A stretch of DNA of 64,000 nt, from positions 1,178,001 to 1,242,000 of the forward strand of contig OX637623.1 of assembly GCA_951802195.1 (NCBI GenBank). Direction: 5' to 3'. The stretch comes from Tausonia pullulans (taxonomy: Eukaryota; Basidiomycota; Tremellomycetes; Cystofilobasidiales; Mrakiaceae). The position numbers were made by a program, and so were the translations under genes. Positions 1 to 64,000 of this stretch are shown here, piece by piece (position 1 is the stretch's first letter; every line of letters starts with the position of its first letter). The notes beneath the pieces are model-generated. The model searched no databases and was not told where the DNA came from. It saw only the letters and a program-made list of their open reading frames with translations.

Positions 1-60
1 GAGCGCCAGCACGCAAACGACTTTGCGCTCTACAAAATCCGCCGCCGAGTGATTGACTAG
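1..60 (+). CDS. C-terminal end of an unidentified protein (5' part outside window)
   Basis: The first 60 bases read without interruption as the last 19 codons of a plus-strand gene, ending KIRRRVID and a TAG stop at 58-60. The composition is mixed and basic, as expected for a real C-terminus. The next gene on the same strand starts more than 400 bases later. The fragment is too short to assign to a family, and I do not recognise it. Confidence 0.45.
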   Translation, partial: ERQHANDFALYKIRRRVID

Positions 61-483
61 TCCATCACATCTGTGTCATGGTGGAACAGATGAGGAAAGA
101 GACGGAGAAGGGAGCACGGGTAGACCTGCTAAAGCTTTGGTGGAATAGGACAAGGGTGGGCCGCCATCACCAACCGACACCGCGTGATGGGGTTGCTCTG
201 TGCTCAACTTTCGTCCCTGTTACTAAGTTGACTGCCATCTTCAATGGGCTAGGCCGCAGGCTCCGTCAGTTGCTTCATTTGCTCATTCTTTCCAATGCAT
301 GTGCTGCTATTGCCTGGGATCCGTCTCGTCCAGGCCATCCGTCTTCACGCTACTGCTTGCGTGATGGTGGTGTGTCTGCGGGTGTGAGAGTCTGCGGGTG
401 CGAGAGGAACAGAGTTTGGCGCGTGTTAGCTCGCTCTCGTCCAAGCAAGCCTGCCTGCTCTCCAAACCATCACTCACTTCTCA
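61..483. other. Intergenic region: 3' end of first gene and promoter of sulfite oxidase
   Basis: There is no supported gene. The last 80 bases before the ATG at 484 are C/T-rich with short CT and AC runs, typical of leaders in this genome. No clear TATA box was seen. ORFs crossing this stretch have no recognisable protein content. Confidence 0.5.
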
Positions 484-2222
484 ATGTCACACAACTCCCC
501 CGCCATCGTCTACACTGACCACCCAAAAAATACTGAGCCTACGCTTGACGCCCTCGTCGCCCGGGAAAACTTCTACACCCCGCTTGATCTCGCCTTCCAG
601 CGGAACCACGCCGAGTTCCCAGACGAAACCGCCTTTGCCGCGTTCTGGAAGCTGTCGGTCCTGGTTGAGGAGGGCGTAGTCGCGAAGCGTTGGGAGATCC
701 CACGGGATCGGCTGGGGGAGGCGAGGAAGGGGCCCGGGACGGAGGAGGGCTCGGTTGAACGGGTGCTATGGGAGGGAGGATGGGATGACATGAGGACGGC
801 GGTTGGCCAAGGTGGAGGGGACCGGAGACTGAGAGCTGCCCTGCAAGTGAGATTCTCCCTCCAAATGGGTTCCCCCACTTGCTTGTTCACATCGTTGTCT
901 CCCTCAGTGTGCAGGCAACAGGCGCAACGAGCTCTCGAGGGTAAGGCAGACCGAAGGTGAGCGCGGGGTGCGGGGGAAACGACCAGCGTCCCGTGTTCGG
1001 ACAACCCCGATGACCTTCTCCCGCCCCCTTCGAATCAGGCATCCAGTGGGCCTCGGGCACCATCGCCAATATCTTATGGCAAGGATTGCCCCTCAAAGCA
1101 TTCCTCACGGCTCTGGGTGTTCCCTCGGACGAGAAGGTTTCGGGAATGTGGGCACACTTTGAGAGCGAAGTCTCCAAGTGTGAGGATGACAGCTACTACG
1201 GGGCGAGCATCCCGCTCGAGGACATCATGTACGTCACGCACCGTCAGCTTCTCTCAAGAGGAGTGGCTCACGCTTGCATGGCAAAAACAAAAAAAAAAAA
1301 GGTCTCCGAAAGCTGCTCCGTTTCTCCTAGCGCACTCGGCCAACGGCGCCCCTCTCCCACATAAGAACGGTGCGCCTTGCAGGCTCATCACCCCGGGCAC
1401 TATCGGCGCGCGCTCCGTCAAAGTACGCACGCCCTTCTGCTACTGAGGAGATGATTAAAGTCTGAATTCTCACACAACTCTCAGTGGATCCAACGCATCA
1501 TCCTTCGCCCCAACCCCTCGCACAACTACTACTTCGAGCTCGACTACAAGCAGCTTCCCCCCGATGTAACGGACCCTTCGCCCGAGGAGAAGGATGCGCT
1601 CATGCGCAAGACGCCGGCCATGTTCGATTTTCCGATGAGCCTTATGCTTGCTGAGGGGAAGGTCGAGAGAGGGGACGGTCAGAAGAAGGCGATTCGCATC
1701 CGAGGGTGGAGTGTCGGATCGGAGGGTGCGTTGCTCGTTTACAATGTCAGATACTGCTCGCTGATGTAGCACCTAACTAGGTGTCCCCATCGCCTCTGTC
1801 CAGCTCCGCTTCATTCCCTTCCACTCTCCCCCAGCCTCGCCTGACTTCGTCCCCGATCCAGCGCTCAATGCCGTTCGTGCGCTTGCAGCCGAAGAGTCCG
1901 GCGACAGTTCGTGGACAGAGGCGGCGTTGGAGGCGGGCGACCCGAGGGAGAGCGAGGGCGGGGATGGAGAAATGGGCGCAGAGTGGGGATGGGTGCTTTG
2001 GGAGGGGGTGGTGGACGTTTCTGAGGAGGTGCATGCGCAGGGAGGGTGGATCGTGGGTCGATGTGGTAGGTCGGTCACGTCGGCGGGGTGAAGCAGAAGG
2101 GACGCTGACTGCTCGGAAACAATGCAGTCGACAAGCAAGGCAAGGTTCAGGAACGGGAGGGAGCATGGAATGTCCGTGGCGTGGGGATGGCTGGGTGGGG
2201 AGTGAGGGAGGTGAGGTTCTGA
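484..2222 (+). CDS. Sulfite oxidase-family molybdopterin enzyme, no heme domain
   Basis: This is a molybdenum-cofactor oxidoreductase that most likely oxidises sulfite to sulfate. The N-terminus carries the family's FYTPLDLAFQRNH segment. After an intron (about 849-905) comes LQCAGNRRNELS, whose Cys is the molybdenum ligand. WASGTIANILWQGLPL follows, then LITPGTIGARSVKWIQR of the molybdopterin pocket. The dimerisation domain ends in a W-rich segment and AWNVRGVGMAGWG, with the stop at 2220-2222. The ATG at 484 is the first in frame and leaves no room for a cytochrome b5 domain or an obvious mitochondrial presequence, so the enzyme resembles plant-type rather than animal sulfite oxidase. One splice near 1240-1312 is unclear: the best frame-keeping join uses a weak GTCAGC donor around an A-rich stretch. 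Nitrate reductase shares the fold but has extra heme and FAD domains absent here. Confidence 0.85.
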
Positions 2223-3050
2223 ATCATTGCATCGTTGTTGTTCTTTCGTGCGTAATTGCGTGGGAAATATTATGGATGGAGGAGTCCAGCTAGCGGAAAA
2301 ACCGGATGACATGAGGTAGAGAGGGCATGCTAGGGGCAATGAAGCTCTGACGAGCGCCATCAGAGAAAGAGGTGGCCTTGAGAGGCGAATCAGAGCCGCC
2401 GTGTGGTGGTTGGAGAGACGGGACGCTCGGCTTCGTTTCAATAGCGACGCTCTCGAGATGGTCGAAAGTCGACGTGCTCTTCGAAGACGGACTTGAGGGA
2501 GTTGGACGCCACGGTGACTCCGCCTCGCCAAATATTGATGCACTCTTGAAGTTGTAGATCCGCACGGCAGCGGTGTGATGGAGCTCGGCCTGCTTCCAAC
2601 TTCCTTGAAGACGATCGTCATTATTTGTGATGCGGGCTTGCGTGCGTGCACGCGTGTGTATATTAGTTACGAGAGACCAAGGATATGGATAAACGAGAGA
2701 AGGAATGAAATGAGAGAGAGCGAAAAGAGGAGAAAGCTAGATGAGACAGATGAAGGGGAATCAAGGGAATGAGGATGATCAAGCCAAGGATGAGAAAGAG
2801 AAGGAGACAAGGAGAAACTAGGTTAAAAAAAATCTTTTCGAACGCGAAACGAGTCAAGATGAAGGAGAGGATGCACAGAATGGAAGAAGAAGGGAAGCGA
2901 TGCGAGAGTGGATGCGGAATTGGGTTAAGCGTGTGCGAGCAAAAGGACCTAGTAAGAGAGAAAAGGAAACAAGAGAATGGTGAAAAGAGAACCAAAAGAA
3001 AGAGAAGTACAAAGACAAGAAGAAATTAGAAAGTCCAACGGCTCAAGCAT
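2223..3050. other. Convergent intergenic region with a purine-rich tract
   Basis: This is the 3' space between the sulfite oxidase gene (+) and the phosphodiesterase gene (-). About 2690-3040 is strongly A/G-rich on the plus strand, meaning C/T-rich in the phosphodiesterase transcript, which suits a 3' UTR. A 91-codon Ser/Pro-rich minus-strand ORF at 2290-2565 has no recognisable domain, and I could not join it to the phosphodiesterase gene. No supported gene. Confidence 0.5.
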
Positions 3051-6000
3051 TCAGCGACAACGACAAGTTCCCGTCGACGCCCTCCGGACCAGCTCCATCT
3101 CCGCCGGCAGACGACGACCTTCAATGCCCGCCTGCCTCGCCCACTGCCAAGAGGCATTTGGTATTCCGCGAGCCGCCGATCCTCTTTCGGACGTTGGGAG
3201 CGCAAGCGGAAAGATACCGGACAGGGAGGACAAGGGGGGCTGTGCTTCCTCAAAGGGGGGAATGTTGAGCATCGAAGTGATGTCAGTGGGTAAGGGATCG
3301 GCAGTGGTAGGTTGAGGAACTGCGGAGGTGGCGGCCTCAGCGTTGTAGGCCTCGAGAACGGTCGACCAGGCCGCGCGGTTCTGCATGCAATGGGTGGCAT
3401 AGGGCTGGAGCTCTATGGTCATCGAGCCACCGTTTAGTCAGAAAAAGCTTTAGAGGGAAGAAGAGAGCAAGAAACTTACGGGGCATCACATTCGCGACAG
3501 CATCAAACAGCGGCTGGACAAAGAGGTCAATGAACCCAACTTGGGTTTTCGCTTGAAGCGCACCGCCGGTCCAACGGATGACCGAGACGGGGAGTTGGAG
3601 ACCGAGCTCAAGGTCGGCTTGCTCGGTCCACTCTCTGAGGAGGACGCTCGACCAGTGCTTCGAAATCTCGTGCGGGCGGGTCTGGTGAGATTTGGAGGAT
3701 GGTGATCATCAGCGCGCGGATCCAACAAAGACAGCAAAAGAGAGGACCCACCGGGTTGCTGATGTCGGCACATTTAATGAGCGCCTGACATAGCATCGTC
3801 CGATCCTCATTGTCCTGATCCTGATTCGGCTCCTTCGAACCTTCATACTCCACGAACCGCTTAATGAGCGACCTCATCTTAGCAATCCATGAAAAGTGCC
3901 TCGCCATGTCTGTCGCAAGGACGGTCGCAACGAGCACCTGCCGGAAGTCGGCCCATAGCGGTAAAGGCATCTGCTGGCAGGAGAAGGGGAGGAGGAAACC
4001 GAGGCTGTGTCGGCGGAGAAGGGCCGTGAGAAGGTGGCAATGGAAGTTCTCGAGCGTCGATATGTCTGAGTAGACCTTGGAGATTGGAGTCTGGGCGTTC
4101 TTCTATTGTTGAAGGCAAGGCCAACAAAGGTGAGAGTAAGCGTTGCGTGATCCAAATAGAAAGGCCGAGACATGGGCGAACGAACCATGAAGACGTTGGA
4201 GAGACCCGGGTGCGCGACGTCATGGCCGATGGCAGCAACGAGGAGCGCGAGCACATCCTGCGGGCGTAGAAGGTCCCTCGCCCGATTTCTCGGCTCCATC
4301 GGCCTCCTCCACGGGGCGTTTGGCCGCCTGCCTCCCGTCTCCAGAACCAGCGGTCCCATCTCCTCGAAATCCGGGACGAGCCGAAGCGCCACAAGAAATT
4401 GATAGGTCGCTTGGAGGACGTCAACGGCGTGAATGTAGTTATGATACGGGTTTGGGGCGTGGTACGCTGCTCGAACGGCGAGAAGAAAGCTGTCGATTCG
4501 ATCGAGGGAGATATCGAGTTCCCAGAGACCCTCGGAAGCAAGCGCAGCGCGGAAGAGGAGGGAGACGCAAGCGGCTTGGTCAGGAGGGGAGAGGGTGTGG
4601 GGCGCAAATTTCCAGTGGGAGCAAAGGTCGAGAAGTTCACGCGCTCGGGCGGGCTCAGTGCCGGGATGAAAGCTGCAGGACATTGAGAATCAGCAGTGCT
4701 GATAAGCCTGCTTCCTCGAGCTGGAATACTCACCTCGGATCGTTGCTAATATTGAGGGCAATCTGAGTCTGGACGTGCAGCTCACTGAGGAGTTCTGCCA
4801 GATCCATCGCGTCATCGTCCACTAACGCCTGCGCTTCTGTTTCGCCCATTGACGGGCGAAATGGAGGAGAGGAAACGCTTTCGAGCGCAAACGCCCTTGC
4901 GATCCCGCCCGTGTCAACGCTCGCACGACGACGGCGGCGACGCCCCGATCCCGCTTCGAAAGAGACAGGAGGAGCAGAGTCTCTGGCTGCTAGGGACGCC
5001 CTTCGAGCCATGATTGGGGATGTAGGCTGCTCCTTGTCCGACCAGACAGAGAACGCCTTGCGGACGCATTCCTTGGGGTCTCGGTCATGCTGGGCAGCAG
5101 GCGGCGAAGGAGAGGAATATGAGGTGATCGATGTCAGGGCGGTGGAGGTAAGTTCGCATGCCGAGCGGTCGTCGTCGACCAGGTCGCCGAACTCGAGAGC
5201 CGGGGAGGTGGGTGTTGAGAAGGGTGGGGAGGAAGGTCGGGAAACGGAGAGAAAGGTCAAAGTGGAGGAGGGGAAGGAGCAATGTGAGGAAGGAGGGATC
5301 GAGGGGGTGGCTTCGGATGCGGGAGGCGGAGAGGCTGAAGGAAGGGACTGAGAAGTGGGAATAGTTGGTGAGACGCTTAAGAGGAAGGGAGAAGTGGTCG
5401 TCGCGACGTACAGCGAGAACCTCGTAAAGAGAGTCCAGCTTGTATGGTGAGGTGAGAACGAGGTTCGCGCCGGCGTCTAGGCATCGCTTCGTGACCTCAT
5501 TCGGAAGTTCCAAGTCGGACGTCGAGTAGGCTGCGTGCGATTCCGATCAGCCAACAGCAAGCAAGCGCGCATCGTCGTTGAACACTCACCAACCAAGACG
5601 ACCTTTCGCTTTCTCTCCGACAGAACCTTCGATGCGAGTCGAAGCTCGGCTAGAGCGTGGCAGGCGGTCTCGAGGGCCGGAGTCACGATGGCCTTGCTGG
5701 CTTCCTTATTGCCAAAGAGGTCGAAGAGAATAGAGGGCGTGTGTCCCGACTCATGGACGAGCTGTTCCGAAACGGCCTCGGGGGCTTCGTCGAGCGGGAC
5801 GAGGACCAGCAGCGCGTCAATCGCCGGCTTCGTCACCACCATTGACGACGACGACGAAGGGAAGGCGAAGGTCGAGTGGATGGGTGAGGAGGGCAAGGCG
5901 GAGGTGGGCGACTCCGGCGAGAGTGGAAGATCAGTCGCCCAGGCGAGCAGCGCAGGCAGTCGAGACACTGACGCGGGCGATCGGAGAGTCCTTACTTGTT

Positions 6001-7067
6001 GGTTTAGAGGTCAGACAGAAAAGTGTCAGTCAGAAAATTATAGTGAAATAGGCTCTTCCCGGAAGCACAACCCGCATGGTTGACCACGGCGAACTTGCAT
6101 GAATTCGACGACGAGCTAGCTGCCCTGAACCAAGATTCAGGTCGCGGATGGCACACAGACAGGAACGAAAAAAGTGGATAGGGTGTCGGAGCCACTAGGG
6201 AACCCGCTCGTCCCGCTTCGCCTTTCTACGTCGTCGGCGGACGGTAGAAGGAAGCAAGGAGGTTTGGCTCGACATCGCGTGCTTTCTTTTCCTTCCGGAC
6301 CGAAAGGATACCGATCGCAAGGAAAGTCTCCGGTAATCCCAGATCCGCTTGAGGGAAGAGAGGAGAGGGTGAGCACCCTCCCTCCCCTCCCGCTCTCGGA
6401 GGCTCCTTCCTCCTCGCTCGCCAAACCAAAATGCTCCAATCTTATGAGAAGAAAAGTACTGAGCTAACTTACCAAGTATCTCCTGCTCTCGAAGAGCCTC
6501 CGTCAGGCGCCGGACAGCCGCGCCATCAGGACCATCATTGCTGATGGCGGTGTTGTCCTCCCCATGTGGCCACGCAAGTGATGCCTGCTTTATTGTTCGC
6601 TCCGGCCCCTCGGCTCGAATGTGAAACGAGTCTATTGTTTGCATCTGTGCGAGCTTAGATCGAGCGCTGCTGCTGCTACTGCCGGTGACCGCCGTGTCCT
6701 GGGTCTGATCGGGGCCAGTAGAAAGGCTACCGACGGGACTGGTCGCGCCGCCGAGTGCCGCAAGGGGAATTGGCGCGTTCGTCGACAACGACCGGCGCTG
6801 GTGCTCTCGTCGACGAGACGAGAGAGAAGACGGTTCGTGTGCAGAGGACAAGGTGCTGCGATTGACGCTGGTGCTGATAAGGGTAAGGCCATTGCTGCCG
6901 GCAATGGACTGCCGCCGAGGAGGAAAAGGAAGGAACGGCTCCTGAGCGCCGGATGACGCCAGCGAGGAGGAAGAACCTGAGGGGAGGAGCAGGACCGCCG
7001 AGCCGAGACGGATCTTGGCCGTCGTCGTTGTTGGGGCTCGTGCGAGCTCAAGCTTAGCTGTCGACAT
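3051..7067 (-). CDS. Class I 3',5'-cyclic nucleotide phosphodiesterase with receiver-like N-terminal domain
   Basis: This enzyme hydrolyses cAMP (possibly cGMP) to the 5'-monophosphate and should oppose the cAMP-PKA pathway. The catalytic half shows the class I metal-binding signatures in order: PNPYHNYIHAVDV, IGHDVAHPGLSN, TLENFHCHLL, KCADISNP, and after an intron the GLPVS...KTQVGFIDLFVQPL segment. The start ATG (7067) opens a Ser/Thr-rich N-terminus holding RRQS (residues 51-54); a second strong site, RRAS, lies just before the catalytic domain. Both fit the PKA consensus. Between them is a domain shaped like a bacterial receiver: a VVLVGAYSTSD strand, a helix, then LDAGANLVLTSPYKLDSL. The usual Thr and Lys of receivers are replaced, so it should not be phosphorylated there. 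Estimated length is about 1,000 residues. The intron between exon 1 (ends about 6472) and the next firm exon (about 5996) is unusually long and may hide a small exon. Confidence 0.9.
6072..6119 (-). other. Candidate 48-nt micro-exon of the phosphodiesterase gene
   Basis: This stretch lies within the long first intron of the phosphodiesterase gene. It sits between an AG acceptor and a weak GTTGTG donor, and it keeps reading frame with exon 1 (ending in one base) and the next exon (starting with two). It would encode about 16 residues including SNSCKFAVVNHA, which looks like the first beta strand of a receiver fold. Inclusion is an inference from frame and hydrophobic pattern; retention or skipping cannot be told from DNA alone. 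Confidence 0.35.
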
Positions 7068-8240
7068 GCTAAGCTGCTACGGAGAGACACCCCGCCCCGC
7101 GATGAGAATGAAGGGGACTTCTGGCCAGAGAGCGGAAGAGAGGGGCAAAAGGGGGCTGAGAGTTGAGACGAGCAAGGGAGGAGGCGAGATTGAGACGAAG
7201 CTGGAGGTGCTTCCCGCTCTTATAGGAGCGAGTAATAGCGTGTGGGGCTCGTTGAGGGACGATGGTGGTGGGCGTAGGAGGGAGAGCAGAGTGGGCTTCT
7301 CTCTGATTCAGCTCTTGAAGGCTTGCTCCGCCCTCACAGGCACACGTGCCGCTCACGTTCTTCCCCGGGCTCCACTTGGCTCCGCCAGCCAGCCACCACT
7401 GCACTCTCCAGCCCAGCCTCCTCTTTTCCCCGCGAGAGCAGTCGCCGCCGTTCGGAGGTCCCCAGATTCGCTGGCTGGCCCCTCTCACGTGGACTTCTCC
7501 TCTCCCCTTCTTTTGCCTCGCCCCTCTCGCGGCTTCCTCCCTCTTGCAAATTAAGGCTAAGACGAGCCAGCCGGCAGCCCCTGCCCCTTGAGCTGCTGCT
7601 CTTGAACCCTCGTCGGTCGAGAATGGCTTGTTCCGTCGAGAGCAAGCCTGGACATCTGGGAGCCTCGACCTCGAGCACAGATTTCGACGGTGGGCCTCGG
7701 GTGGCATTCGAAGGCTGTCCGATACTGCGCGCCATCTCTTTCCCATCAAACATGCATGCACACACGCACGCATCGCTCGGCCCCCCCGATCGGACAAATG
7801 TCCAGGCAGACTCAAGAGTTTCCGATCCGAGCGGCAATCCGTGCTGCCTTGTCTACGGACAAGGACTTGTTGCAAGAGGACAGCAACTCGTCAATTGGCT
7901 TTCGACGGTTGAGAGGAGTGAGGGCAGCAAGCAACAACCGAGAGCCCAGATCTGTCGATCCCTCTCGTTCTCTCCGATTGACTGCTCCCTAGTCGCTGGC
8001 CTATGGAGAAGTCGAGACATTTCATCAATCAGTCAAGCAGTAGCCAAAATGTAGCATCAGCACCAATCAGTCTCTTTATCATCGACAATCCACCCCAAGA
8101 GGGCCCTCGATACATATGCCCACCCTCACCCACTCACACACCCCCTCTGTCACCTGCACTCAATTCTATAGCAACAGCTCACGACGCGATCGCCTCTGTC
8201 CATCACCGCCGGTCGGGTGGCCGATTTGAGTCGTCTAAAT
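7068..8240. other. Intergenic region: promoter of the phosphodiesterase gene
   Basis: This 1.17-kb gap lies upstream of the phosphodiesterase start and downstream of the HAD phosphatase stop. It has alternating C/T-rich and G/A-rich blocks, as in other promoters here. Long open frames cross it on both strands, for example 7323-8054 on plus, but that frame begins at a TTG and gives a low-complexity Ser/Arg/Pro protein. I see no supported gene; a long 5' UTR is possible. Confidence 0.45.
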
Positions 8241-9779
8241 TCACTTGGCGTCCAGGACCTGGTCGACCGTCCGCTGGCCTCCAACGACGGCCTGGACATC
8301 CTTGAGGACGTCGGAGAAGGACTTGAACATCCTGTGGCGGATGCCCTCCTTAATCTGTGGGCGAGGGCTGGCTCATCAGTCACTGAGGAGATGAGGGGCG
8401 AACGTGTGCATAACGCACGCAGTAGTCCGCAAGGTCGTTCTCGCCGTCGAGCTTGTCCTTGACGAAGAGGAGGTCAGCGTGCCTGGCTGCACTGAGGTCG
8501 GAGACCTGGTGCAAAGGAGGAGTGAAGAGTGAGCTCTCTCAGTTTCGACCGTGCCTTCCGTCGTCGGGACAGCAGAAAACGCACGCCATCGCCCATGAAG
8601 AAGAGCGTCGGCGGGTTGGGCAACTCAGAGTAAGGGAGGATAGCCTTGGACTTGTCTGAAATAGCGGTGACCGAGATTAGCACACGGCGGTGACACTAGA
8701 AATGGCTAGGGACGGACCATGTCCAAAGTGGCTTTTGGAAAGGAAACGAATGAAGCTCTTGGCGTCAACTGCTGTTCGGGACTGGTGAGGAAGGGAGCAG
8801 GCGCTCGCTCACCTCTCCGGGTGACGGAAGACAATCTCCCAAGTCTCGCCCTTCTGAGCCTCGTCGGTGAACTTGACTCCGTTGGCGATGATCTGGACGA
8901 ACACCGTCAGCGAGAGAAAACAAAGGAGGGCTGTGCGTTTAGACGGACATCAATCTGATCAGCGTCCTCTTTGCCGATGAGGCGGGACAAGACCGCCCGG
9001 ATAAGCGGCTCCATGCCGCTGCGCAATTTCAGAAAGCCTGATCAGCCAACGTTGATCCGGAACAAGACATTCAGACAGGCACACTCACGACGAGACGATG
9101 ATGACCGGGACTCCGTTGGCCTGGGGAAGCGAGCAGCCAAACCCCACAAAGGAGAGAGGAGGACAAAGGGACCGACGCGTCAACGTCATCCGTTCTCCTT
9201 CCTTCAAGCATGCTCTTCCTTCGCTCGCTCGACAACGCACCTTGCACCACTGGTAAAACTCCTTGAAGCCCGGGTCGAGCTTAATGTTGTCGCTCAGGAT
9301 CTGCGCCGCTTCGGCGAAGGGCGTCGGGACTGACTCGAGCATGAGCTGCCAATAGGGAAGAGACAGATGTCAGCCCATGCAACAGATATCCGGTTTCTTC
9401 TTTTGCCCACGAAGACAGTGCCGACCTTAAAGTTATCCCTGAAAGTCATCCTACCGTGAAGGACGTCAAGATTCATGGCCCGTCGCTTCTCCTTTCCGAA
9501 GCCGAGGTCTGGCAAGCCATCGGCGTCAGTTCCCAAAGAGGGCTATCGACATCGAGAGAACTCACTGTCGGTCAAATAGTCATTGGAATCGGTGTCCGTG
9601 ATCGTTCCATCCCAGTCACTGAGCACGACGAACTGAAGAAGAGAGCAGCGAGGAGCTCAGGACGAAAGTCGGTTGGAAGAGAGGTCGTGAGGAAGACGGC
9701 CGTCGACACTGGATCTCTCTCGCTGAACGCGTCGTACCTTGGCCTCTTTGTAGAGAGGAGGGTAAGGAAGAACAGACAT
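8241..9779 (-). CDS. HAD-superfamily phosphatase (Pyp1/MtnX-like)
   Basis: This is a small cytosolic phosphatase of the haloacid dehalogenase superfamily. The start MSVLPYPPLYKEAK is followed after an intron by VLSDWDGTITDTDSNDYL, the DxDGT nucleophile motif I. Further exons give LESVPTPFAEAAQIL, FKEFYQWCK and ANGVPVIIVSSG (motif II Ser). Then come a KAILPYSELPNPPTLFFMGD segment with acidic motif III, and SAARHADLLFVK. The protein ends RTVDQVLDAK with a TGA at 8241-8243. The arrangement matches fungal proteins related to yeast Pyp1, a polyol/sugar phosphatase, and the bacterial MtnX phosphatases of methionine salvage; substrate cannot be chosen from sequence. At least six short introns with GTGAGT-like donors fit the frame. 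The ATG at 9779 is the first in frame with the conserved exon. Confidence 0.8.
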
Positions 9780-10016
9780 GGCTAGAAAGAAACGAAAGTC
9801 GTGGTCGGGGTGGTTGTTGAGGTTGATTCCGCCGAGGGAGCGAGAGGACGGGGGAGGGGACGGACACAAGCAAGAAAGGTCCGCTCGCACGGTGGGTGCC
9901 AATACTCCCAGGCCGAGCTCCGACGTCAACGGCCTCCCTCTGCCTTATCATTTTCAACGACTTTCCCAAGAAAATAGCTTGCAATACAACGCACATCAAG
10001 TCGCGATTCTATCCTT

Positions 10017-13000
10017 TCAAAACGCCAGCGGTGGCAACCCAGCTGGCACCCGAAAGAACCTCCGTGGCGGCGGAAGAGACGACTCGATCCCCTCCATCTC
10101 TCCTCCTCCAGCAGCACCATCTTCCCCAACACTCGTCGTCCCTGACGAGTTCGCCCTCCTCGCGCCAGCACCCTTCTTCCCCACAATCGTGCTCGCGATC
10201 TTCTCCCCGACGCGCGCCGAGCTAGGCAGGACGCCCTTGCGCATCGCAGCCGCGAGGGCTCGCTTCTTCGCCGCTGCCGACTGCTGGGCGGCGGACCCGC
10301 CGTGCGAGTGGCAGCCTCCGTCGTCCTCGGATTCCGCGGCTTCAGAGTCAGAACCCCTACCGGAAGGCTTGTGATGCCCTTTCTGCAGTCTGGATAGGGT
10401 CTCTGCAAGGGAAGGCACGATGAGGGCGTGGTCGAGCAAGCGACGGGCTGAAGTGAGAGAAAGCAAGGAGAGCTGACCGGCAATCTCGATATCCGTGTCG
10501 CTCTCGTAATCTGGGTCATCGCGAAAGCCAAGGTGGGCGCCAACGGACGTTCGGGGGACGTGGTGCATTGCTATGGAGGGGGCGTGGTTCACCTGCCGGA
10601 GCTTCTCAAGGACTTGCTCTCTTTGGAAGGGGAAAACCGAGTCAGCGCAGAACTCAAGAGGTGGAAAAATGGACTGCTGAGGACGGACCGGATCGAGTTG
10701 AGATACTTTGAATGAGAGGATAAAGTGTCAGAAAACGAAATTGGGAGGTTGGTCCTGGCGAAGGAGCCTCACCTGCGGCGAGTTGCTGTTGTCCATGTTG
10801 CTTGCTGGGACGTCAAGCTTGTAAGCTGGAGAGGCGGAGAAGTCAGTCAATAGTCTTAACATCGAAGGGATCGGATAAAAGTTGAAGCGCACCGGGTCCA
10901 AAGTACTCAAGGCTGAACGTATATGTTCGAGTCAGTCTCGAAGCATAGGTTGCAGCGAGCTGAAAGACACACTAGTAGTTGTAAGGCAGATTCTCGTCGA
11001 GTTCTTTGCCGCACAAGAGTCTAAAGTCGCGAGGAAGGTGAGCCAAAGTGCAGAGGACGGAGGTACTAATCTACGCACCCAGTCTCGTACGTCCAAGTCC
11101 GAGCGACGTTCTTGGTGGTGTAGCCACCGCCACCTGATGGCCAACTCCAAGGTCAGCCAGCGAGCGAGCTTGTGGTTGAAAGGGCAGGAAAGACACACCA
11201 AGCACTAGCAGTGGGACGTCAAACTTCTTCATGAACTTCACGCACGAGGCATGACCTGACTCAAATGAAAAGGAGGAAGGTGAGATCCATCTACACAGAC
11301 TAAGGAAAACGACCGACCCTTCATCGACAAATTGAGCGAGCCGAGCTTATCTCCCGCAAGCGAGTCGGCGCCGCACTGGAGGACGACAGCGCCGGGTCGG
11401 AAGAAGTCCATGATGTTTTGAATAACCTGCGAAGGACGGTAGGTGAGGCCTGAGATTCTAATGCCATGAAAATGAGTAGCCGACTCACCGGTTCAAAAAT
11501 GCTGCGATAAGCTTCGTCCGTGATGCCTGCTCGTAGTGGGACCTGAGAAGAAGATTCGGTCAGTCGGGGAGGATGAGTTTCGAGAGGAAGGAGGAGCAAG
11601 AACGTTGACGGCATAGTTCTTTCCCTTGCCAAAGCCGACGTCCTAATAAGAGGAGCTGGTCAATTCCTGATGCAGGGGGGAGAGATCGACCGTCTCTTTT
11701 ACCTTGACGTCTCCAGTTCCCTGTAGATATTCATTGCAATGAGGCCAGGTTTAGCTCACCTCAGAGGCAGAGATAGGGTGGGACGACTTACAGGGAAGAA
11801 GTCCCAGCCATCAAACTGGTGGAAACTGCACGTCATGACCCGATCTGAGGTGTAGAACGCTTCCTCGACACCGTCTCCACTAAAGCGATAAAGATGGGTC
11901 ACGTTCCGCAGCACTGAGAGCAAAGAGAGCTTCTGATGACACACTGGTGGACGTCGATGTCGATGTATAAGACGCGCGGGTGGAACCGGAGCAACTCGAG
12001 GATGGCGAGAACGTTGTCGTTAACGTAGCAGAAACCTGAGGCCCCCCGCTTCTTGGCATGGTGAAGGCCTCCCGCCCAGTTAATGGCGATCTCGGCCGCT
12101 CCAGAGTTGAGACGTTCGGCACCGCCTAGTGGCCAAAGAGGAAGCAGCGCACGTTAGTCCATCAGTGAAGCGAGCCGAGCCGAGCCGAGACGCGCAATGA
12201 AAGATAGCCTAACAGATGGAGCCTCCTGCCGAGATACTACTGAACTCGTAGACACCTTCAAAGGCCGGACAGTCAGAGCCAACCCACTCCTCTGTTTCGG
12301 TGGGAAAGGCGTCGTATTAGTGGATGGAGAGGGCATTCGCGAGAGGTGCCAGCATGGAGTGAGACCCACGTTCGACTGTATTGCGTCTTCCAGAGCCTGA
12401 AAGTTTGCCGTGTGTGTCACCCGTAACGCTGGCGAGGAAATCGATATATTCGTCCTGGAACAGAGCAAGCGAGCGAGCGGGCGAGTTGTCAGCCGGAAGC
12501 TGTCATCGGGAGCTCACAGGTCTTAGAGCAGCGATAGTCAGGCAATCGTACGGTGTGGAACCTGGTCAATTGCTGACGGGTGGCTTTCTCTGGCCTCTAA
12601 GAGTGGGTATGACGATTGGAAAGGAGCGCATGCGAGGTGGGAAGAAGGGAAGTCAGAGGTCGTCGAACGGTCGGTGCGGAGACGAGAGAGAGGATGGCGA
12701 GCGAGAAGAGCCGCACCAGCACATCCATGTGATCCAGGAGGCCATAATTGGTGATCAAGTTGTGGGCCATCCGGACTGAGTGCAAGGGCACTGTCAGCGA
12801 GACAGATCCACGACAGACAAGGACACGCAAGGAGGGCCAGGATCGACGGACAAACCTCGATGGGGTTTCATGACATGCGTGCCCGTGGCTGGGTTGTCCG
12901 TGTAGGCGTAGTTGCCCACATCGGCTGAGTAGGGAAGGGATCGTGTCCTGGTCAGTATGTGTCATGCTTCTCGGGAGGATGAACGATGGGCGGCCGTCGC

Positions 13001-13279
13001 CGGACGAGCCGGGCCGCAAGAACGACAATCGCAGGGCACGGCCAATCACAACATCCACAAGAACTGTCAAGCAAGGACTGATACCCACCATCATAGCTAT
13101 AAAAATGTCAATCGAAGTGCAGGGTAGGACAGGGAATTGTCAGACAAGTTGTCGGACAGGCAGCAGTCGGTAGCACGTCCGACCGAGAGACGACACACGC
13201 ACTAATAGGTAACCCTCTTGTTGGCAGGGCCGTCAGGATAGGCGTCTCTCTGCTGGGATGTCCCGCTAGCAGAGTTCAT
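10017..13279 (-). CDS. Class I histone deacetylase (Rpd3/HDAC1 type)
   Basis: This is a zinc-dependent deacetylase that removes acetyl groups from histone tails in the nucleus, normally within Sin3-type corepressor complexes. Exons in order give [56 protein letters not shown] and [11 protein letters not shown] (active-site His pair). They continue with [18 protein letters not shown] (metal ligands), [15 protein letters not shown] and [24 protein letters not shown] and the KPHRVRM segment favour Rpd3 over Hos2/HDAC3. The C-terminal part has [20 protein letters not shown], as in Rpd3, followed by a long variable tail rich in Ser, Ala and Lys with a small acidic patch and a CHSHGG cluster, ending at 10017. 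The start [11 protein letters not shown] at 13279 sits close to the conserved domain; a longer in-frame ORF extends upstream but is C/T-rich leader sequence. Many short introns are present. Confidence 0.9.
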
Positions 13280-13726
13280 GAGGCAAGGCACGAGGAGGGA
13301 GGTGGGGGATGCAGACAAGGCAAGGTCGCGTTGAGGTTGAGGACTCGGAGACAGAGGCAGGGAGACCCCGCCCCTCGCTCTTCCCCGGAAGGTCGAAGGT
13401 AGCTCTCGCTCTCGCGTTGCTAAGGTAACATGGTCCAGCTTCCACTTCCCTACCATGCCTCTCTGATGGGCTCTGAGCAGCATAATTCTTGAACAGTTCT
13501 CATCTGGCCTGCCAAGTATGAGTTGGGGGTGCTTTCACAACAGAATCTTTCTAAGCTCCCTCCTCTCAGCATGTGTCTCTCTGGGCCAGAAGTCGATAGT
13601 TGGACAATCTTCAATGCTTAGGGAAAAACAACTCAGAGAGTACCCTGAAAGGATTAAAAAACTCAAAGCCGTACCCTAAAGCGGAGAATTATAAACTCGA
13701 GATAGAACTATCAAAGGAAGATAAAC
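13280..13726. other. Intergenic region between HDAC and peroxiredoxin genes
   Basis: This is the promoter of the HDAC gene and the 3' end of the peroxiredoxin gene, both minus-strand. It holds an X-box-like palindrome (separate entry) and an AT-richer part around 13590-13720 that suits a 3' UTR. No gene is seen. Confidence 0.5.
13416..13429. promoter_or_regulatory. X-box-like (RFX-type) imperfect palindrome upstream of HDAC
   Basis: The sequence GTTGCTAAGGTAAC lies about 140 bases upstream of the HDAC start codon. It matches 11 of 14 positions of the RFX/Crt1 X-box GTTGCCATGGCAAC and keeps the outer half-site bases. Function is inferred from motif likeness only; a chance match in 64 kb is possible. 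Confidence 0.3.
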
Positions 13727-15293
13727 TTAGGCCTTGGCCGAAGGGTCGGACGCGAACCTATGGGGATGAAACAGGTCAGCGATTGACACGGGAAGGGTGG
13801 TGGGACTCTGTGTATCTCTTACCTGAGGTAGGGCTTGACGGTCTTGAAGCCAGGGAAGAGAGCTGAGGGAGGAGGCAACGCGTTTGGAAGTCAGCCGCTC
13901 GTCGACGAGGTCATCAGGAGCGAGGACCACTCACTCTTGGCCTCCTCATTCGAGACGGAGGGGTGAACAATGACATCGTCACCCTGCTTCCAGTTGACGG
14001 GGGCTGCGGAAGTGGTAAGACCAGTTGGAGGGTGCGTCAGCTTCTCTGTGCCAGACAGCGCAGGCGGACATTAGGGACACACTTGTGATGCGGTGCTTGT
14101 CACCGAGCTGTTGAAATGAACGAGAGGAGATAAAAGTTAGACTGAGAGCGCGGAGATCATTAGAGTACATCCTGACGCACCTGAAGCGAGTCAATGACAC
14201 GGAGGATCTCGGTGAACTGGCGACCAGTGCTGGCCGGGTAAGAGAGAGTGAGACGAATCACGCCCTTGGGGTCGATGACCTAAAGCACAGGAGGGCGGTA
14301 TCAGCAATAGCACGACATGAAGGAACGTGGCATCCAAAGACTGACAAAGACGGTTCGGACGGTGAAAGGGATACCCTTGGCGTCGACGTTAGTCTTGTCG
14401 AGAGCGTCAAGCATGTCGTAGAGGGTGGCGACCTCCCGCTTCTCGTCGGCAATGATGGGGAACGAGACCTTGGAGCCGTGAGAGGCGACTTCCTCAATGT
14501 CCTTGACCCAAGCGTCGTGGGAGTCGATGTTGTTGGCGCTAGAAGAATAACGATTTAGTGACATTGCATCGACAGAGATGATACAAGGAAGGGTGCTCAC
14601 GAGAGGCCGATGACTTCAGATGTCAGCAAACAGGAAAGATGGAAGTCAGCCTTGCGTTCTCGAATCGCACCGCGTCTCGACTCGTTGTAAGCATAAGCTA
14701 CGACGCCTTGGAGCTGGGGCATCCATAAGCATTGCAGCGCTGCCGTCCTCCCGCTGGCACAGGAAGAGACAAGCACACGTAGTCGAGCGAACACCACGCT
14801 TGTATCAATGGAGAAGACCTACCCTTAACGCCGCGCTTCTCAAACTCGGGAAGGAGACGAGCGACCTCTCCGAGCTCAGTGGTGCAGACTGGAAATTGAA
14901 ACAAAACCCCCATGTTCAGCGATCGTCCAGCAGGAGAACACGGACGGATCGACGTGGCCAGGTCGGCGTAGTCACGTCATAACCTATTGGGCAATGTACG
15001 TACCAGGCGTGAAGTCATCCGGGTGGCTAGGGCAAAGAGATATGACACCATCAGACACATTGCACAAGCGAAAGAAAAAGAAGGATCCGATGGAGGTGAT
15101 GCGCCGCTCACGAGAAGAGGACGACCCAAGAGTCTTTGGACCATTCGGAGAACGTAATGGGACCCTGGGTGCTATTGGCAGAACGAAGCGAGGGAATCGT
15201 CAGCTGCATGTAGAGCACTCCCAAAGCTCGGCTGGCTCACGTCTCAGCCTTGAAGTCGGGTGCGATGGATCCGAGGCGAAGGGTAGCGGGCAT
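13727..15293 (-). CDS. 1-Cys peroxiredoxin (Prx6/Prx1 type)
   Basis: This thiol peroxidase reduces hydrogen peroxide and alkyl hydroperoxides. The first exon gives MPATLRLGSIAPDFKAET (start at 15293). It is followed by SWVVLFSHPDDFTPVCTTE, which carries the peroxidatic Cys in PVCTTE, then VIGLSANNIDSHDAWVKDI. The next segment, FPIIADEKREVATLYDML, includes the conserved Arg. The C-terminal part has the long tail typical of 1-Cys enzymes (NWKQGDDVIVHPSVSNEEA, TVKPYLR) and ends at a TAA (13727-13729) after a short last exon. No resolving Cys of 2-Cys type is visible. No obvious mitochondrial presequence precedes the domain, so a cytosolic location is likelier. The gene is split by several short introns, one inside the 5' third. 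Confidence 0.9.
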
Positions 15294-15915
15294 GGCTGAC
15301 AGCTGGCGAGGGCGGGGGACGCCGGAGTTATCATGTCAGTCAAAGCGCGGAGAGGAAGGGGGGATCGAGCAAGCAAATACGGGCGGACTGACAATGAGGG
15401 AAGAAAGGAAGTGAGAAAGGGGTGGAAGATGGGTGTTGGTTAGAAGAGAGGAAGATAATTGCGAACGAGTGGGGGGAATGGAACATGGACGGAGCGAGTC
15501 GCGGCTGGCCGGCCGGTGGGACCGAGGGACGAGCGCTCGTGCCCGCTGAGACGCAGCACGCAACGCTCCCGCGCTCGAAAGATGGCGACATCTCGCCCGC
15601 TGTCTTGGAAGGCCTCAATCTCTGGCTCGCTTGGCCTTTCTTAGATTCCCCACGGTGCAGCCCTCGACCATTGACCAACTCGTCAGCAGTCGTGGAATCT
15701 CATAGATCATGGGAATTGCTAGGTTGTACAAACAATCGGCAGCAGTCTCCGCCTGCTCCTCCCCGCTCCCTCTCTCCTCACCCTCTGAAGTCGACACTCA
15801 TCCACCCTCATCGACCGCCCGCTGGCCTGGGCAGTCGTCCTCCTCCTCCTGCAGGCAGGAAGCGCAGTACAGATGGATTAGCGCCCCACTGTCAACCGAT
15901 CACTTGAACAGAGCA
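15294..15915. other. Intergenic region: peroxiredoxin promoter and mannosidase 3' end
   Basis: A 0.6-kb gap between two minus-strand genes. It contains G/A-rich and C/T-rich stretches and no motif I can name. ORFs crossing it are low-complexity shadows. No supported gene. Confidence 0.45.
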
Positions 15916-18900
15916 TTACTCACCCAACCCACCACCACCACGACCACTACCACTACCGCCCATCACTTTGGGAGGACCCCTCATTGGACCCGGTCGCGCC
16001 TCGTCCTGTCGCTTCCGCTTGAGGATTTGCCACAGTTGGGCCGACGTCCCCGCGCCTTTGGGTCGCGAGGTATCTTCGGGCTGGAGGGGGGAAGAAGGCG
16101 GCGTCGAGGGGCTGCGGATGAGTGCGCGTGGGGGTTAGCGTGGGTGAGAGATGAAACGGCGGCCTTTCCTCGTGCTGACTCACCTCCAGAATCCTTGACT
16201 TCCTGGCTTGATGTCCGGATTCACAAGGAAAGGGTGGGCCTCAGTGTTCAGGACGTAATCGTCCAGCGAGAGGAGATCAGGTGGCGACTGGAGGAGGTAG
16301 TAGTACCTGCGATTGCCGCATGGTCAGATCTCATGCGAGAGAGGAGGCAAAGAGAGAAGAAGCACTTGAGAGTCTCAGCGAGAACGAAGGATTCCATGTT
16401 GTCCATCGGCCTGGTCGACGAAAGGGCCACCCCAGAGGGTCAACCGTCAGCTCACGTCCACTCATTCATTCGCGAGCATCAACTCACGTAGGGCGGACTC
16501 GTCGTACATCTTGCGTACTCGAGAACCCATGGGGTGCCAGCGTTGCGTTGACCCTGATTGAAGGGGTCAGCTGTCAGTGGGAGCTCTTCTTGCAAGCCAA
16601 GGAGACGCACCAGCTTGTGAACATCCGCCTGCCCAACGCAACAACGTCGTCAGCTAGCTGTCTCGTCGGCGCCGAGGGTTCAAGTAACGAACCAGCCCTT
16701 GTCCTGCCAGACGGAGTCGCCCGTCAGGCGATACATGTAGAACACGCTCCTGATGGACGTTTTCTTGGGTCAGCAGTGGGTGCAGGCATTTAATACATGG
16801 TTACTCACTCGATGGTCTCAGGTCTGCCGATGTACTTTGTCTGACTCTGCTTGATGCCAAGGGGTCGTCCCGCCGGTCGGTCGTAAAGAAAGTTGCCGGC
16901 TTTGTCCTTAACCTTGACGATCTGCCGCGGATCGTCTGGCAGGAAGAACTCGACTTGTTCCGGCTAAAGGGAGTCCATCAGTACACTGAAATAAAGCAGG
17001 AGAGTGTAAGGGGGTCCACCTGGAGACCTGACTCGGTGAGGGCCCCAACGTAGTAGCAGCTTTGGGTCAAGCTCTCCGCGACGGCCATGTCGCTCTTGCG
17101 ATCGAGTAGCCGCGAACCAAGGCCGATCATGGCTCTGCGACAGGGTGAGCGTCAGCGCTCTTCAGCCCTACGTGGTATGGCTGATAGGTCTGGACGCACC
17201 CGGCGAAGCAGGTGAGATGCTCCAAAACTGGCGCGAAGGATCCTCGAGAGATCTGGCCAATCGTCTGTCGAGCCAAACAGTCAGGATCTCTCTAGTATCA
17301 TTTGCATACAGAGGTTGGATTCTAACGAGTAGCGTCTTCCCTGGCACAGAGGTGACCTCTCGAATGATTGTCTTCTTGGCGGTCTCCATGACCTGTGAGA
17401 ACTGGGGCAGTCCACTCAAGATGTTATCAGCGGATCAATCGAGTAGTACAAACGATGGGGGTCCCTGACACACCATCCGATCGTACTGGGGCAGCGAGCC
17501 ACCGAGGAGCTGTACCATCTTAATGTAGTACTCGTATGCGCTATCGGCCTGTCCACCAAAGCTGTACGTGCCGTCCAGCGGCTCAGGTGTGTCCGGGTCG
17601 AACGTCGTCGGCAGCAGAGGCGGGTGGAAGGAGATCGGGGCGAGCTTCTCGTCGATGAAGTCCGTCACGCGCTGGACGTAATGGAAGTAAACATCGTTGC
17701 CCGTCAGCTGGGAGAGGCGGGTGAACTCGAGCGTCATGGAGGCGACTGCAGGAGGAGGCATGCGTCATCAGCACAGCGGAGACGAGGAAGATCGCGGAGA
17801 GGTCGAATCTCACTTTCAGCGAGAGAAACTTGGTAGGAGGTGCCGTACGCGTACTCGCGCCCTGGCCGAAGGGTGCCATACGGAATGCCAGTAGGCGTGT
17901 CGAATGCTGGGCTGAGAATCTGAGCGAGCTCCTCAGCGCGGTCAAGCATGAGCTTGTCTCCGGTCTGGGACAGCAAAAGGTCAGAGTCATTATAAGGAAC
18001 GGCAAAAGAAGATCAGCTTCTCACGAGATCGTATGCGCTCAGCAACTAGAGGAAGGAGGAAGTCAGGATCAGCTCTGAGGAAGAGAGTAATAGTGGTGGA
18101 CAGGCTACAGAGCTCTGACTTACACCTCCCAGGTACCGAATCGTCGTCTCAAACACCGGCAAGCTCGGCCACGTCGACAAATCCTCGGAATCGCTGTCCG
18201 AAGGCTTGATGTAAAAGCCCTTCTTCCAGTCGCGCCCTCCGATAACGCCAAAGTCGAGGAGACGGACCTGCTCCCTAGCGAGGGAGTACTCCTCCGGCAG
18301 CCCGAGGAGCAGGAGAGTGTCAAGTGAGCTGAGGAGAGGAAGGACATGTCAACAAGTGGCTTCGGGAGTATGGGCCAGATAATATTTACTCGATCAAGGT
18401 GGCACCCCAACTGCGATAAGACAAATGGAAGCGGATTAGTGATGAGGCAGAATCTACATCCATCGGACACACGCACCCATTGAAGGGGTCCCCTACCAAG
18501 CCAGACACCGGCCGAACCTCATCATGAGCTGAAGAGCAGGGGAACAGTCAGAAGACGCTATACAAGGCAGCGTCAAGGACCAAGCCACGCACCCCAGGCC
18601 TGCCGCTTGTACGCCTCCCACGCCCAGACAAACGCTGATTTGACGACCGCCCGCCGCTCCTCCCTCCGCTCTCTCGCCTCACTGGTCTCCGGCGGGCCGC
18701 TCGAGAAGTCACTCTGGACTCTCGGTGCGGACTTCCACCTCGATCCAAGCTTCGGGGGCTTCCAGTCCTGCGCGAACGTCGAGGTCGTCGTGTCAACGCG
18801 CGGCGGCGGACGCGTGTAGGCCTGCATCGGCTTAGTCGGGTACAGCGAGGCAAGGAGGTCCTCTGGGAAGGGCTTCTGTGCCGGTGCCGCGGGGGACAAT

Positions 18901-19238
18901 TGCTTCTCCAGCTGGGGGAACCACTCGGCGCCTCGAGGGAGGCTCTCTCTCGGAGGGGTGTCCGGAGGCTGGAGGGCGGCCCAGTCCGGCGGGTCGACGG
19001 GCCAGTCGTCAGAGACATACGTCTCGTCGGGCTGCCTGCCATACCAGGCATCGCCGCCGAAGGATGTGTATCCATTGCTGCCGAAGCCTCCGGGCAGCTG
19101 AAGAAGAACGATATAGAGTGTTGCGAAGAGGAGGACCGCGAGGATGTAGGTCGCCCGCGCTGAATGGAGGAAGTTGCGACGTGAGCGACGGAAGGAGGCA
19201 AGGAGCTTATCCCTCGAGAGGACCTGGATGGCGGGCAT
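15916..19238 (-). CDS. GH47 alpha-1,2-mannosidase, type II membrane protein
   Basis: This is a processing mannosidase of glycoside hydrolase family 47 that trims alpha-1,2-linked mannose from N-glycans in the ER or Golgi. From the ATG at 19238 a short basic cytosolic tail (FRRSRRNFLHSAR) precedes a membrane anchor, ATYILAVLLFATLYIVLLQL, and a Pro-rich stem. The catalytic part shows AWEAYKRQAWG, ATLIDSLDTLLLLGL, GGRDWKKGFYIKPSDSEDLS and VASMTLEFTRLSQLTG. It continues with YSFGGQADSAYEYYIKMVQL, RPETIESVFYMYRLTGD and finally YVLNTEAHPF with the conserved Thr-Glu near the active site. Phase-consistent splicing leads to a Gly-rich tail ending at the TAA 15916-15918. An upstream in-frame ATG at 19310 would lengthen the cytosolic tail by 24 residues. 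Many short introns are present. Confidence 0.88.
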
Positions 19239-19548
19239 GGATGATACTGGTGGGTGTGGTGAGGACGATGTGCTTTCTGCTGCTGGTCCGGTCCGAGCCG
19301 AGCCAGGCAAAGACTTGATGGGCGTTTAGAGGGAAGATGACAGACACGACGAGGGTAGTTGAGGGCTGCCTGTCTGTCCCCTGAAACGGGCGCGTCATCA
19401 ACCTTAGCTTCCGGCGAAGACATACAGGCTCCGTCTTCCCTCGCCTGATGTCCCCACCAGAAGTCCATGCACAGATAGATATAGATGATAGAATACGAGC
19501 AAGCACCAAGGACGGTGTTTAGCCTTCGCATTGCCTCCGGGCGAGAGG
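19239..19548. other. Intergenic region upstream of the mannosidase gene
   Basis: Short gap holding the mannosidase promoter. One minus-strand frame here contains a hydrophobic, Tyr-rich stretch (about 19440-19530), but it overlaps a continuous ORF that runs out of frame into the mannosidase gene and has no splice support. No supported gene. Confidence 0.4.
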
Positions 19549-19565
19549 TCAGGAACTCACAGGAT

Positions 19566-20123
19566 CTATACAAGAGGATGAACACATGGAGACCATGAGA
19601 ACACAACCGCTTCCGTTCCTGACTGGGGCAAACACATCCTCCATGATGAGATCTTCGATGCGCGGCAGCTGGTACGCAGGGTTGACCTCGGCATCCACGT
19701 CCCAAGTGACCCCGTGTGTCGTCGTCGCCGACGAAGATATGGGCGAGAAGGCGTCGATGAGGGCCAGCATCTTGAGATGGCTGGCGGAGGTGTGGTAGCC
19801 CCCTCTCCTGCCGTGGCTGAAATCGACGCCGCTCCGTTGACCCGCTCGATCAAAATGTTGTTGGGAGTAGCAGAGCCGCCCGGATTACCGCTGCTGACAA
19901 CTCCAATAAGACTCAACTCGTGCGTCGAGAAAGCGTTAGTGCGGCGCGAGCGGGGAGGCGCGAGGTGACTGATGGAGGAAGGGTGATCGCGCGTGCTCGT
20001 GGAGAAGCTGGAGTATAGGTGTTTACATGCTCTGCGAATACAGATGAGAGCGGCCATCATAGAATTGACAAGGAGAGACAACGCAGGAATTAAGGTTAAT
20101 CGTACCCCAGCGAAGCCTCTCAT
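19566..20123 (-). other. Minus-strand ORF, possible tail exon of the membrane protein or separate small gene
   Basis: A 185-codon ORF opens at an ATG (20123) and encodes a hydrophobic start (LTLIPALSLLVNSMMAALI) followed by a Ser/Asn-rich hydrophilic region. Its LVNSMMAALICIRR segment resembles the end of the last helix in fungal seven-helix proteins of DUF6534 type. It may therefore be the final part of the membrane protein encoded just upstream, but I could not find a frame-keeping join. A shifted frame ending at 19549 also looks coding in part. Unresolved. Confidence 0.3.
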
Positions 20124-20197
20124 GCCGCTTGAGCCAGTCGTCCTCCTCCACCTCTATCGACGTCTTCCCCTCCGCTACAGACAGACACAACGTCGAT

Positions 20198-21971
20198 CTA
20201 CTCCTGACCCCGCTCAAAGGTGACACGCGATGTTGTCTCGCGGCTTATTCCCTCTGTGGCAAACACTCGGGGTGATGGCCGCGTCCTTGTAAAACCCCCG
20301 ACGCACTTCTTGCCTCGCTTGCAGGAGGTCCTTTCCTGCCGACGAGTGAAAGCACTTTCACTATCCCTGGACGACGAGATTTCATCGGCCGAGTTCGACG
20401 TCGTAAGGTGAGGGGAGGTGTCTCGGCATGCTGTGGCTGGCACGCAGGCGAAACGCCGCGGCCCTTCTCGGCAATCAAGCCGAGAAATTTGGCTCACCGT
20501 TTGGCTTGGAGTTGGTGGGGTAAGGGCATAGACGAGGGCGGTGAGGGTGTACAAGGGCGGGAGAGTGTACACGTGAAGGATGCCCCATTGGCTCTCGACA
20601 GTGAAGAAGAAAGAGAGGAGGGTGAAGCGGAAGCTGGGCAGCGGGATTCAGCGATAGCACCTATAGGGAGTGGACGGGCAAGCCCGCTCACAGAATGAGG
20701 AGAATTCCGTGGCGCAGAGTGACATAGAGAATCATTGTGATGACCGAGTTGTCTCTGACCGAGCATGTGGTATTACAGACCTGAGTAAGAGAGCGGAGTC
20801 CTCAGCAGGACGATAAGAAGGTGAGTGGAAAGGGGCGTAGGAAGGACGCCGCCCTCTTACTGAACGCCTTGTTGCAAAAGCGTTGCGTCGCAAGAAAGAG
20901 TACATTCGACCGGCCCCTATAAACAAGCGAAGGTATCTGACTCAATAATTCTGGCACTGCTGAAGAGCGAATAGCAGCGATCTCATTTTTCCTCCAAAGC
21001 GAAAGATGTCATTCAAACTTGCTGGCATGTCCAAAGAAAAAGGCGGTCAAGAGGGCCGCGCAGATGACGCTCGCAACAAAAAGCAGCCCGTGACGCCAAA
21101 GACAATCCAGCGAGGCTTGGAGGTTCGAACAGTCTCCTGGGTGGGACGAGTATACGCAAAGGTTTAATAGGCCATGAGAATCTAGCAGCCGTGCTGGAGA
21201 TAGCGGGAAGGAAGCAATCAGACTTCTAGGGTGCCGAAGCAAGCGACAGGTAAGGCACTACGAATCATGATGAAATGCGTGTTAAAGGAGAGCAAAAAGA
21301 AATAAGGAAGCGTAATATTAGCCTCAGACCACAGATAGTAAGACGACATTTAAATACTTGTCATCCGCAGGCGCGAGCGACAGCGCGCGAAGCGGGCAGC
21401 CAACCTTTAACGCGCACCCGCCACCCGTTATTGATGACCTACATGAAAAGAAGACCTGATAATTCAGGCTTGCATGCGTGTCTTTAATCAGACCGAGTCT
21501 TGTGCAGAGACTAGCCGGAGTGGCCGTTCCATTTTGAAAAACAGTCGAGCGAGCGAGCAGGCCAAGATGGGTGATCATCAGCGGATGAGAGAAAGGCCAG
21601 CGCCCTGCTCACACGTATTGAGCCGATGAGACAGCCGTTGAGGACGACCAGGCAAGAGTATGCCCAGCATTCCTAGCCCTGAGAAACTCGGATGAGCGTC
21701 ATCAACTGCAGGAGTGGGAGGGAGGGATGATTGAGAGCGGTGGTTCGGCTTGAATCGAGGAGAGGAATTCACCTGAACCTGCGGGCCATGAACAGCGAAA
21801 GCTCCCTAGAGTTAGCGCAGTCGATAGAAAATCACAGCAGAGTCCTGGACTAACGAGCATGGCGCCGAACAGCATCCAGCGGACGACCATTGAGCAATAA
21901 TGGACCGGAACGAAGGCCGTCTCGCGCTGGTCACCAAGAACGTCCGTGAAAGCTACCCATCCGAGTAGCTG
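20198..21971 (-). CDS. Multi-pass membrane protein, DUF6534-like (model incomplete)
   Basis: Several minus-strand exons join in frame to give a hydrophobic, probably seven-helix protein. In order they encode MVVRWMLFGAML, GAFAVHGPQVQECWAYS, CLVVLNGCLIGSI and HGLLFVASVICAALLTAFFF. These are followed by KYLRLFIGAGRMYSFLRR, SVITMILYVTLRHGILLIL and FRFTLLSFFFTVESQWGILH. The join across about 20943-21014 (AA + A gives Lys) and those at about 20827/20780 keep frame, which supports a real gene. The pattern of a polar DNSVI stretch followed by a helix with RHG resembles the DUF6534 family, abundant in basidiomycetes and without known function. The start (ATG at 21890 or farther upstream), one long intron after 21600, and the 3' end (stop at 20198, or exons down to 19549) are not settled. 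Confidence 0.5.
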
Positions 21972-23613
21972 GACCCGGACACGGTCATTCGGAGGAGGCA
22001 ACGTCAGGCAAGAGGGGAAAGGGGAGGGGAGGAAGGAAGGGATGGGAGGGTGAGAAAGATATGAGTGCTTCATCGATTGATCGATCGACTGCCTCGGACT
22101 AGAATCAAAGATGGCTGAATGTCTTGTAGCTGCGATACGCATCTTGCACGAATGAATAAAACATTTTCTTCCTAATGTTCTTCCGGATGTGTTAAAAACA
22201 AGCCCATTTCAGGGCAGGCTGTCTCAATCTCAAAGCCAAACAAGTCTCAACCCGGTGTACGACGAGCTATCGACTCAAAGAAAAACAAGAGCTGAAGTGA
22301 CTGGTGATCTTTCCATCTTTCACGTAGGAGTCGGAGTCTACCATCAGTCTCGAGAAAAGACATCACGTTCTCTGTGCTCTGTTACTGAGACTTCGAGATC
22401 GAGACCTCACTTTCGAAGACCTGCCATCGGGGTTGCATCGCTTTTGAAGAACAGCCAGACATATTTGCACGACTGATCTCAGGCTATGGTAAACTCACAA
22501 AGGTTGAACTCAGTCGTCCAGTCGACGGAGAATCTATGATGAAAGCCCGACCCTGCGACCTGCAACTTGCAAGGCATGGATGGATACCTCAGATAACACT
22601 TTTTCTTCTTCTTCTTTTTCATTTTGTACGTCAATATATTGAGCGCTCTCCTCCAAGCTTGTCTATACTTCGACTGTCCTCAACTTGCTGGTTCGCCACA
22701 TACAGCTACGCGCGCGCGTGGATTGTCCTTGGGTGGATCGCAAAACAGAGATACCGCTGCCAAGGATGGTCGTGCCCCTCATTTCTCCCACTTCAATTAG
22801 AACACTGAGCAGGTACAAGCCACTTTCTCTCAAGGCTGAGCCCCGTAGAAGGCGGTTCCTCGGAACGCTCTGTTACTGTCTCGCTGCTTGGTCGGTTGCT
22901 TCCTCCTCACTTGCGCGCTGTTTCACTGGCCAAGGGTAATTGTCATGGCAAAGGACTTCTCATCATCAGTCGGGCGGAGGAGGAAGACGCATCCTTGGCC
23001 CTCTCCCCAGTGATTCTGACGATGAAGATGGAGGAGGTAAGAGGGGCTCACTACGTTTTTTTTCATGAGGCGCCCAGGAGGAGAGCGGCCGATCTTCCCC
23101 GCGAGCAACTGCCGGCGGCAGAGGAGAAAAGAGGAGGAGACGGAGCCAGTGGTGACGTTGGGGAAGCTAGAGGGCCTCCTCAATCTTGCCTTCCTTGCGG
23201 GGAGAAAGAGGTGAGAGAAAGCCAGAGAACGAAAGAGAGATATCAGAGGGGAGCTGGACCTACTACTTCCCTCCTACAGAGAGAGGACGGCAAAGCGCAG
23301 AGAAAGGACGCGCCGACTATGTCCGCATGACCTCCTCCTCTTCTCTGCCGAGCAAGAGGGAAAGGGCAGACCGGCCGAACTAGGCGGCTGGCTGGCTCAC
23401 TCTGACGTTCTCTCTGCCCTCTGCGGCTTCCCCGCCCCCGCCTTCTCTGCGCTCGCGCCGCCCCTCCGCCTCTTCCATCTCTCTCGCTTTCCATTCGAGT
23501 CCCCCTCGCTCGCCCTTGACCCCCCCGGCTTTTTCGACTCGCCCTCTTCCCTCATACCACCACTCCCCCTCCCCCCACCAACCCAACCCACCCCTTCTTA
23601 CTTCTCTCTTACA
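21972..23613. other. Divergent intergenic region upstream of the aldolase gene
   Basis: About 1.6 kb between the membrane-protein gene (-) and the aldolase gene (+). 21972-22800 is mixed sequence with no recognisable protein on either strand; upstream exons of the membrane protein could lie in its first part. About 22970-23380 is G/A-rich and 23395-23610 is strongly C/T-rich, the latter being the core promoter and leader of the aldolase gene. No supported gene. Confidence 0.45.
23395..23613 (+). promoter_or_regulatory. Pyrimidine-rich core promoter/leader of the aldolase gene
   Basis: More than 200 bases directly before the start codon are dominated by C and T, with CTCTCT and CCCC runs and a CTTCTCTCTTACA stretch next to the ATG. 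Long CT blocks are characteristic of strongly expressed glycolytic genes in fungi. The strength is inferred from composition and gene identity. Confidence 0.5.
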
Positions 23614-25191
23614 ATGTCCGGTGCCCTCTCCGTCGTCCCCGTATGTTTCTTTCCTTTCTGCTCGTCGTCGTCGTCGACGGCCAGGCCTCATAAGCCCGTC
23701 GTTCCCTACTCTCATCTCGTCCTCTTCTTCGCACTGACGTAGTCTCTCCCTAACCTCTTTCCATGCGCACACAGGCTGGTGTCCTCACCGGTGACCAGAC
23801 CCGCAAGCTCTTCGAGCACGCCCGTGCCAACGAGGTGTGTCGTTGATTATCGCTTGCCGCACACCTCCCTTGGGAGCCGCTGTCTCATCGGCTCTCCTTT
23901 CTCTCTCCTCGACTGACCCTGTCTCCTCGTGGCGTTTAGTACGCTATCCCGGCCGTCAATGTCACCTCTTCCTCGACTGTCAAGTGAGTCTTTCCGCTGT
24001 CTTTCGCGCTTCGGATTGCCTCTGGAGCCATTCAACCCACCTAGAGCGGTGCTGACGTCTTTTTCTCCTACGTAGCGCCTGCCTTGAGGCCGCCCGGGAC
24101 ATCAACTCGCCCATCATCCTCCAGATGTCCCAGGGAGGATCCGCCTTCTTCGCCGGCAAGGGTCTTGCCAACAAGAACCAGGAGGCCTCCATCGCCGGTG
24201 CCATCGCTGCCGCGCACTTCATCCGGTGAGTTTACAATCTCTAGCGATAAGTGGGTGATGAAGGGAGCGGGCCAGCAAGATTCGCTGGGCTGCTCTCATC
24301 GGGCATGCATGCGAGTGTGCGCGCATTATCAATCTTGCCGCTCCGCAAAACCACGATACGAGAGCAATATCCCTCTTCCGTCTTCGATCACTCCTGTCTC
24401 TTCTATGGCGATGCGGAAGACGGAGGAGCGCGCGCGGGCCGGAGACGGGCCGACGACCTGTTCCCTCTTCGGGACCTAGTGTCCGACAATCGCCGAAGGG
24501 GGGATGCTTCTTTCACCCCTCTTACGGGCCACCCTACCTTGATGCTTTTCATTGCACCGCCATCTTCTCTGTTGGCTGTCTGAGGAAACTGCGGGGCGCG
24601 GAGGGCATCGTGGTTGCGGGCAACAATGTCCCTCGGCTTTGTTTCTTCTGTTGCCTATTGCCTATCCCTCTTCGTCATCCTTATGCTCGCTGTCCTCATG
24701 CTGACGCTGCCTGCGTTATCCTCTCCAGCGCTGTCGCCCCTTCGTACGGTGTCCCCGTTGTCCTCCACACCGACCACTGCGCCCACAAGCTCCTCCCCTG
24801 GTTCGATGGCATGCTCGATGCCGACGAGGCCTACTTCAAGGAGCACGGCTACCCTCTCTTCTCCTCGCACATGCTCGACCTTTCCGAGGAGTCTAAGGAG
24901 GAGAACATCGCTACCTGCGAGAAGTACTTCACCCGCATGGCGAAGATGAACCGTGGGTCCTGACCTTTGTTCTCAGAGGGCCTGAACACTGACGTTGACA
25001 CTCCCCCACATTTCTCCCTTCTCGCAGAGTGGCTCGAGATGGAGATCGGAATCACCGGTGGCGAGGAGGACGGTGTCGACAACTCCTCCGTCGACAACGC
25101 TTCGCTCTACACCCAGCCCCCCGACATCTACGACGTCTACAAGGCCCTCTCCGCCATCTCCCCCAACTTCTCCATTGCCGCTGCCTTCGGA

Positions 25192-25224
<33 letters not shown>

Positions 25225-25602
25225 CAGCTCCAGCCCGAGCTCCTCGGCAAGCACCAGAAGTACGTCGCCGAGCAGATCAACAACGGCGACAAGAAGCCCC
25301 TCTTCCTCGTCTTCCACGGTGGATCCGGATCGACCAAGGCTGAGATCACCGAGGCTGTCTCGAACGGAGTTGTCAAGATGAACGTCGACACCGACACCCA
25401 GTTCGCCTACCTCGAGGGCATGCGCAACTTCTTCGAGGAGAAGGCTGGCTACCTCAAGACTCAGGTCGGCAACCCGGAGGGTGAGGACAAGCCCAACAAG
25501 AAGTACTACGACCCCCGCGTCTGGATCCGCACCGGAGAGGTCACTCTCTCAGCCCGCGTCAAGGTTGCCTGCGAGGACCTCCGCAACGTCAACAGGTGCT
25601 AA
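23614..25602 (+). CDS. FBA1: Fructose-bisphosphate aldolase, class II
   Basis: This zinc-dependent enzyme of glycolysis and gluconeogenesis cleaves fructose 1,6-bisphosphate to glyceraldehyde 3-phosphate and dihydroxyacetone phosphate in the cytosol. Short 5' exons give MSGALSVVP, AGVLTGDQTRKLFEHARANE, YAIPAVNVTSSSTVN and ACLEAARDINSPIILQMSQG. After a long intron come VAPSYGVPVVLHTDHCAHK, which carries the zinc-binding His and catalytic Asp, and MLDLSEESKEENIATCEKY. The last large exon has WLEMEIGITGGEEDGVDNSS, FGNVHGVYKPGNVQL, LVFHGGSGSTKAEI and VKMNVDTDTQFAY, ending RNVNRC and TAA. Deduced length is about 360 residues, as usual for fungal enzymes. Codon use is strongly C-ending, fitting high expression. 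Introns 1-3 split the first 45 codons, and intron 4 (24226-24728) is about 500 nt. Confidence 0.97.
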
Positions 25603-25853
25603 GCAGCTATTGTCGTCGTCCGTCCATCCTATAGTGCTTCGTTGTTAGCTTTTCCGCTCTCCTTCCCTCTACCTACCGTTTCGACCCTCTCTCCCCCCCC
25701 CCCCCCACCCCCAACTACTTTCCCGTTCGCGCGAGCGTCCGCTTGTGATGTATGTCTCGAGAATCTGAACATCAAGTGGGCCTTGAAAATGATGAGGAAC
25801 TTGTTAGCTCATAGGCGGAGACATGTGTCAACGTTATAAAGTGCAGTGGAAAT

Positions 25854-25881
25854 ATCGTCGCAGCACAATCGTCGCAGCACA
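25854..25881 (+). repeat. Perfect 14-bp tandem duplication in the MSH6 promoter
   Basis: ATCGTCGCAGCACA occurs twice head to tail at 25854-25867 and 25868-25881. The second copy ends on the first base of an ACGCGT box. It may be a paired protein-binding site or a slippage duplication. Confidence 0.8.
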
Positions 25882-25886
25882 CGCGT
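25881..25886. promoter_or_regulatory. ACGCGT box (MCB-type, candidate MBF site) upstream of MSH6
   Basis: This exact ACGCGT is 125 bases before the MSH6 ATG and about 40 bases after a TATAAA. In budding yeast and relatives this motif binds MBF and drives G1/S expression of DNA replication and repair genes. Three more copies lie in MSH6 intron 1. ACGCGT is not rare in this GC-rich window, so single copies carry little weight. Confidence 0.5.
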
Positions 25887-26010
25887 TCATCCAACTTCAA
25901 CCCTCCTGACGAGGGCGGACTAGTGAGGCTCGCTCCCACCAACTTCCACCTCCCACCTTCTCTTTCCCCCCATCTGTTTTTTTTTTCCTCATCTCCAATA
26001 CCTCCTCAAC

Positions 26011-29000
26011 ATGCCCAAGGCCTCACCTGCCGTTACATCCTCAGCCGGCAAGAAGCAGTCGACTCTCCTCGGCTTCTTCAAGAAACCCTCTACCGCCGGT
26101 GGCCCCCCGCCATCCTCTTCGTCGCCCATCCAGAAGCCGCACGCGTCGTCAAAGACCCCGCTCGCCGCCTCCTCTCAGAAGAACGCACCCCCTGCCTATG
26201 GGCCCGCGATGTCGTCCCCTTTGGCGGCTGTCTCAAGCAAGTTCAAGCCCATCGAGAAGCTCGCTGTTGTCCTCGACGGGGAGAAGGAGGCGGCGGAGAG
26301 GGACGACGACCTCAGCTCGCTCCTTGGGCCGAGCTCGCCCACACGCCCGCCGCCGTCGAGCGACGCGCCCGGGGAACCTGAGGCTTCGGAAGACGTGGCG
26401 ATGGATGGTGGGGATGATGACTTTCCGATCACGACGGTAAGCGTTCGCTCTCTCTCTCTCTCTGCTGGCCTGGCGGGCGAATGGAGGACGCGATCAACCG
26501 ACGCGTCGAAAGCACTGACGCGTCGCGAGATCGTTCTCATTTCCTCCCACTTTACGCGTCCTCTCGATCCAGGCCCGCTCAAAGCGTCGCAAGGCCATCG
26601 TCGAGTCTGATTCTGAAGAGGAGGATGGACCCGCTGTGAAGAAGCTGTCGCGCAAGTCATCTGGTCCGTCTTTCGAAGGGCGGCGTCTTCACTTGGACGG
26701 GCTCTCTGATGCTTGCGCGCTTCCCTCGCAGCTAAGAAAAGGGCCGACTCGGACGACGACTACGACTTTGGCATGGACGATGAGGATCTCCGTGAGTTTC
26801 TTCATCCCCTTGCGCTGGAACACGGCTGAGCTGGTGGCCCGCATGCTCCCACAGTCGCCGCTGCCGAGGAGTTTGACGGCGGCGATGCGTCCGACGCCGA
26901 GTCAGATATTCCCTCAGAGATTTCGGATGAGACGCCCAAGAAGAGGAAGAAGCCCATCCCGGCGTCCAAGAGCAGCAGCAACGGCAAGACCAAGTCGACG
27001 CCGTCCTCCTTATCTCGTCCGGCACCGAGGCCCTCGACAAACGGCAGCGGATCCAACTCCAACTCATTCCTCACGCAGGCGGAGCTCCGGAGGCTGAATG
27101 AGAAAGAAGAGAAGCGCGCTGCCGAGGACTGCTACGACTTTATCAAGGACATACGAGACGTGCGTCGTCTTTCGGCTCATCGCGCGCCAAAGAGAGAAAG
27201 AGTTGCTGACCGCATTTACCCCTCATTTTCGGAGACAGAAGGACGGCATTCGCCCAGGTGAGTCTTGGTGACCTCGATTGTGCGTGTACACGTTGACGAG
27301 CTTGAACTCCCCTTCGCATCTAGGCTCTCCTAACTACGACCCGCGGACAATCCGAATACCCTCCACGGCCTGGCAGAAGTTCACGCCCTTCGAGAAACAG
27401 GTGCAACCCCTTGTGTTGCTCTGATGCATCCGGAGGGAACGCTGATGGTTTTGGGTATCTGCAGTTTTGGGAGATCAAGCAAAATCATTGGGATACGGTG
27501 CTATTTTTCCAGAAGGTGCCTTTGTCTCGTCAGAACAACGAGCCGTAAGAGATGCTGACAAGCGCCTCATTCAGGGCAAATTCTTCGAACTCTACGAGAA
27601 CGACGCGGTTGGTCCTTGATCCCTGGGCCTGCATGGAATCATTCCCCTGACAGACCCGCTCTACAGAGGATCGGCAATGAAGAGTTTGGCCTCAAGCTTA
27701 CCGACCGCGTCAAGATGTGCATGGTCGGCGTGCCGGAGCAGCAGTTCGAGATTTGGGCGGCCAAGTTCCTCGCCGCTGGTCAGTCGAAAGGCCGTTTGCT
27801 CTCGTCGCCCTTAAAGAGATTAAGGACTGACAGCATGACCTGTGTTTCAAAGGCTACAAGGTCGGACGAGGTGCGTGGTGTTGCTGATACGATCGAGCGA
27901 GTTGATATAACCCTCAACTAATATCTCACTTCAAATGCAACGTTCCAGTCGAGCAAGTCGAGACGGCTCTTGGTGAATCAAGCCGCTTCACATATGCGTC
28001 CCATTTCAAGGCTGATAGTGGTTTGTCGCCCTCCAGGCGCCAAGATGCGCAATGCCACGCCAGCAAAGGGCAAGAAGGCCCCGGCTGCCCCGGGCATCGT
28101 CAACCGGGAGCTTAAGCACGTCCTCACGAACGGCACCGTGTCCGATCCGTCGTATCTCACAGGCGACGAGGCTAGCCACTGCATCTCCATCAAGGTCTAT
28201 CATGGGTCGATGCTTATTTCGCCTCACATCCGCTGACGTCCCGCGTGCCGCATACAGGAGTACAGCCCATCCCCTCACCAACCATCTTCGTTCGGCATCA
28301 CCATCCTCGATGCCGCGACGGGGGCATTTTCCCTCTCGGGCTTCGATGATGACCTTGTCAAGACCCGTCTCGAGACCATGTTCCGCCAGCTTCGACCAAA
28401 GGAGCTCATCTATGAGAAGGTTGTCACTGGATTTCCTGTTGATGCTGCGGGCGTGTGTTGATGCTGAAGTCTGCCGGATCACAGGGCGACCTCTCCGTCT
28501 CTACGCTTCGGACTCTTCGCTCGATTCTCCCTTCATCCTGCGTCTGGACTGCGCTCAGGCCGAAGGACACGTGCACCGCCGAGCAGACCATCGATCTCCT
28601 CGTTGACTTTTTCCCCCCCAAAGAGGACGCACCTGTGAATGCCAATGGCGACGACAAGAGGCTCCATGGGCTGCCGGAGGCGCTCAACGGGGCGCTCGAT
28701 CAGCCGCTCGTATTGGCCAGCCTGGGCGGAATGATCGCGTTCGTCGGCCAACTGCCATCTCGCCTTACCGCATCTGCTGACAGTGAGGGCGGCCATCGCC
28801 TCGCAGTTACCTGAAGCAGCTCAACTTGGACAAGGATCTTTTGAGCCAGAAGAATTTTGACGTCGTATGTGTTTGGCATTGGCGCCTCTTCTTGACGAGT
28901 CAACCTGACAGGCCGCTCCTTTATGGGCTCCAGTACGACCCGATTCGCAACAACCAGGCGCTCGTGCGTTCCCTGGCCCATTGTGTGCGGATGATGGTAC

Positions 29001-31862
29001 ACTCACTGACTCGTCCACATCCATTCAGGTCCTCGACGGCAGCACTCTGAGCCACCTCGAGATCCTCGAGAACAATGAGGGCGGTGAGGACGGGTCTCTT
29101 CTTAAGATCCTCCAGCGCTGCGTCACGGCTTTCGGTGGGTGTTGGCTGTCTGTCCATCTCTCGATCGACCTGAGCTCTCGCTGACCTCGCCGACGTCTAC
29201 AAAACAGGCAAGCGCCTCTTCCGTATCTGGCTCTGCTCGCCTCTGCAACAAACCAAAGCGATCAACGACCGGCTCGATGCTATCGAGGAGATTATGAATC
29301 ACACCTCCTTCGAGGACAGATTCCGCAAGTTCGCCAAGGGTGAGCATCTGTCGCAAGACCGTCCTCATTTGCTGTCTGAAAGTTGCTGACATTTCCCGTT
29401 TTCAAGGCTTGCCCGACCTCGAGCGCCTTATCTCGCGCATCCATGCTCAATCCTGCAAGATTTCTGACTTCAGCCGCGTCATCGAGGTAGGCCGGCCCTC
29501 GTCCTCTTCAGCCGAGGCGAGACTGTGAGGGAACTGATCCTGCAATTTTTCCACTTTTCAGTCCTTCGATGAGCTCCAGCGCGGCTTGGAGCAACTCGGT
29601 CAGGTCGCAGAGGGCTTCGAATCGACGAGCGTCTCGGCCCTCATCCGGTCGGCGCCCGATCTCACGCCTCACCTCGAACATGTCCGGTCGATGTACACCT
29701 ATGAGAACGGTTAGCAGCATCAAGCTGCCCCTGTATAGAACATCAACTGAATAACCGTTCGGACCGGTTACAGGCACCCTCCTGCCCGTCGAAGGCGCTG
29801 ACGAGGCGTATGAGGAGATCATGGCTGAGATCGCTGATATCGAGGGCAAGCTTGAGGAGCTCCGGGAACAGTACGTCAAGGAGCTCAAGTACGTATCCGG
29901 TCATTTTCTCGCTCTTCGCTCGACCGGATTCAAGCTGACCCTATGTATGCGTGCGCTTGCAGGACCAAAAGCGTCGTGTACTGGCATAGCAGCCAGGGCC
30001 AGAAGGAGATCTACCAGGTCGAGGGTGAGTCTGAGCATCGGTCTTTGCCAGATGGCAACTGATCGGACGTCACTATTTTCCCTTGCCACAGTGCCTGCAA
30101 AAACCGTGGTCCCGAAGAACTGGACTAAGACGGGAAGCACTAAGGTAAGGTCTTGGCCTCTTCTTACTGGGACCGTCTTCCTCGCCTTATCTCACCCCAT
30201 TTTTAGGCTGTCGCTCGTTACCAAACGCCCAGGACAACACCTCTCATCCAGAGCCTTCAGGAAGCGCGCGAGACGCGGACGGGAGCCGTCAAGTCGTTAG
30301 TAGTTACTCCCTTCCTTTCTGCTCACTCTCTCACGTTGTTACTGACTCCCCTGCGCCTCTCATTAGCTTTGTCAAGCGCGTCTTTAATGAGTTTGACCTC
30401 GAGCGCACCGTCTGGCTCCGCGCCGTCAAAACCGTCGCCGAGCTCGACTGCCTCGGCTCTCTCGCGCTCGCCTCGAGGGATCTCGATGAGCCAAAGTGCC
30501 GGCCAACGTTCGTCGAGTCGGACGTGGCGACGCTGGACTTTGAGGAGCTTCGACACCCGAGCATGTGCCTCACCAAGGACTTTATCCCAAACGATGTCAA
30601 GCTCGGCGGGGACGCGGCGAGGACCGTCCTGCTGACGGGACCGAACATGGCGGGAAAGAGCGTGAGTTCCGGCCAGATGGCGAACACGGGCGCGAGGCTG
30701 ATCTCCCGCTCATTGTCCCCCTTCAGACACTTCTCCGCATGACGTGAGCTGCCCGTGCATCCCTGCGAAGACTTCTTCTCTGACTTTGTTCGTACGACTT
30801 ATCAGCGCCGCAGGCGTTATCATGGCTCAGCTGGGCATGTACGTTCCGGCCAGGAAAGCGACACTCTCACCAATCGACAAGGTGCGTGTGCCTGCCTCCT
30901 CTGTCCACCCAATCCTCGCTTACCATGTCCTGCAGATCCAAACGCGTATGGGAGCCTACGACAACATGTTTGCCAGCCAGTCCACATTCCGGGTCGAGCT
31001 CGAAGAGGCGTAAGTCATCAGCGGCTGTCTCCTCAACTTCGATGGAGCGCTGACCTTATCGCTTACTCTTCGCAGGTCCAAAATCCTTCGCGAAGCCGGG
31101 CCGAAGTCGCTGGTCATTCTCGACGAGCTCGGACGTGGTACCTCGACATACGACGGCATGGCTATTGCTGGCGTAAGCCGTTGTCCCTCGTCATTGGTCC
31201 AGGTGGGTGTGCAGCGCTGATAAGCCTTTTTCAGGCGGTTCTCCATTATCTTGCGACCCAAACGCTTCCGCTCGGTTTCTTCGCTGTAAGTCATGACAGC
31301 CGCTCACCCTAAGTTCGCCTACTGATTTTCACTTTCTACCAGACTCACTACGGCTCTCTCACGGACGACTATGCGTATCACCCTAACATCCGGAGCATGC
31401 ACATGAGCAGCGTCGTCAACGAAGAGAAACGCGAGGTCACCTTCCTCTACAAGCTCATCGAGGGCCGCGCCGAATCGTCCTACGGAACCCGTCTGTCCCC
31501 TCACATCCACCTTTGCTGATTCAAAACCGCTGACTCCCGCGCCCCCGCTCTCACCAGACGTCGCCCACCTCGCTGGTGTCCCCATGTCCGTCGTGACCCG
31601 AGCCGAGCAGCTCTCCGCGACCTTCTTTGCCGAGTCGACGCGCCGACTCGAGCAGCGCCGGATGTCGTCCCTCCCCCTCGTCGCGCATGCCGACTTTGCG
31701 TACCTCCACCGGCTGGCGATCTCGCCAGCGGCAGAGGCCAACGGAGAGACGACGACCATGCCGGGTGGGGTCATTGGCAAGGTCCTGAATGTCCTGAGGG
31801 AGGCGGCAGGAAGGTACGCGACGCCGGCGCAGGAGGCAACTGTATCAATGGTGGAAGGCTGA
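26011..31862 (+). CDS. MSH6: DNA mismatch repair protein MSH6
   Basis: This is the MutS-homologue subunit that pairs with MSH2 (MutS-alpha) to bind base mismatches and small loops in the nucleus. The N-terminus holds a PCNA-binding PIP box, QSTLLGFF (residues 16-23), then a long disordered acidic/basic linker. The mismatch-binding domain shows [20 protein letters not shown] followed by FELYE, which contains the Phe-x-Glu motif unique to MSH6/MutS. Connector, lever and clamp segments follow over many short exons. The ATPase carries the Walker [10 protein letters not shown], then a frame-joined [14 protein letters not shown], Walker B with [20 protein letters not shown], and the conserved THYGSL. 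The C-terminal helix-turn-helix region ([18 protein letters not shown]) runs to the stop at 31860-31862. Intron 1 (26437-26572) contains three ACGCGT boxes. Introns are numerous and short. Confidence 0.95.
26437..26572 (+). promoter_or_regulatory. MSH6 intron 1 with three ACGCGT boxes
   Basis: This 136-nt intron (GTAAGC donor, TCCAG acceptor, frame kept from PITT to ARSKRR) holds ACGCGT at 26501-26506, 26518-26523 and 26554-26559, two of them within the longer palindrome GACGCGTC. A CT dinucleotide run lies near its 5' end. With the promoter copy this makes a cluster that could act as a transcriptional element. Confidence 0.5.
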
Positions 31863-32383
31863 GTGAGAGAGCAGCAGCGCGAAACGTATGGCGGACGGTC
31901 TTTGTGCTCTTTCACCTCTTCTCTTCCTTCTTCACTTTTCTGTAGTTCTTGGACCTTTTGACGATTATTTTTTTACTTCACACTATCTCATGCATGCGCC
32001 TCACTCCTTGTCTCGCTCTCTCAAAGTCGAATCGATAGTGGATGCGCGAATTCATGGGTCGAATGCGAACGAGTGAGGTTTTTTGAACAAAAATCGAGTT
32101 TGCTCGCTGGCAAGGTATCAGTGTACTTCAAGTGAGAACAGAAGAGGAGGGTTGGAGAATGAATGGCAAGCGAACTAGCAGACGAAAATGGCCCACATCC
32201 ACGTTCAACTATGGAACAGAAAAAGGAGGTTACTACTGTCGAGAAAAAAATTGCACGAGACAAAGCCGCATGAACACAAGCAAACGGAGACGAAGGGGAA
32301 AGTGGGTAACAAGCGCTCGCGCTCAAACGATAGCAGCAGTGAGGTGCTCGGACGTCGAGGCCGCTACGATTGCAGCCTCTTTC
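31863..32383. other. Convergent 3' region between MSH6 and the FHA-RING gene
   Basis: Half a kilobase between two stop codons. It is T-rich after MSH6 (31900-31980) and A-rich before the end of the opposing gene (32200-32290), consistent with two facing 3' UTRs. No gene or motif of note. Confidence 0.55.
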
Positions 32384-35017
32384 TCATGACACAACGTCGG
32401 CGGCGGCGGGCTGCTGCTCGTCATGCTTGGGCGTGGGCGTGGTTTCCTCCTCGACGACCTCGAGCTCGGGCTGAGTGACATGGTGCGTGGAGGAAGTACC
32501 GGCATTGGAAGAGGAGGTGGGGTCGAGCGCAATGGGGGAGGCAGTGAGCTCGATGGTGCTGGTGCTGGTGACCTCCTGGGTGGCGTGGCCGTTCGTAGGA
32601 GCCGCTGGCGTCGTCGTCGTCGAGACGGAAAGAGGAGCTACCACCGTAGGAGTGACGAGCGTTTCAGACCTAGCAATCTCTGATCGGCCTTGGTGGTCGC
32701 TTGATGATGTCGCTGCGCCATCGGGTGACCCTCCAGCTCCTGTGGGCGGCAGCATTAACGCCTCATCTTCCCCCTCGCCCCCTTCCGCTACTACAACCCC
32801 CGCCTCCACGTCTCCCCCATCTTCAACTTCGGCATTTGCCAACGCGTGCGCCAACCCCTGCTCGAACGCCTGTTTCACGCTCTTCAAGCTCCCCTTCCTC
32901 GACAGCAAACTCTCCCTCCGCGACGTGACCGACCCAGTCTCCCACGCGTCCTCCGTCTCGACATCTGCTTCGAGGTCGGCGAAGGACCGACAGAGAGGGC
33001 AGGAGAAGCCTGGATGATGCTGCGCTAGGAGAGGGCGGATACATTTGTAGTGGAACTGAGGAGAAAGAGAAAGAGAGAGACTTAGTGATGAGGTGAAGGT
33101 GGTTTGTAGAGGGGTAAAATTAAAGACTCACGACGTGCGAGCACGGAGCGATGAACAGGCTCTGGCAGATCGTCACTGAGAACAGGCAGATGCAGCAGTC
33201 CGTGACGCTCTGTTTGACAAGCTTCTTGCCCTTGCTGCCCGAGCCTCCAGCAGCAGGAGCAGGAGAGACAGCTTCAGTCCCTCCCCCCAAGGCGTTAAGC
33301 TGCTTCAGGGCGTTGGTGCTACAGTCGCATGTGTGTAAGTCAGTAAGCTCATGGAGAGAAGATGTAAAGGAGGAACAAAGTGGACGTACTTGAAAGCGTT
33401 GGCTCCGCCCTGCCAGGCTCGGCCGATCTCAATCCGCATTTTCACGCAGCGGTAGATCTCTTCAGTTCCACCCTGGTAGTCGACCCCAAGCTGGAGGACA
33501 TCGCCATCCTGAAAAGCGAAAAATCAGGTCAGTACAGAAAATGGCGAGGACGTGAGCGCAGAAAATCAAACGAGATAAACCTTAAGCGGGAAGACCTTAG
33601 ATTCGACGCTCGGGACGGAAAGGCGGATATGGTTGAGGAAAGTGCCAGACGAGGAACGAGTGTCTTTGACAAAGAACTGATCGGCAAGAGGATCGTCAGT
33701 AGAGATTTACAGGACACCAGCGGTTTGAACAACTCACCCGTCCTCCTTCAAGCGCCCAGATCTCTGCATGGCACCGACTGACGACCTTACTCTTGAACGC
33801 GACCTTGGTGCTACTGAGCGCTCCACCGCGCGGGGTCCCATCGGCACCCGACTGCTTATCGGTGAACCGGCCGACCTTAAGGGCGTAGACGTTGTCCCCG
33901 CCGGCACTCATGGGGTCCGGGGCGGGCGACTCGCGGACGTCTCGGAGGATGGGGTCGAACGCGAGCGAGTGGGACGACTCGAGCATCGGGACGAGGCGAA
34001 TCCTGTGGGTTCGGGCCGACGAGGAGGCAGATGGAGACGAGGAGGAGAGGGCAGCAGCTGCGGCGGGGGAAGAGGAGGAGCTAGAGGCAATGGCAGAGGA
34101 AGGGATGGCCGAGGTAGTGGTGGCAGTGGTTAGACCAGCCTGGGAAGATGAAGACTCGGCGCCGGCGCTGGTGACGAAGTTGGCTGACGAGGAAGGTGGA
34201 TGGGCGACAATGGCGCTGCTGCCGTTCGTCGCCATCGGATCGAAGGAGGTCATCGTCGAAGCATTCGCTACAAGAGGAGGGGTTGTCAGTCAGTCACCCT
34301 CGAACCTGAATGACGACGGAAGCTGCGACGAGATCGAGCCGCCGGGTCTGATGTGGGACAAGCGGCGTCGCAAGCCAGCCGGTTCGCATCGCTTCCGATA
34401 GCGAAGCGAGAGCAAAAACAGCGACAACGGGACTCACGAGGCGGCGTTCCACTAATGGCGCTCGCAACGACGTTGGTGAGAGACTCCCTATCAGCAGCAG
34501 TGGCCCCGGCAGTGTTCCTCGTCGTGATGGGGAGGGCCCGTCGAGAGTCGTCCGAGGAGAAGCCGTTAGAAGACGGCGGAGGAGTGGATGTGGGCACAGC
34601 GCCTCCGCCATTCTGAATCCCACCGTTATTATTGGAGATTCGGCGGAAGAGCCGCTGACCGAACGCTGCCAGAGGATCATCTCTGTCCCTCGAAGGTGAC
34701 GAGAGTGAAGGAGAGGGAAGCCCGGACGAAGACCGAGGCAGCGGGCCCGTCGCCCGCCGACGATTATTGGGGCTCATCTGGGCGTTGCCACCCTGGTCTG
34801 ACGCCAGCGAGTCCGAAGAGTTGGGTTGAGGCTGCTCTCCTCTGTTGCTGGTCGAGCTAGGGGCGCACGACTGCTCGGAAAGACCGAGGGTGGGTGGCCT
34901 GCTGGAGGAGTCGCCCGTTGCTGCTCGCGGTCGTCGCACTGTCCTCCCGCGGACGGGAAGGAGGAAGGAGACCTCGTCAGCAGGCTGAGGCGTCTTCGTC
35001 GCCGGCGGGCTCTCCAT
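32384..35017 (-). CDS. FHA-RING E3 ubiquitin ligase (Dma1/Dma2 type)
   Basis: This is a phosphothreonine-guided ubiquitin ligase; its relatives act in mitotic exit, septation and septin control. From the ATG at 35017 there is a long Ser/Pro-rich disordered N-terminus, with a NNRRRATGPLPRSSSG segment. After an intron an FHA domain follows: RIRLVPMLESSHSLAFDPIL, then VVSRCHAEIWAL and RFFVKDTRSSSGTFLNHIRL, with the conserved Ser-Arg-x-His and SSSGTFLN. Next is a RING-H2 domain, CCICLFSVTICQSLFIAPC, SHVFHYKCIRPLL and CPLCRSF, which supplies the eight zinc ligands. The C-terminal tail of about 200 residues is acidic and low-complexity, longer than in yeast Dma proteins. The join at GTPP/NAST keeps frame across a 170-nt intron. 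Stop at 32384-32386. Confidence 0.9.
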
Positions 35018-35766
35018 GTCCAGGCATCCGGCTTGAGAGAGGAGGGCTTGCACGCACTGAAGGAGGGGAGGAAGGACCCCCGACCGGGAGACTGCATGCC
35101 TCGAGTCTGGGAGGAGGAAGCTTGGCTCGCGAGCGACGACGGTGCGAAGTCGGCGCCGTTGCCGTCGGCCCTCGGCGGAAGAGCTATGGCCATGGGCGAG
35201 GGCATGTGGGCAAACAAGGTGACAAGAGGGGTAGCGACGAGAAGAGCGACGACGTGAGAATAGTTGGTGAGAGTGGTGGAGTGTGGTGTGGGTATGGGTG
35301 TGTATCGAAGGCCGCTTAAGGGAGGTGGAAGCGAGCCAATGCGCTCGGAGCGAGGCTTCTACTCCCTCCTTAGAAACACTCGGTTCATCCCGCACTCGCT
35401 CACACTACGATCCTGACTCGATGCTCATCTTTCACCCACAGATCAAGATTACTGCCTCGTGTTCGCAGATCTCTCTATCTAGACACGCCTCAGGGGACAG
35501 GCCGCTCTCTGTTGAGAGCGAGCGAAAGAGGGCAAAGGCAGCTGTGGTTCCCTTCGTCACTCTCATCATCGGCCCGATGTCCCCGGACGACCAAATTTGA
35601 GTGGGCACCGCGTATGCTTCGCTCTGCTCGCCCTCTTCTAAGGACATACGTGAGGAAGAACTACATACTATAAGAAACCAAAGGGGTGTCGTCATTGAAA
35701 AAAAAAAAAAGAAAAAGTGGTACAAGCAGACGGGAGGAGAGGAAGAACACAGCTCGGTCTCGTGCG
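35018..35766. other. Intergenic region: FHA-RING promoter and PB1-UBA gene 3' end
   Basis: Three-quarters of a kilobase between two minus-strand genes. Features are a GT-rich stretch near 35260-35310 and an A-run (35697-35720, nearly all A) in the likely 3' UTR of the PB1-UBA gene. ORFs here are shadows. No supported gene. Confidence 0.5.
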
Positions 35767-37906
35767 TTACACAAAGAGACCCCCGCAGACGATCGCCACG
35801 ATCTCTGCCTCAGCCAGATTCAGATTCGCCCTAACCACGCTCTCGACGTCCGACTCCTTGAAGCCCATCTGCGGAAGGTGAGCGGGCAAATTAGAGCCTG
35901 AGATCAGTCCGCAAGCGCGCATTTCCTCCACTCACCTCGTTGAGTGTGTTGACGACCTGGTCATACTTGCTCTCGTCCCGACGCTTCCTCGCCGCCCAGC
36001 CCGACTCGTCCACGCCGCCCTGCCGCTGGCGCATCTCCGGGAAGGCCCCCGGGACCGTTGGGGCAGAAGATGAGGCAGCAGGGCGGAACGGGTTTGGGCG
36101 CGACGAGTGGTGGTGTTGGTGGTGCGGCGGGCGACCGAAGTGCTCTTGGAAGGGCCGGTTCTCCCAGGGCTGACGGCGGTGGGGCATCTCTGAGGAGCTG
36201 AGGGAAGGGAACCCATGAAACAGAGGAGGAGGGCCCGGAGCGGCGTTGCTGCGAAAATTCCAGGAGCCCGGAAAGGAGCCCGGGGCCTGAGCCTCGCTGG
36301 TAAAGGGAGCCGCCGGAGTGGAAGGCTTAGACACCGAAGCAGGGGGAGCTGTGGAAGCGGGCGGCGAGGAAGCGGCTGAGAAAAATGAAGCAAGGGGTGT
36401 CAGTGAAATCAAGCTACGGTGAAGACACAAGCGCGTCACAGACTGCGACACGAACCAGGGGGAGCAGCAGCGGCGGTCTTCTCTGTTTTGGGTTCCACGA
36501 CCTCGCCATCAACGATGACGACCGTGTCCCTCGAGCGCAGGCTCAAGTTGTCCGCCTCAGTTTGGGAGGCGTTGAAGGCGGCCGTACGCGCCCGGTTCTC
36601 CTTGCGGACCTCGTCAAGCTCTTGACGCATACCATTAATGCTGCGCTTCACCTGTAGTGTGGGAGGCAAGAAGTCAGCGACGCAAAGATGGACTTGCGTA
36701 GACAGATGAGACGAACCCCTTCGATAACAACCTGAAGCTCCTGCATGCCAAACCCGGCCTGCTCGAAACTCTTCCCAATCTCGCCCTGGGCGTTGCCAAG
36801 CTCAACCTCAATCTTGCTCACATGATTGATAAGCTCAGGCGTGTAGGCGCCCGCAACGGCGCGCGAGACAATAGTCGAGATCGCCGGGCCGAGGAGGTTC
36901 GAGAGATCCGCGAGGAGCGAAGGTTGAGCGGATCCGCCGGTAGGTAGAGCATCCGGGAACGTCTCAGCGGGGTCGTCATCGTCGGCCGCGGCAAGGGTGG
37001 GGAGGTTGGGGGTCGGTAGAATAGGCGAGGCAGGGTCGGCGGCCTCCTCGACGGGATCCTCGACCTTGACCTCAACGGAGTTCGTTACATCGGCAGCGGG
37101 TTCAGGGACAAAGTGAATGTTCTGAGAGAGAAATAACCAAAGAGAATTTGAGTTTGCGCAAGCACATGGTCGTTCGCAGTCCCGGAAACGAGGGACGAAC
37201 GGTGGAGGCGGTGTCAGCGGGAGCCGAAGGAGCGACCGTAGATGCCGAGGGCTCGCAAGGGGCGGTCTGCTGGGATAGCTACAGTTATGATCTTGAAAGA
37301 TGGGTAGAGAGAATTTGGTGATATGAATGGCGCACCTCTTCAGTCTCCTGATCCTGCTGATGCCGGTCAACGACGAGGGTAGCCGGCTGAGCCTCGCCAG
37401 CGAGAGCAACGGCCTCGTCCGGCGTGGGCTCGGGCTCCACGTCCTCGTTGACCTGCTTGTACGTGAGAACGACCTTCATCTTGACGGTCTCCTTCTCGGC
37501 GCCCTTGTCCCTAATCTCGTCGTAGTACGCCTGCAGCTCGTCGTCCGAAGAGAGGACGACCTTGTCGCCGTCACTGTCAACGTACATGAAACCGAGCGTT
37601 GCGGGCGTGATGCTCTCGGAACCCCAAAGGCTGAGGACCTTGTACGAAAGCACCTCGTACGTGGGGGGCTTGGGGAACCGGAGACGTCGGGCGAGCTGTG
37701 GTGCGGAGGTGTGGTGTGAAGGGGGGTGGGCGTGAATGGAGGGGATGAGAAGGTACAGGCGTAGTAAGCGAGGAGGGCGGGAACGAGGCGCGAGGGAGGA
37801 GGCAGGGACTTGCGTGCTGGTCCGGGTGGGTGACCTTGAAGTTCTTCGGATGAGTAAGGGCGTCCGAGTTAGGAAAGACGACCTCGAAATCTTGTGTGGA
37901 GGACAT
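35767..37906 (-). CDS. PB1- and UBA-domain protein, p62/NBR1-like
   Basis: The start MSSTQDFEVVFPNSDAL (37906) opens a PB1 domain. A basic cluster ARRLRF is followed by TYEVLSYKVLSLWG and the acidic OPCA motif YVDSDGDKVVLSSDDELQAY, so both faces used for PB1 polymerisation appear present. The middle is acidic and Pro-rich, then an amphipathic segment (LLADLSNLLGPAISTIVSRA) and a coiled-coil-like stretch (INGMRQELDEVRKENRARTA). A disordered His/Pro/Arg region follows. The last exons give YDQVVNTLNEMGFKESDVE and VVRANLNLAEAEIVAIVCG, a UBA domain with the MGF loop. PB1 plus UBA is the plan of selective-autophagy receptors p62 and NBR1, but no ZZ finger or FW domain is seen. Function as a ubiquitin-binding cargo adaptor is inferred. 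Intron 1 (37696-37813) uses a GC donor. Confidence 0.75.
37696..37813 (-). other. GC-AG intron in the PB1-UBA gene
   Basis: The only join that keeps the PB1 frame (DQH then LARRLRF) uses a GCAAGT donor and a CAG acceptor. The nearest GT donor shifts the frame and destroys the basic cluster of the PB1 domain. GC-AG introns are a known minor class in fungi. Confidence 0.6.
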
Positions 37907-38673
37907 GAAGTGCGAGTTGGGTGGAGAGGATGATGGTTGGTGGGAAGATGGTCACTCGAGGACGAGGCTAGACGAGGGCTTGCGTGGAAGCGGCGTGGGC
38001 CGTTGCTGGCGGACACGCGGTTTTGGCTTGCGGACTACGCAAACTCGCTTGCCACAATGAAAAAGGATGGAGAGTTTTAACGACTGCCACGAGTCAACTT
38101 TAGAGACACTTGGAAGCAACGTCATCAATCAAGCAGAGTCTTCAAGTAAACGAATAAGTTAGCACGCTCATGGAGTAAGGCCCAAAACAATTGTTGAGCA
38201 AAAAGAGACTCGAGACTGCGCATGGAACAAAGAGCGATGACCCTCGCTTGTCTTGAGAAACCAAGGCTATCTTAGGAAACATTCAGATCGAGTCATACAA
38301 AAATCCAAGTCGATGCACGTACAATGAATGGAACCAGCGAGAGATGTTTGGTGGTCGTCGCCTTAGGCCGTACTTCACCTTAGGTCGGAGCCAAATCCCG
38401 TATTGCTCCTGTACATTAAGATCACTGCCCCTTTTCGAACTTCTGCGCAGTATATCAGTCTCCCTAAGTCACCAAGAGACCATGGATGGCTATAATGACG
38501 AGAAGTACAGAACACCAGGTAGAAGAGCAGGGGGACAGGTGCGCAACGCTTCCTCTTGAAGACCAGGAGGACAACTGCTGTCTCCCTACCTCCACCCTGT
38601 CCCTCTCCCTCTCTATCTCGTCTCGTTCGCACCTCTAGCTCATACAGAGCAGAGCGGAAACCGAGCTCCGTCC
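37907..38673. other. Divergent promoter region
   Basis: Shared upstream region of the PB1-UBA gene (-) and the EngB-like gene (+). 38040-38460 is less GC-rich than its surroundings. CT runs lie at 38575-38625 just before the EngB-like start. No recognisable site or gene. Confidence 0.5.
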
Positions 38674-40264
38674 ATGTCTGCAAATCGCGTCCTCCTCACC
38701 CGAGTGGCGTCGACCGACCCGCTCCGCTTCTCTCTCTCCGTCTTCACCTCCCGACTATTCTGTTGCCGTTCCCTATCTACTTCCCGACCCTCTCTCTCGT
38801 CCCAGCCGGGCAAGCCGGGAAAGCCGCATCGCCCAACGTCGACGGTCGTCATTAAGACCAAGCCGACGACCTTCTACCCGCACAACCAGCTCCGGCCTGA
38901 CTCGCACAAAGGCCTTGAGAAGCTCAACGCGTTCGGCAAGTCAGCCAAGGTTCGGACGCACGCCGACGCGTTCCGGAACGCCGTCTTTGTGGGCAGTGGG
39001 GGCGACATTGAGAACATGAGGCCGAAGGGGAGACTCCAGGGCACGTCGCTTGCTTCTCGTCGGGTTGTTCCGACGCGTTGCCGCCTGTTCTCGCGCTGAT
39101 ATCGGACTTCCTTTTCCAGAGATCATCGTGGCCGGCCGGTCCAACACAGGCAAGTCTTCGCTACTCAACGCACTCTTGTCATCCTCGAGCCTTGTCAAAA
39201 CGTCGGGAAAAGCTGTGAGGAGATCTCTCGACGGTTAAACCACTTGCCATGTGAACTGACGGCAAACGCAACTCAAAACCATAGGGCCACACAAAACTAC
39301 TCAATTTCTTCGAGATCCCGAACCAGATGGTCATCGTAGACTCTCCCGGATATGGTGACCGTGGACGCCCCGAGTGGGGAGAACTCTTCGACTGTGAGCG
39401 AGCGATATCCAAACATCATTTTCCTCCTTGTTCGCTTCCTGACCGAACCACCTGCCTGGCCTACAGATTACATGACCGAACGACCACCCTCGCCACCGTC
39501 GCTTCTCATTATGCTTTTCGTGCTCCACCACTCGATCTCGGCCTCGGATGAGCTCTTCCTTGCTTCTCTCCCTCGCTCGCTCAACATCCTCCCGGTCTTC
39601 ACCAAGACGGACCTCTGCCCGGCGCAAGAGATCGCTGAGCGGAAGCGTAAGCTGCAGAACCTCATTTCTGCGGCACGGGAGGCCCCCATTGGGGGAAAAC
39701 AGACGGCGGGTGAAGGAGGGGAGGGTCCGGCGGGCAAGACATGGGAGGGGATTTGCGTGAGCGTCAAGAAGGGCTGGGTGTTCCGAGATCAGGTGCGCGC
39801 GCACTAGGTCGTGTGTGGCCGTGTTCATTCGTCTTGCGCTGACCACTCCCTACAACACTTAGACCATCGACGCGGTGCGATCCACGATTCTCAGTCAGCT
39901 CGAGATATGTGCCAAGGAACACGCCTTCGCTCCTCGGCAACCTCGTTCGTCACGGGCAGCCGTCGCCCTCGAGGCTGACCGAGCGCACGCAGCTACGACG
40001 GCTTCGGCTTTGGAGGAGGAGTTCAACCAACGAATGCGGGAGATGGACAACATCGAACGGTTCTTTTCGGATCCAGAAGCCGTGGCCGCTGATGCTGAGA
40101 AGCTGTCGACGAAGCGTTCGACAGAGGGCCAGGAAAACCCCGAGGACGCTGACCAATACGACGGCACTCGGGATGCTTGGAGCTCGAGAAGTCCTCGTCC
40201 GGCTGTTGGCAGGGAGGACACGCCGTCTTTAAGTGGCTCGCAGAGACGAGGGAGGCGGAGATAG
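38674..40264 (+). CDS. EngB/YihA-family GTPase, probably mitochondrial (GTPBP8-like)
   Basis: This is a TRAFAC-class small GTPase; bacterial EngB proteins help assemble the large ribosomal subunit, and eukaryotic members act in mitochondria. The first 40 residues are rich in Arg, Ser, Leu and Phe with almost no acidic residues, fitting a mitochondrial presequence. After an intron EIIVAGRSNTGKSSLLNALL gives the P-loop. KTSGKA/GHTKLLNFFEI carries the switch I Thr. MVIVDSPGYG is the G3 motif, and FTKTDLCP is G4. The insertion before the last motif (PIGGKQTAGEGGEGPAGKTW) is Gly-rich. A C-terminal tail of about 100 residues, charged and rich in Ala, Glu and Arg, extends beyond the bacterial length and ends QRRGRRR with a TAG. 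Short introns interrupt the G domain. Confidence 0.85.
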
Positions 40265-41302
40265 AAGACTGTTGTTCGCTTCGATTCCAGCCGAGTGGCT
40301 GCAAGCTCGCTTCGTTGATGCTGCTGCTTTCAAAAAACGAGACAGATAAATAGTCAGTCTCCCGCATCTGCCACAGCACCTTGGCCAAGGCTGCGTGCAA
40401 CTTGTCATCATGCTAGCCACCCATCCCATTTCATCTTCGACTTCCTCGCTTCTCCCGCCCGGATCCGAGCGTCTTGATTAAACAAATATGTTGGTCTCTC
40501 GGCCGCCGGAAACATAATCATGATTAGTCAGCTTCGCTCAATATCTTAGCATGATGCCACGAAGGGTAAAGAGACAGATAGACCCTTTATGAACTACGCA
40601 TCAAGGGGCTGTCCAAATCATGGGAAAGATGAGCCCACCAACTTGGTGCGTTTCTTCCGCGCGCGCTCTTAGAAAGCAAGGTCGAAACTCGGCCGGTGTC
40701 GGTGAATAGCAGGGTCTCAAATGCTTGGGGTGGCATGATGGGGATATTGTAGAGGGCTTGAGATTGGACTGCCTTGGCACTAGAGGGAGAGCGATGTGAT
40801 GGGGACCACTGAGCTCGTTAGGTGGAGGGCTCCTCGTTAGGTGGAGGGCTCCTCGTTAGGTGGAGGAGGGTCGCCTGCACATGTGCTTCAGGTAATCTCG
40901 GAGTGGAGCAGACAGACCAGGGTGAAGGTCAGAGGCGCCTCGGCGATGCTTACTATTCACCGAGGAGAAGGACCATTTCTGGAGTCCCCGCGTCATCGAA
41001 CGAGGTTTCTCGCCGTCGGCTCAGTAAGCTAGCTCTCCGAGAAGCGAGCTCAGCCGTGGGCGAGCTTTCAGTCCTGCAGGGCCAGTCCTACAGTCCCCCC
41101 TCCCGCGCTTGCGCGCTGGACGCGCGCTTGGCGCACTTCTCTCCTCAGTCCCTGCCGACTGACTGACTCCTCAACTAGTCGACCAACCAACCGACTGAGG
41201 CGCCCCTCGAACCACGTTCACCTCAAGGGTTCCCCTTCCTCCCAACCGCTTCTCGCATCCAACAACAACACACAACCTCTCCCCCACTGCCGCCGCCTTC
41301 CC
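40265..41302. other. Intergenic region: EngB-like 3' end and ABC transporter promoter
   Basis: A 1-kb gap with no supported gene. It holds a 19-bp-period tandem repeat (40816-40866, separate entry), a CG-rich patch with repeated GCGC around 41100-41135, and a CT/CA-rich leader ending at the ABC transporter ATG. Confidence 0.55.
40816..40866 (+). repeat. Three-copy 19-bp tandem repeat upstream of the ABC transporter
   Basis: The core CGTTAGGTGGAGG occurs at 40816-40828, 40835-40847 and 40854-40866, spaced by 19 bases with a GCTCCT linker. The copies are identical over the core. The array lies 440-490 bases before the transporter start codon and is the only such array in this promoter. Confidence 0.85.
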
Positions 41303-44300
41303 ATGCACGAGAAGGACGCAACGCCTACATCGGCTGCGCCCACCCTGGCAGGCTCCGAGGGCTCTGATCAACCCGAAATCGACGAGAAGAAGGGCGAGCT
41401 TATCGCCGCCGCCAACCCCACTCACGACAAGAATCTCGAGCTCGACGACGAGAATGCCGAGCTCAGGAAGCAGCAGCAGCAGCAACAGCAGGAGCGCGCT
41501 GGCGCTGGTCTCACCAATGGCGTCGACGTCCGCCAGGCTGAGGACGACTTTGCCGAACTCCGCCGGGAGCTCACTCGTGTTTCCTCCCTTCACCGTGTCC
41601 AGACGGACCAAAAGGACACTGAGATGGCCGATGGAGATGAGGACGACTTCGACCTCCTTACGTACCTCAAGGGATCCAAGGGCGCCCGCGATGCGCATGG
41701 CATGAAGAACAAGTCTGTAGCTTCCTCGTCGATCGCCCTCTTCGGTTTCTTTTCTTCGGCGCCGGCTACTGCCGACGGCGATGGAGGACGAAGACCCTCA
41801 TGCTGATGGCTCTTCTGTTTCTGTATGCAGGGAGGTCGGTGTCACTTGGGAGAACCTCAACGTCACGGGCGGAGGTGGTATGAAGATCCACATTCGGACT
41901 TTCCCGTGAGCATACGAGAGCTGCGCGTGCTTACTTCCCACCCCCTGCTGATCGGATGTTGACATCACAAATTTCAGAGACGCCATCGTGGAGCAGATCA
42001 TGATGCCCGTCCTCTCTGTGCTCGGTCTCTTTGGGTGCGCGCGCGATCGACGACTCTTCGCATCGATTATGTTGCTGAATAATGGCTCTGACCCGCCCGA
42101 CTGTCTGCAGCATCCATCCCTTCGCTCCCAAGCCGAAGGCCATCCTCGAAGGCTTCGATGGAGTGCTCAAGCCTGGAGAGATGTGTCTCGTCCTTGGTCG
42201 ACCGTATGCTCGCTCACACCAGCGTTACCTACTGTACTACTGCGCGCCAGATCTGACACCAAGGTCTCCCCCCTCCTTAGTGGATCCGGATGCTCCTCGT
42301 TCCTCCAGAACATCGCCAACCAGCGGGAGTCGTTCCTCGAGGTCACTGGTGACGTCCGCTACGCCGGCATCGACGCCGCCGAGATGCGGAAGGACTACCC
42401 GGGAGAAGTCGTCTACAATCAAGAGGGTGAGCTGGCTTCGCTTACCCCATTGGTTCCTGGCCTCTACTTTATCCTGACTTGTGCATGCTTTACTGGCCAG
42501 ACGATGTCCACCTTCCCACGCTCACTGTCGGCCAGACCATCGGCTTTGCGCTCTCGACCAAAACCCCCGGCAAGCGTCTTCCTGGCACATCAGTCACGCA
42601 GTTCCGTGAGCAGGTGATGGATACCCTCCTCAAGATGCTCAACATTACGCACACCAAGGTCAGCCCCACCTTTTATGAGCATTCACTGACAGAGGAGGCT
42701 AACCACCGGATCGCGCAATCAGAACACCGTCGTCGGCAACCAGTTCATCCGCGGCGTCTCTGGTGGAGAGCGCAAGCGTGTCTCCATCGCTGAGATGATG
42801 GCCGCTCACGCGTGTGTCGCCTCGTGGGACAACAGTACTCGTGGACTTGACGCTTCGACGGCGCTTGACTACGCCAAGTCGCTGCGCATTCTCACAGACG
42901 TCTTCAAGATGGTGCGCTCGCGATCCCCAGCTGGCAGTTCCTGACCAAAAATTGACAAAGCCTTCTCCATGCTAGACCACCTTCGTCTCCCTCTACCAAG
43001 CTGGAGAGGGCATCTACGAGCAATTCGACAAGGTCCTCGTCATCGACGCTGGCCGTCAGGTCTATTTCGGCCCTGCTTCGGAGGCTCGCAAGTACATGAT
43101 TGGCCTCGGTTATAAGGACATGCCTCGACAGACCACGGCCGACTATCTCTCGGGGTGCACCGACCCGAACGAACGCCAGTTCGCCGACGGCAAGGACGAA
43201 TCTAGCATTCCCTCGAGCCCGGAGACGTTCGCCCATGCGTATAAGGAGTCCGAGATTTACCGCCGCATCGTCATCGAGCGTGAGGCCTACAACCAGGCGA
43301 TGGTTGAGGACGACCGGGCCCAACGCGAGTTCCGTGAGGCTGTCGCTGAGGACAAGCGCCGAGGCGTCCGCAAGTCTTCGCCGTACACGATTTCGTTCTT
43401 CTCCCAAGTCGTCGCGCTCGCCAAGCGGCAGTTCCAGCTCAAGAAGCAAGACACCTTCTCTATCTACACCGTATGTGCTAATCAACGATGGGTATGAACG
43501 AAATTTGTGACTGACAGACTTGTCGTCCAACCTCAGGGCTACGCTACCTCTATTGTGATTGCCATCGTTTGCGGAACCGTTTACTACAAGCTTCCTCCCA
43601 CCGCCGGTGGCGCATTCACCCGAGGAGGTGTCATCTTTATCGCCATGCTCTTCAATGGGCTGAATGCCTTTAGTGAGTTGCCGTCTCAAATGTAAGTCAG
43701 GTCGATTATTTTTCGTGTATTTGGGCGGAGAGGAGGTCGTCGGGGTCGCACCTGACACGCCTATACCAAACCTCAGGATGGGCCGCCCGATTCTCTTCAA
43801 ACAGGCCAACTACCAGTTCTTCCGACCTGGGGCCCTCGCTACGGCCTCGAACTTTGCGGAGGTTCCCTTTTCAATGCCGCAGATTTTCCTTTTCTGTGGT
43901 TCGTCCATTGTGATCGCGGGTCGACGACTCTGGGCGTGGCACCCTAGTCTGACTTCTTGCATCTGCCGATTTGCCACTTCCTCTGGATCCAGTCATCATA
44001 TACTTCATGTCGGGTCTCTATCTCTCCGCCGGGGCCTTCTTTAGTTTCTTCCTCTTTGTTTATGTGGTGCGCCGCTCTACAGGAGGTCTCTGATTCGGGG
44101 GCTGAGCGCGCTGACATCGCGTATTCTTCTCTCAGACTTTCCTCGTCATGACGGCTTTCTTCCGGGTTATCGGAACATTCACCAAATCTTATGACGTGGC
44201 GGCCCGTCTTGCCAGTGTTCTAATCAGCGCGATGGTGTAAGTTTCTCATTCTGCTACGCCGAAAGCCTATCGGCCTGCGCGCTTGCGCCCGAGTCGCCAC

Positions 44301-47300
44301 ACTGACCTTCAAATTCTCAATTTCACTCAAAATATCAAATTCAAGCTTGTATGCTGGTTACCTTATCCCTGTTTTCTCGCAGAAGAGATGGTTGTTTTGG
44401 ATCTGGGTGCGTACACCTTAGCTTTTTTGATTGATATGTACTGCTGACCCGATTACGCCGGCCCTCCAGTACCTCAACCCACTCAAGTTCGTGGTTGTTC
44501 CCATCCAATTCAGTCCTTCATGACACACGGAACCAAGTTTTGGCTGACTGGAAGATCCCTTTCACCCTCAGCTATGGATTTGCGAGTCTTATGCAAGTTA
44601 GTCGCCTGCGTCTTGCCACATGCCACCTCCTTGTCTATCAGGATCCAAGCTGACCTTCTGCTTCAGAACGAGTTCCGTCGGATCGACATGAAGTGTGACG
44701 GACTCTATCTCATCCCGGGCAATGCTGGTGTCCTGAATGGGGTCTACCCGGAGGAACTTGGCCCGAACCAAGTCTGCGTGAGTAGCAGATCACCTGATTC
44801 TCGCCTGCCCTTGCTCATCTTTTACTGCTACCCACAGAATCTGTTCGGTGCCAAGCCCGGCGAGCAATACGTCCTCGGCAGCGACTACATCTATGCTGGA
44901 TTCCAATACAAAGTCTCCGAGCAATGGGTGCGTGGCTCTCACCGCACCGCCAATAGTGGTTTGGCCGCCAAGCTGATCGCACTCGGCGTCATTTTAGCGC
45001 AATCTCGGCATCCTCTTTGTCTTCTTCATCGGATTTGGGGTTCTCCAGGTTCTCGCTATGGAGTGGCTCGCCCACAAGGCTGGCGCCCCCGTGTGTGAGT
45101 CGAAGGCGGTCGAATCCTTCTACAGCGGTTCAGGACTGAGTCGACGCTCCCATTCTCAGCCATCACCGTCTTCGCGAAGGAGAACAAAGACACCAAAAGG
45201 CGCAATGAGATCCTTCAGGAAAACAAACAGGCGTCGCGCCGTGGCGAGCTCGACCAGGACCTCTCATCGCTCGTTCAGACCTACAAGCCGTTCACTTGGG
45301 AAAACCTTCAATACACCGTCCCCGTCCCTGGAGGCCACCGCAAGCTTCTCAACTCGGTCTACGGATACTGCAAGCCTGGAACTCTCACTGCTCTCATGGG
45401 AGCCTCGGGAGGTGCGTTTATTTGCCCTTTTCTTCGTTCATTGAGCCTGTTGACACCAGATTTTTATGCGTCCCAGCCGGAAAGACGACCCTCCTTGATG
45501 TACTCGCCGGCCGAAAGACCATCGGTGTCATTGAGGGCGATGTGCTCATCAATGGACGCCCGGTTGGAATCGACTTTCAGCGTGGCACAGCCTACGTCGA
45601 GCAGCAGGACGTTCACGTAAGCGCCTGCCGTTGCAAAACATCTTGACAACACAATTTAACGGTTGTCTCCGTCCACAGGAATGGACCACGACCGTCCGCG
45701 AGGCTCTTCGCATTTCTGCCTATCTTCGTCAGCCTTACTCGGTCTCGAAGGAGGAGAAGGACGAGTACTGCGAGCAAATTCTTCAGCTCCTGTTCGTTGT
45801 CCCCATTTGCTTCTGGATCTCGACCGTATGCCTGACAGTTCTTTGTCAACAATCAGTGAGCTTGAGGATCTCGCCGACGCGATGATTGGTTTCCCGGGCT
45901 TTGGTCTCAGCGTCGAGGCGCGCAAGCGTCTGACGATTGGGGTCGAGCTGGCCTCTAAGCCTCAGCTTCTGCTCTTCCTTGACGAGGTCAGTTTGGATCG
46001 CTTGGACTTGTACAAATGCACGTTTTTCTCACGTATCTCGTTTTGCACAGCCTACGTCGGGTCTTGATGGACAGTCTGCTTGTGAGCGTGCACCTCTTCA
46101 GTCAGCCTCGTGCGGTCTGATCCGCTTTGCTGAACACCATCTTCCCCCAAGACAACATTATTCGATTCCTCAAGAAGCTCGCTGCGGCCGGACAAGCAAT
46201 CCTTTGCACGATCCACCAACCTAACAGTCTTCTCTTTGAGAATTTCGATCGACTTCTGCTGTAAGTATCAGATTCGTCCGCTCCGCGCCGAGCTACGCCC
46301 TTCACCCTCCCTCGTTACGCGCTTTCCGCCCGCTCTCCTTCTCTAAACTATATTTCGCACTCTCTAGTCTCCAGAGGGGCGGTGACACCGTCTATTTCGG
46401 TGGCGTCGGAAAGGACTCCCACATTCTTACCGAGTATCTCGCGAAGAACGGCGCTCCCTGCCCGCCTGAGGCTAACCCCGCCGAGTGAGTCGACACGGCC
46501 ACACCTCTCCTTCCAAGGAATAATATCTGATTCAGTACACTCTTAACCTTTCAGGTTCATGCTCGAGGCCATTGGAGCTGGCTCTTCGAAGCGAATGGGC
46601 GGAGGAGACTGGGGAGAGAAGTGGCGGGCTAGTGAGGAGTTTGCAATTGTCAAGGTACTTCTCCTTTTCCCCCAAAATCTTTTGATCTCCTGCCTAAAGC
46701 TGATCATATATTTTCGAACCTGAGTAGAAGGAAATCGAAGCTCTCAAAGCTGAGGCGCTCGCTAAGCCGGATGAGACGGACCCTGAGGCTTTGAAGGAGT
46801 ACAGTACACCGTTCTTCTTCCAGCTCAAGATCATCCTCCGCCGCACCATGACCGCCTTCTGGAGGATGCCCGACTACGGCTACACCCGTCTCTTCAGCCA
46901 CATGGCGATTGCCCTCGTGACCTCCTTGACGTTCCTGCAACTCGGCAACAGTGTTCAGGAGCTCCAGGTTCGTCCACGTCTCGTTCCCTTTGGGAACTCA
47001 CCTAATCCAACAAGCGTTCTGACATTTCGCCCCTCATCCACGCTTGCTGTAGTACCGAGTCTTCGCTATCTTCATGTGAGTCTGATTTTCAAAAGTCCCC
47101 AAGGCTTTCCCGCTCATACAAAGTCCGTTTTTGCAGTGTCACTGTCCTGCCGGCCATCGTCATTTCTCAGGTGCATCTCCTTTTCCGATTCTTCCCGAAT
47201 GCTTGGTTCAATGCTTACGTCCGGCCTCCGTCCCTCTAGGTTGAGCCCACGTACATCTTGAGTCGTGAGACTTTCAACCGCGAGGCCAGTTCCAAGATGT

Positions 47301-49155
47301 ACTCTGCCTACGTTTTCTCTATCTCACAGCGTGAGTCTGAGCGGAATGTCCTTGGAGCAAGTGCTGCTGCTTAACTGTTTCCTCTCAACCGCAGTCTGCG
47401 CCGAGATGCCTGTCAGTTTCTCGGTTAACCTGAAAGATATAGTTTTTACGCTGACCACGCGTGTTCCGCCTCCTAGTACTCTGTGCTCTGCGCCGTAGCG
47501 TTCTTCCTTCTGGTGAGATCTTCCATCGGCTGCCTCCTTCGGCTGCGAGCAGAGCGCTGACATCTAGGCGCCCTTTTCACCACAGTTCTACTTCGTATGG
47601 CCTTCTAATCAAGTTGAGATCATATCCCCTAAGCTGACTTTGCGCACGATTTTCTCCATCCTCGCAGCCTATGGTAAGTTACTAGAAGATGAAGAATCCT
47701 GCGAATGCCAGATCCTGACTCATTGTAAATGTCTTTCTAGGGCTTTCAATCAGCGCCGTCTCGTGCCGGATACCACTTCTTCATGGTCCTCGTTGCCGAG
47801 AGTGAGTGCTCTGTCCTCCGTTCTTGCACCCGTGTAAGTCATACTAAAGAAGATCTTTGCCTCCAGTCTACTCTGTCACCCTTGGACAGGCGGTCGCTGC
47901 GCTCAGCCCGACAATCTTGGGTTCGTTCGTTCCAATCCACCTAGAAATCAGATCTTCTCGCTGACCTCTTGTTTGTCGCATCCTAGTCGCTGCGCTGTGC
48001 AACCCGTGAGCCAATGATGACACCCCTCAGTCTGAGACAGGCTTCCTTGCTAACATTGTGCCTGATTACACCTACCTCCCTCTTTCCAGGTTCCTCCTCG
48101 TCATGTTCTCTCTCTTCTGGCGAGTAATGCCTCCGTCTCGTGTACTTTCTCGTTGCAGTCATGTCTGACAGTGTATTGGCTGATCATTATAGCGGTGTCA
48201 CGTAAGCCCTATCATGCATTAAGGTTAAAGATGCGCACTAATGGCACTCTTTGAACCTTCAGCATCCCGCAGCCGAGCCTTCCGTGGTTCTGGCGCAAGT
48301 GGATGTACGATCTGGACCCTTTCACCCGTCTTATCGCCGGCGAGTCTGCTATTGAATTCCTGCGTGCGATTCGTTTGCGGTTGCTGATCCTCCCATCTCT
48401 CGTTTAGGCCTCGTCTCCACCGAGCTCTATGGACTCGAGGTCCAATGCACGTCGAGCGAATTCAAAGTTTTCCAGCCTCCTTCTGGGCAGACTTGCACGG
48501 AATGGGCTCAAGACTGTGAGTTCAGCCTCACAAGGCGTGTTTTTGGGCTGCGCTGAGGTTCTTCGCCCGTCTCTTCCTCCCTCAGACATCGGCGTCGTTG
48601 GGTGAGAACGGCAACGTTCTTCGCAAGAGGATTGAATGAATCCCTACTGACCTGGATCATGAACAGTGGCTACCTTTCCACTTCGTCGCAGAACGCAACG
48701 TCGAACTGCGAGTAAGTCGACGATTACCTTCGCTGGAGTCTCCACAAGCGGTGATGCTGACGCTGCTTCATCTCACCATAGGTTCTGCCCGTATGTTTAC
48801 AAGCGCCGAATCGGAACTGTCGAGGTTACCAGCCTCTGGGAGCGCGTGTTGATCCAGACGCTTCTCTTTACGCAGGTACACGTCGGGCCAGCAGTACTAT
48901 CAGGCGCTCGGCATCAAGTATGTCATATATTCAGCAAACATATGTTAACACATTGCTGACCTTTACACCCCAGCTTCGACAACCGGTGGAGGGATCTTGG
49001 GTGAGCGCCACACGTCCGCTTGCATCCATCTTTGCCACGCTTTGACTGAAAACTCCCTCGTTTCACCCTCACACAGTATTATGATCGCCTTCACGGTCTT
49101 CAACTCGATTATCACAATCATCGCCTCACGTCTGCTTCGGTACGCGAAGCGGTAG
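41303..49155 (+). CDS. Pleiotropic drug resistance (PDR/ABCG) ATP-binding cassette transporter
   Basis: This is a full-length plasma-membrane efflux pump of the fungal PDR class, with two (NBD-TMD) halves in reverse order. The N-terminus has a Gln run and an acidic segment. NBD1 shows the fungal degenerate P-loop, [11 protein letters not shown] with Cys in place of Lys, then [15 protein letters not shown] (signature) and [12 protein letters not shown] (Walker B region). TMD1 follows ([19 protein letters not shown]). NBD2 has [32 protein letters not shown] (intact Walker A), [34 protein letters not shown] and the H-loop [11 protein letters not shown]2 carries the large extracellular loop with several Cys ([27 protein letters not shown]) typical of PDR pumps. 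The last helix runs to RLLRYAKR and TAG at 49153-49155. There are more than 25 short introns, the highest density in the window, one of them cutting the first P-loop. Confidence 0.92.
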
Positions 49156-51212
49156 TCTGCGCCGTGCTTGCTGCGCATTTGGATCCCTTGTGTTCAGCAT
49201 GGTTTCCTACTTTTCTTCTTCTTCTCTATACTATGCTGGGCCCCTTCTACTTCTCACGTTGTCGATTCCCACTTAGCTCGGACACAGTGCTCGCTCCCTC
49301 GTTAGAAGATATAATCCTTTACCTGCGTTGTGATTGAATTGTTGTTCCACATGTTTAGTATATTGCCTCGCTCCTCTCTCAGCTCCTTCATTCTCCGGCA
49401 GGAGTCAACCTCGACTCAAGGAGGATGCAAACAGCGGCATCTCTACCTTGATGTCAGATAGACTCATCATATTCTAGGGCGATTCAGGCAAGGCAATCCA
49501 GCAAGGAAAGGCCCGCTTATTCGCGAGAAAGCGAGTACCGCACGCTTGCGCACTGCCTCATAAGGGATGGAAATCAAAAAGTTATTGTCCGATGCCCAAT
49601 ACCAAAATCTCAGAGCCAAATTGACAGAATTCCAATATACTTGCAGAGATCCCCTGAGATCATCATACCCTAAGAGCGAGAATAACAAGTGAGCAGACAT
49701 GCGCGCCTGCAACCTATCGTGAGTCAGCGAACTAAGAGTCAGTCTTCTGGGGAACATTGGTCAAACACGAGGGCTGATTGAGAGCTCAAACCATGGACCA
49801 GATCCCACTGAGCCATCTTAGCGACCCTCCGGGCGACAGAGTCCAGCCTCTTGCCTGAGGTGATGTTAAAAGAAGGCCGACTCCGTCGTTGTTACACTGG
49901 GTCGAAACGGTAACCCCCCTCGCCCCTGAAGAGCCTAGCATAAAGTACACGGAGCTGTCCCAGTATTTGTAGCGGCCCTTGACGATCTTGTTACATTCGT
50001 TCGGCACGAATAACAGGAGTCATGTCAACATCTGACAGAGAGATTCAGTTCGCTGGAACACTTACCTTCTGCTCAAAGGGAGCCTAGACCCTGTCGATGT
50101 CGGTTGGGCTTGGGAGCTCAGCAAATGACCATGCGTCTGTGTCGGCATCCAAGCTGAGAACCGCTCTAATCTTCATGCCCAGTGGTAGCGGCAGATAAGA
50201 AGCCTTCCTCGCTTATGTAGCGAGTACGCCTAAACAAAGGGAAAGATAGTAAAAGGAAAACATCGAAGCCCTCACGTCCCGTATGATCACTAGTCACAGC
50301 TTTTATAACCGTGGTGCAGGATTTAGCCATCGGAACTCCGGATGAAAGCGATGAGCTTTCGTCGATGAAGAAGAGGAGTTGACAGCTTGCCCAGGAGCAC
50401 GAGCGAGGGGGCAAGGACGTAGTTTCGCGATCTGATAATCGGCATCTAGCGATTTACTCGCCTAGATTGCCTCGCAAGGAGGGGTTCCTTTGCCATGAAG
50501 TAAGTGTAACGGTGACACCGGGCGGAGAGAAGCTGAACATCGTAGATCAGCACTACGGCGCAAGGGCTCGAAAGGGAGGACGGCGAGGTGGCGGAATGAG
50601 ATCGGAGAAGAGAGAGCAGCTATTAGGCCAGCACTCTAGTTCTCTCTTCCCTATGCTCAGGAGAGCAACGTCTGATAACGGCGACTTAAATGCGAAACCG
50701 TCGGCGTCGTGTGAGCAAGAGTCGTGGGCCGGGGTTGGGCTTGCGTTCCTCGCTTCATTGGGGTCACAACGAAGCTCGTATCCCAAAGAGCATGAAAATA
50801 CGTCACTTGGCGAAGGACACCGAGTGTGGGTCAAGGGAGGCGAGCAAGTCGGCATGGCTGCATGAACGGAGATCTTAGGTCGCGCTCATCTGGTGTTGAC
50901 CTCATCGCTGCGAAGGAACCTTGCTAACGCCATCACCTTGCAACGCGTTCAGTCACTCCTCATATCCAATCTTGCAGGCGAAGCGACGGCAGATTGAATC
51001 CATCCTCCTGACTTCCTCCTGGCGGTGGCCTCGACGTTGTTGTCGCGTCGTCAGTGCGACCGCGCCGCTACTAGATCATGCCCTCTCTCCTTCGTCATTC
51101 TGCGGCAGGCACATGCTCACGAGTGAGTCTGGAAGGGCGAGCCTTTATGTTATCGTACATTTTATTCCCGCCAGCATCAACACTGGTCGGCCCACTGTCG
51201 ACCTCATCGGGT
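49156..51212. other. 2-kb gap with decayed-looking minus-strand ORFs
   Basis: This is the largest gap in the window. Minus-strand ORFs at 50166-50414, 49786-50007 and 49467-49757 have mixed, non-repetitive amino-acid content, and one putative exon end (GAGCAGAAG before GTAAGT, near 50068) looks genuine. Stops fall inside the apparent exons in all frames. I recognise no family. This may be a broken host gene or chance. A plus-strand ORF at 50467-50865 is basic and low-complexity and is not supported. A TATAAAAG-like string on the minus strand lies near 50300. Confidence 0.4.
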
Positions 51213-51791
51213 CTAGGCCATGGACACGTCCTCCTCCTTCTTCTCGTCCTTTGCCTCTCGGAGGTAGAGCACGTTGTTGCACCTAAGGATTGAAAGATAT
51301 AGACCGCGAGAGATACACGGGAAAGAGAGAACAGGACGAGACGGCGGAACCAGTAAGTACGCGATGTGAGAAGGTAGGACGCGTCGTTTCTGAGCCTCAT
51401 CCGCGAGGAGACACACCGGATGAAGACCTCTCCAAGAGCACCGTTGGACTTTCCGTTCTCGATTTCCTCCGTGTTGGCGAGCTGCACATGGCGACGCGGC
51501 ATACGACACGACGGTCAGGACTCGCGAGAGAAGAGCAGCCATGCGAAGGGCTCCCGTCTAAGTACCTGGATGTTCATGTACGAGTCCGTCGAGACAAGGT
51601 AGCCCTTGTACTCGAGGCCCCACTTGAGCTTGACGTAGACAACCTTGCCAGTAAGGTCGTTAAGGAAAGGCTTGGGGTTCACGGGAGCCTGGGACCAAGC
51701 GAGGAAGCGAGCGCGTTTCGACCAGATTAGCGGGTGGGCTCTGTGGGGTCGCAATCTCCGGACGTGCTGAACCGAGACTTACAACCGACAT
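51213..51791 (-). CDS. SMX3: Small nuclear ribonucleoprotein F (SmF)
   Basis: This is a core subunit of the heptameric Sm ring on spliceosomal U snRNAs. A tiny first exon, MSV (ATG at 51791), is joined to [17 protein letters not shown], then [20 protein letters not shown] and MNIQ, the Sm1 motif. After another intron [10 protein letters not shown] and [15 protein letters not shown] follow, the Sm2 motif with the Ile-Arg-Cys/Gly-Asn signature. The short acidic tail ends KKEEDVSMA with a stop at 51213. Deduced length is about 88 residues, as usual for SmF. The NPKPFLN opening and [12 protein letters not shown] distinguish it from Lsm6. Introns fall after codon 3 and in the loop between the Sm motifs. 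Confidence 0.93.
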
Positions 51792-52325
51792 GGAGGGCTG
51801 GATGGAAGGGGGGGAAGAGAAATGAAGCGGGGAAGGGGAGACCGAGACGTGAGGTGGTTGTTGAAAGGCAACCCTAGAGAGCGCCGCGCGACGGTCGTTC
51901 CTTCAGTTTGCGCGGGCACGCGGCCTTGACGACTGACGCGAGTAGCGTTGCTATCGGCGATCTCTTGATCATCGACAGATAGGCAGAGAACAGGGAGGGA
52001 ACTCAACAAGATGTTTCGCACACGAGCGGGCTTCACAGACAAGAGAGGGGAAAACTGAGAGCCATCCTCAAATTCTGAGGCCCGCCTAGGACCCATGCAA
52101 GTCACTGCACATCCTCATGACACAAAAGATCCTCATGCATGCTCATATCTAGTGTACAACAAGCTCATCAGTTGGACCAGAGACCATCGCCCGGCTGCCC
52201 GAGTCGAGTAGCCCTGCCCAACTGGGCACATAGCGCGCCGCCACCGATGCCCTCTGCCTGCCTGGGAGACAGCAATCAATTCAACCCCTTCATCACAGGT
52301 CAAGACTTCAGCCGCCTACGTGCCA
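51792..52325. other. Intergenic region between SmF and NC2-beta genes
   Basis: Half a kilobase holding the SmF promoter and the 3' UTR of NC2-beta, both minus-strand. C/T- and G/A-rich blocks lie near 51800-51860. No gene or named motif. Confidence 0.5.
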
Positions 52326-53195
52326 TCACTCGGCTGCTGGCGCTCCTCCCCCACCGGCCTCAAACCTCGCCTTGCTCGCCGCAAACATCTCAGCCTGCAT
52401 CGCGAGGAGCTGCTCGTCGCTCATCCCCGAACTCTTCGCCCCCGATGCGCTCTGCTTCTTCGCCCGAACCTGTGCAAAGTAGAGATGGGAACGGAATGAG
52501 TACGGGGGGGGGGGGGGGGGGGGGGCGTTCATTTGTTCAAGGTCGAGCCTTCCAGTCCAAAGCCGATTGCTGCACCAAAGACAGGTAGAGCCGCATGTCG
52601 ACCATGCGAGCACCGGACGATTCCTGGCGACGCAAAACCTCCAACAAGAGAGTCAAAACACTCACCTTGACATGCTCCTTGTGTTCGTCCAAGACGCCCT
52701 CGACACCCTCGACGTAGTTGTCAAAGCCCAACGCCTTAAGCGCCGCGACGACGTGTTCGGGTGCGATCGTCTTCTTTTGGTCCTTCTCGCACGCGTCATT
52801 AGCTTCGGAGGAGATGAGGTGGATGAACTCTGATGAGAGCACGAGGAGAGGCGAGGAGATTAAACGTCAGAGAGGGTCGGGCCACCAAGAGAGACGCGTT
52901 CAACAATGAGGGAAGTACGTCCAGACGACGCGTCGCATTCATTCACACTCACCGACGCAGCAATTGGAGAGGAGATCTCGCGTTTCTTTGGCGCAAATGA
53001 TGTCCTGGGGCATCAAGTCTACATGTAGACATGTCGAGTCCATGAAGGAAAGAAGACCGGATCAGCGCGCGCAAGTGGTGGGTCTGGCGTCGGAGGAGAG
53101 CGTGTACCGTTGATGAGCTTCTGCACTGTCGCCTTGGGAAGCGAAAGGTCGTCGTCCATCCCTCCTCCACGCCCGTGGTCTTCGTCGTCCGACAT
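52326..53195 (-). CDS. Negative cofactor 2 beta subunit (Dr1), histone-fold protein
   Basis: With NC2-alpha this forms a histone-fold dimer that clamps TBP on promoters and represses or tunes RNA polymerase II initiation. The start MSDDEDHGRGGGMDDDLSLP (53195) leads into KATVQKLIN, after an intron DLMPQDIICAKETRDLL and SNCC, then EFIHLISSEANDACEKDQKK. TIAPEHVVAALKALGFDNYV completes the fold, followed by VEGVLDEHKEHVK. After the last intron the C-terminal part is QSASGAKSSGMSDEQLLAMQ with an Ala/Gly-rich end, stop at 52326-52328. This is the usual Dr1 length and order. The last intron carries a 22-base G run on the plus strand, and the second intron has two ACGCGT strings. Confidence 0.93.
52504..52525 (+). 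repeat. G22 homopolymer within the last NC2-beta intron
   Basis: Twenty-two consecutive G on the plus strand, that is a C22 run in the transcript, about 35 bases upstream of the intron's acceptor. It is the longest homopolymer in the window and could form G-quadruplex or i-motif structures. Length is likely variable between strains or miscounted by sequencing. Confidence 0.9.
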
Positions 53196-53714
53196 GATGA
53201 ATGGATTCGATGGGAGAATATCTGAGGGAGGGGTGTGGACGCGGTTGGAGGGAGAACGCAACGAGACTGTTCAATCGCGTCGCGTGGAAGTGAGTTCTTC
53301 GATCATGCCCTGACAACCACTCATCATCATCGCAGTAATAGACACCATGTTCACGAGAAGCTATAATTCAGCATATGTGGAAGAGACTGAATGCGCGATG
53401 TCCTTTTTTGCTGTCGAGTGATAGTGAAAAGACGTGCTTGTGCAGCGTGATTGGGTTCTGGCTGTCCTCTTCCCTCCGTGATATCGTTCCCTCAGATCGC
53501 TTGCAATCACCTCTACTCCTTTCTCTGAGCAGAGTGGAGAAAGACGCAGAACTAGTCGAAGGGTGGCGCGTTTCGCTCACATCATCAGCCCCAGTCTCGA
53601 TCCATGCGCTCCCCTTCTCCAAAACTTGGGAAGGAAGCAGGAGGAGGGGAAGCCTGACCCAGCCAACGACCACTAGCCTCTCTTCCACCCCCCGACCACT
53701 GGACTCCCGTCACG
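53196..53714. other. Divergent promoter between NC2-beta and NMD3
   Basis: Half a kilobase between divergent start codons. It has an AT-richer centre (53340-53400) and C/T-rich flanks running into each leader. No recognised site; ORFs here are shadows. Confidence 0.5.
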
Positions 53715-56050
53715 ATGGAGTACACCCCTACCGTCGTCCCCCACTACGTCCTCTGTGCCGATTGTGGTGTGTAGAGAATGGCGCCGAGGCCGACTGGCGC
53801 GCTGCTATGTCCCACTCCACGTCGGCGCACTCCGCTGACCGAGCTGTCCTGGACGCCTGTGCTTCTCCCCTTGATAGGAACGCCCATTGAGCCCAACTCG
53901 GGTGAGTCTTGATTCTCTTTTGGGAATTACTCTCGCTTCTAGATGGACTCGGCCTGAAATCGTTCTCCCTCCCACCAGCCAACTTGTGCATTGCCTGCCT
54001 TCGCAACACGTCCGTGGTCTTCGTCTCGCGCTTCCTAGGCGTACCCGCCACAATAGCAAAAGGCTGACGATAGGACTCTACCTTTCTTTTGTCAACAGTG
54101 TCGACATCACCGAGGGTATTCCGAAACAGTCCTCCATCAACTTCTGTCGCAACTGCTCGCGCTACCTCTCGCCACCGAGCTCGTGGGTCGGCTGCGAGCT
54201 GGAGAGCCGAGAGCTTCTGAGTATCTGTCTTCGAAAGCTCAAGGTCAGTCCTCGCTTGCTCAAATGGCAACAGGCCGCTTCGGGTGCACGCGAATGATGA
54301 CTGACCGATTCGACGGTGGGGCCCTCTTCCCTCGGTTTGTACCTTCAGGGTCTCGCCAAAGTCCGCCTGATAGATGCTTCGTTCGTCTGGACGGAGCCGC
54401 ACTCGAAGCGTATCCGTGTTAAGCTCTCGATTCAGAAGGAGGTTCGTTTTGGTTCCTCGAGACAGTTACCTCTCGGCGGTCGCCGGGACAGTTCAAGCAA
54501 CCCTACTGACCCTTCACTTGCTCGCCAGGTCTTCACCTCGACCATTCTCCAGCAGATCTTCGAGGTCGAATACATCGTCTCGCACGGACAGTGTCCGGAC
54601 TGCACGCGTCTTGCCGCCAAGAACATGTGGAAGGCCTCGGTTCAGGTCCGACAGAAGGTCAACCACAAGCGGACCTTCCTCTTCCTTGAGCAGCTCATTC
54701 TTCGCCACAACGCGCATAAGGACACGGTCTCGATCAAGGAGGCCAAGGACGGTCTCGACTTCTTTTACGTGCAGCGTAATCACGCCATCAAAATGTGCGA
54801 GTTCCTCGCCGCTGTTACGCCTGTCCGGACCAAGGGCTCCGAGCAGCTTCTCTCGACGGACACCCACTCCGGCACTTCGTCGTACAAGTTCACCTACTCC
54901 GTCGAAATTGCGCCGATCTGCAAGGACGATCTCGTCTGCCTTTCGACCAAGCTCGCCCGGTCGCTGAGCAACATCAAGTGAGAGAACAGCTTGCATCTGC
55001 CAAGTTTCATAGGATCATCGCTGACCATCCTCGTTACCTCAGCCCGCTCGCTATCTGCACGCGTATCAGCAATTCCATCCAGCTCATCGACCCGACGACG
55101 CTCCAGGTGGTCGATCTCCCCTCGACCGTCTACTGGCGCGAACCTTTCCCGGCCCTCGCTCAGGTCACTGACCTCATCGAGTTTCTCGTCCTCGACATTG
55201 AACCCTCGGGCCTCGTCCGCGGCAAGCACGCGCTTGCCGATGCCCAGGTCACCTTTGCCAATTCACACAACGCGATTCTCGATTCTGGCGACGGTAGCGG
55301 AGGAGGCGACGGAACGTACCACACGCGAACCCATCTCGGCGCCATCCTCCAGCCCGGGGACACCGTTCTTGGCTACTTCCTCTCGCGCGCCAACTTCAAC
55401 AATGAGGCATACGAGTCGCTTGACGCCGGCCGGATCCCGGATGTTATGCTCGTCAAGAAGACGTACCCGAACCGGCGGAAGAAGAACCGCACGAGGAACT
55501 GGAAGCTCAAGTCGATTGCCATTGAGGCCGAGGACGTCCCGAGCCAGGGCGCCGACAAGGTTCTCGGCCGTGGAGCGCTCGGACGGAGAGGAGGACTTGA
55601 CCAGCAGAAGGTCGAGAAGGACTACGAGATGTTCCTGCGTGAGCTCGAGGAGGACCCGGAGCTTCGCGGATCGATCAACCTTTACAAGGCGGCTCTGGCC
55701 GTCGAGGCGCCGGCAGAGGGAGACGATGTTGCCATGGGTGGTGCTCGCGGTGGCAAGGGCGCGCCGGTGGGCAAGGGCAAGCGGGCTGCTGGTCGCAAGG
55801 CCCAGTTCTCGATGGACATCGAGGGTGGAGACGACGAGTCAGCGGCTGCTCCAGTTGCCGAGGAGACCGACGACGAGGACGACGAGGACTTCCCGGACAT
55901 CGACATCGACGAACTGCTGGGTGAGTTTGTGCACCGTTGACTATCCGTTCCTGGCACTAATCGCATCCCACGATCTTTGCAGACCACTTCGAGGAGATGA
56001 ACGTTGCGGATGAGGCGGGAGGCCCGGAGGTTGATGAGGACGACGAATAA
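53715..56050 (+). CDS. NMD3: 60S ribosomal export protein NMD3
   Basis: This nucleocytoplasmic adaptor binds pre-60S ribosomal subunits and links them to the exportin Crm1. The start MEYTPTVVPHYVLCADCG begins an N-terminal zinc-binding region. Tiny exons add TPIEPNS and NLCIACLRN, then SVDITEGIPKQSSINFCRNC completes the CxxC set. VRLIDASFVWTEPHSKRIRV, then SIQKEVF and STILQQIFEVEYIVSHGQC (a second zinc site, with CPDC), follow in order. VRQKVNHKRTFLFLEQLIL and IKEAKDGLDFFYVQRNHAIK are hallmark segments of the family. The C-terminal half ends in a long acidic tail (DEDDEDFPDIDIDELL) that should include nuclear export and localisation signals, with the last exon ending EVDEDDE and TAA at 56048-56050. 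Start chosen as the first ATG in frame, 519 bases from the NC2-beta start. Confidence 0.95.
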
Positions 56051-56454
56051 TCCTTAGACATGCTTGTTCTTTTGCCTTGCTTGCTACGTGAAGCGAAAAA
56101 AAAATATGCTGGCTTAACCAGAGCTATCCCTGGTGGCGGGCGGATACAAGAGCGCTGGCACGCGGATGAAAGTCCCACGGTAAGCAGCTGGCCTCTGTCT
56201 GGCCTCGCCTTGACTCGCCGCCGCCTTGACTCGCCGCCGCCTCTCATTTTGCTCGCTTGAAACCTCAACCGACCACCTCGCCTACCTCGCTTCACTCGCT
56301 CCTTCTCAGACGCATAGTCACTTCCCTCGCCCCCCTCCTCCAGGCACCCGACAAAGTGCTCTTCCGCCCGCTCGTCCGCTCGGCCACCCTCCTGTTCCGC
56401 TGCCCCCGGCTTATTACCTTCACGCCGACCTTCGCCTTCCCCCGTCCCCGCACC
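56051..56454. other. Intergenic region: NMD3 3' end and ArgRS leader
   Basis: Forty bases after NMD3 is an A-run (56097-56104). From about 56190 onward the sequence is strongly C/T-rich and stays open in frame with the ArgRS start (see findings). A short GACTCGCCGCCGCC-type repeat lies near 56208-56240. No separate gene. Confidence 0.5.
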
Positions 56455-59282
56455 ATGGCTTCTTCCTCTTCGAACGCGTCTGCCTTGAACATGAACTGGC
56501 CCGAGCTCCCCCCTTGCGCCGCCACCGAGTTTGACCGCTCCGTGCTGGATCGCTTCCGGTGAGTCGCCAATCACCGGTCTCTCAACGTTTCCTCCGCTCG
56601 CCCCAAGCTGTCAGGACGTGTGTCGGGTGCTTACGATGTCTTCAATCGTCTCCCTCCAGCCTCGCCGTCGCCTCCCATGTCGCCACGGCCATCGGCAAGA
56701 CTGTCGACGACGTCTTCGGCGGTGTTGATGTCGGTTCGTAACCACGGAGTCGAACAGATGAGCAGCCCTCTCTGACTCTTGCCCTCCTCTTGCGCACTAT
56801 CCTCCTATTGCTGTTCCTCCTGTCATATCGCAGGCAAGAAGGGCTCCGACTTCCACGTTGCTCTCCCCCGGTACCGTCTCGGAGGCAAGCCCGCTGAATG
56901 GGGGCAGAAGGTTGTCGAGGCTGTAAGTACAGGGACCTTAGGTGAAGATTGGCCGTTATTAGCACTGACTCAGGGACTCCCCTCACTGTCTTTAGTTCGA
57001 GCCGGGATTCTACCTTTCCAAGTGTGTCATGCTCGGACCGGGCTTTATCTCCTTCACTGCCAAGTAAGTACGAAGACTGTATGTGTGGTTGAATGCAGCT
57101 GACTCCTCTCCCCTCTACCCCCCTCTTCAGCCGGGCCAACTTTGCCGCCGGTGTCCTCGCCCATGTTCGCTCCTACTCTGCCCATGCCTCCGTTGAGGAC
57201 CCCACCTTCAACCCGAAGTCTTACGGATGCATGCCCAACGCTGGAAAGGGCAAGAAGGTTATCGGTGAGGCGACGTCACGTCCATGCGGCCTTGAGAGCT
57301 AAGCTGACAGCCTACCTTTATCTTTCACTCACAGTCGAGTTCTCCTCCCCAAACATCGCCAAGCCCTTCCACGCTGGTCATCTCCGCTCGACCATCATCG
57401 GAGCTTTCCTTGGAAACCTCTACGAGACCTGCGGCTGGGAGGTTCTTCGCATGAACTAGTCAGTCACGGGAGCACTGACGAAGGTCGAGTTGAGCACGAT
57501 TCTGACGATATCTTCTTCCCTCTTCAGTCTCGGAGACTGGGGCAAGCAGTTCGGACTTCTCGCTCTTGGTTTCCAGAAGCATGGATCTGAGGAGGAACTT
57601 GAGAAGGATGCTATCAAGCACCTCTTTGACGTCCGTCTTGCAGCCTGCGGCGATAGTGTCATTTCAATTGGTCTTCTGACGTCCGTTATATCCGCAGGTC
57701 TACGTCAAGATCAACCAGGACATGGAGGCCGAGAAACTCGAGGGCAAGCAGGACACCGAGGACGCCGCTCGTGCCTTCTTCCACGGCATGGAGAACGGTA
57801 GCCCCGCATCCCCACCTCTTTGTCGAAGAGAGCCCTTCCGCTGATCATCGTCCGGTCCTTCTATCCCTCCAGGCGACGAGAAGGCCCTCGGTCTTTGGGC
57901 TCGGTTCCGTGACCTCTCCATCGAGCGCTACAAGCAGACCTACGCCCGGCTCAACATTCACTTCGACGTGTACTCGGGCGAGTCCCAGGTCAAGCCAGAG
58001 AGCATGATTAAGGCGATCGATCAACTTCAGGAAATGGGTGTCGTCATCGAGAAGGATGGAGCCCTCATCGCCGATCTTGTCAAGTACAAGCTCGAGCAGA
58101 CCGTCGTTCGCAAGAAGGGTGGGTACTGATGAATGGCGGGATGTCGTGGGAGCTTCTCGCGCTGACGATGAGTATCACTCCTACCCTAATCGTCCAGACG
58201 GAACCACCATCTACATTACCCGTGACATTGGAGCCGCCTCAGAGCGTTACGCCGAGTACAAGTTCGACAAGATGGTTTATGTTGTCGCTTCGCAGCAGAA
58301 TCTCCACCTTGCTCAGTTCTTTAAGGTCCTCGAGCTCATGGGCTTTGACTGGGCCAAGGATGGCCGCCTCGAGCACATCAACTTCGGAATGGGTGCGACG
58401 CGCTCTCTTTCGCCTCCCTTCTTCATGCTATTTGCCCTCTGACGCTGACACGTCGGTACTTCTCAGTTATGGGCATGTCCACCCGAAGGGGAACTGTCAA
58501 GTTCCTCAACGACATTCTCGAAGCCGCCGCCGAGACGATGATGGAGCAGATGAAGCGCAACGAGGCCAAGTTTGCGCTCATCGAAGACCCGGATCACTGC
58601 GCCGATGTCCTCGGCATGTCTGCGGTGAAGATTCAGGACATGAACGCCAAGAGGTGTGTCGTACGGCAGGCGGCGACTTGCTGGCTCTTGTTAATGATCC
58701 GGCGTTCCTTTTTCCAGGCACCTTGACTACACTTTCGACCTCAAGAAAATGACCGCCTTTGAGGGAGACACCGGTGTCTACCTCCAGTACGGTGAGTCAT
58801 AAACGGCTCCCTCACCGTCAGCTGAGCTCATGCAGCAGCTGAATCCCTCTTCCCCTTCCAGCCCACGTCCGCCTTGCCTCTATGGAGCGCAAGAACCCCA
58901 ACGTTGTCATTCCCGACGACCTCTCCCTTATCAAGACCGAGCTTCTCACCGAGGACAAGGCCCACGACATCATCTATCTCATCTCGACGTACCCGGACGT
59001 CGTTCGCGATGCGTACAAGTCGAGCCAACCGTCGACGATCGTCACTTTTGCGTTCAGGCTCGCACACGCCATCTCTGCGGCCTGGGACGGACGTGCGTTG
59101 TCTCGCCTTGTTGTCTTCAATGGGCTGCCAGCTGATTCGTCCTTTTACCACTCGTTCCAGTTCGGGTTCAGAACGTCGAGCCCGATCTCGCCCTCGCCCG
59201 TCTTTACCTCTTCATCTGCGCTCGGGACACTCTCGGTACAGCCCTTAAGCTCCTCACTCTCCAACCTCTCTCGCGCATGTAA
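56455..59282 (+). CDS. Arginyl-tRNA synthetase, class I
   Basis: This enzyme charges tRNA-Arg with arginine using ATP. The ATG at 56455 is in a good context (CACCATGG) and opens [18 protein letters not shown], then an Add1-like N-terminal domain ([17 protein letters not shown]). [20 protein letters not shown] is the HIGH motif. [20 protein letters not shown] follows, then [20 protein letters not shown] and [31 protein letters not shown] stands in the KMSKS position, as in eukaryotic ArgRS. The anticodon-binding part ends with [14 protein letters not shown] and LSRM-TAA at 59280-59282. Introns are short. Frame upstream of the ATG is open for at least 200 bases without an AUG and encodes an Arg/Leu/Ser-rich stretch resembling a mitochondrial presequence, so a non-AUG start for a mitochondrial form is possible. 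Confidence 0.94.
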
Positions 59283-59776
59283 AAGTGGTATAGAAGCATT
59301 AATTTCTAGGGGGAAACGCGAGAGCTGAGGCGAATGAGAAACATCGAACGCCTGCCATCCTAGCGACGACCTGTTGCCTTCGCCTCGAAGCAGTTTGAAA
59401 CATTCTTGTGATGGCATGTGTCATCCTTAGATGTGTTCGTAAACAGTGCTTGTGTTCGTCTTTCTGCGGTGATTGCTGCGGAGTATGAGAAGGGCCTCGA
59501 CCTTCGGTCTCGGCCTTCCCGCGGTGAGACCGGCGGGGAGTACTGAGAAGACCGACGCGGTGAGAGAGACACGGCGAGTTGAGGACCTGTATCTTTCCTT
59601 CTTCCTCTCCACAAACCATCAGTATCATCTCTCCATTTCCCTTTTCCTCGTCTCTGGACGGCCTCTCGGACTCGGCCGCCTATCTTAGCTGGAAAACCCC
59701 AGCGATAGACTTTCGCCCCCCCCCCCCCCCATTCTCTTTTCCCTCACCGGCCACCTCCGACAGCACCTTCAAATCA
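59283..59776. other. Intergenic region between ArgRS and GT18 genes
   Basis: Half a kilobase with the ArgRS 3' UTR and the GT18 promoter. A C-run (about 59720-59733) lies 45 bases before the GT18 start within a C/T-rich leader. A GAGACCGGCGGGG-type G-rich patch is near 59525. No gene. Confidence 0.5.
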
Positions 59777-61755
59777 ATGCCTCTGCTGTTCTTTCCTCGA
59801 CGGGGCTCGACGATCCCTCTCTTCCCTCTCGCCATCAATGTTTTCCTCCTCTACCTCATCTACGTCACGTCGCGGCCCCAGACATGCGTGGTTAGCCCTA
59901 CCCTCAGCCGGGACGATCGTGACCCCCTCCCGCCATTCCTTCCATTGCTCTCGTCGCCCGACGTCCTCGCTGCTCAGAAGGCCTTGAATGACGATCTTCA
60001 GGAGCTCCTGGAGGGTATCGAGATTGAATCAGAGGAGCGGGCCGAGCAGCTGAGGGTTGCTCTTGACGCGATGCGGCCGGATGAACACTACATGGACGAG
60101 GGCTTTAAGTGGCTCAGAGACAACCAGGCGGCCATGAAGAGGGTCGTCGTCTGCCTCGCCGAGGGAGAGGCAGGGCCCAGTGGTTGCAAGGAAAACGAGA
60201 CCAAGATCGCTTTGCTTATTCAGTGCGTTGGGCCCAGCTTTCTGTTCCTCCTTGCGAGCTGAACTAGACAGCGCTGACCTGAGCTTCCCCCACTCGACCA
60301 GCCCCGATTTTACGATGACAACCAACGGCGCCTCGCACGGCGAAGTCATCTGGGGAGAAGCTCTCGTGAGTCAGGCAATCGAATAGCTATATGAACGTAG
60401 CGAAGGCTGATAACAGCTCGTTCTGCACTCGTCAGATTCATGCATTCAACGTTTCCGGGTACACGACCTTGATCGGACCTAACCTGTCCGACGGGATCAG
60501 GGTGAGTTCACTGGCCGACCATATCTTGTTCTTAATGTCTTCTTCTCACATAAGTTATATGTTTGCTAGTTCCACAAGGTCTTCCCCTCCCTTGTCAAGG
60601 TCGTCCTCGTTAAGGTTGATGGCGGCCTCAACTACGTCCATGAGTGCCAGGAGGACTCAAACTGTATCGCCAGCGAGAGCAATCCAAACGGCATCCCTCT
60701 CTGGAAATTGCATGGGTTCTCCTACTTTGGCATCCCCGAGGAGGACCACCCTCTCGGACGGGCGTGGGGTGAGTCGTCGTCGTCGTTGTATCATGCGGCA
60801 TGGCTGGTTCCCCAGACTGGCTGACGCCTCGTTGTAGTCGTCACGCCCATTCCTGTTCCAGGACATAACGTCGTTGGATCTAGTATCGAGCACAAGTGCA
60901 CGACGACTCCGCTTGTACCCCATCGGCGGCGCAAACATCAGTTAGTCTCGGAGCAGGGTAGCTCGTCATTTAGAGTACTGGACTTACATATTCCCACACC
61001 TCGCTCTGCAGGTCCTTCATCCTTGCCAAGGTCAACAGCTACTTCGATCGCTACGAAGCCGCGTGGGACCTCAGCACGTATGCTTCGCTGGCCGAGGCCA
61101 CCAATCTCGAACTGGTCAGCGTCGCCCGGGATGACACTGACGGCCGGCTGCCGCTCCCCGAACGTGGGTCCTGCATGCTCTTCAAAACAAATGCGTGGTC
61201 GCTCATGTTGCTTGAGACGCTTTGATATAGCCGTGCAGACGTTGGGTAGCCTCAAGCGTGCCAAGTTCCTGCAAGAACTCTCGCAGAGCAAAGTCCTTTT
61301 GGGAATTGGATTCCCTTTAGTTTCCCCAACGCCTTACGAGGTGCGTCTTCTCTCTTTCATGTTCACTCGCTTTCGACACGTTCGCTGAGAGTCTCTCTTG
61401 TATCTGTCAGGCTCTCTGTCTTGGCGTCCCCTTCATCAACCCGTACGACTCTTCCCTTCCACCATCCGAGCTCCTCGCCCACGGTGGCAACCCGCGGAAC
61501 GTCCAGCACGCCCCTTTGTTCGCTCTCGCCCCTCCTTACGTTTACAACGTACCACGGCACAACGAGACCGCGCTCCTCGAGGCTGTCCAGGCGGCGATCA
61601 ACCACCCGTTCGAGGGACGGATGCTGCCGGATCTGGTCAGCTTGACCGGGCTGAGGCGGCGGCTCGGCATGCTTATGGACTTGGACTGGGAGGCCTTCTC
61701 CAAGAGGAAGGACCGGAGGATTGAGAAGTCGGCTCATTTTCTCATCGGGTCGTAG
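59777..61755 (+). CDS. GT18-like glycosyltransferase, type II membrane protein
   Basis: From the ATG at 59777 a short basic tail (FFPRRG) precedes an anchor STIPLFPLAINVFLLYLIYV, so the bulk should face the Golgi lumen. The lumenal part has an amphipathic region (LNDDLQELLEGIEIESEERA), a DFTMTTNGASHGEVIWGEAL exon and VSGYTTLIGPNLSDGIRF. It continues with KLHGFSYFGIPEEDHPLGRA and VVTPIPVPGHNVVGSSIEHK. The C-terminal catalytic-type segment is SKVLLGIGFPLVSPTPYEAL, then CLGVPFINPYDSSLPPSELL and PPYVYNVPRHNETALLEAV. This matches family GT18, named after animal N-acetylglucosaminyltransferase V; fungal members are uncharacterised, so donor and acceptor are unknown. The stop is TAG ending at 61755. 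Several short introns. A signal-anchor and GT-B fold fit a glycan-processing role. Confidence 0.7.
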
Positions 61756-61918
61756 GCGGAGATTGCATTACACCTTCTTTGCGTCCTGGATCTCGTGCTT
61801 ATCTATTTGTTGCATATCTGTTCGTACTCATTTTCATGGCCGGGAATCACGTGTGAGGGGGGGATGAAAGAAAGAAGAGCAAGAGCAACACCCTCCATTG
61901 TGACCTTGTGTGCTCCGC

Positions 61919-64000
61919 TTACTCTTTGAGCCTCCTCGATCGCCTCACAGCCGTGGTCGGAACCTCAGCCTTTTCCTTCTCCTTCCTCGCCGGTGTTTTC
62001 TTCGCCGTCGTTGTCGACGCCTGGCGCGCCGCCTCCGGGCTTACCGTGACCGAGCTCCGGAGCATCCTCCTCTGCGCCGGTGGAGGGGTTCGCCCCTCAT
62101 GATCCTGCTCCTCTGAGGCACCTCGCCTCGAACGACCACCTGAAGCCCCCCGAAGAGCGCCATTCGAGGCGCGCTTCGTGCCCTTGGCGGCGCTTCCTCG
62201 AGGGGGAGTTCCAACAACGTCCGCGGCTTCCTCCTCATCGAAAGTATCCCCCTCCTCCTCATCCTCCTCATCCGAAGGCGGCGCAGCGAACGCACCCGGG
62301 ATACCGCGCGCTGTGGAGCGCACAGCACGAGCTCCACGAGTTTTCGATGCCGTCCCAGGCGTGGCGGGGACAGCAGTGGGCTTGCGAGCGGAGGAGGCAG
62401 CGGTCCGGGTCGAGGCGCCGCGCTTCGTGGTCGATTCGGTGGGGGTGGCGGGGACCGCTGCCGCGTGAGAAGCCGTCCGGCGGTGAGAGGTCCGCGTCAC
62501 CTTGGGAGGAGACGAGGGGAATGCTCCTGGAACGTCAACAGGCTCGTTACTGGCGGTTGCAGCGGTAAGATGAGCCGGACGACGCGAGGTCGAGGGCGGC
62601 GGCGAAACCGCCTTTTTCGCCGGGGCGTTACGCCGGGAGGGTCGAGCTGGCTCCTCCTCAATCTCCATGGTATGAGCATCATCGGTAGCTTCCTCATCCG
62701 AGCTCGCCTCAGGGGTTGATTTTCTTGCGCGAGTGACCTGCGGGGGCTGCAGCCGGGAGGAGGACGATACCGAGTGACCATCACCGAAGACTGCCGACGA
62801 TGACGCCGACGGAGCGAAAGACCTCTGGAGGGCAACTCCACGAGGCGCCGCGTTAGAGCGGTGCGAAGCGGCACTCGCCTGCTGGGCAGCTCGAGCGAAA
62901 GGCGATTGAGGGGCGGGGGAGGGGGCTGTAGGTCGGAGGACGGAGGCTGCACCGTTCAGGGCGGCCTTATTAGCTGGCGGGAGTGTCTCCGGAGCGCGAT
63001 TGAAAGGGCTCTGGGGCCTTGCAAGACCATTGATGGGCGTAGCGGTGGTCTGAGAGACGGCGGGCTGCGGCTGGGAGAGAATGGACCGAGAGAGATCGGC
63101 GAAGGGGGAGGTCGCGGCGGGAGCCTGAGCCTGGGTGCCTCCTGCGCTTCCGGAGCCCGGAGCGGCAGAGAAGGGGACGCCCTGACGCCGGAGGCCGGGG
63201 CTGCCAGGGGCAAGAGATGGTGGAGTAGCGATAGATGCGCGGTGAATGGCGAGCAGGGGGGACGAAGTCCGGAGCGCTTGGGACGCAGAGAGCGGTACCG
63301 GCGAGGGAGCGACGACCGGCTCGACGGGGGCTTCCGGGGCCGAAGCAGCAGCAGTGCCCATGACGACTTCGGCGTAGGAAATGGCAGGTGCCTCGTTGAC
63401 CGCCGGCTCCTCGTCTTTGGTGTGGTCGTCCATCTCGAGCTCGAGAATCCTCCTCTGGACCTCGGGCAGCAGGCGGACGAGGCTCAGGAGTGTCGTGCGA
63501 CGCTTTTCCGCAGCCGATCCCTTGGCGCCAATGGCACGGTCGAGCTTGATAGCCTCGAGGAAGCGACCCTGAGAGATGAGCCGGACGTTGGCGAGGTCGA
63601 AAAGGACGGTGAGAGAAGCCTGGGGGAAGGTTGACGGCGGAGCGTGGCACAGAGAGTGAAGAACCAAGTCTTCGAAGTGTGTGAAAGGGAAAGCGAGGAG
63701 AGCCTGAAGAGCATGCGGGCGAGGTTTCGCTGTAAAGGGTTTGTTCGTCAGTCCTGACCGCCGATCAGGCGCATGAAACAAGGAAGGAGGCACTCACGCG
63801 CAAGACAGAAGGAGAAGATCCTTTTGAGCAAACTCGTCCGGAAATCTCCTTCGGCAAATGTCCTCTGGTACATCCAAGCCTCCCGGATGCTTGTACGGGC
63901 GAGCGCGTCGAGCTTGATCTCGACGTCCTCGGGGCGAGACAGGTCCGGAAGAGTGAAGCGAATGAAGCGGAGCACGAGCGTCGCCGAGAGCGCCGGATCC
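61919..64000 (-). CDS. ELYS-like nucleoporin with long C-terminal tail (5' part outside window)
   Basis: The gene enters from the right edge. The first visible codons give LVLRFIRFTLPDLSRPEDVE, LDALARTSIREAWMYQRTF and LLKRIFSFCLA. A frame-keeping intron (about 63730-63797) joins to KPRPHALQALLAFPFTHFED, then TVLFDLANVRLISQGRFLEA and IKLDRAIGAKGS, matching the helical ELYS domain of nuclear-pore proteins (animal ELYS/MEL-28, fission yeast Ely5). The remaining 500 residues form one exon: a disordered Ser/Ala/Pro-rich tail with repeated basic patches, SRRNAPAKKAVSPPPSTS, TRTSHRRTASHAAA, ARKPTAVPATPGTASKTRGA, and a final KKTPARKEKEKAE and VRRSRRLKE. An acidic block (SDEEDEEEGDTFDEEEAADV) interrupts it. 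Stop at 61919-61921. A chromatin- or DNA-binding tail is inferred from charge. Confidence 0.75.

What the first reader, a model, noticed from the sequence alone, without database searches (positions are those of the whole stretch)
4700..7067. Phosphodiesterase carries a degenerate receiver (pseudo-REC) domain
Upstream of the class I PDE catalytic core, the protein shows a hydrophobic strand followed by VVLVGAYSTSD and later LDAGANLVLTSPYKLDSL, closely matching beta-4, the signalling loop, helix 4 and beta-5 of response-regulator receivers. The conserved Thr and Lys are replaced, so it would be phosphorylation-dead. Receiver-PDE fusions are established in Dictyostelium RegA and animal PDE8, but I know of no described fungal counterpart. 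It could bind a protein partner or sense something other than phosphate.
Basis: partly seen in the sequence, partly recalled or inferred. Interest (0 to 1): 0.75.

Follow-up and report, generated by a model that had tools for sequence, protein, structure and literature searches.

The report
Degenerate receiver domain on fungal phosphodiesterase
A fungal enzyme that destroys the messenger cAMP carries, at its front end, a worn-down copy of a bacterial-type signal-receiver domain; relatives in some other fungi keep the domain less altered, which suggests that fungal cAMP breakdown was once wired to two-component signalling.

Summary
The gene is on the minus strand, 7067-3051 (manual model: eight exons, 1044 residues). 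A class I phosphodiesterase core is preceded by a complete but degenerate receiver: beta-1 at residues 19-29, a long insert, then alpha-1 to alpha-5 at about 181-373.

Beyond the finding: PDEs of Calcarisporiella, Mortierellales and a Mucorales fungus carry a receiver that keeps Asp and Lys (5 of 5 aligned), scoring below Pfam's cut-off. I found no report of a fungal RegA-type enzyme; one supplement that might list it was unreadable. The genome has a second pseudo-receiver PDE 133 kb away. A PKA-consensus site (RRASVD) lies in the linker.

Function as a phosphate-independent docking or allosteric module, with PKA feedback, is inference.

The parts
3051..7067 (-). whole gene: class I cyclic-nucleotide phosphodiesterase with N-terminal pseudo-receiver, 1044 aa, 8 exons (7067-6473, 5994-5590, 5530-5412, 5347-4734, 4672-4186, 4102-3752, 3681-3480, 3412-3051)
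   Evidence: manual gene model, all introns GT-AG, one open frame; junctions inside the domain supported by homologue alignment; no transcript data; the acceptor of intron 1 (478 bp) is the least certain
6981..7013 (-). beta-1 of the pseudo-receiver, residues 19-29 IRLGSAVLLLP
   Evidence: alignment to the LxVLVLLP of homologues; the homologous strand is beta-1 (E13-18) in the orthologue model; mapped; inferred for the window protein
6540..6980 (-). long beta-1/alpha-1 insert, about residues 30-176
   Evidence: most of the equivalent stretch has pLDDT under 50 in the orthologue model; weakly conserved, 0.24 mean pairwise identity in 13 relatives against 0.66 for alpha-1 to alpha-2
5939..6539 (-). 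alpha-1, beta-2, alpha-2 of the pseudo-receiver (residues about 177-217), split by intron 1 (6472-5995)
5789..5818 (-). beta-3, DALLVLVPLD (residues 258-267); Pro at the phospho-Asp position
   Evidence: profile alignment A3-A4 sets VPLD on IDLD of P0079; strand in the orthologue model
5514..5674 (-). alpha-3 to beta-4 (residues 306-339, ...KVVLVAYSTSD), split by intron 2 (5589-5531)
5412..5501 (-). alpha-4, beta-5, alpha-5 (residues 344-373, NEVTKRCLDAGANLVLTSPYKLDSLYEVLA); Ser in place of the receiver Lys
   Evidence: profile alignments to 82 true receivers and to A4
4904..4936 (-). RRRRASVDTGG (residues 511-521): PKA-consensus site in the linker between pseudo-receiver and catalytic core, Ser516
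   Evidence: regular expression matches in the N-terminal parts of 84 of 121 PDEs; 2 matches in 12,100 shuffled sequences; RRxS[VI]D in 26 of 26 rows of A1
3387..4446 (-). PDEase_I catalytic domain, residues 654-933, with the motifs YHNYIH, GHDVAHPG, KCADISNP and QVGFIDLF
   Evidence: Pfam PF00233, 205.5 bits against a cut-off of 24.8; motifs located

Best explanation
The protein is a fungal class I cAMP-type phosphodiesterase whose N-terminal third folds as a receiver domain that has lost the residues for phosphotransfer: a pseudo-receiver. Shown by computation: the conserved segment, the receiver fold in an orthologue, the kinship of the family profile with true receivers, the loss of the phospho-Asp and Lys, and a less degenerate version in PDEs of Calcarisporiella, Mortierellales and a Mucorales fungus. 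Inferred: it descends from a RegA-like receiver-PDE fusion; with phosphorelay input lost, the domain works without phosphate as a docking or allosteric module that sets PDE activity or location; feedback now enters through PKA phosphorylation of the conserved RRxSVD serine in the linker.
Confidence: 0.62

Rival explanations
1. The segment has a flavodoxin-like (beta-alpha)5 fold of another family (B12-binding or flavodoxin type) and binds a small molecule; receiver resemblance is convergence of fold.
Against: The profile reaches true receivers at 49.6 but B12-binding at 17.0 and flavodoxin at 19.4, near shuffle level; the A4 intermediates keep receiver Asp and Lys.
Confidence: 0.05
2. It is a decaying relic: a receiver once used in a phosphorelay, now without function and on its way to loss, as in the mushroom and Microbotryomycete rows.
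For: Key residues are gone; no match in 39 of the 73 rows of the thinned tree (2 of them animal PDE4), with at least 3 changes of state.
Against: Identity in 13 relatives (12 named Tremellomycetes and unnamed P0019) is 0.45-0.66 over the receiver elements against 0.24-0.34 in the insert, loop and linkers, so the fold seems under selection; both PDE genes found in this genome keep it.
Confidence: 0.15
3. Atypical phosphorylation: the domain is still modified, at Ser/Thr near beta-4 to beta-5 or by another route, and senses a kinase directly.
For: The window has Ser/Thr near both sites (VAYSTSD, LTSPY), and the Ser after beta-4 is common in the family.
Against: The other 13 rows of A3 have Pro where the window has the Ser of LTSPY; no kinase consensus was tested inside the domain.
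Confidence: 0.08

Closest known systems
Dictyostelium RegA (receiver - class I PDE)
   Same: Order of domains: N-terminal receiver, then PDEase_I core; cAMP pathway. The A4 relatives also keep Asp and Lys.
   Different: RegA is activated by phosphotransfer from RdeA to Asp212 (PMC11988041, passages). The window protein has no such Asp. The 2014 screen of GenBank eukaryotes for RegA names Dictyostelia, Acanthamoeba and Naegleria, no fungi (PMC3906536, section 3.1 read).
Animal PDE8 (REC-PAS-PDE)
   Same: N-terminal REC ahead of a class I cAMP PDE; putative PKA/PKG sites reported (PMC13095499, one passage).
   Different: No PAS domain was found in the window protein. I did not compare the REC sequences.
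Pseudo-receivers, e.g. fungal Rim15 and plant PRRs
   Same: Receiver fold without the phosphotransfer residues (PMC12632262, sections 4 and 19 read).
   Different: Rim15 is a kinase, and most known fungal pseudo-receivers are there; here the output is a PDE and the Asp position is Pro, not Glu as in ascomycete Rim15.
Candida albicans Pde2 crystal structure (6cpu/6cpt)
   Same: Top Foldseek hit of the P0079 model over 579 columns, where most PDE cores align over about 350-390, so its N-terminal domain may align with the receiver.
   Different: Not shown: rmsd is 19.6, and long-form PDE4B (4wzi), without a known receiver, also reaches 492 columns. The structure paper was not found in the library.

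Membership tests
Receiver domain (PF00072) | (beta-alpha)5 receiver fold with beta-1 to alpha-5 in order | tested here: met
Receiver domain (PF00072) | score over the Pfam gathering cut-off | tested here: not met
   No match for the window protein or its segment; P0079 17.8 bits against 30.2.
Receiver domain (PF00072) | phospho-acceptor Asp after beta-3 | tested here: not met
   Pro in 13 of 14 and Gln in 1 of 14 aligned segments; Pro in the window.
Receiver domain (PF00072) | acidic pair after beta-1 | tested here: not met
   Window VLLLPSG has none.
Receiver domain (PF00072) | conserved Lys at beta-5 | tested here: not met
   Ser in the window, Pro in the other 13 rows of A3; set on Lys144 of P0079 by the A3-A4 alignment and on the receiver Lys.
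Receiver domain (PF00072) | Thr/Ser after beta-4 | tested here: inconclusive
   The A3-A4 alignment sets the Ser of AYS on Ser122 of P0079, invariant in A4; register against true receivers is uncertain by one residue.
Pseudo-receiver (PsR) | kinship with receivers but phosphotransfer residues missing | tested here: met
   Profile P 1.2e-7 to 82 true receivers with controls; residues lost. Found by profile comparison; Pfam itself does not call it.
RegA-type receiver-PDE | receiver upstream of PDEase_I in one protein | tested here: met
   (as a pseudo-receiver); P0079 model.
RegA-type receiver-PDE | phosphorylatable Asp | tested here: not met
   Lost in the window and the other A3 rows; an Asp is present in 5 of 5 A4 rows, whether phosphorylated is unknown.
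RegA-type receiver-PDE | activation by a histidine phosphorelay | not testable with these tools
   Needs biochemistry.
PDE8 | PAS domain between REC and PDE | tested here: not met
   Pfam finds only PDEase_I in the window protein, E<=10.
Class I cyclic-nucleotide PDE | PDEase_I domain with the HD metal-binding motifs | tested here: met
   205.5 bits; motifs present. Activity not tested.

The most novel reading that the evidence does not exclude
Fungi inherited a RegA-type enzyme in which a histidine phosphorelay controls cAMP breakdown. Calcarisporiella, Mortierellales and Mucorales may still run it, with a phosphorylatable receiver on their PDE; basidiomycetes turned the receiver into a phosphate-independent pseudo-receiver and moved control to a PKA site; mushrooms and Microbotryomycetes dropped it; and the N-terminal domain of ascomycete Pde2 may be a further relic.
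Probability: 0.35. Interest if true: 0.8.

Novelty: new variant of a known kind. Interest (0 to 1): 0.6.

Why it matters
Two-component signalling and cAMP/PKA are usually treated as separate circuits in fungi (general knowledge). A receiver fused to the fungal PDE would give a direct hinge between them, testable at once in Mortierella and its kin. It also adds a class of fungal pseudo-receiver beside Rim15, which a 2025 review names as the only one with published work (PMC12632262, section 4 read). It may have gone unseen because no copy that I scanned reaches the Pfam receiver cut-off (window; 43 members of A2). The C. neoformans PDE in the set carries it too (P0014), so the N-terminus of a PDE from a much-studied yeast gains a testable identity.

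Tried and rejected
Rejected: a chance resemblance limited to beta-4/beta-5. Disfavoured: another flavodoxin-like family (a first version of this control, mixed strands in GC-rich loci and is not used). Considered: an alternative acceptor in intron 1 that would remove beta-2; disfavoured because the longer reading aligns to homologues through beta-2.

Led nowhere: the plasmid search; the PDB search with A3; repeating the A4 search at a looser limit (one search added seven receiver-type rows, no Candida Pde2); the P0079 fold comparison, whose 50 VIA rows are all PDEs, so its receiver half is untested by VIA; Pfam on six short neighbouring reading frames (nothing) and on four of five long ones (NMD3 only). 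The species was not identified; the PDE tree puts the two own copies beside Tremellomycetes with SH-aLRT 92-93 and long branches. The tree's 3 changes can be read as three gains as well as losses; common descent rests on the profile match between A3 and A4. Rows without a match include gene models that start late (for example P0118), so 71 of 123 is an upper count of absence. Supplementary Table S4 of PMC8510515, on enzymatic domains of unclassified fungal response regulators, was not readable (no supplement look-ups allowed) and may already list such a fusion. None of the named proteins among the 120 of 487 hits listed is an ascomycete.

Full report
Locus and gene. The window lies in a 23.9 Mb, 21-contig genome. 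The best relatives of this protein are from basidiomycete yeasts. On the minus strand I built an eight-exon model, 7067 to 3051, all introns GT-AG, 1044 residues. Pfam sees only PDEase_I (residues 654-933, E 1.3e-60).

Conservation. Whole-protein search gave 27 relatives, animal PDEs among them. A search with the upstream segment of a Kwoniella orthologue gave 24 including the query, 23 with PDEase_I recorded. A search with the catalytic core gave 487, of which 120 were listed. In alignment the segment reads ...EVTVIRHASHLP...VVLVPLSDSP...TTPTAVCFQQDLL...IIAYSANPALS...ACLSAGAAGVLKPPYELDTAELV... in Tremellomycetes, and is recognisable in Rhizoctonia, Ceratobasidium and Tulasnella. Mean pairwise identity in 13 relatives (12 named Tremellomycetes and unnamed P0019) is 0.51 for beta-1, 0.66, 0.54 and 0.45 in the further receiver parts, against 0.24 in the insert and 0.28 in the linkers; the catalytic core is 0.71.

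Sequence kinship. Profile A3 (14 segments, window first) against 82 true receivers (80 loci plus two of the own genome): probability 94.1, P 1.2e-7, score 49.6; without the window row 46.3; reversed 11.5; 100 column shuffles at most 16.8. Controls of the same fold class, from 30 B12-binding and 20 flavodoxin loci (of the 30 and 30 loci brought; ten shorter or weaker flavodoxin loci were left out): 17.0 and 19.4. The local match covers alpha-3 to alpha-5; a forced global alignment set the LVPL strand on receiver beta-1, since beta-1 itself is not in the A3 segments. Singly the sequences are weak: window 10.8 and paralogue 10.4 bits are ranks 1 and 2 of 765, the best shuffle 8.8, and 12 of 15 real segments do not exceed it.

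Key residues. The A3-A4 profile alignment sets VPLD of the window on IDLD of P0079 and TSP on IKP. Position of the phospho-Asp: Pro in 13 of 14, Gln in 1 of 14. The acidic pair is absent in the window. Lys: Ser in the window, Pro in the other 13. The Ser of AYS falls on Ser122 of P0079, so the Thr/Ser site may survive. This is a pseudo-receiver.

The less degenerate version. Calcarisporiella P0079 (Calcarisporiellomycota) begins MDLTRCSILVVDS and has ILLIDLD and DYLIKPL; Mortierellales proteins such as Actinomortierella P0103 (Mortierellomycota) and the Mucorales protein P0131 (Mucoromycota) are similar. Five aligned rows keep Asp84 and Lys144. Pfam gives PF00072 at 17.8, 11.9 and 14.4 bits in 3 of 5 scanned, and in 3 of 43 members of A2, below the 30.2 cut-off. 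P0079's N-terminus finds 21 PDB sequences at E<=1, 18 named as response regulators, CheY or histidine kinases and 3 named RphyB, SenB and LuxO; best E 0.00087. Its model (mean pLDDT 72.8) is receiver then PDE. Several Mortierella-type gene models start late and lack beta-1. In P0116, too, a long insert follows beta-1.

Distribution. Over 123 catalytic-domain rows, 52 have a match at E<1e-3 to the A3 or A4 profile (training rows included); 71 do not, 52 of them with fewer than 100 residues before the core, some because the gene model starts late. On a tree of 73 rows, thinned by hand from 123, the label needs at least 3 changes (500 shuffles: mean 24.6, none as low). The Microbotryomycete clade, Wallemia, the mushroom clade and the two animal rows lack it. 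Read as common descent this is loss; the tree alone would also allow three gains. Window and paralogue are sisters (SH-aLRT 92) beside Tremellomycetes (93).

Second copy. The only other PDEase_I gene found in the genome (C4:1048118-1049213, a search that gives lower bounds) also has the segment, with the intron at the same place and phase (GTCG/GTCAGT ... CAG/CCTAC, giving LIV-AYALGSS); 21.8 bits against the basidiomycete profile, E 4.7e-6. I did not complete its first exons.

PKA site. A regular expression for R[RK]x[ST][VI]DxG occurs in 84 of 121 N-terminal parts, in none of the 9 rows recognised by A4, and 2 times in 12,100 shuffles. It is strict: P0009 and P0035 have RRRSVD but miss the final Gly. 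RRxS[VI]D is in 26 of 26 rows of A1. The window reads RRASV at 513-517; the second copy has RRASVDTGG in its locus, outside the excerpt counted. That RRxS is the PKA consensus is general knowledge. A review reports PKA feedback on PDEs in S. cerevisiae and lists a paper on PKA-mediated feedback through C. neoformans Pde1 (PMC6592070, passages; the original is not held).

Literature. Ten full-text searches of an open-access library listed no report of a receiver on a fungal cAMP PDE. The survey of 670 fungal receivers does not use the word phosphodiesterase in its main text (PMC8510515, passages and one section), but says a few unclassified regulators have enzymatic domains, in a table I could not read, and names Mortierella elongata as rich in unclassified regulators. 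So novelty of that fusion is likely, not certain.

Mechanism. RegA is the model: receiver phosphorylation controls the PDE. With Asp and Lys lost, control should be phosphate-independent. The part that matches true receivers best, alpha-3 to alpha-5, includes alpha4-beta5-alpha5, the face that bacterial receivers commonly use for partners and dimers (PMC8510515, passage); within the family alpha-1 to alpha-2 is even better conserved, so no one face is singled out. I favour docking or allosteric control, about 0.5 on its own, against about 0.93 for the pseudo-receiver identity.

Noticed in passing
G000:C4:1046000-1049300 (L007, L010), outside the window: A second receiver-PDE gene 133 kb away, with GHDSAHPG where the relatives' consensus has GHDVGHPG in the metal-binding motif.
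   Followed up: partly
window 4904-4936 and homologues: RRxSVDxGG, a PKA-consensus motif, is conserved in basidiomycete PDEs, also in rows where no receiver was found.
   Followed up: partly
PDB 6cpu/6cpt against the model of P0079: Candida albicans Pde2 aligns over 579 columns with the P0079 receiver-PDE model, beyond the catalytic core, so ascomycete Pde2 may hold a relic receiver; weak, since long-form PDE4B reaches 492.
   Followed up: partly
P0116 (unnamed source), P0119, P0114 (Mortierella-type proteins): Long inserts interrupt the receiver after beta-3, near the phosphorylation loop, and in P0116 also after beta-1.
   Followed up: no
window 54780-55937 (+): Reading frame with NMD3 OB-fold and SH3 domains (Pfam), ordinary.
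   Followed up: no
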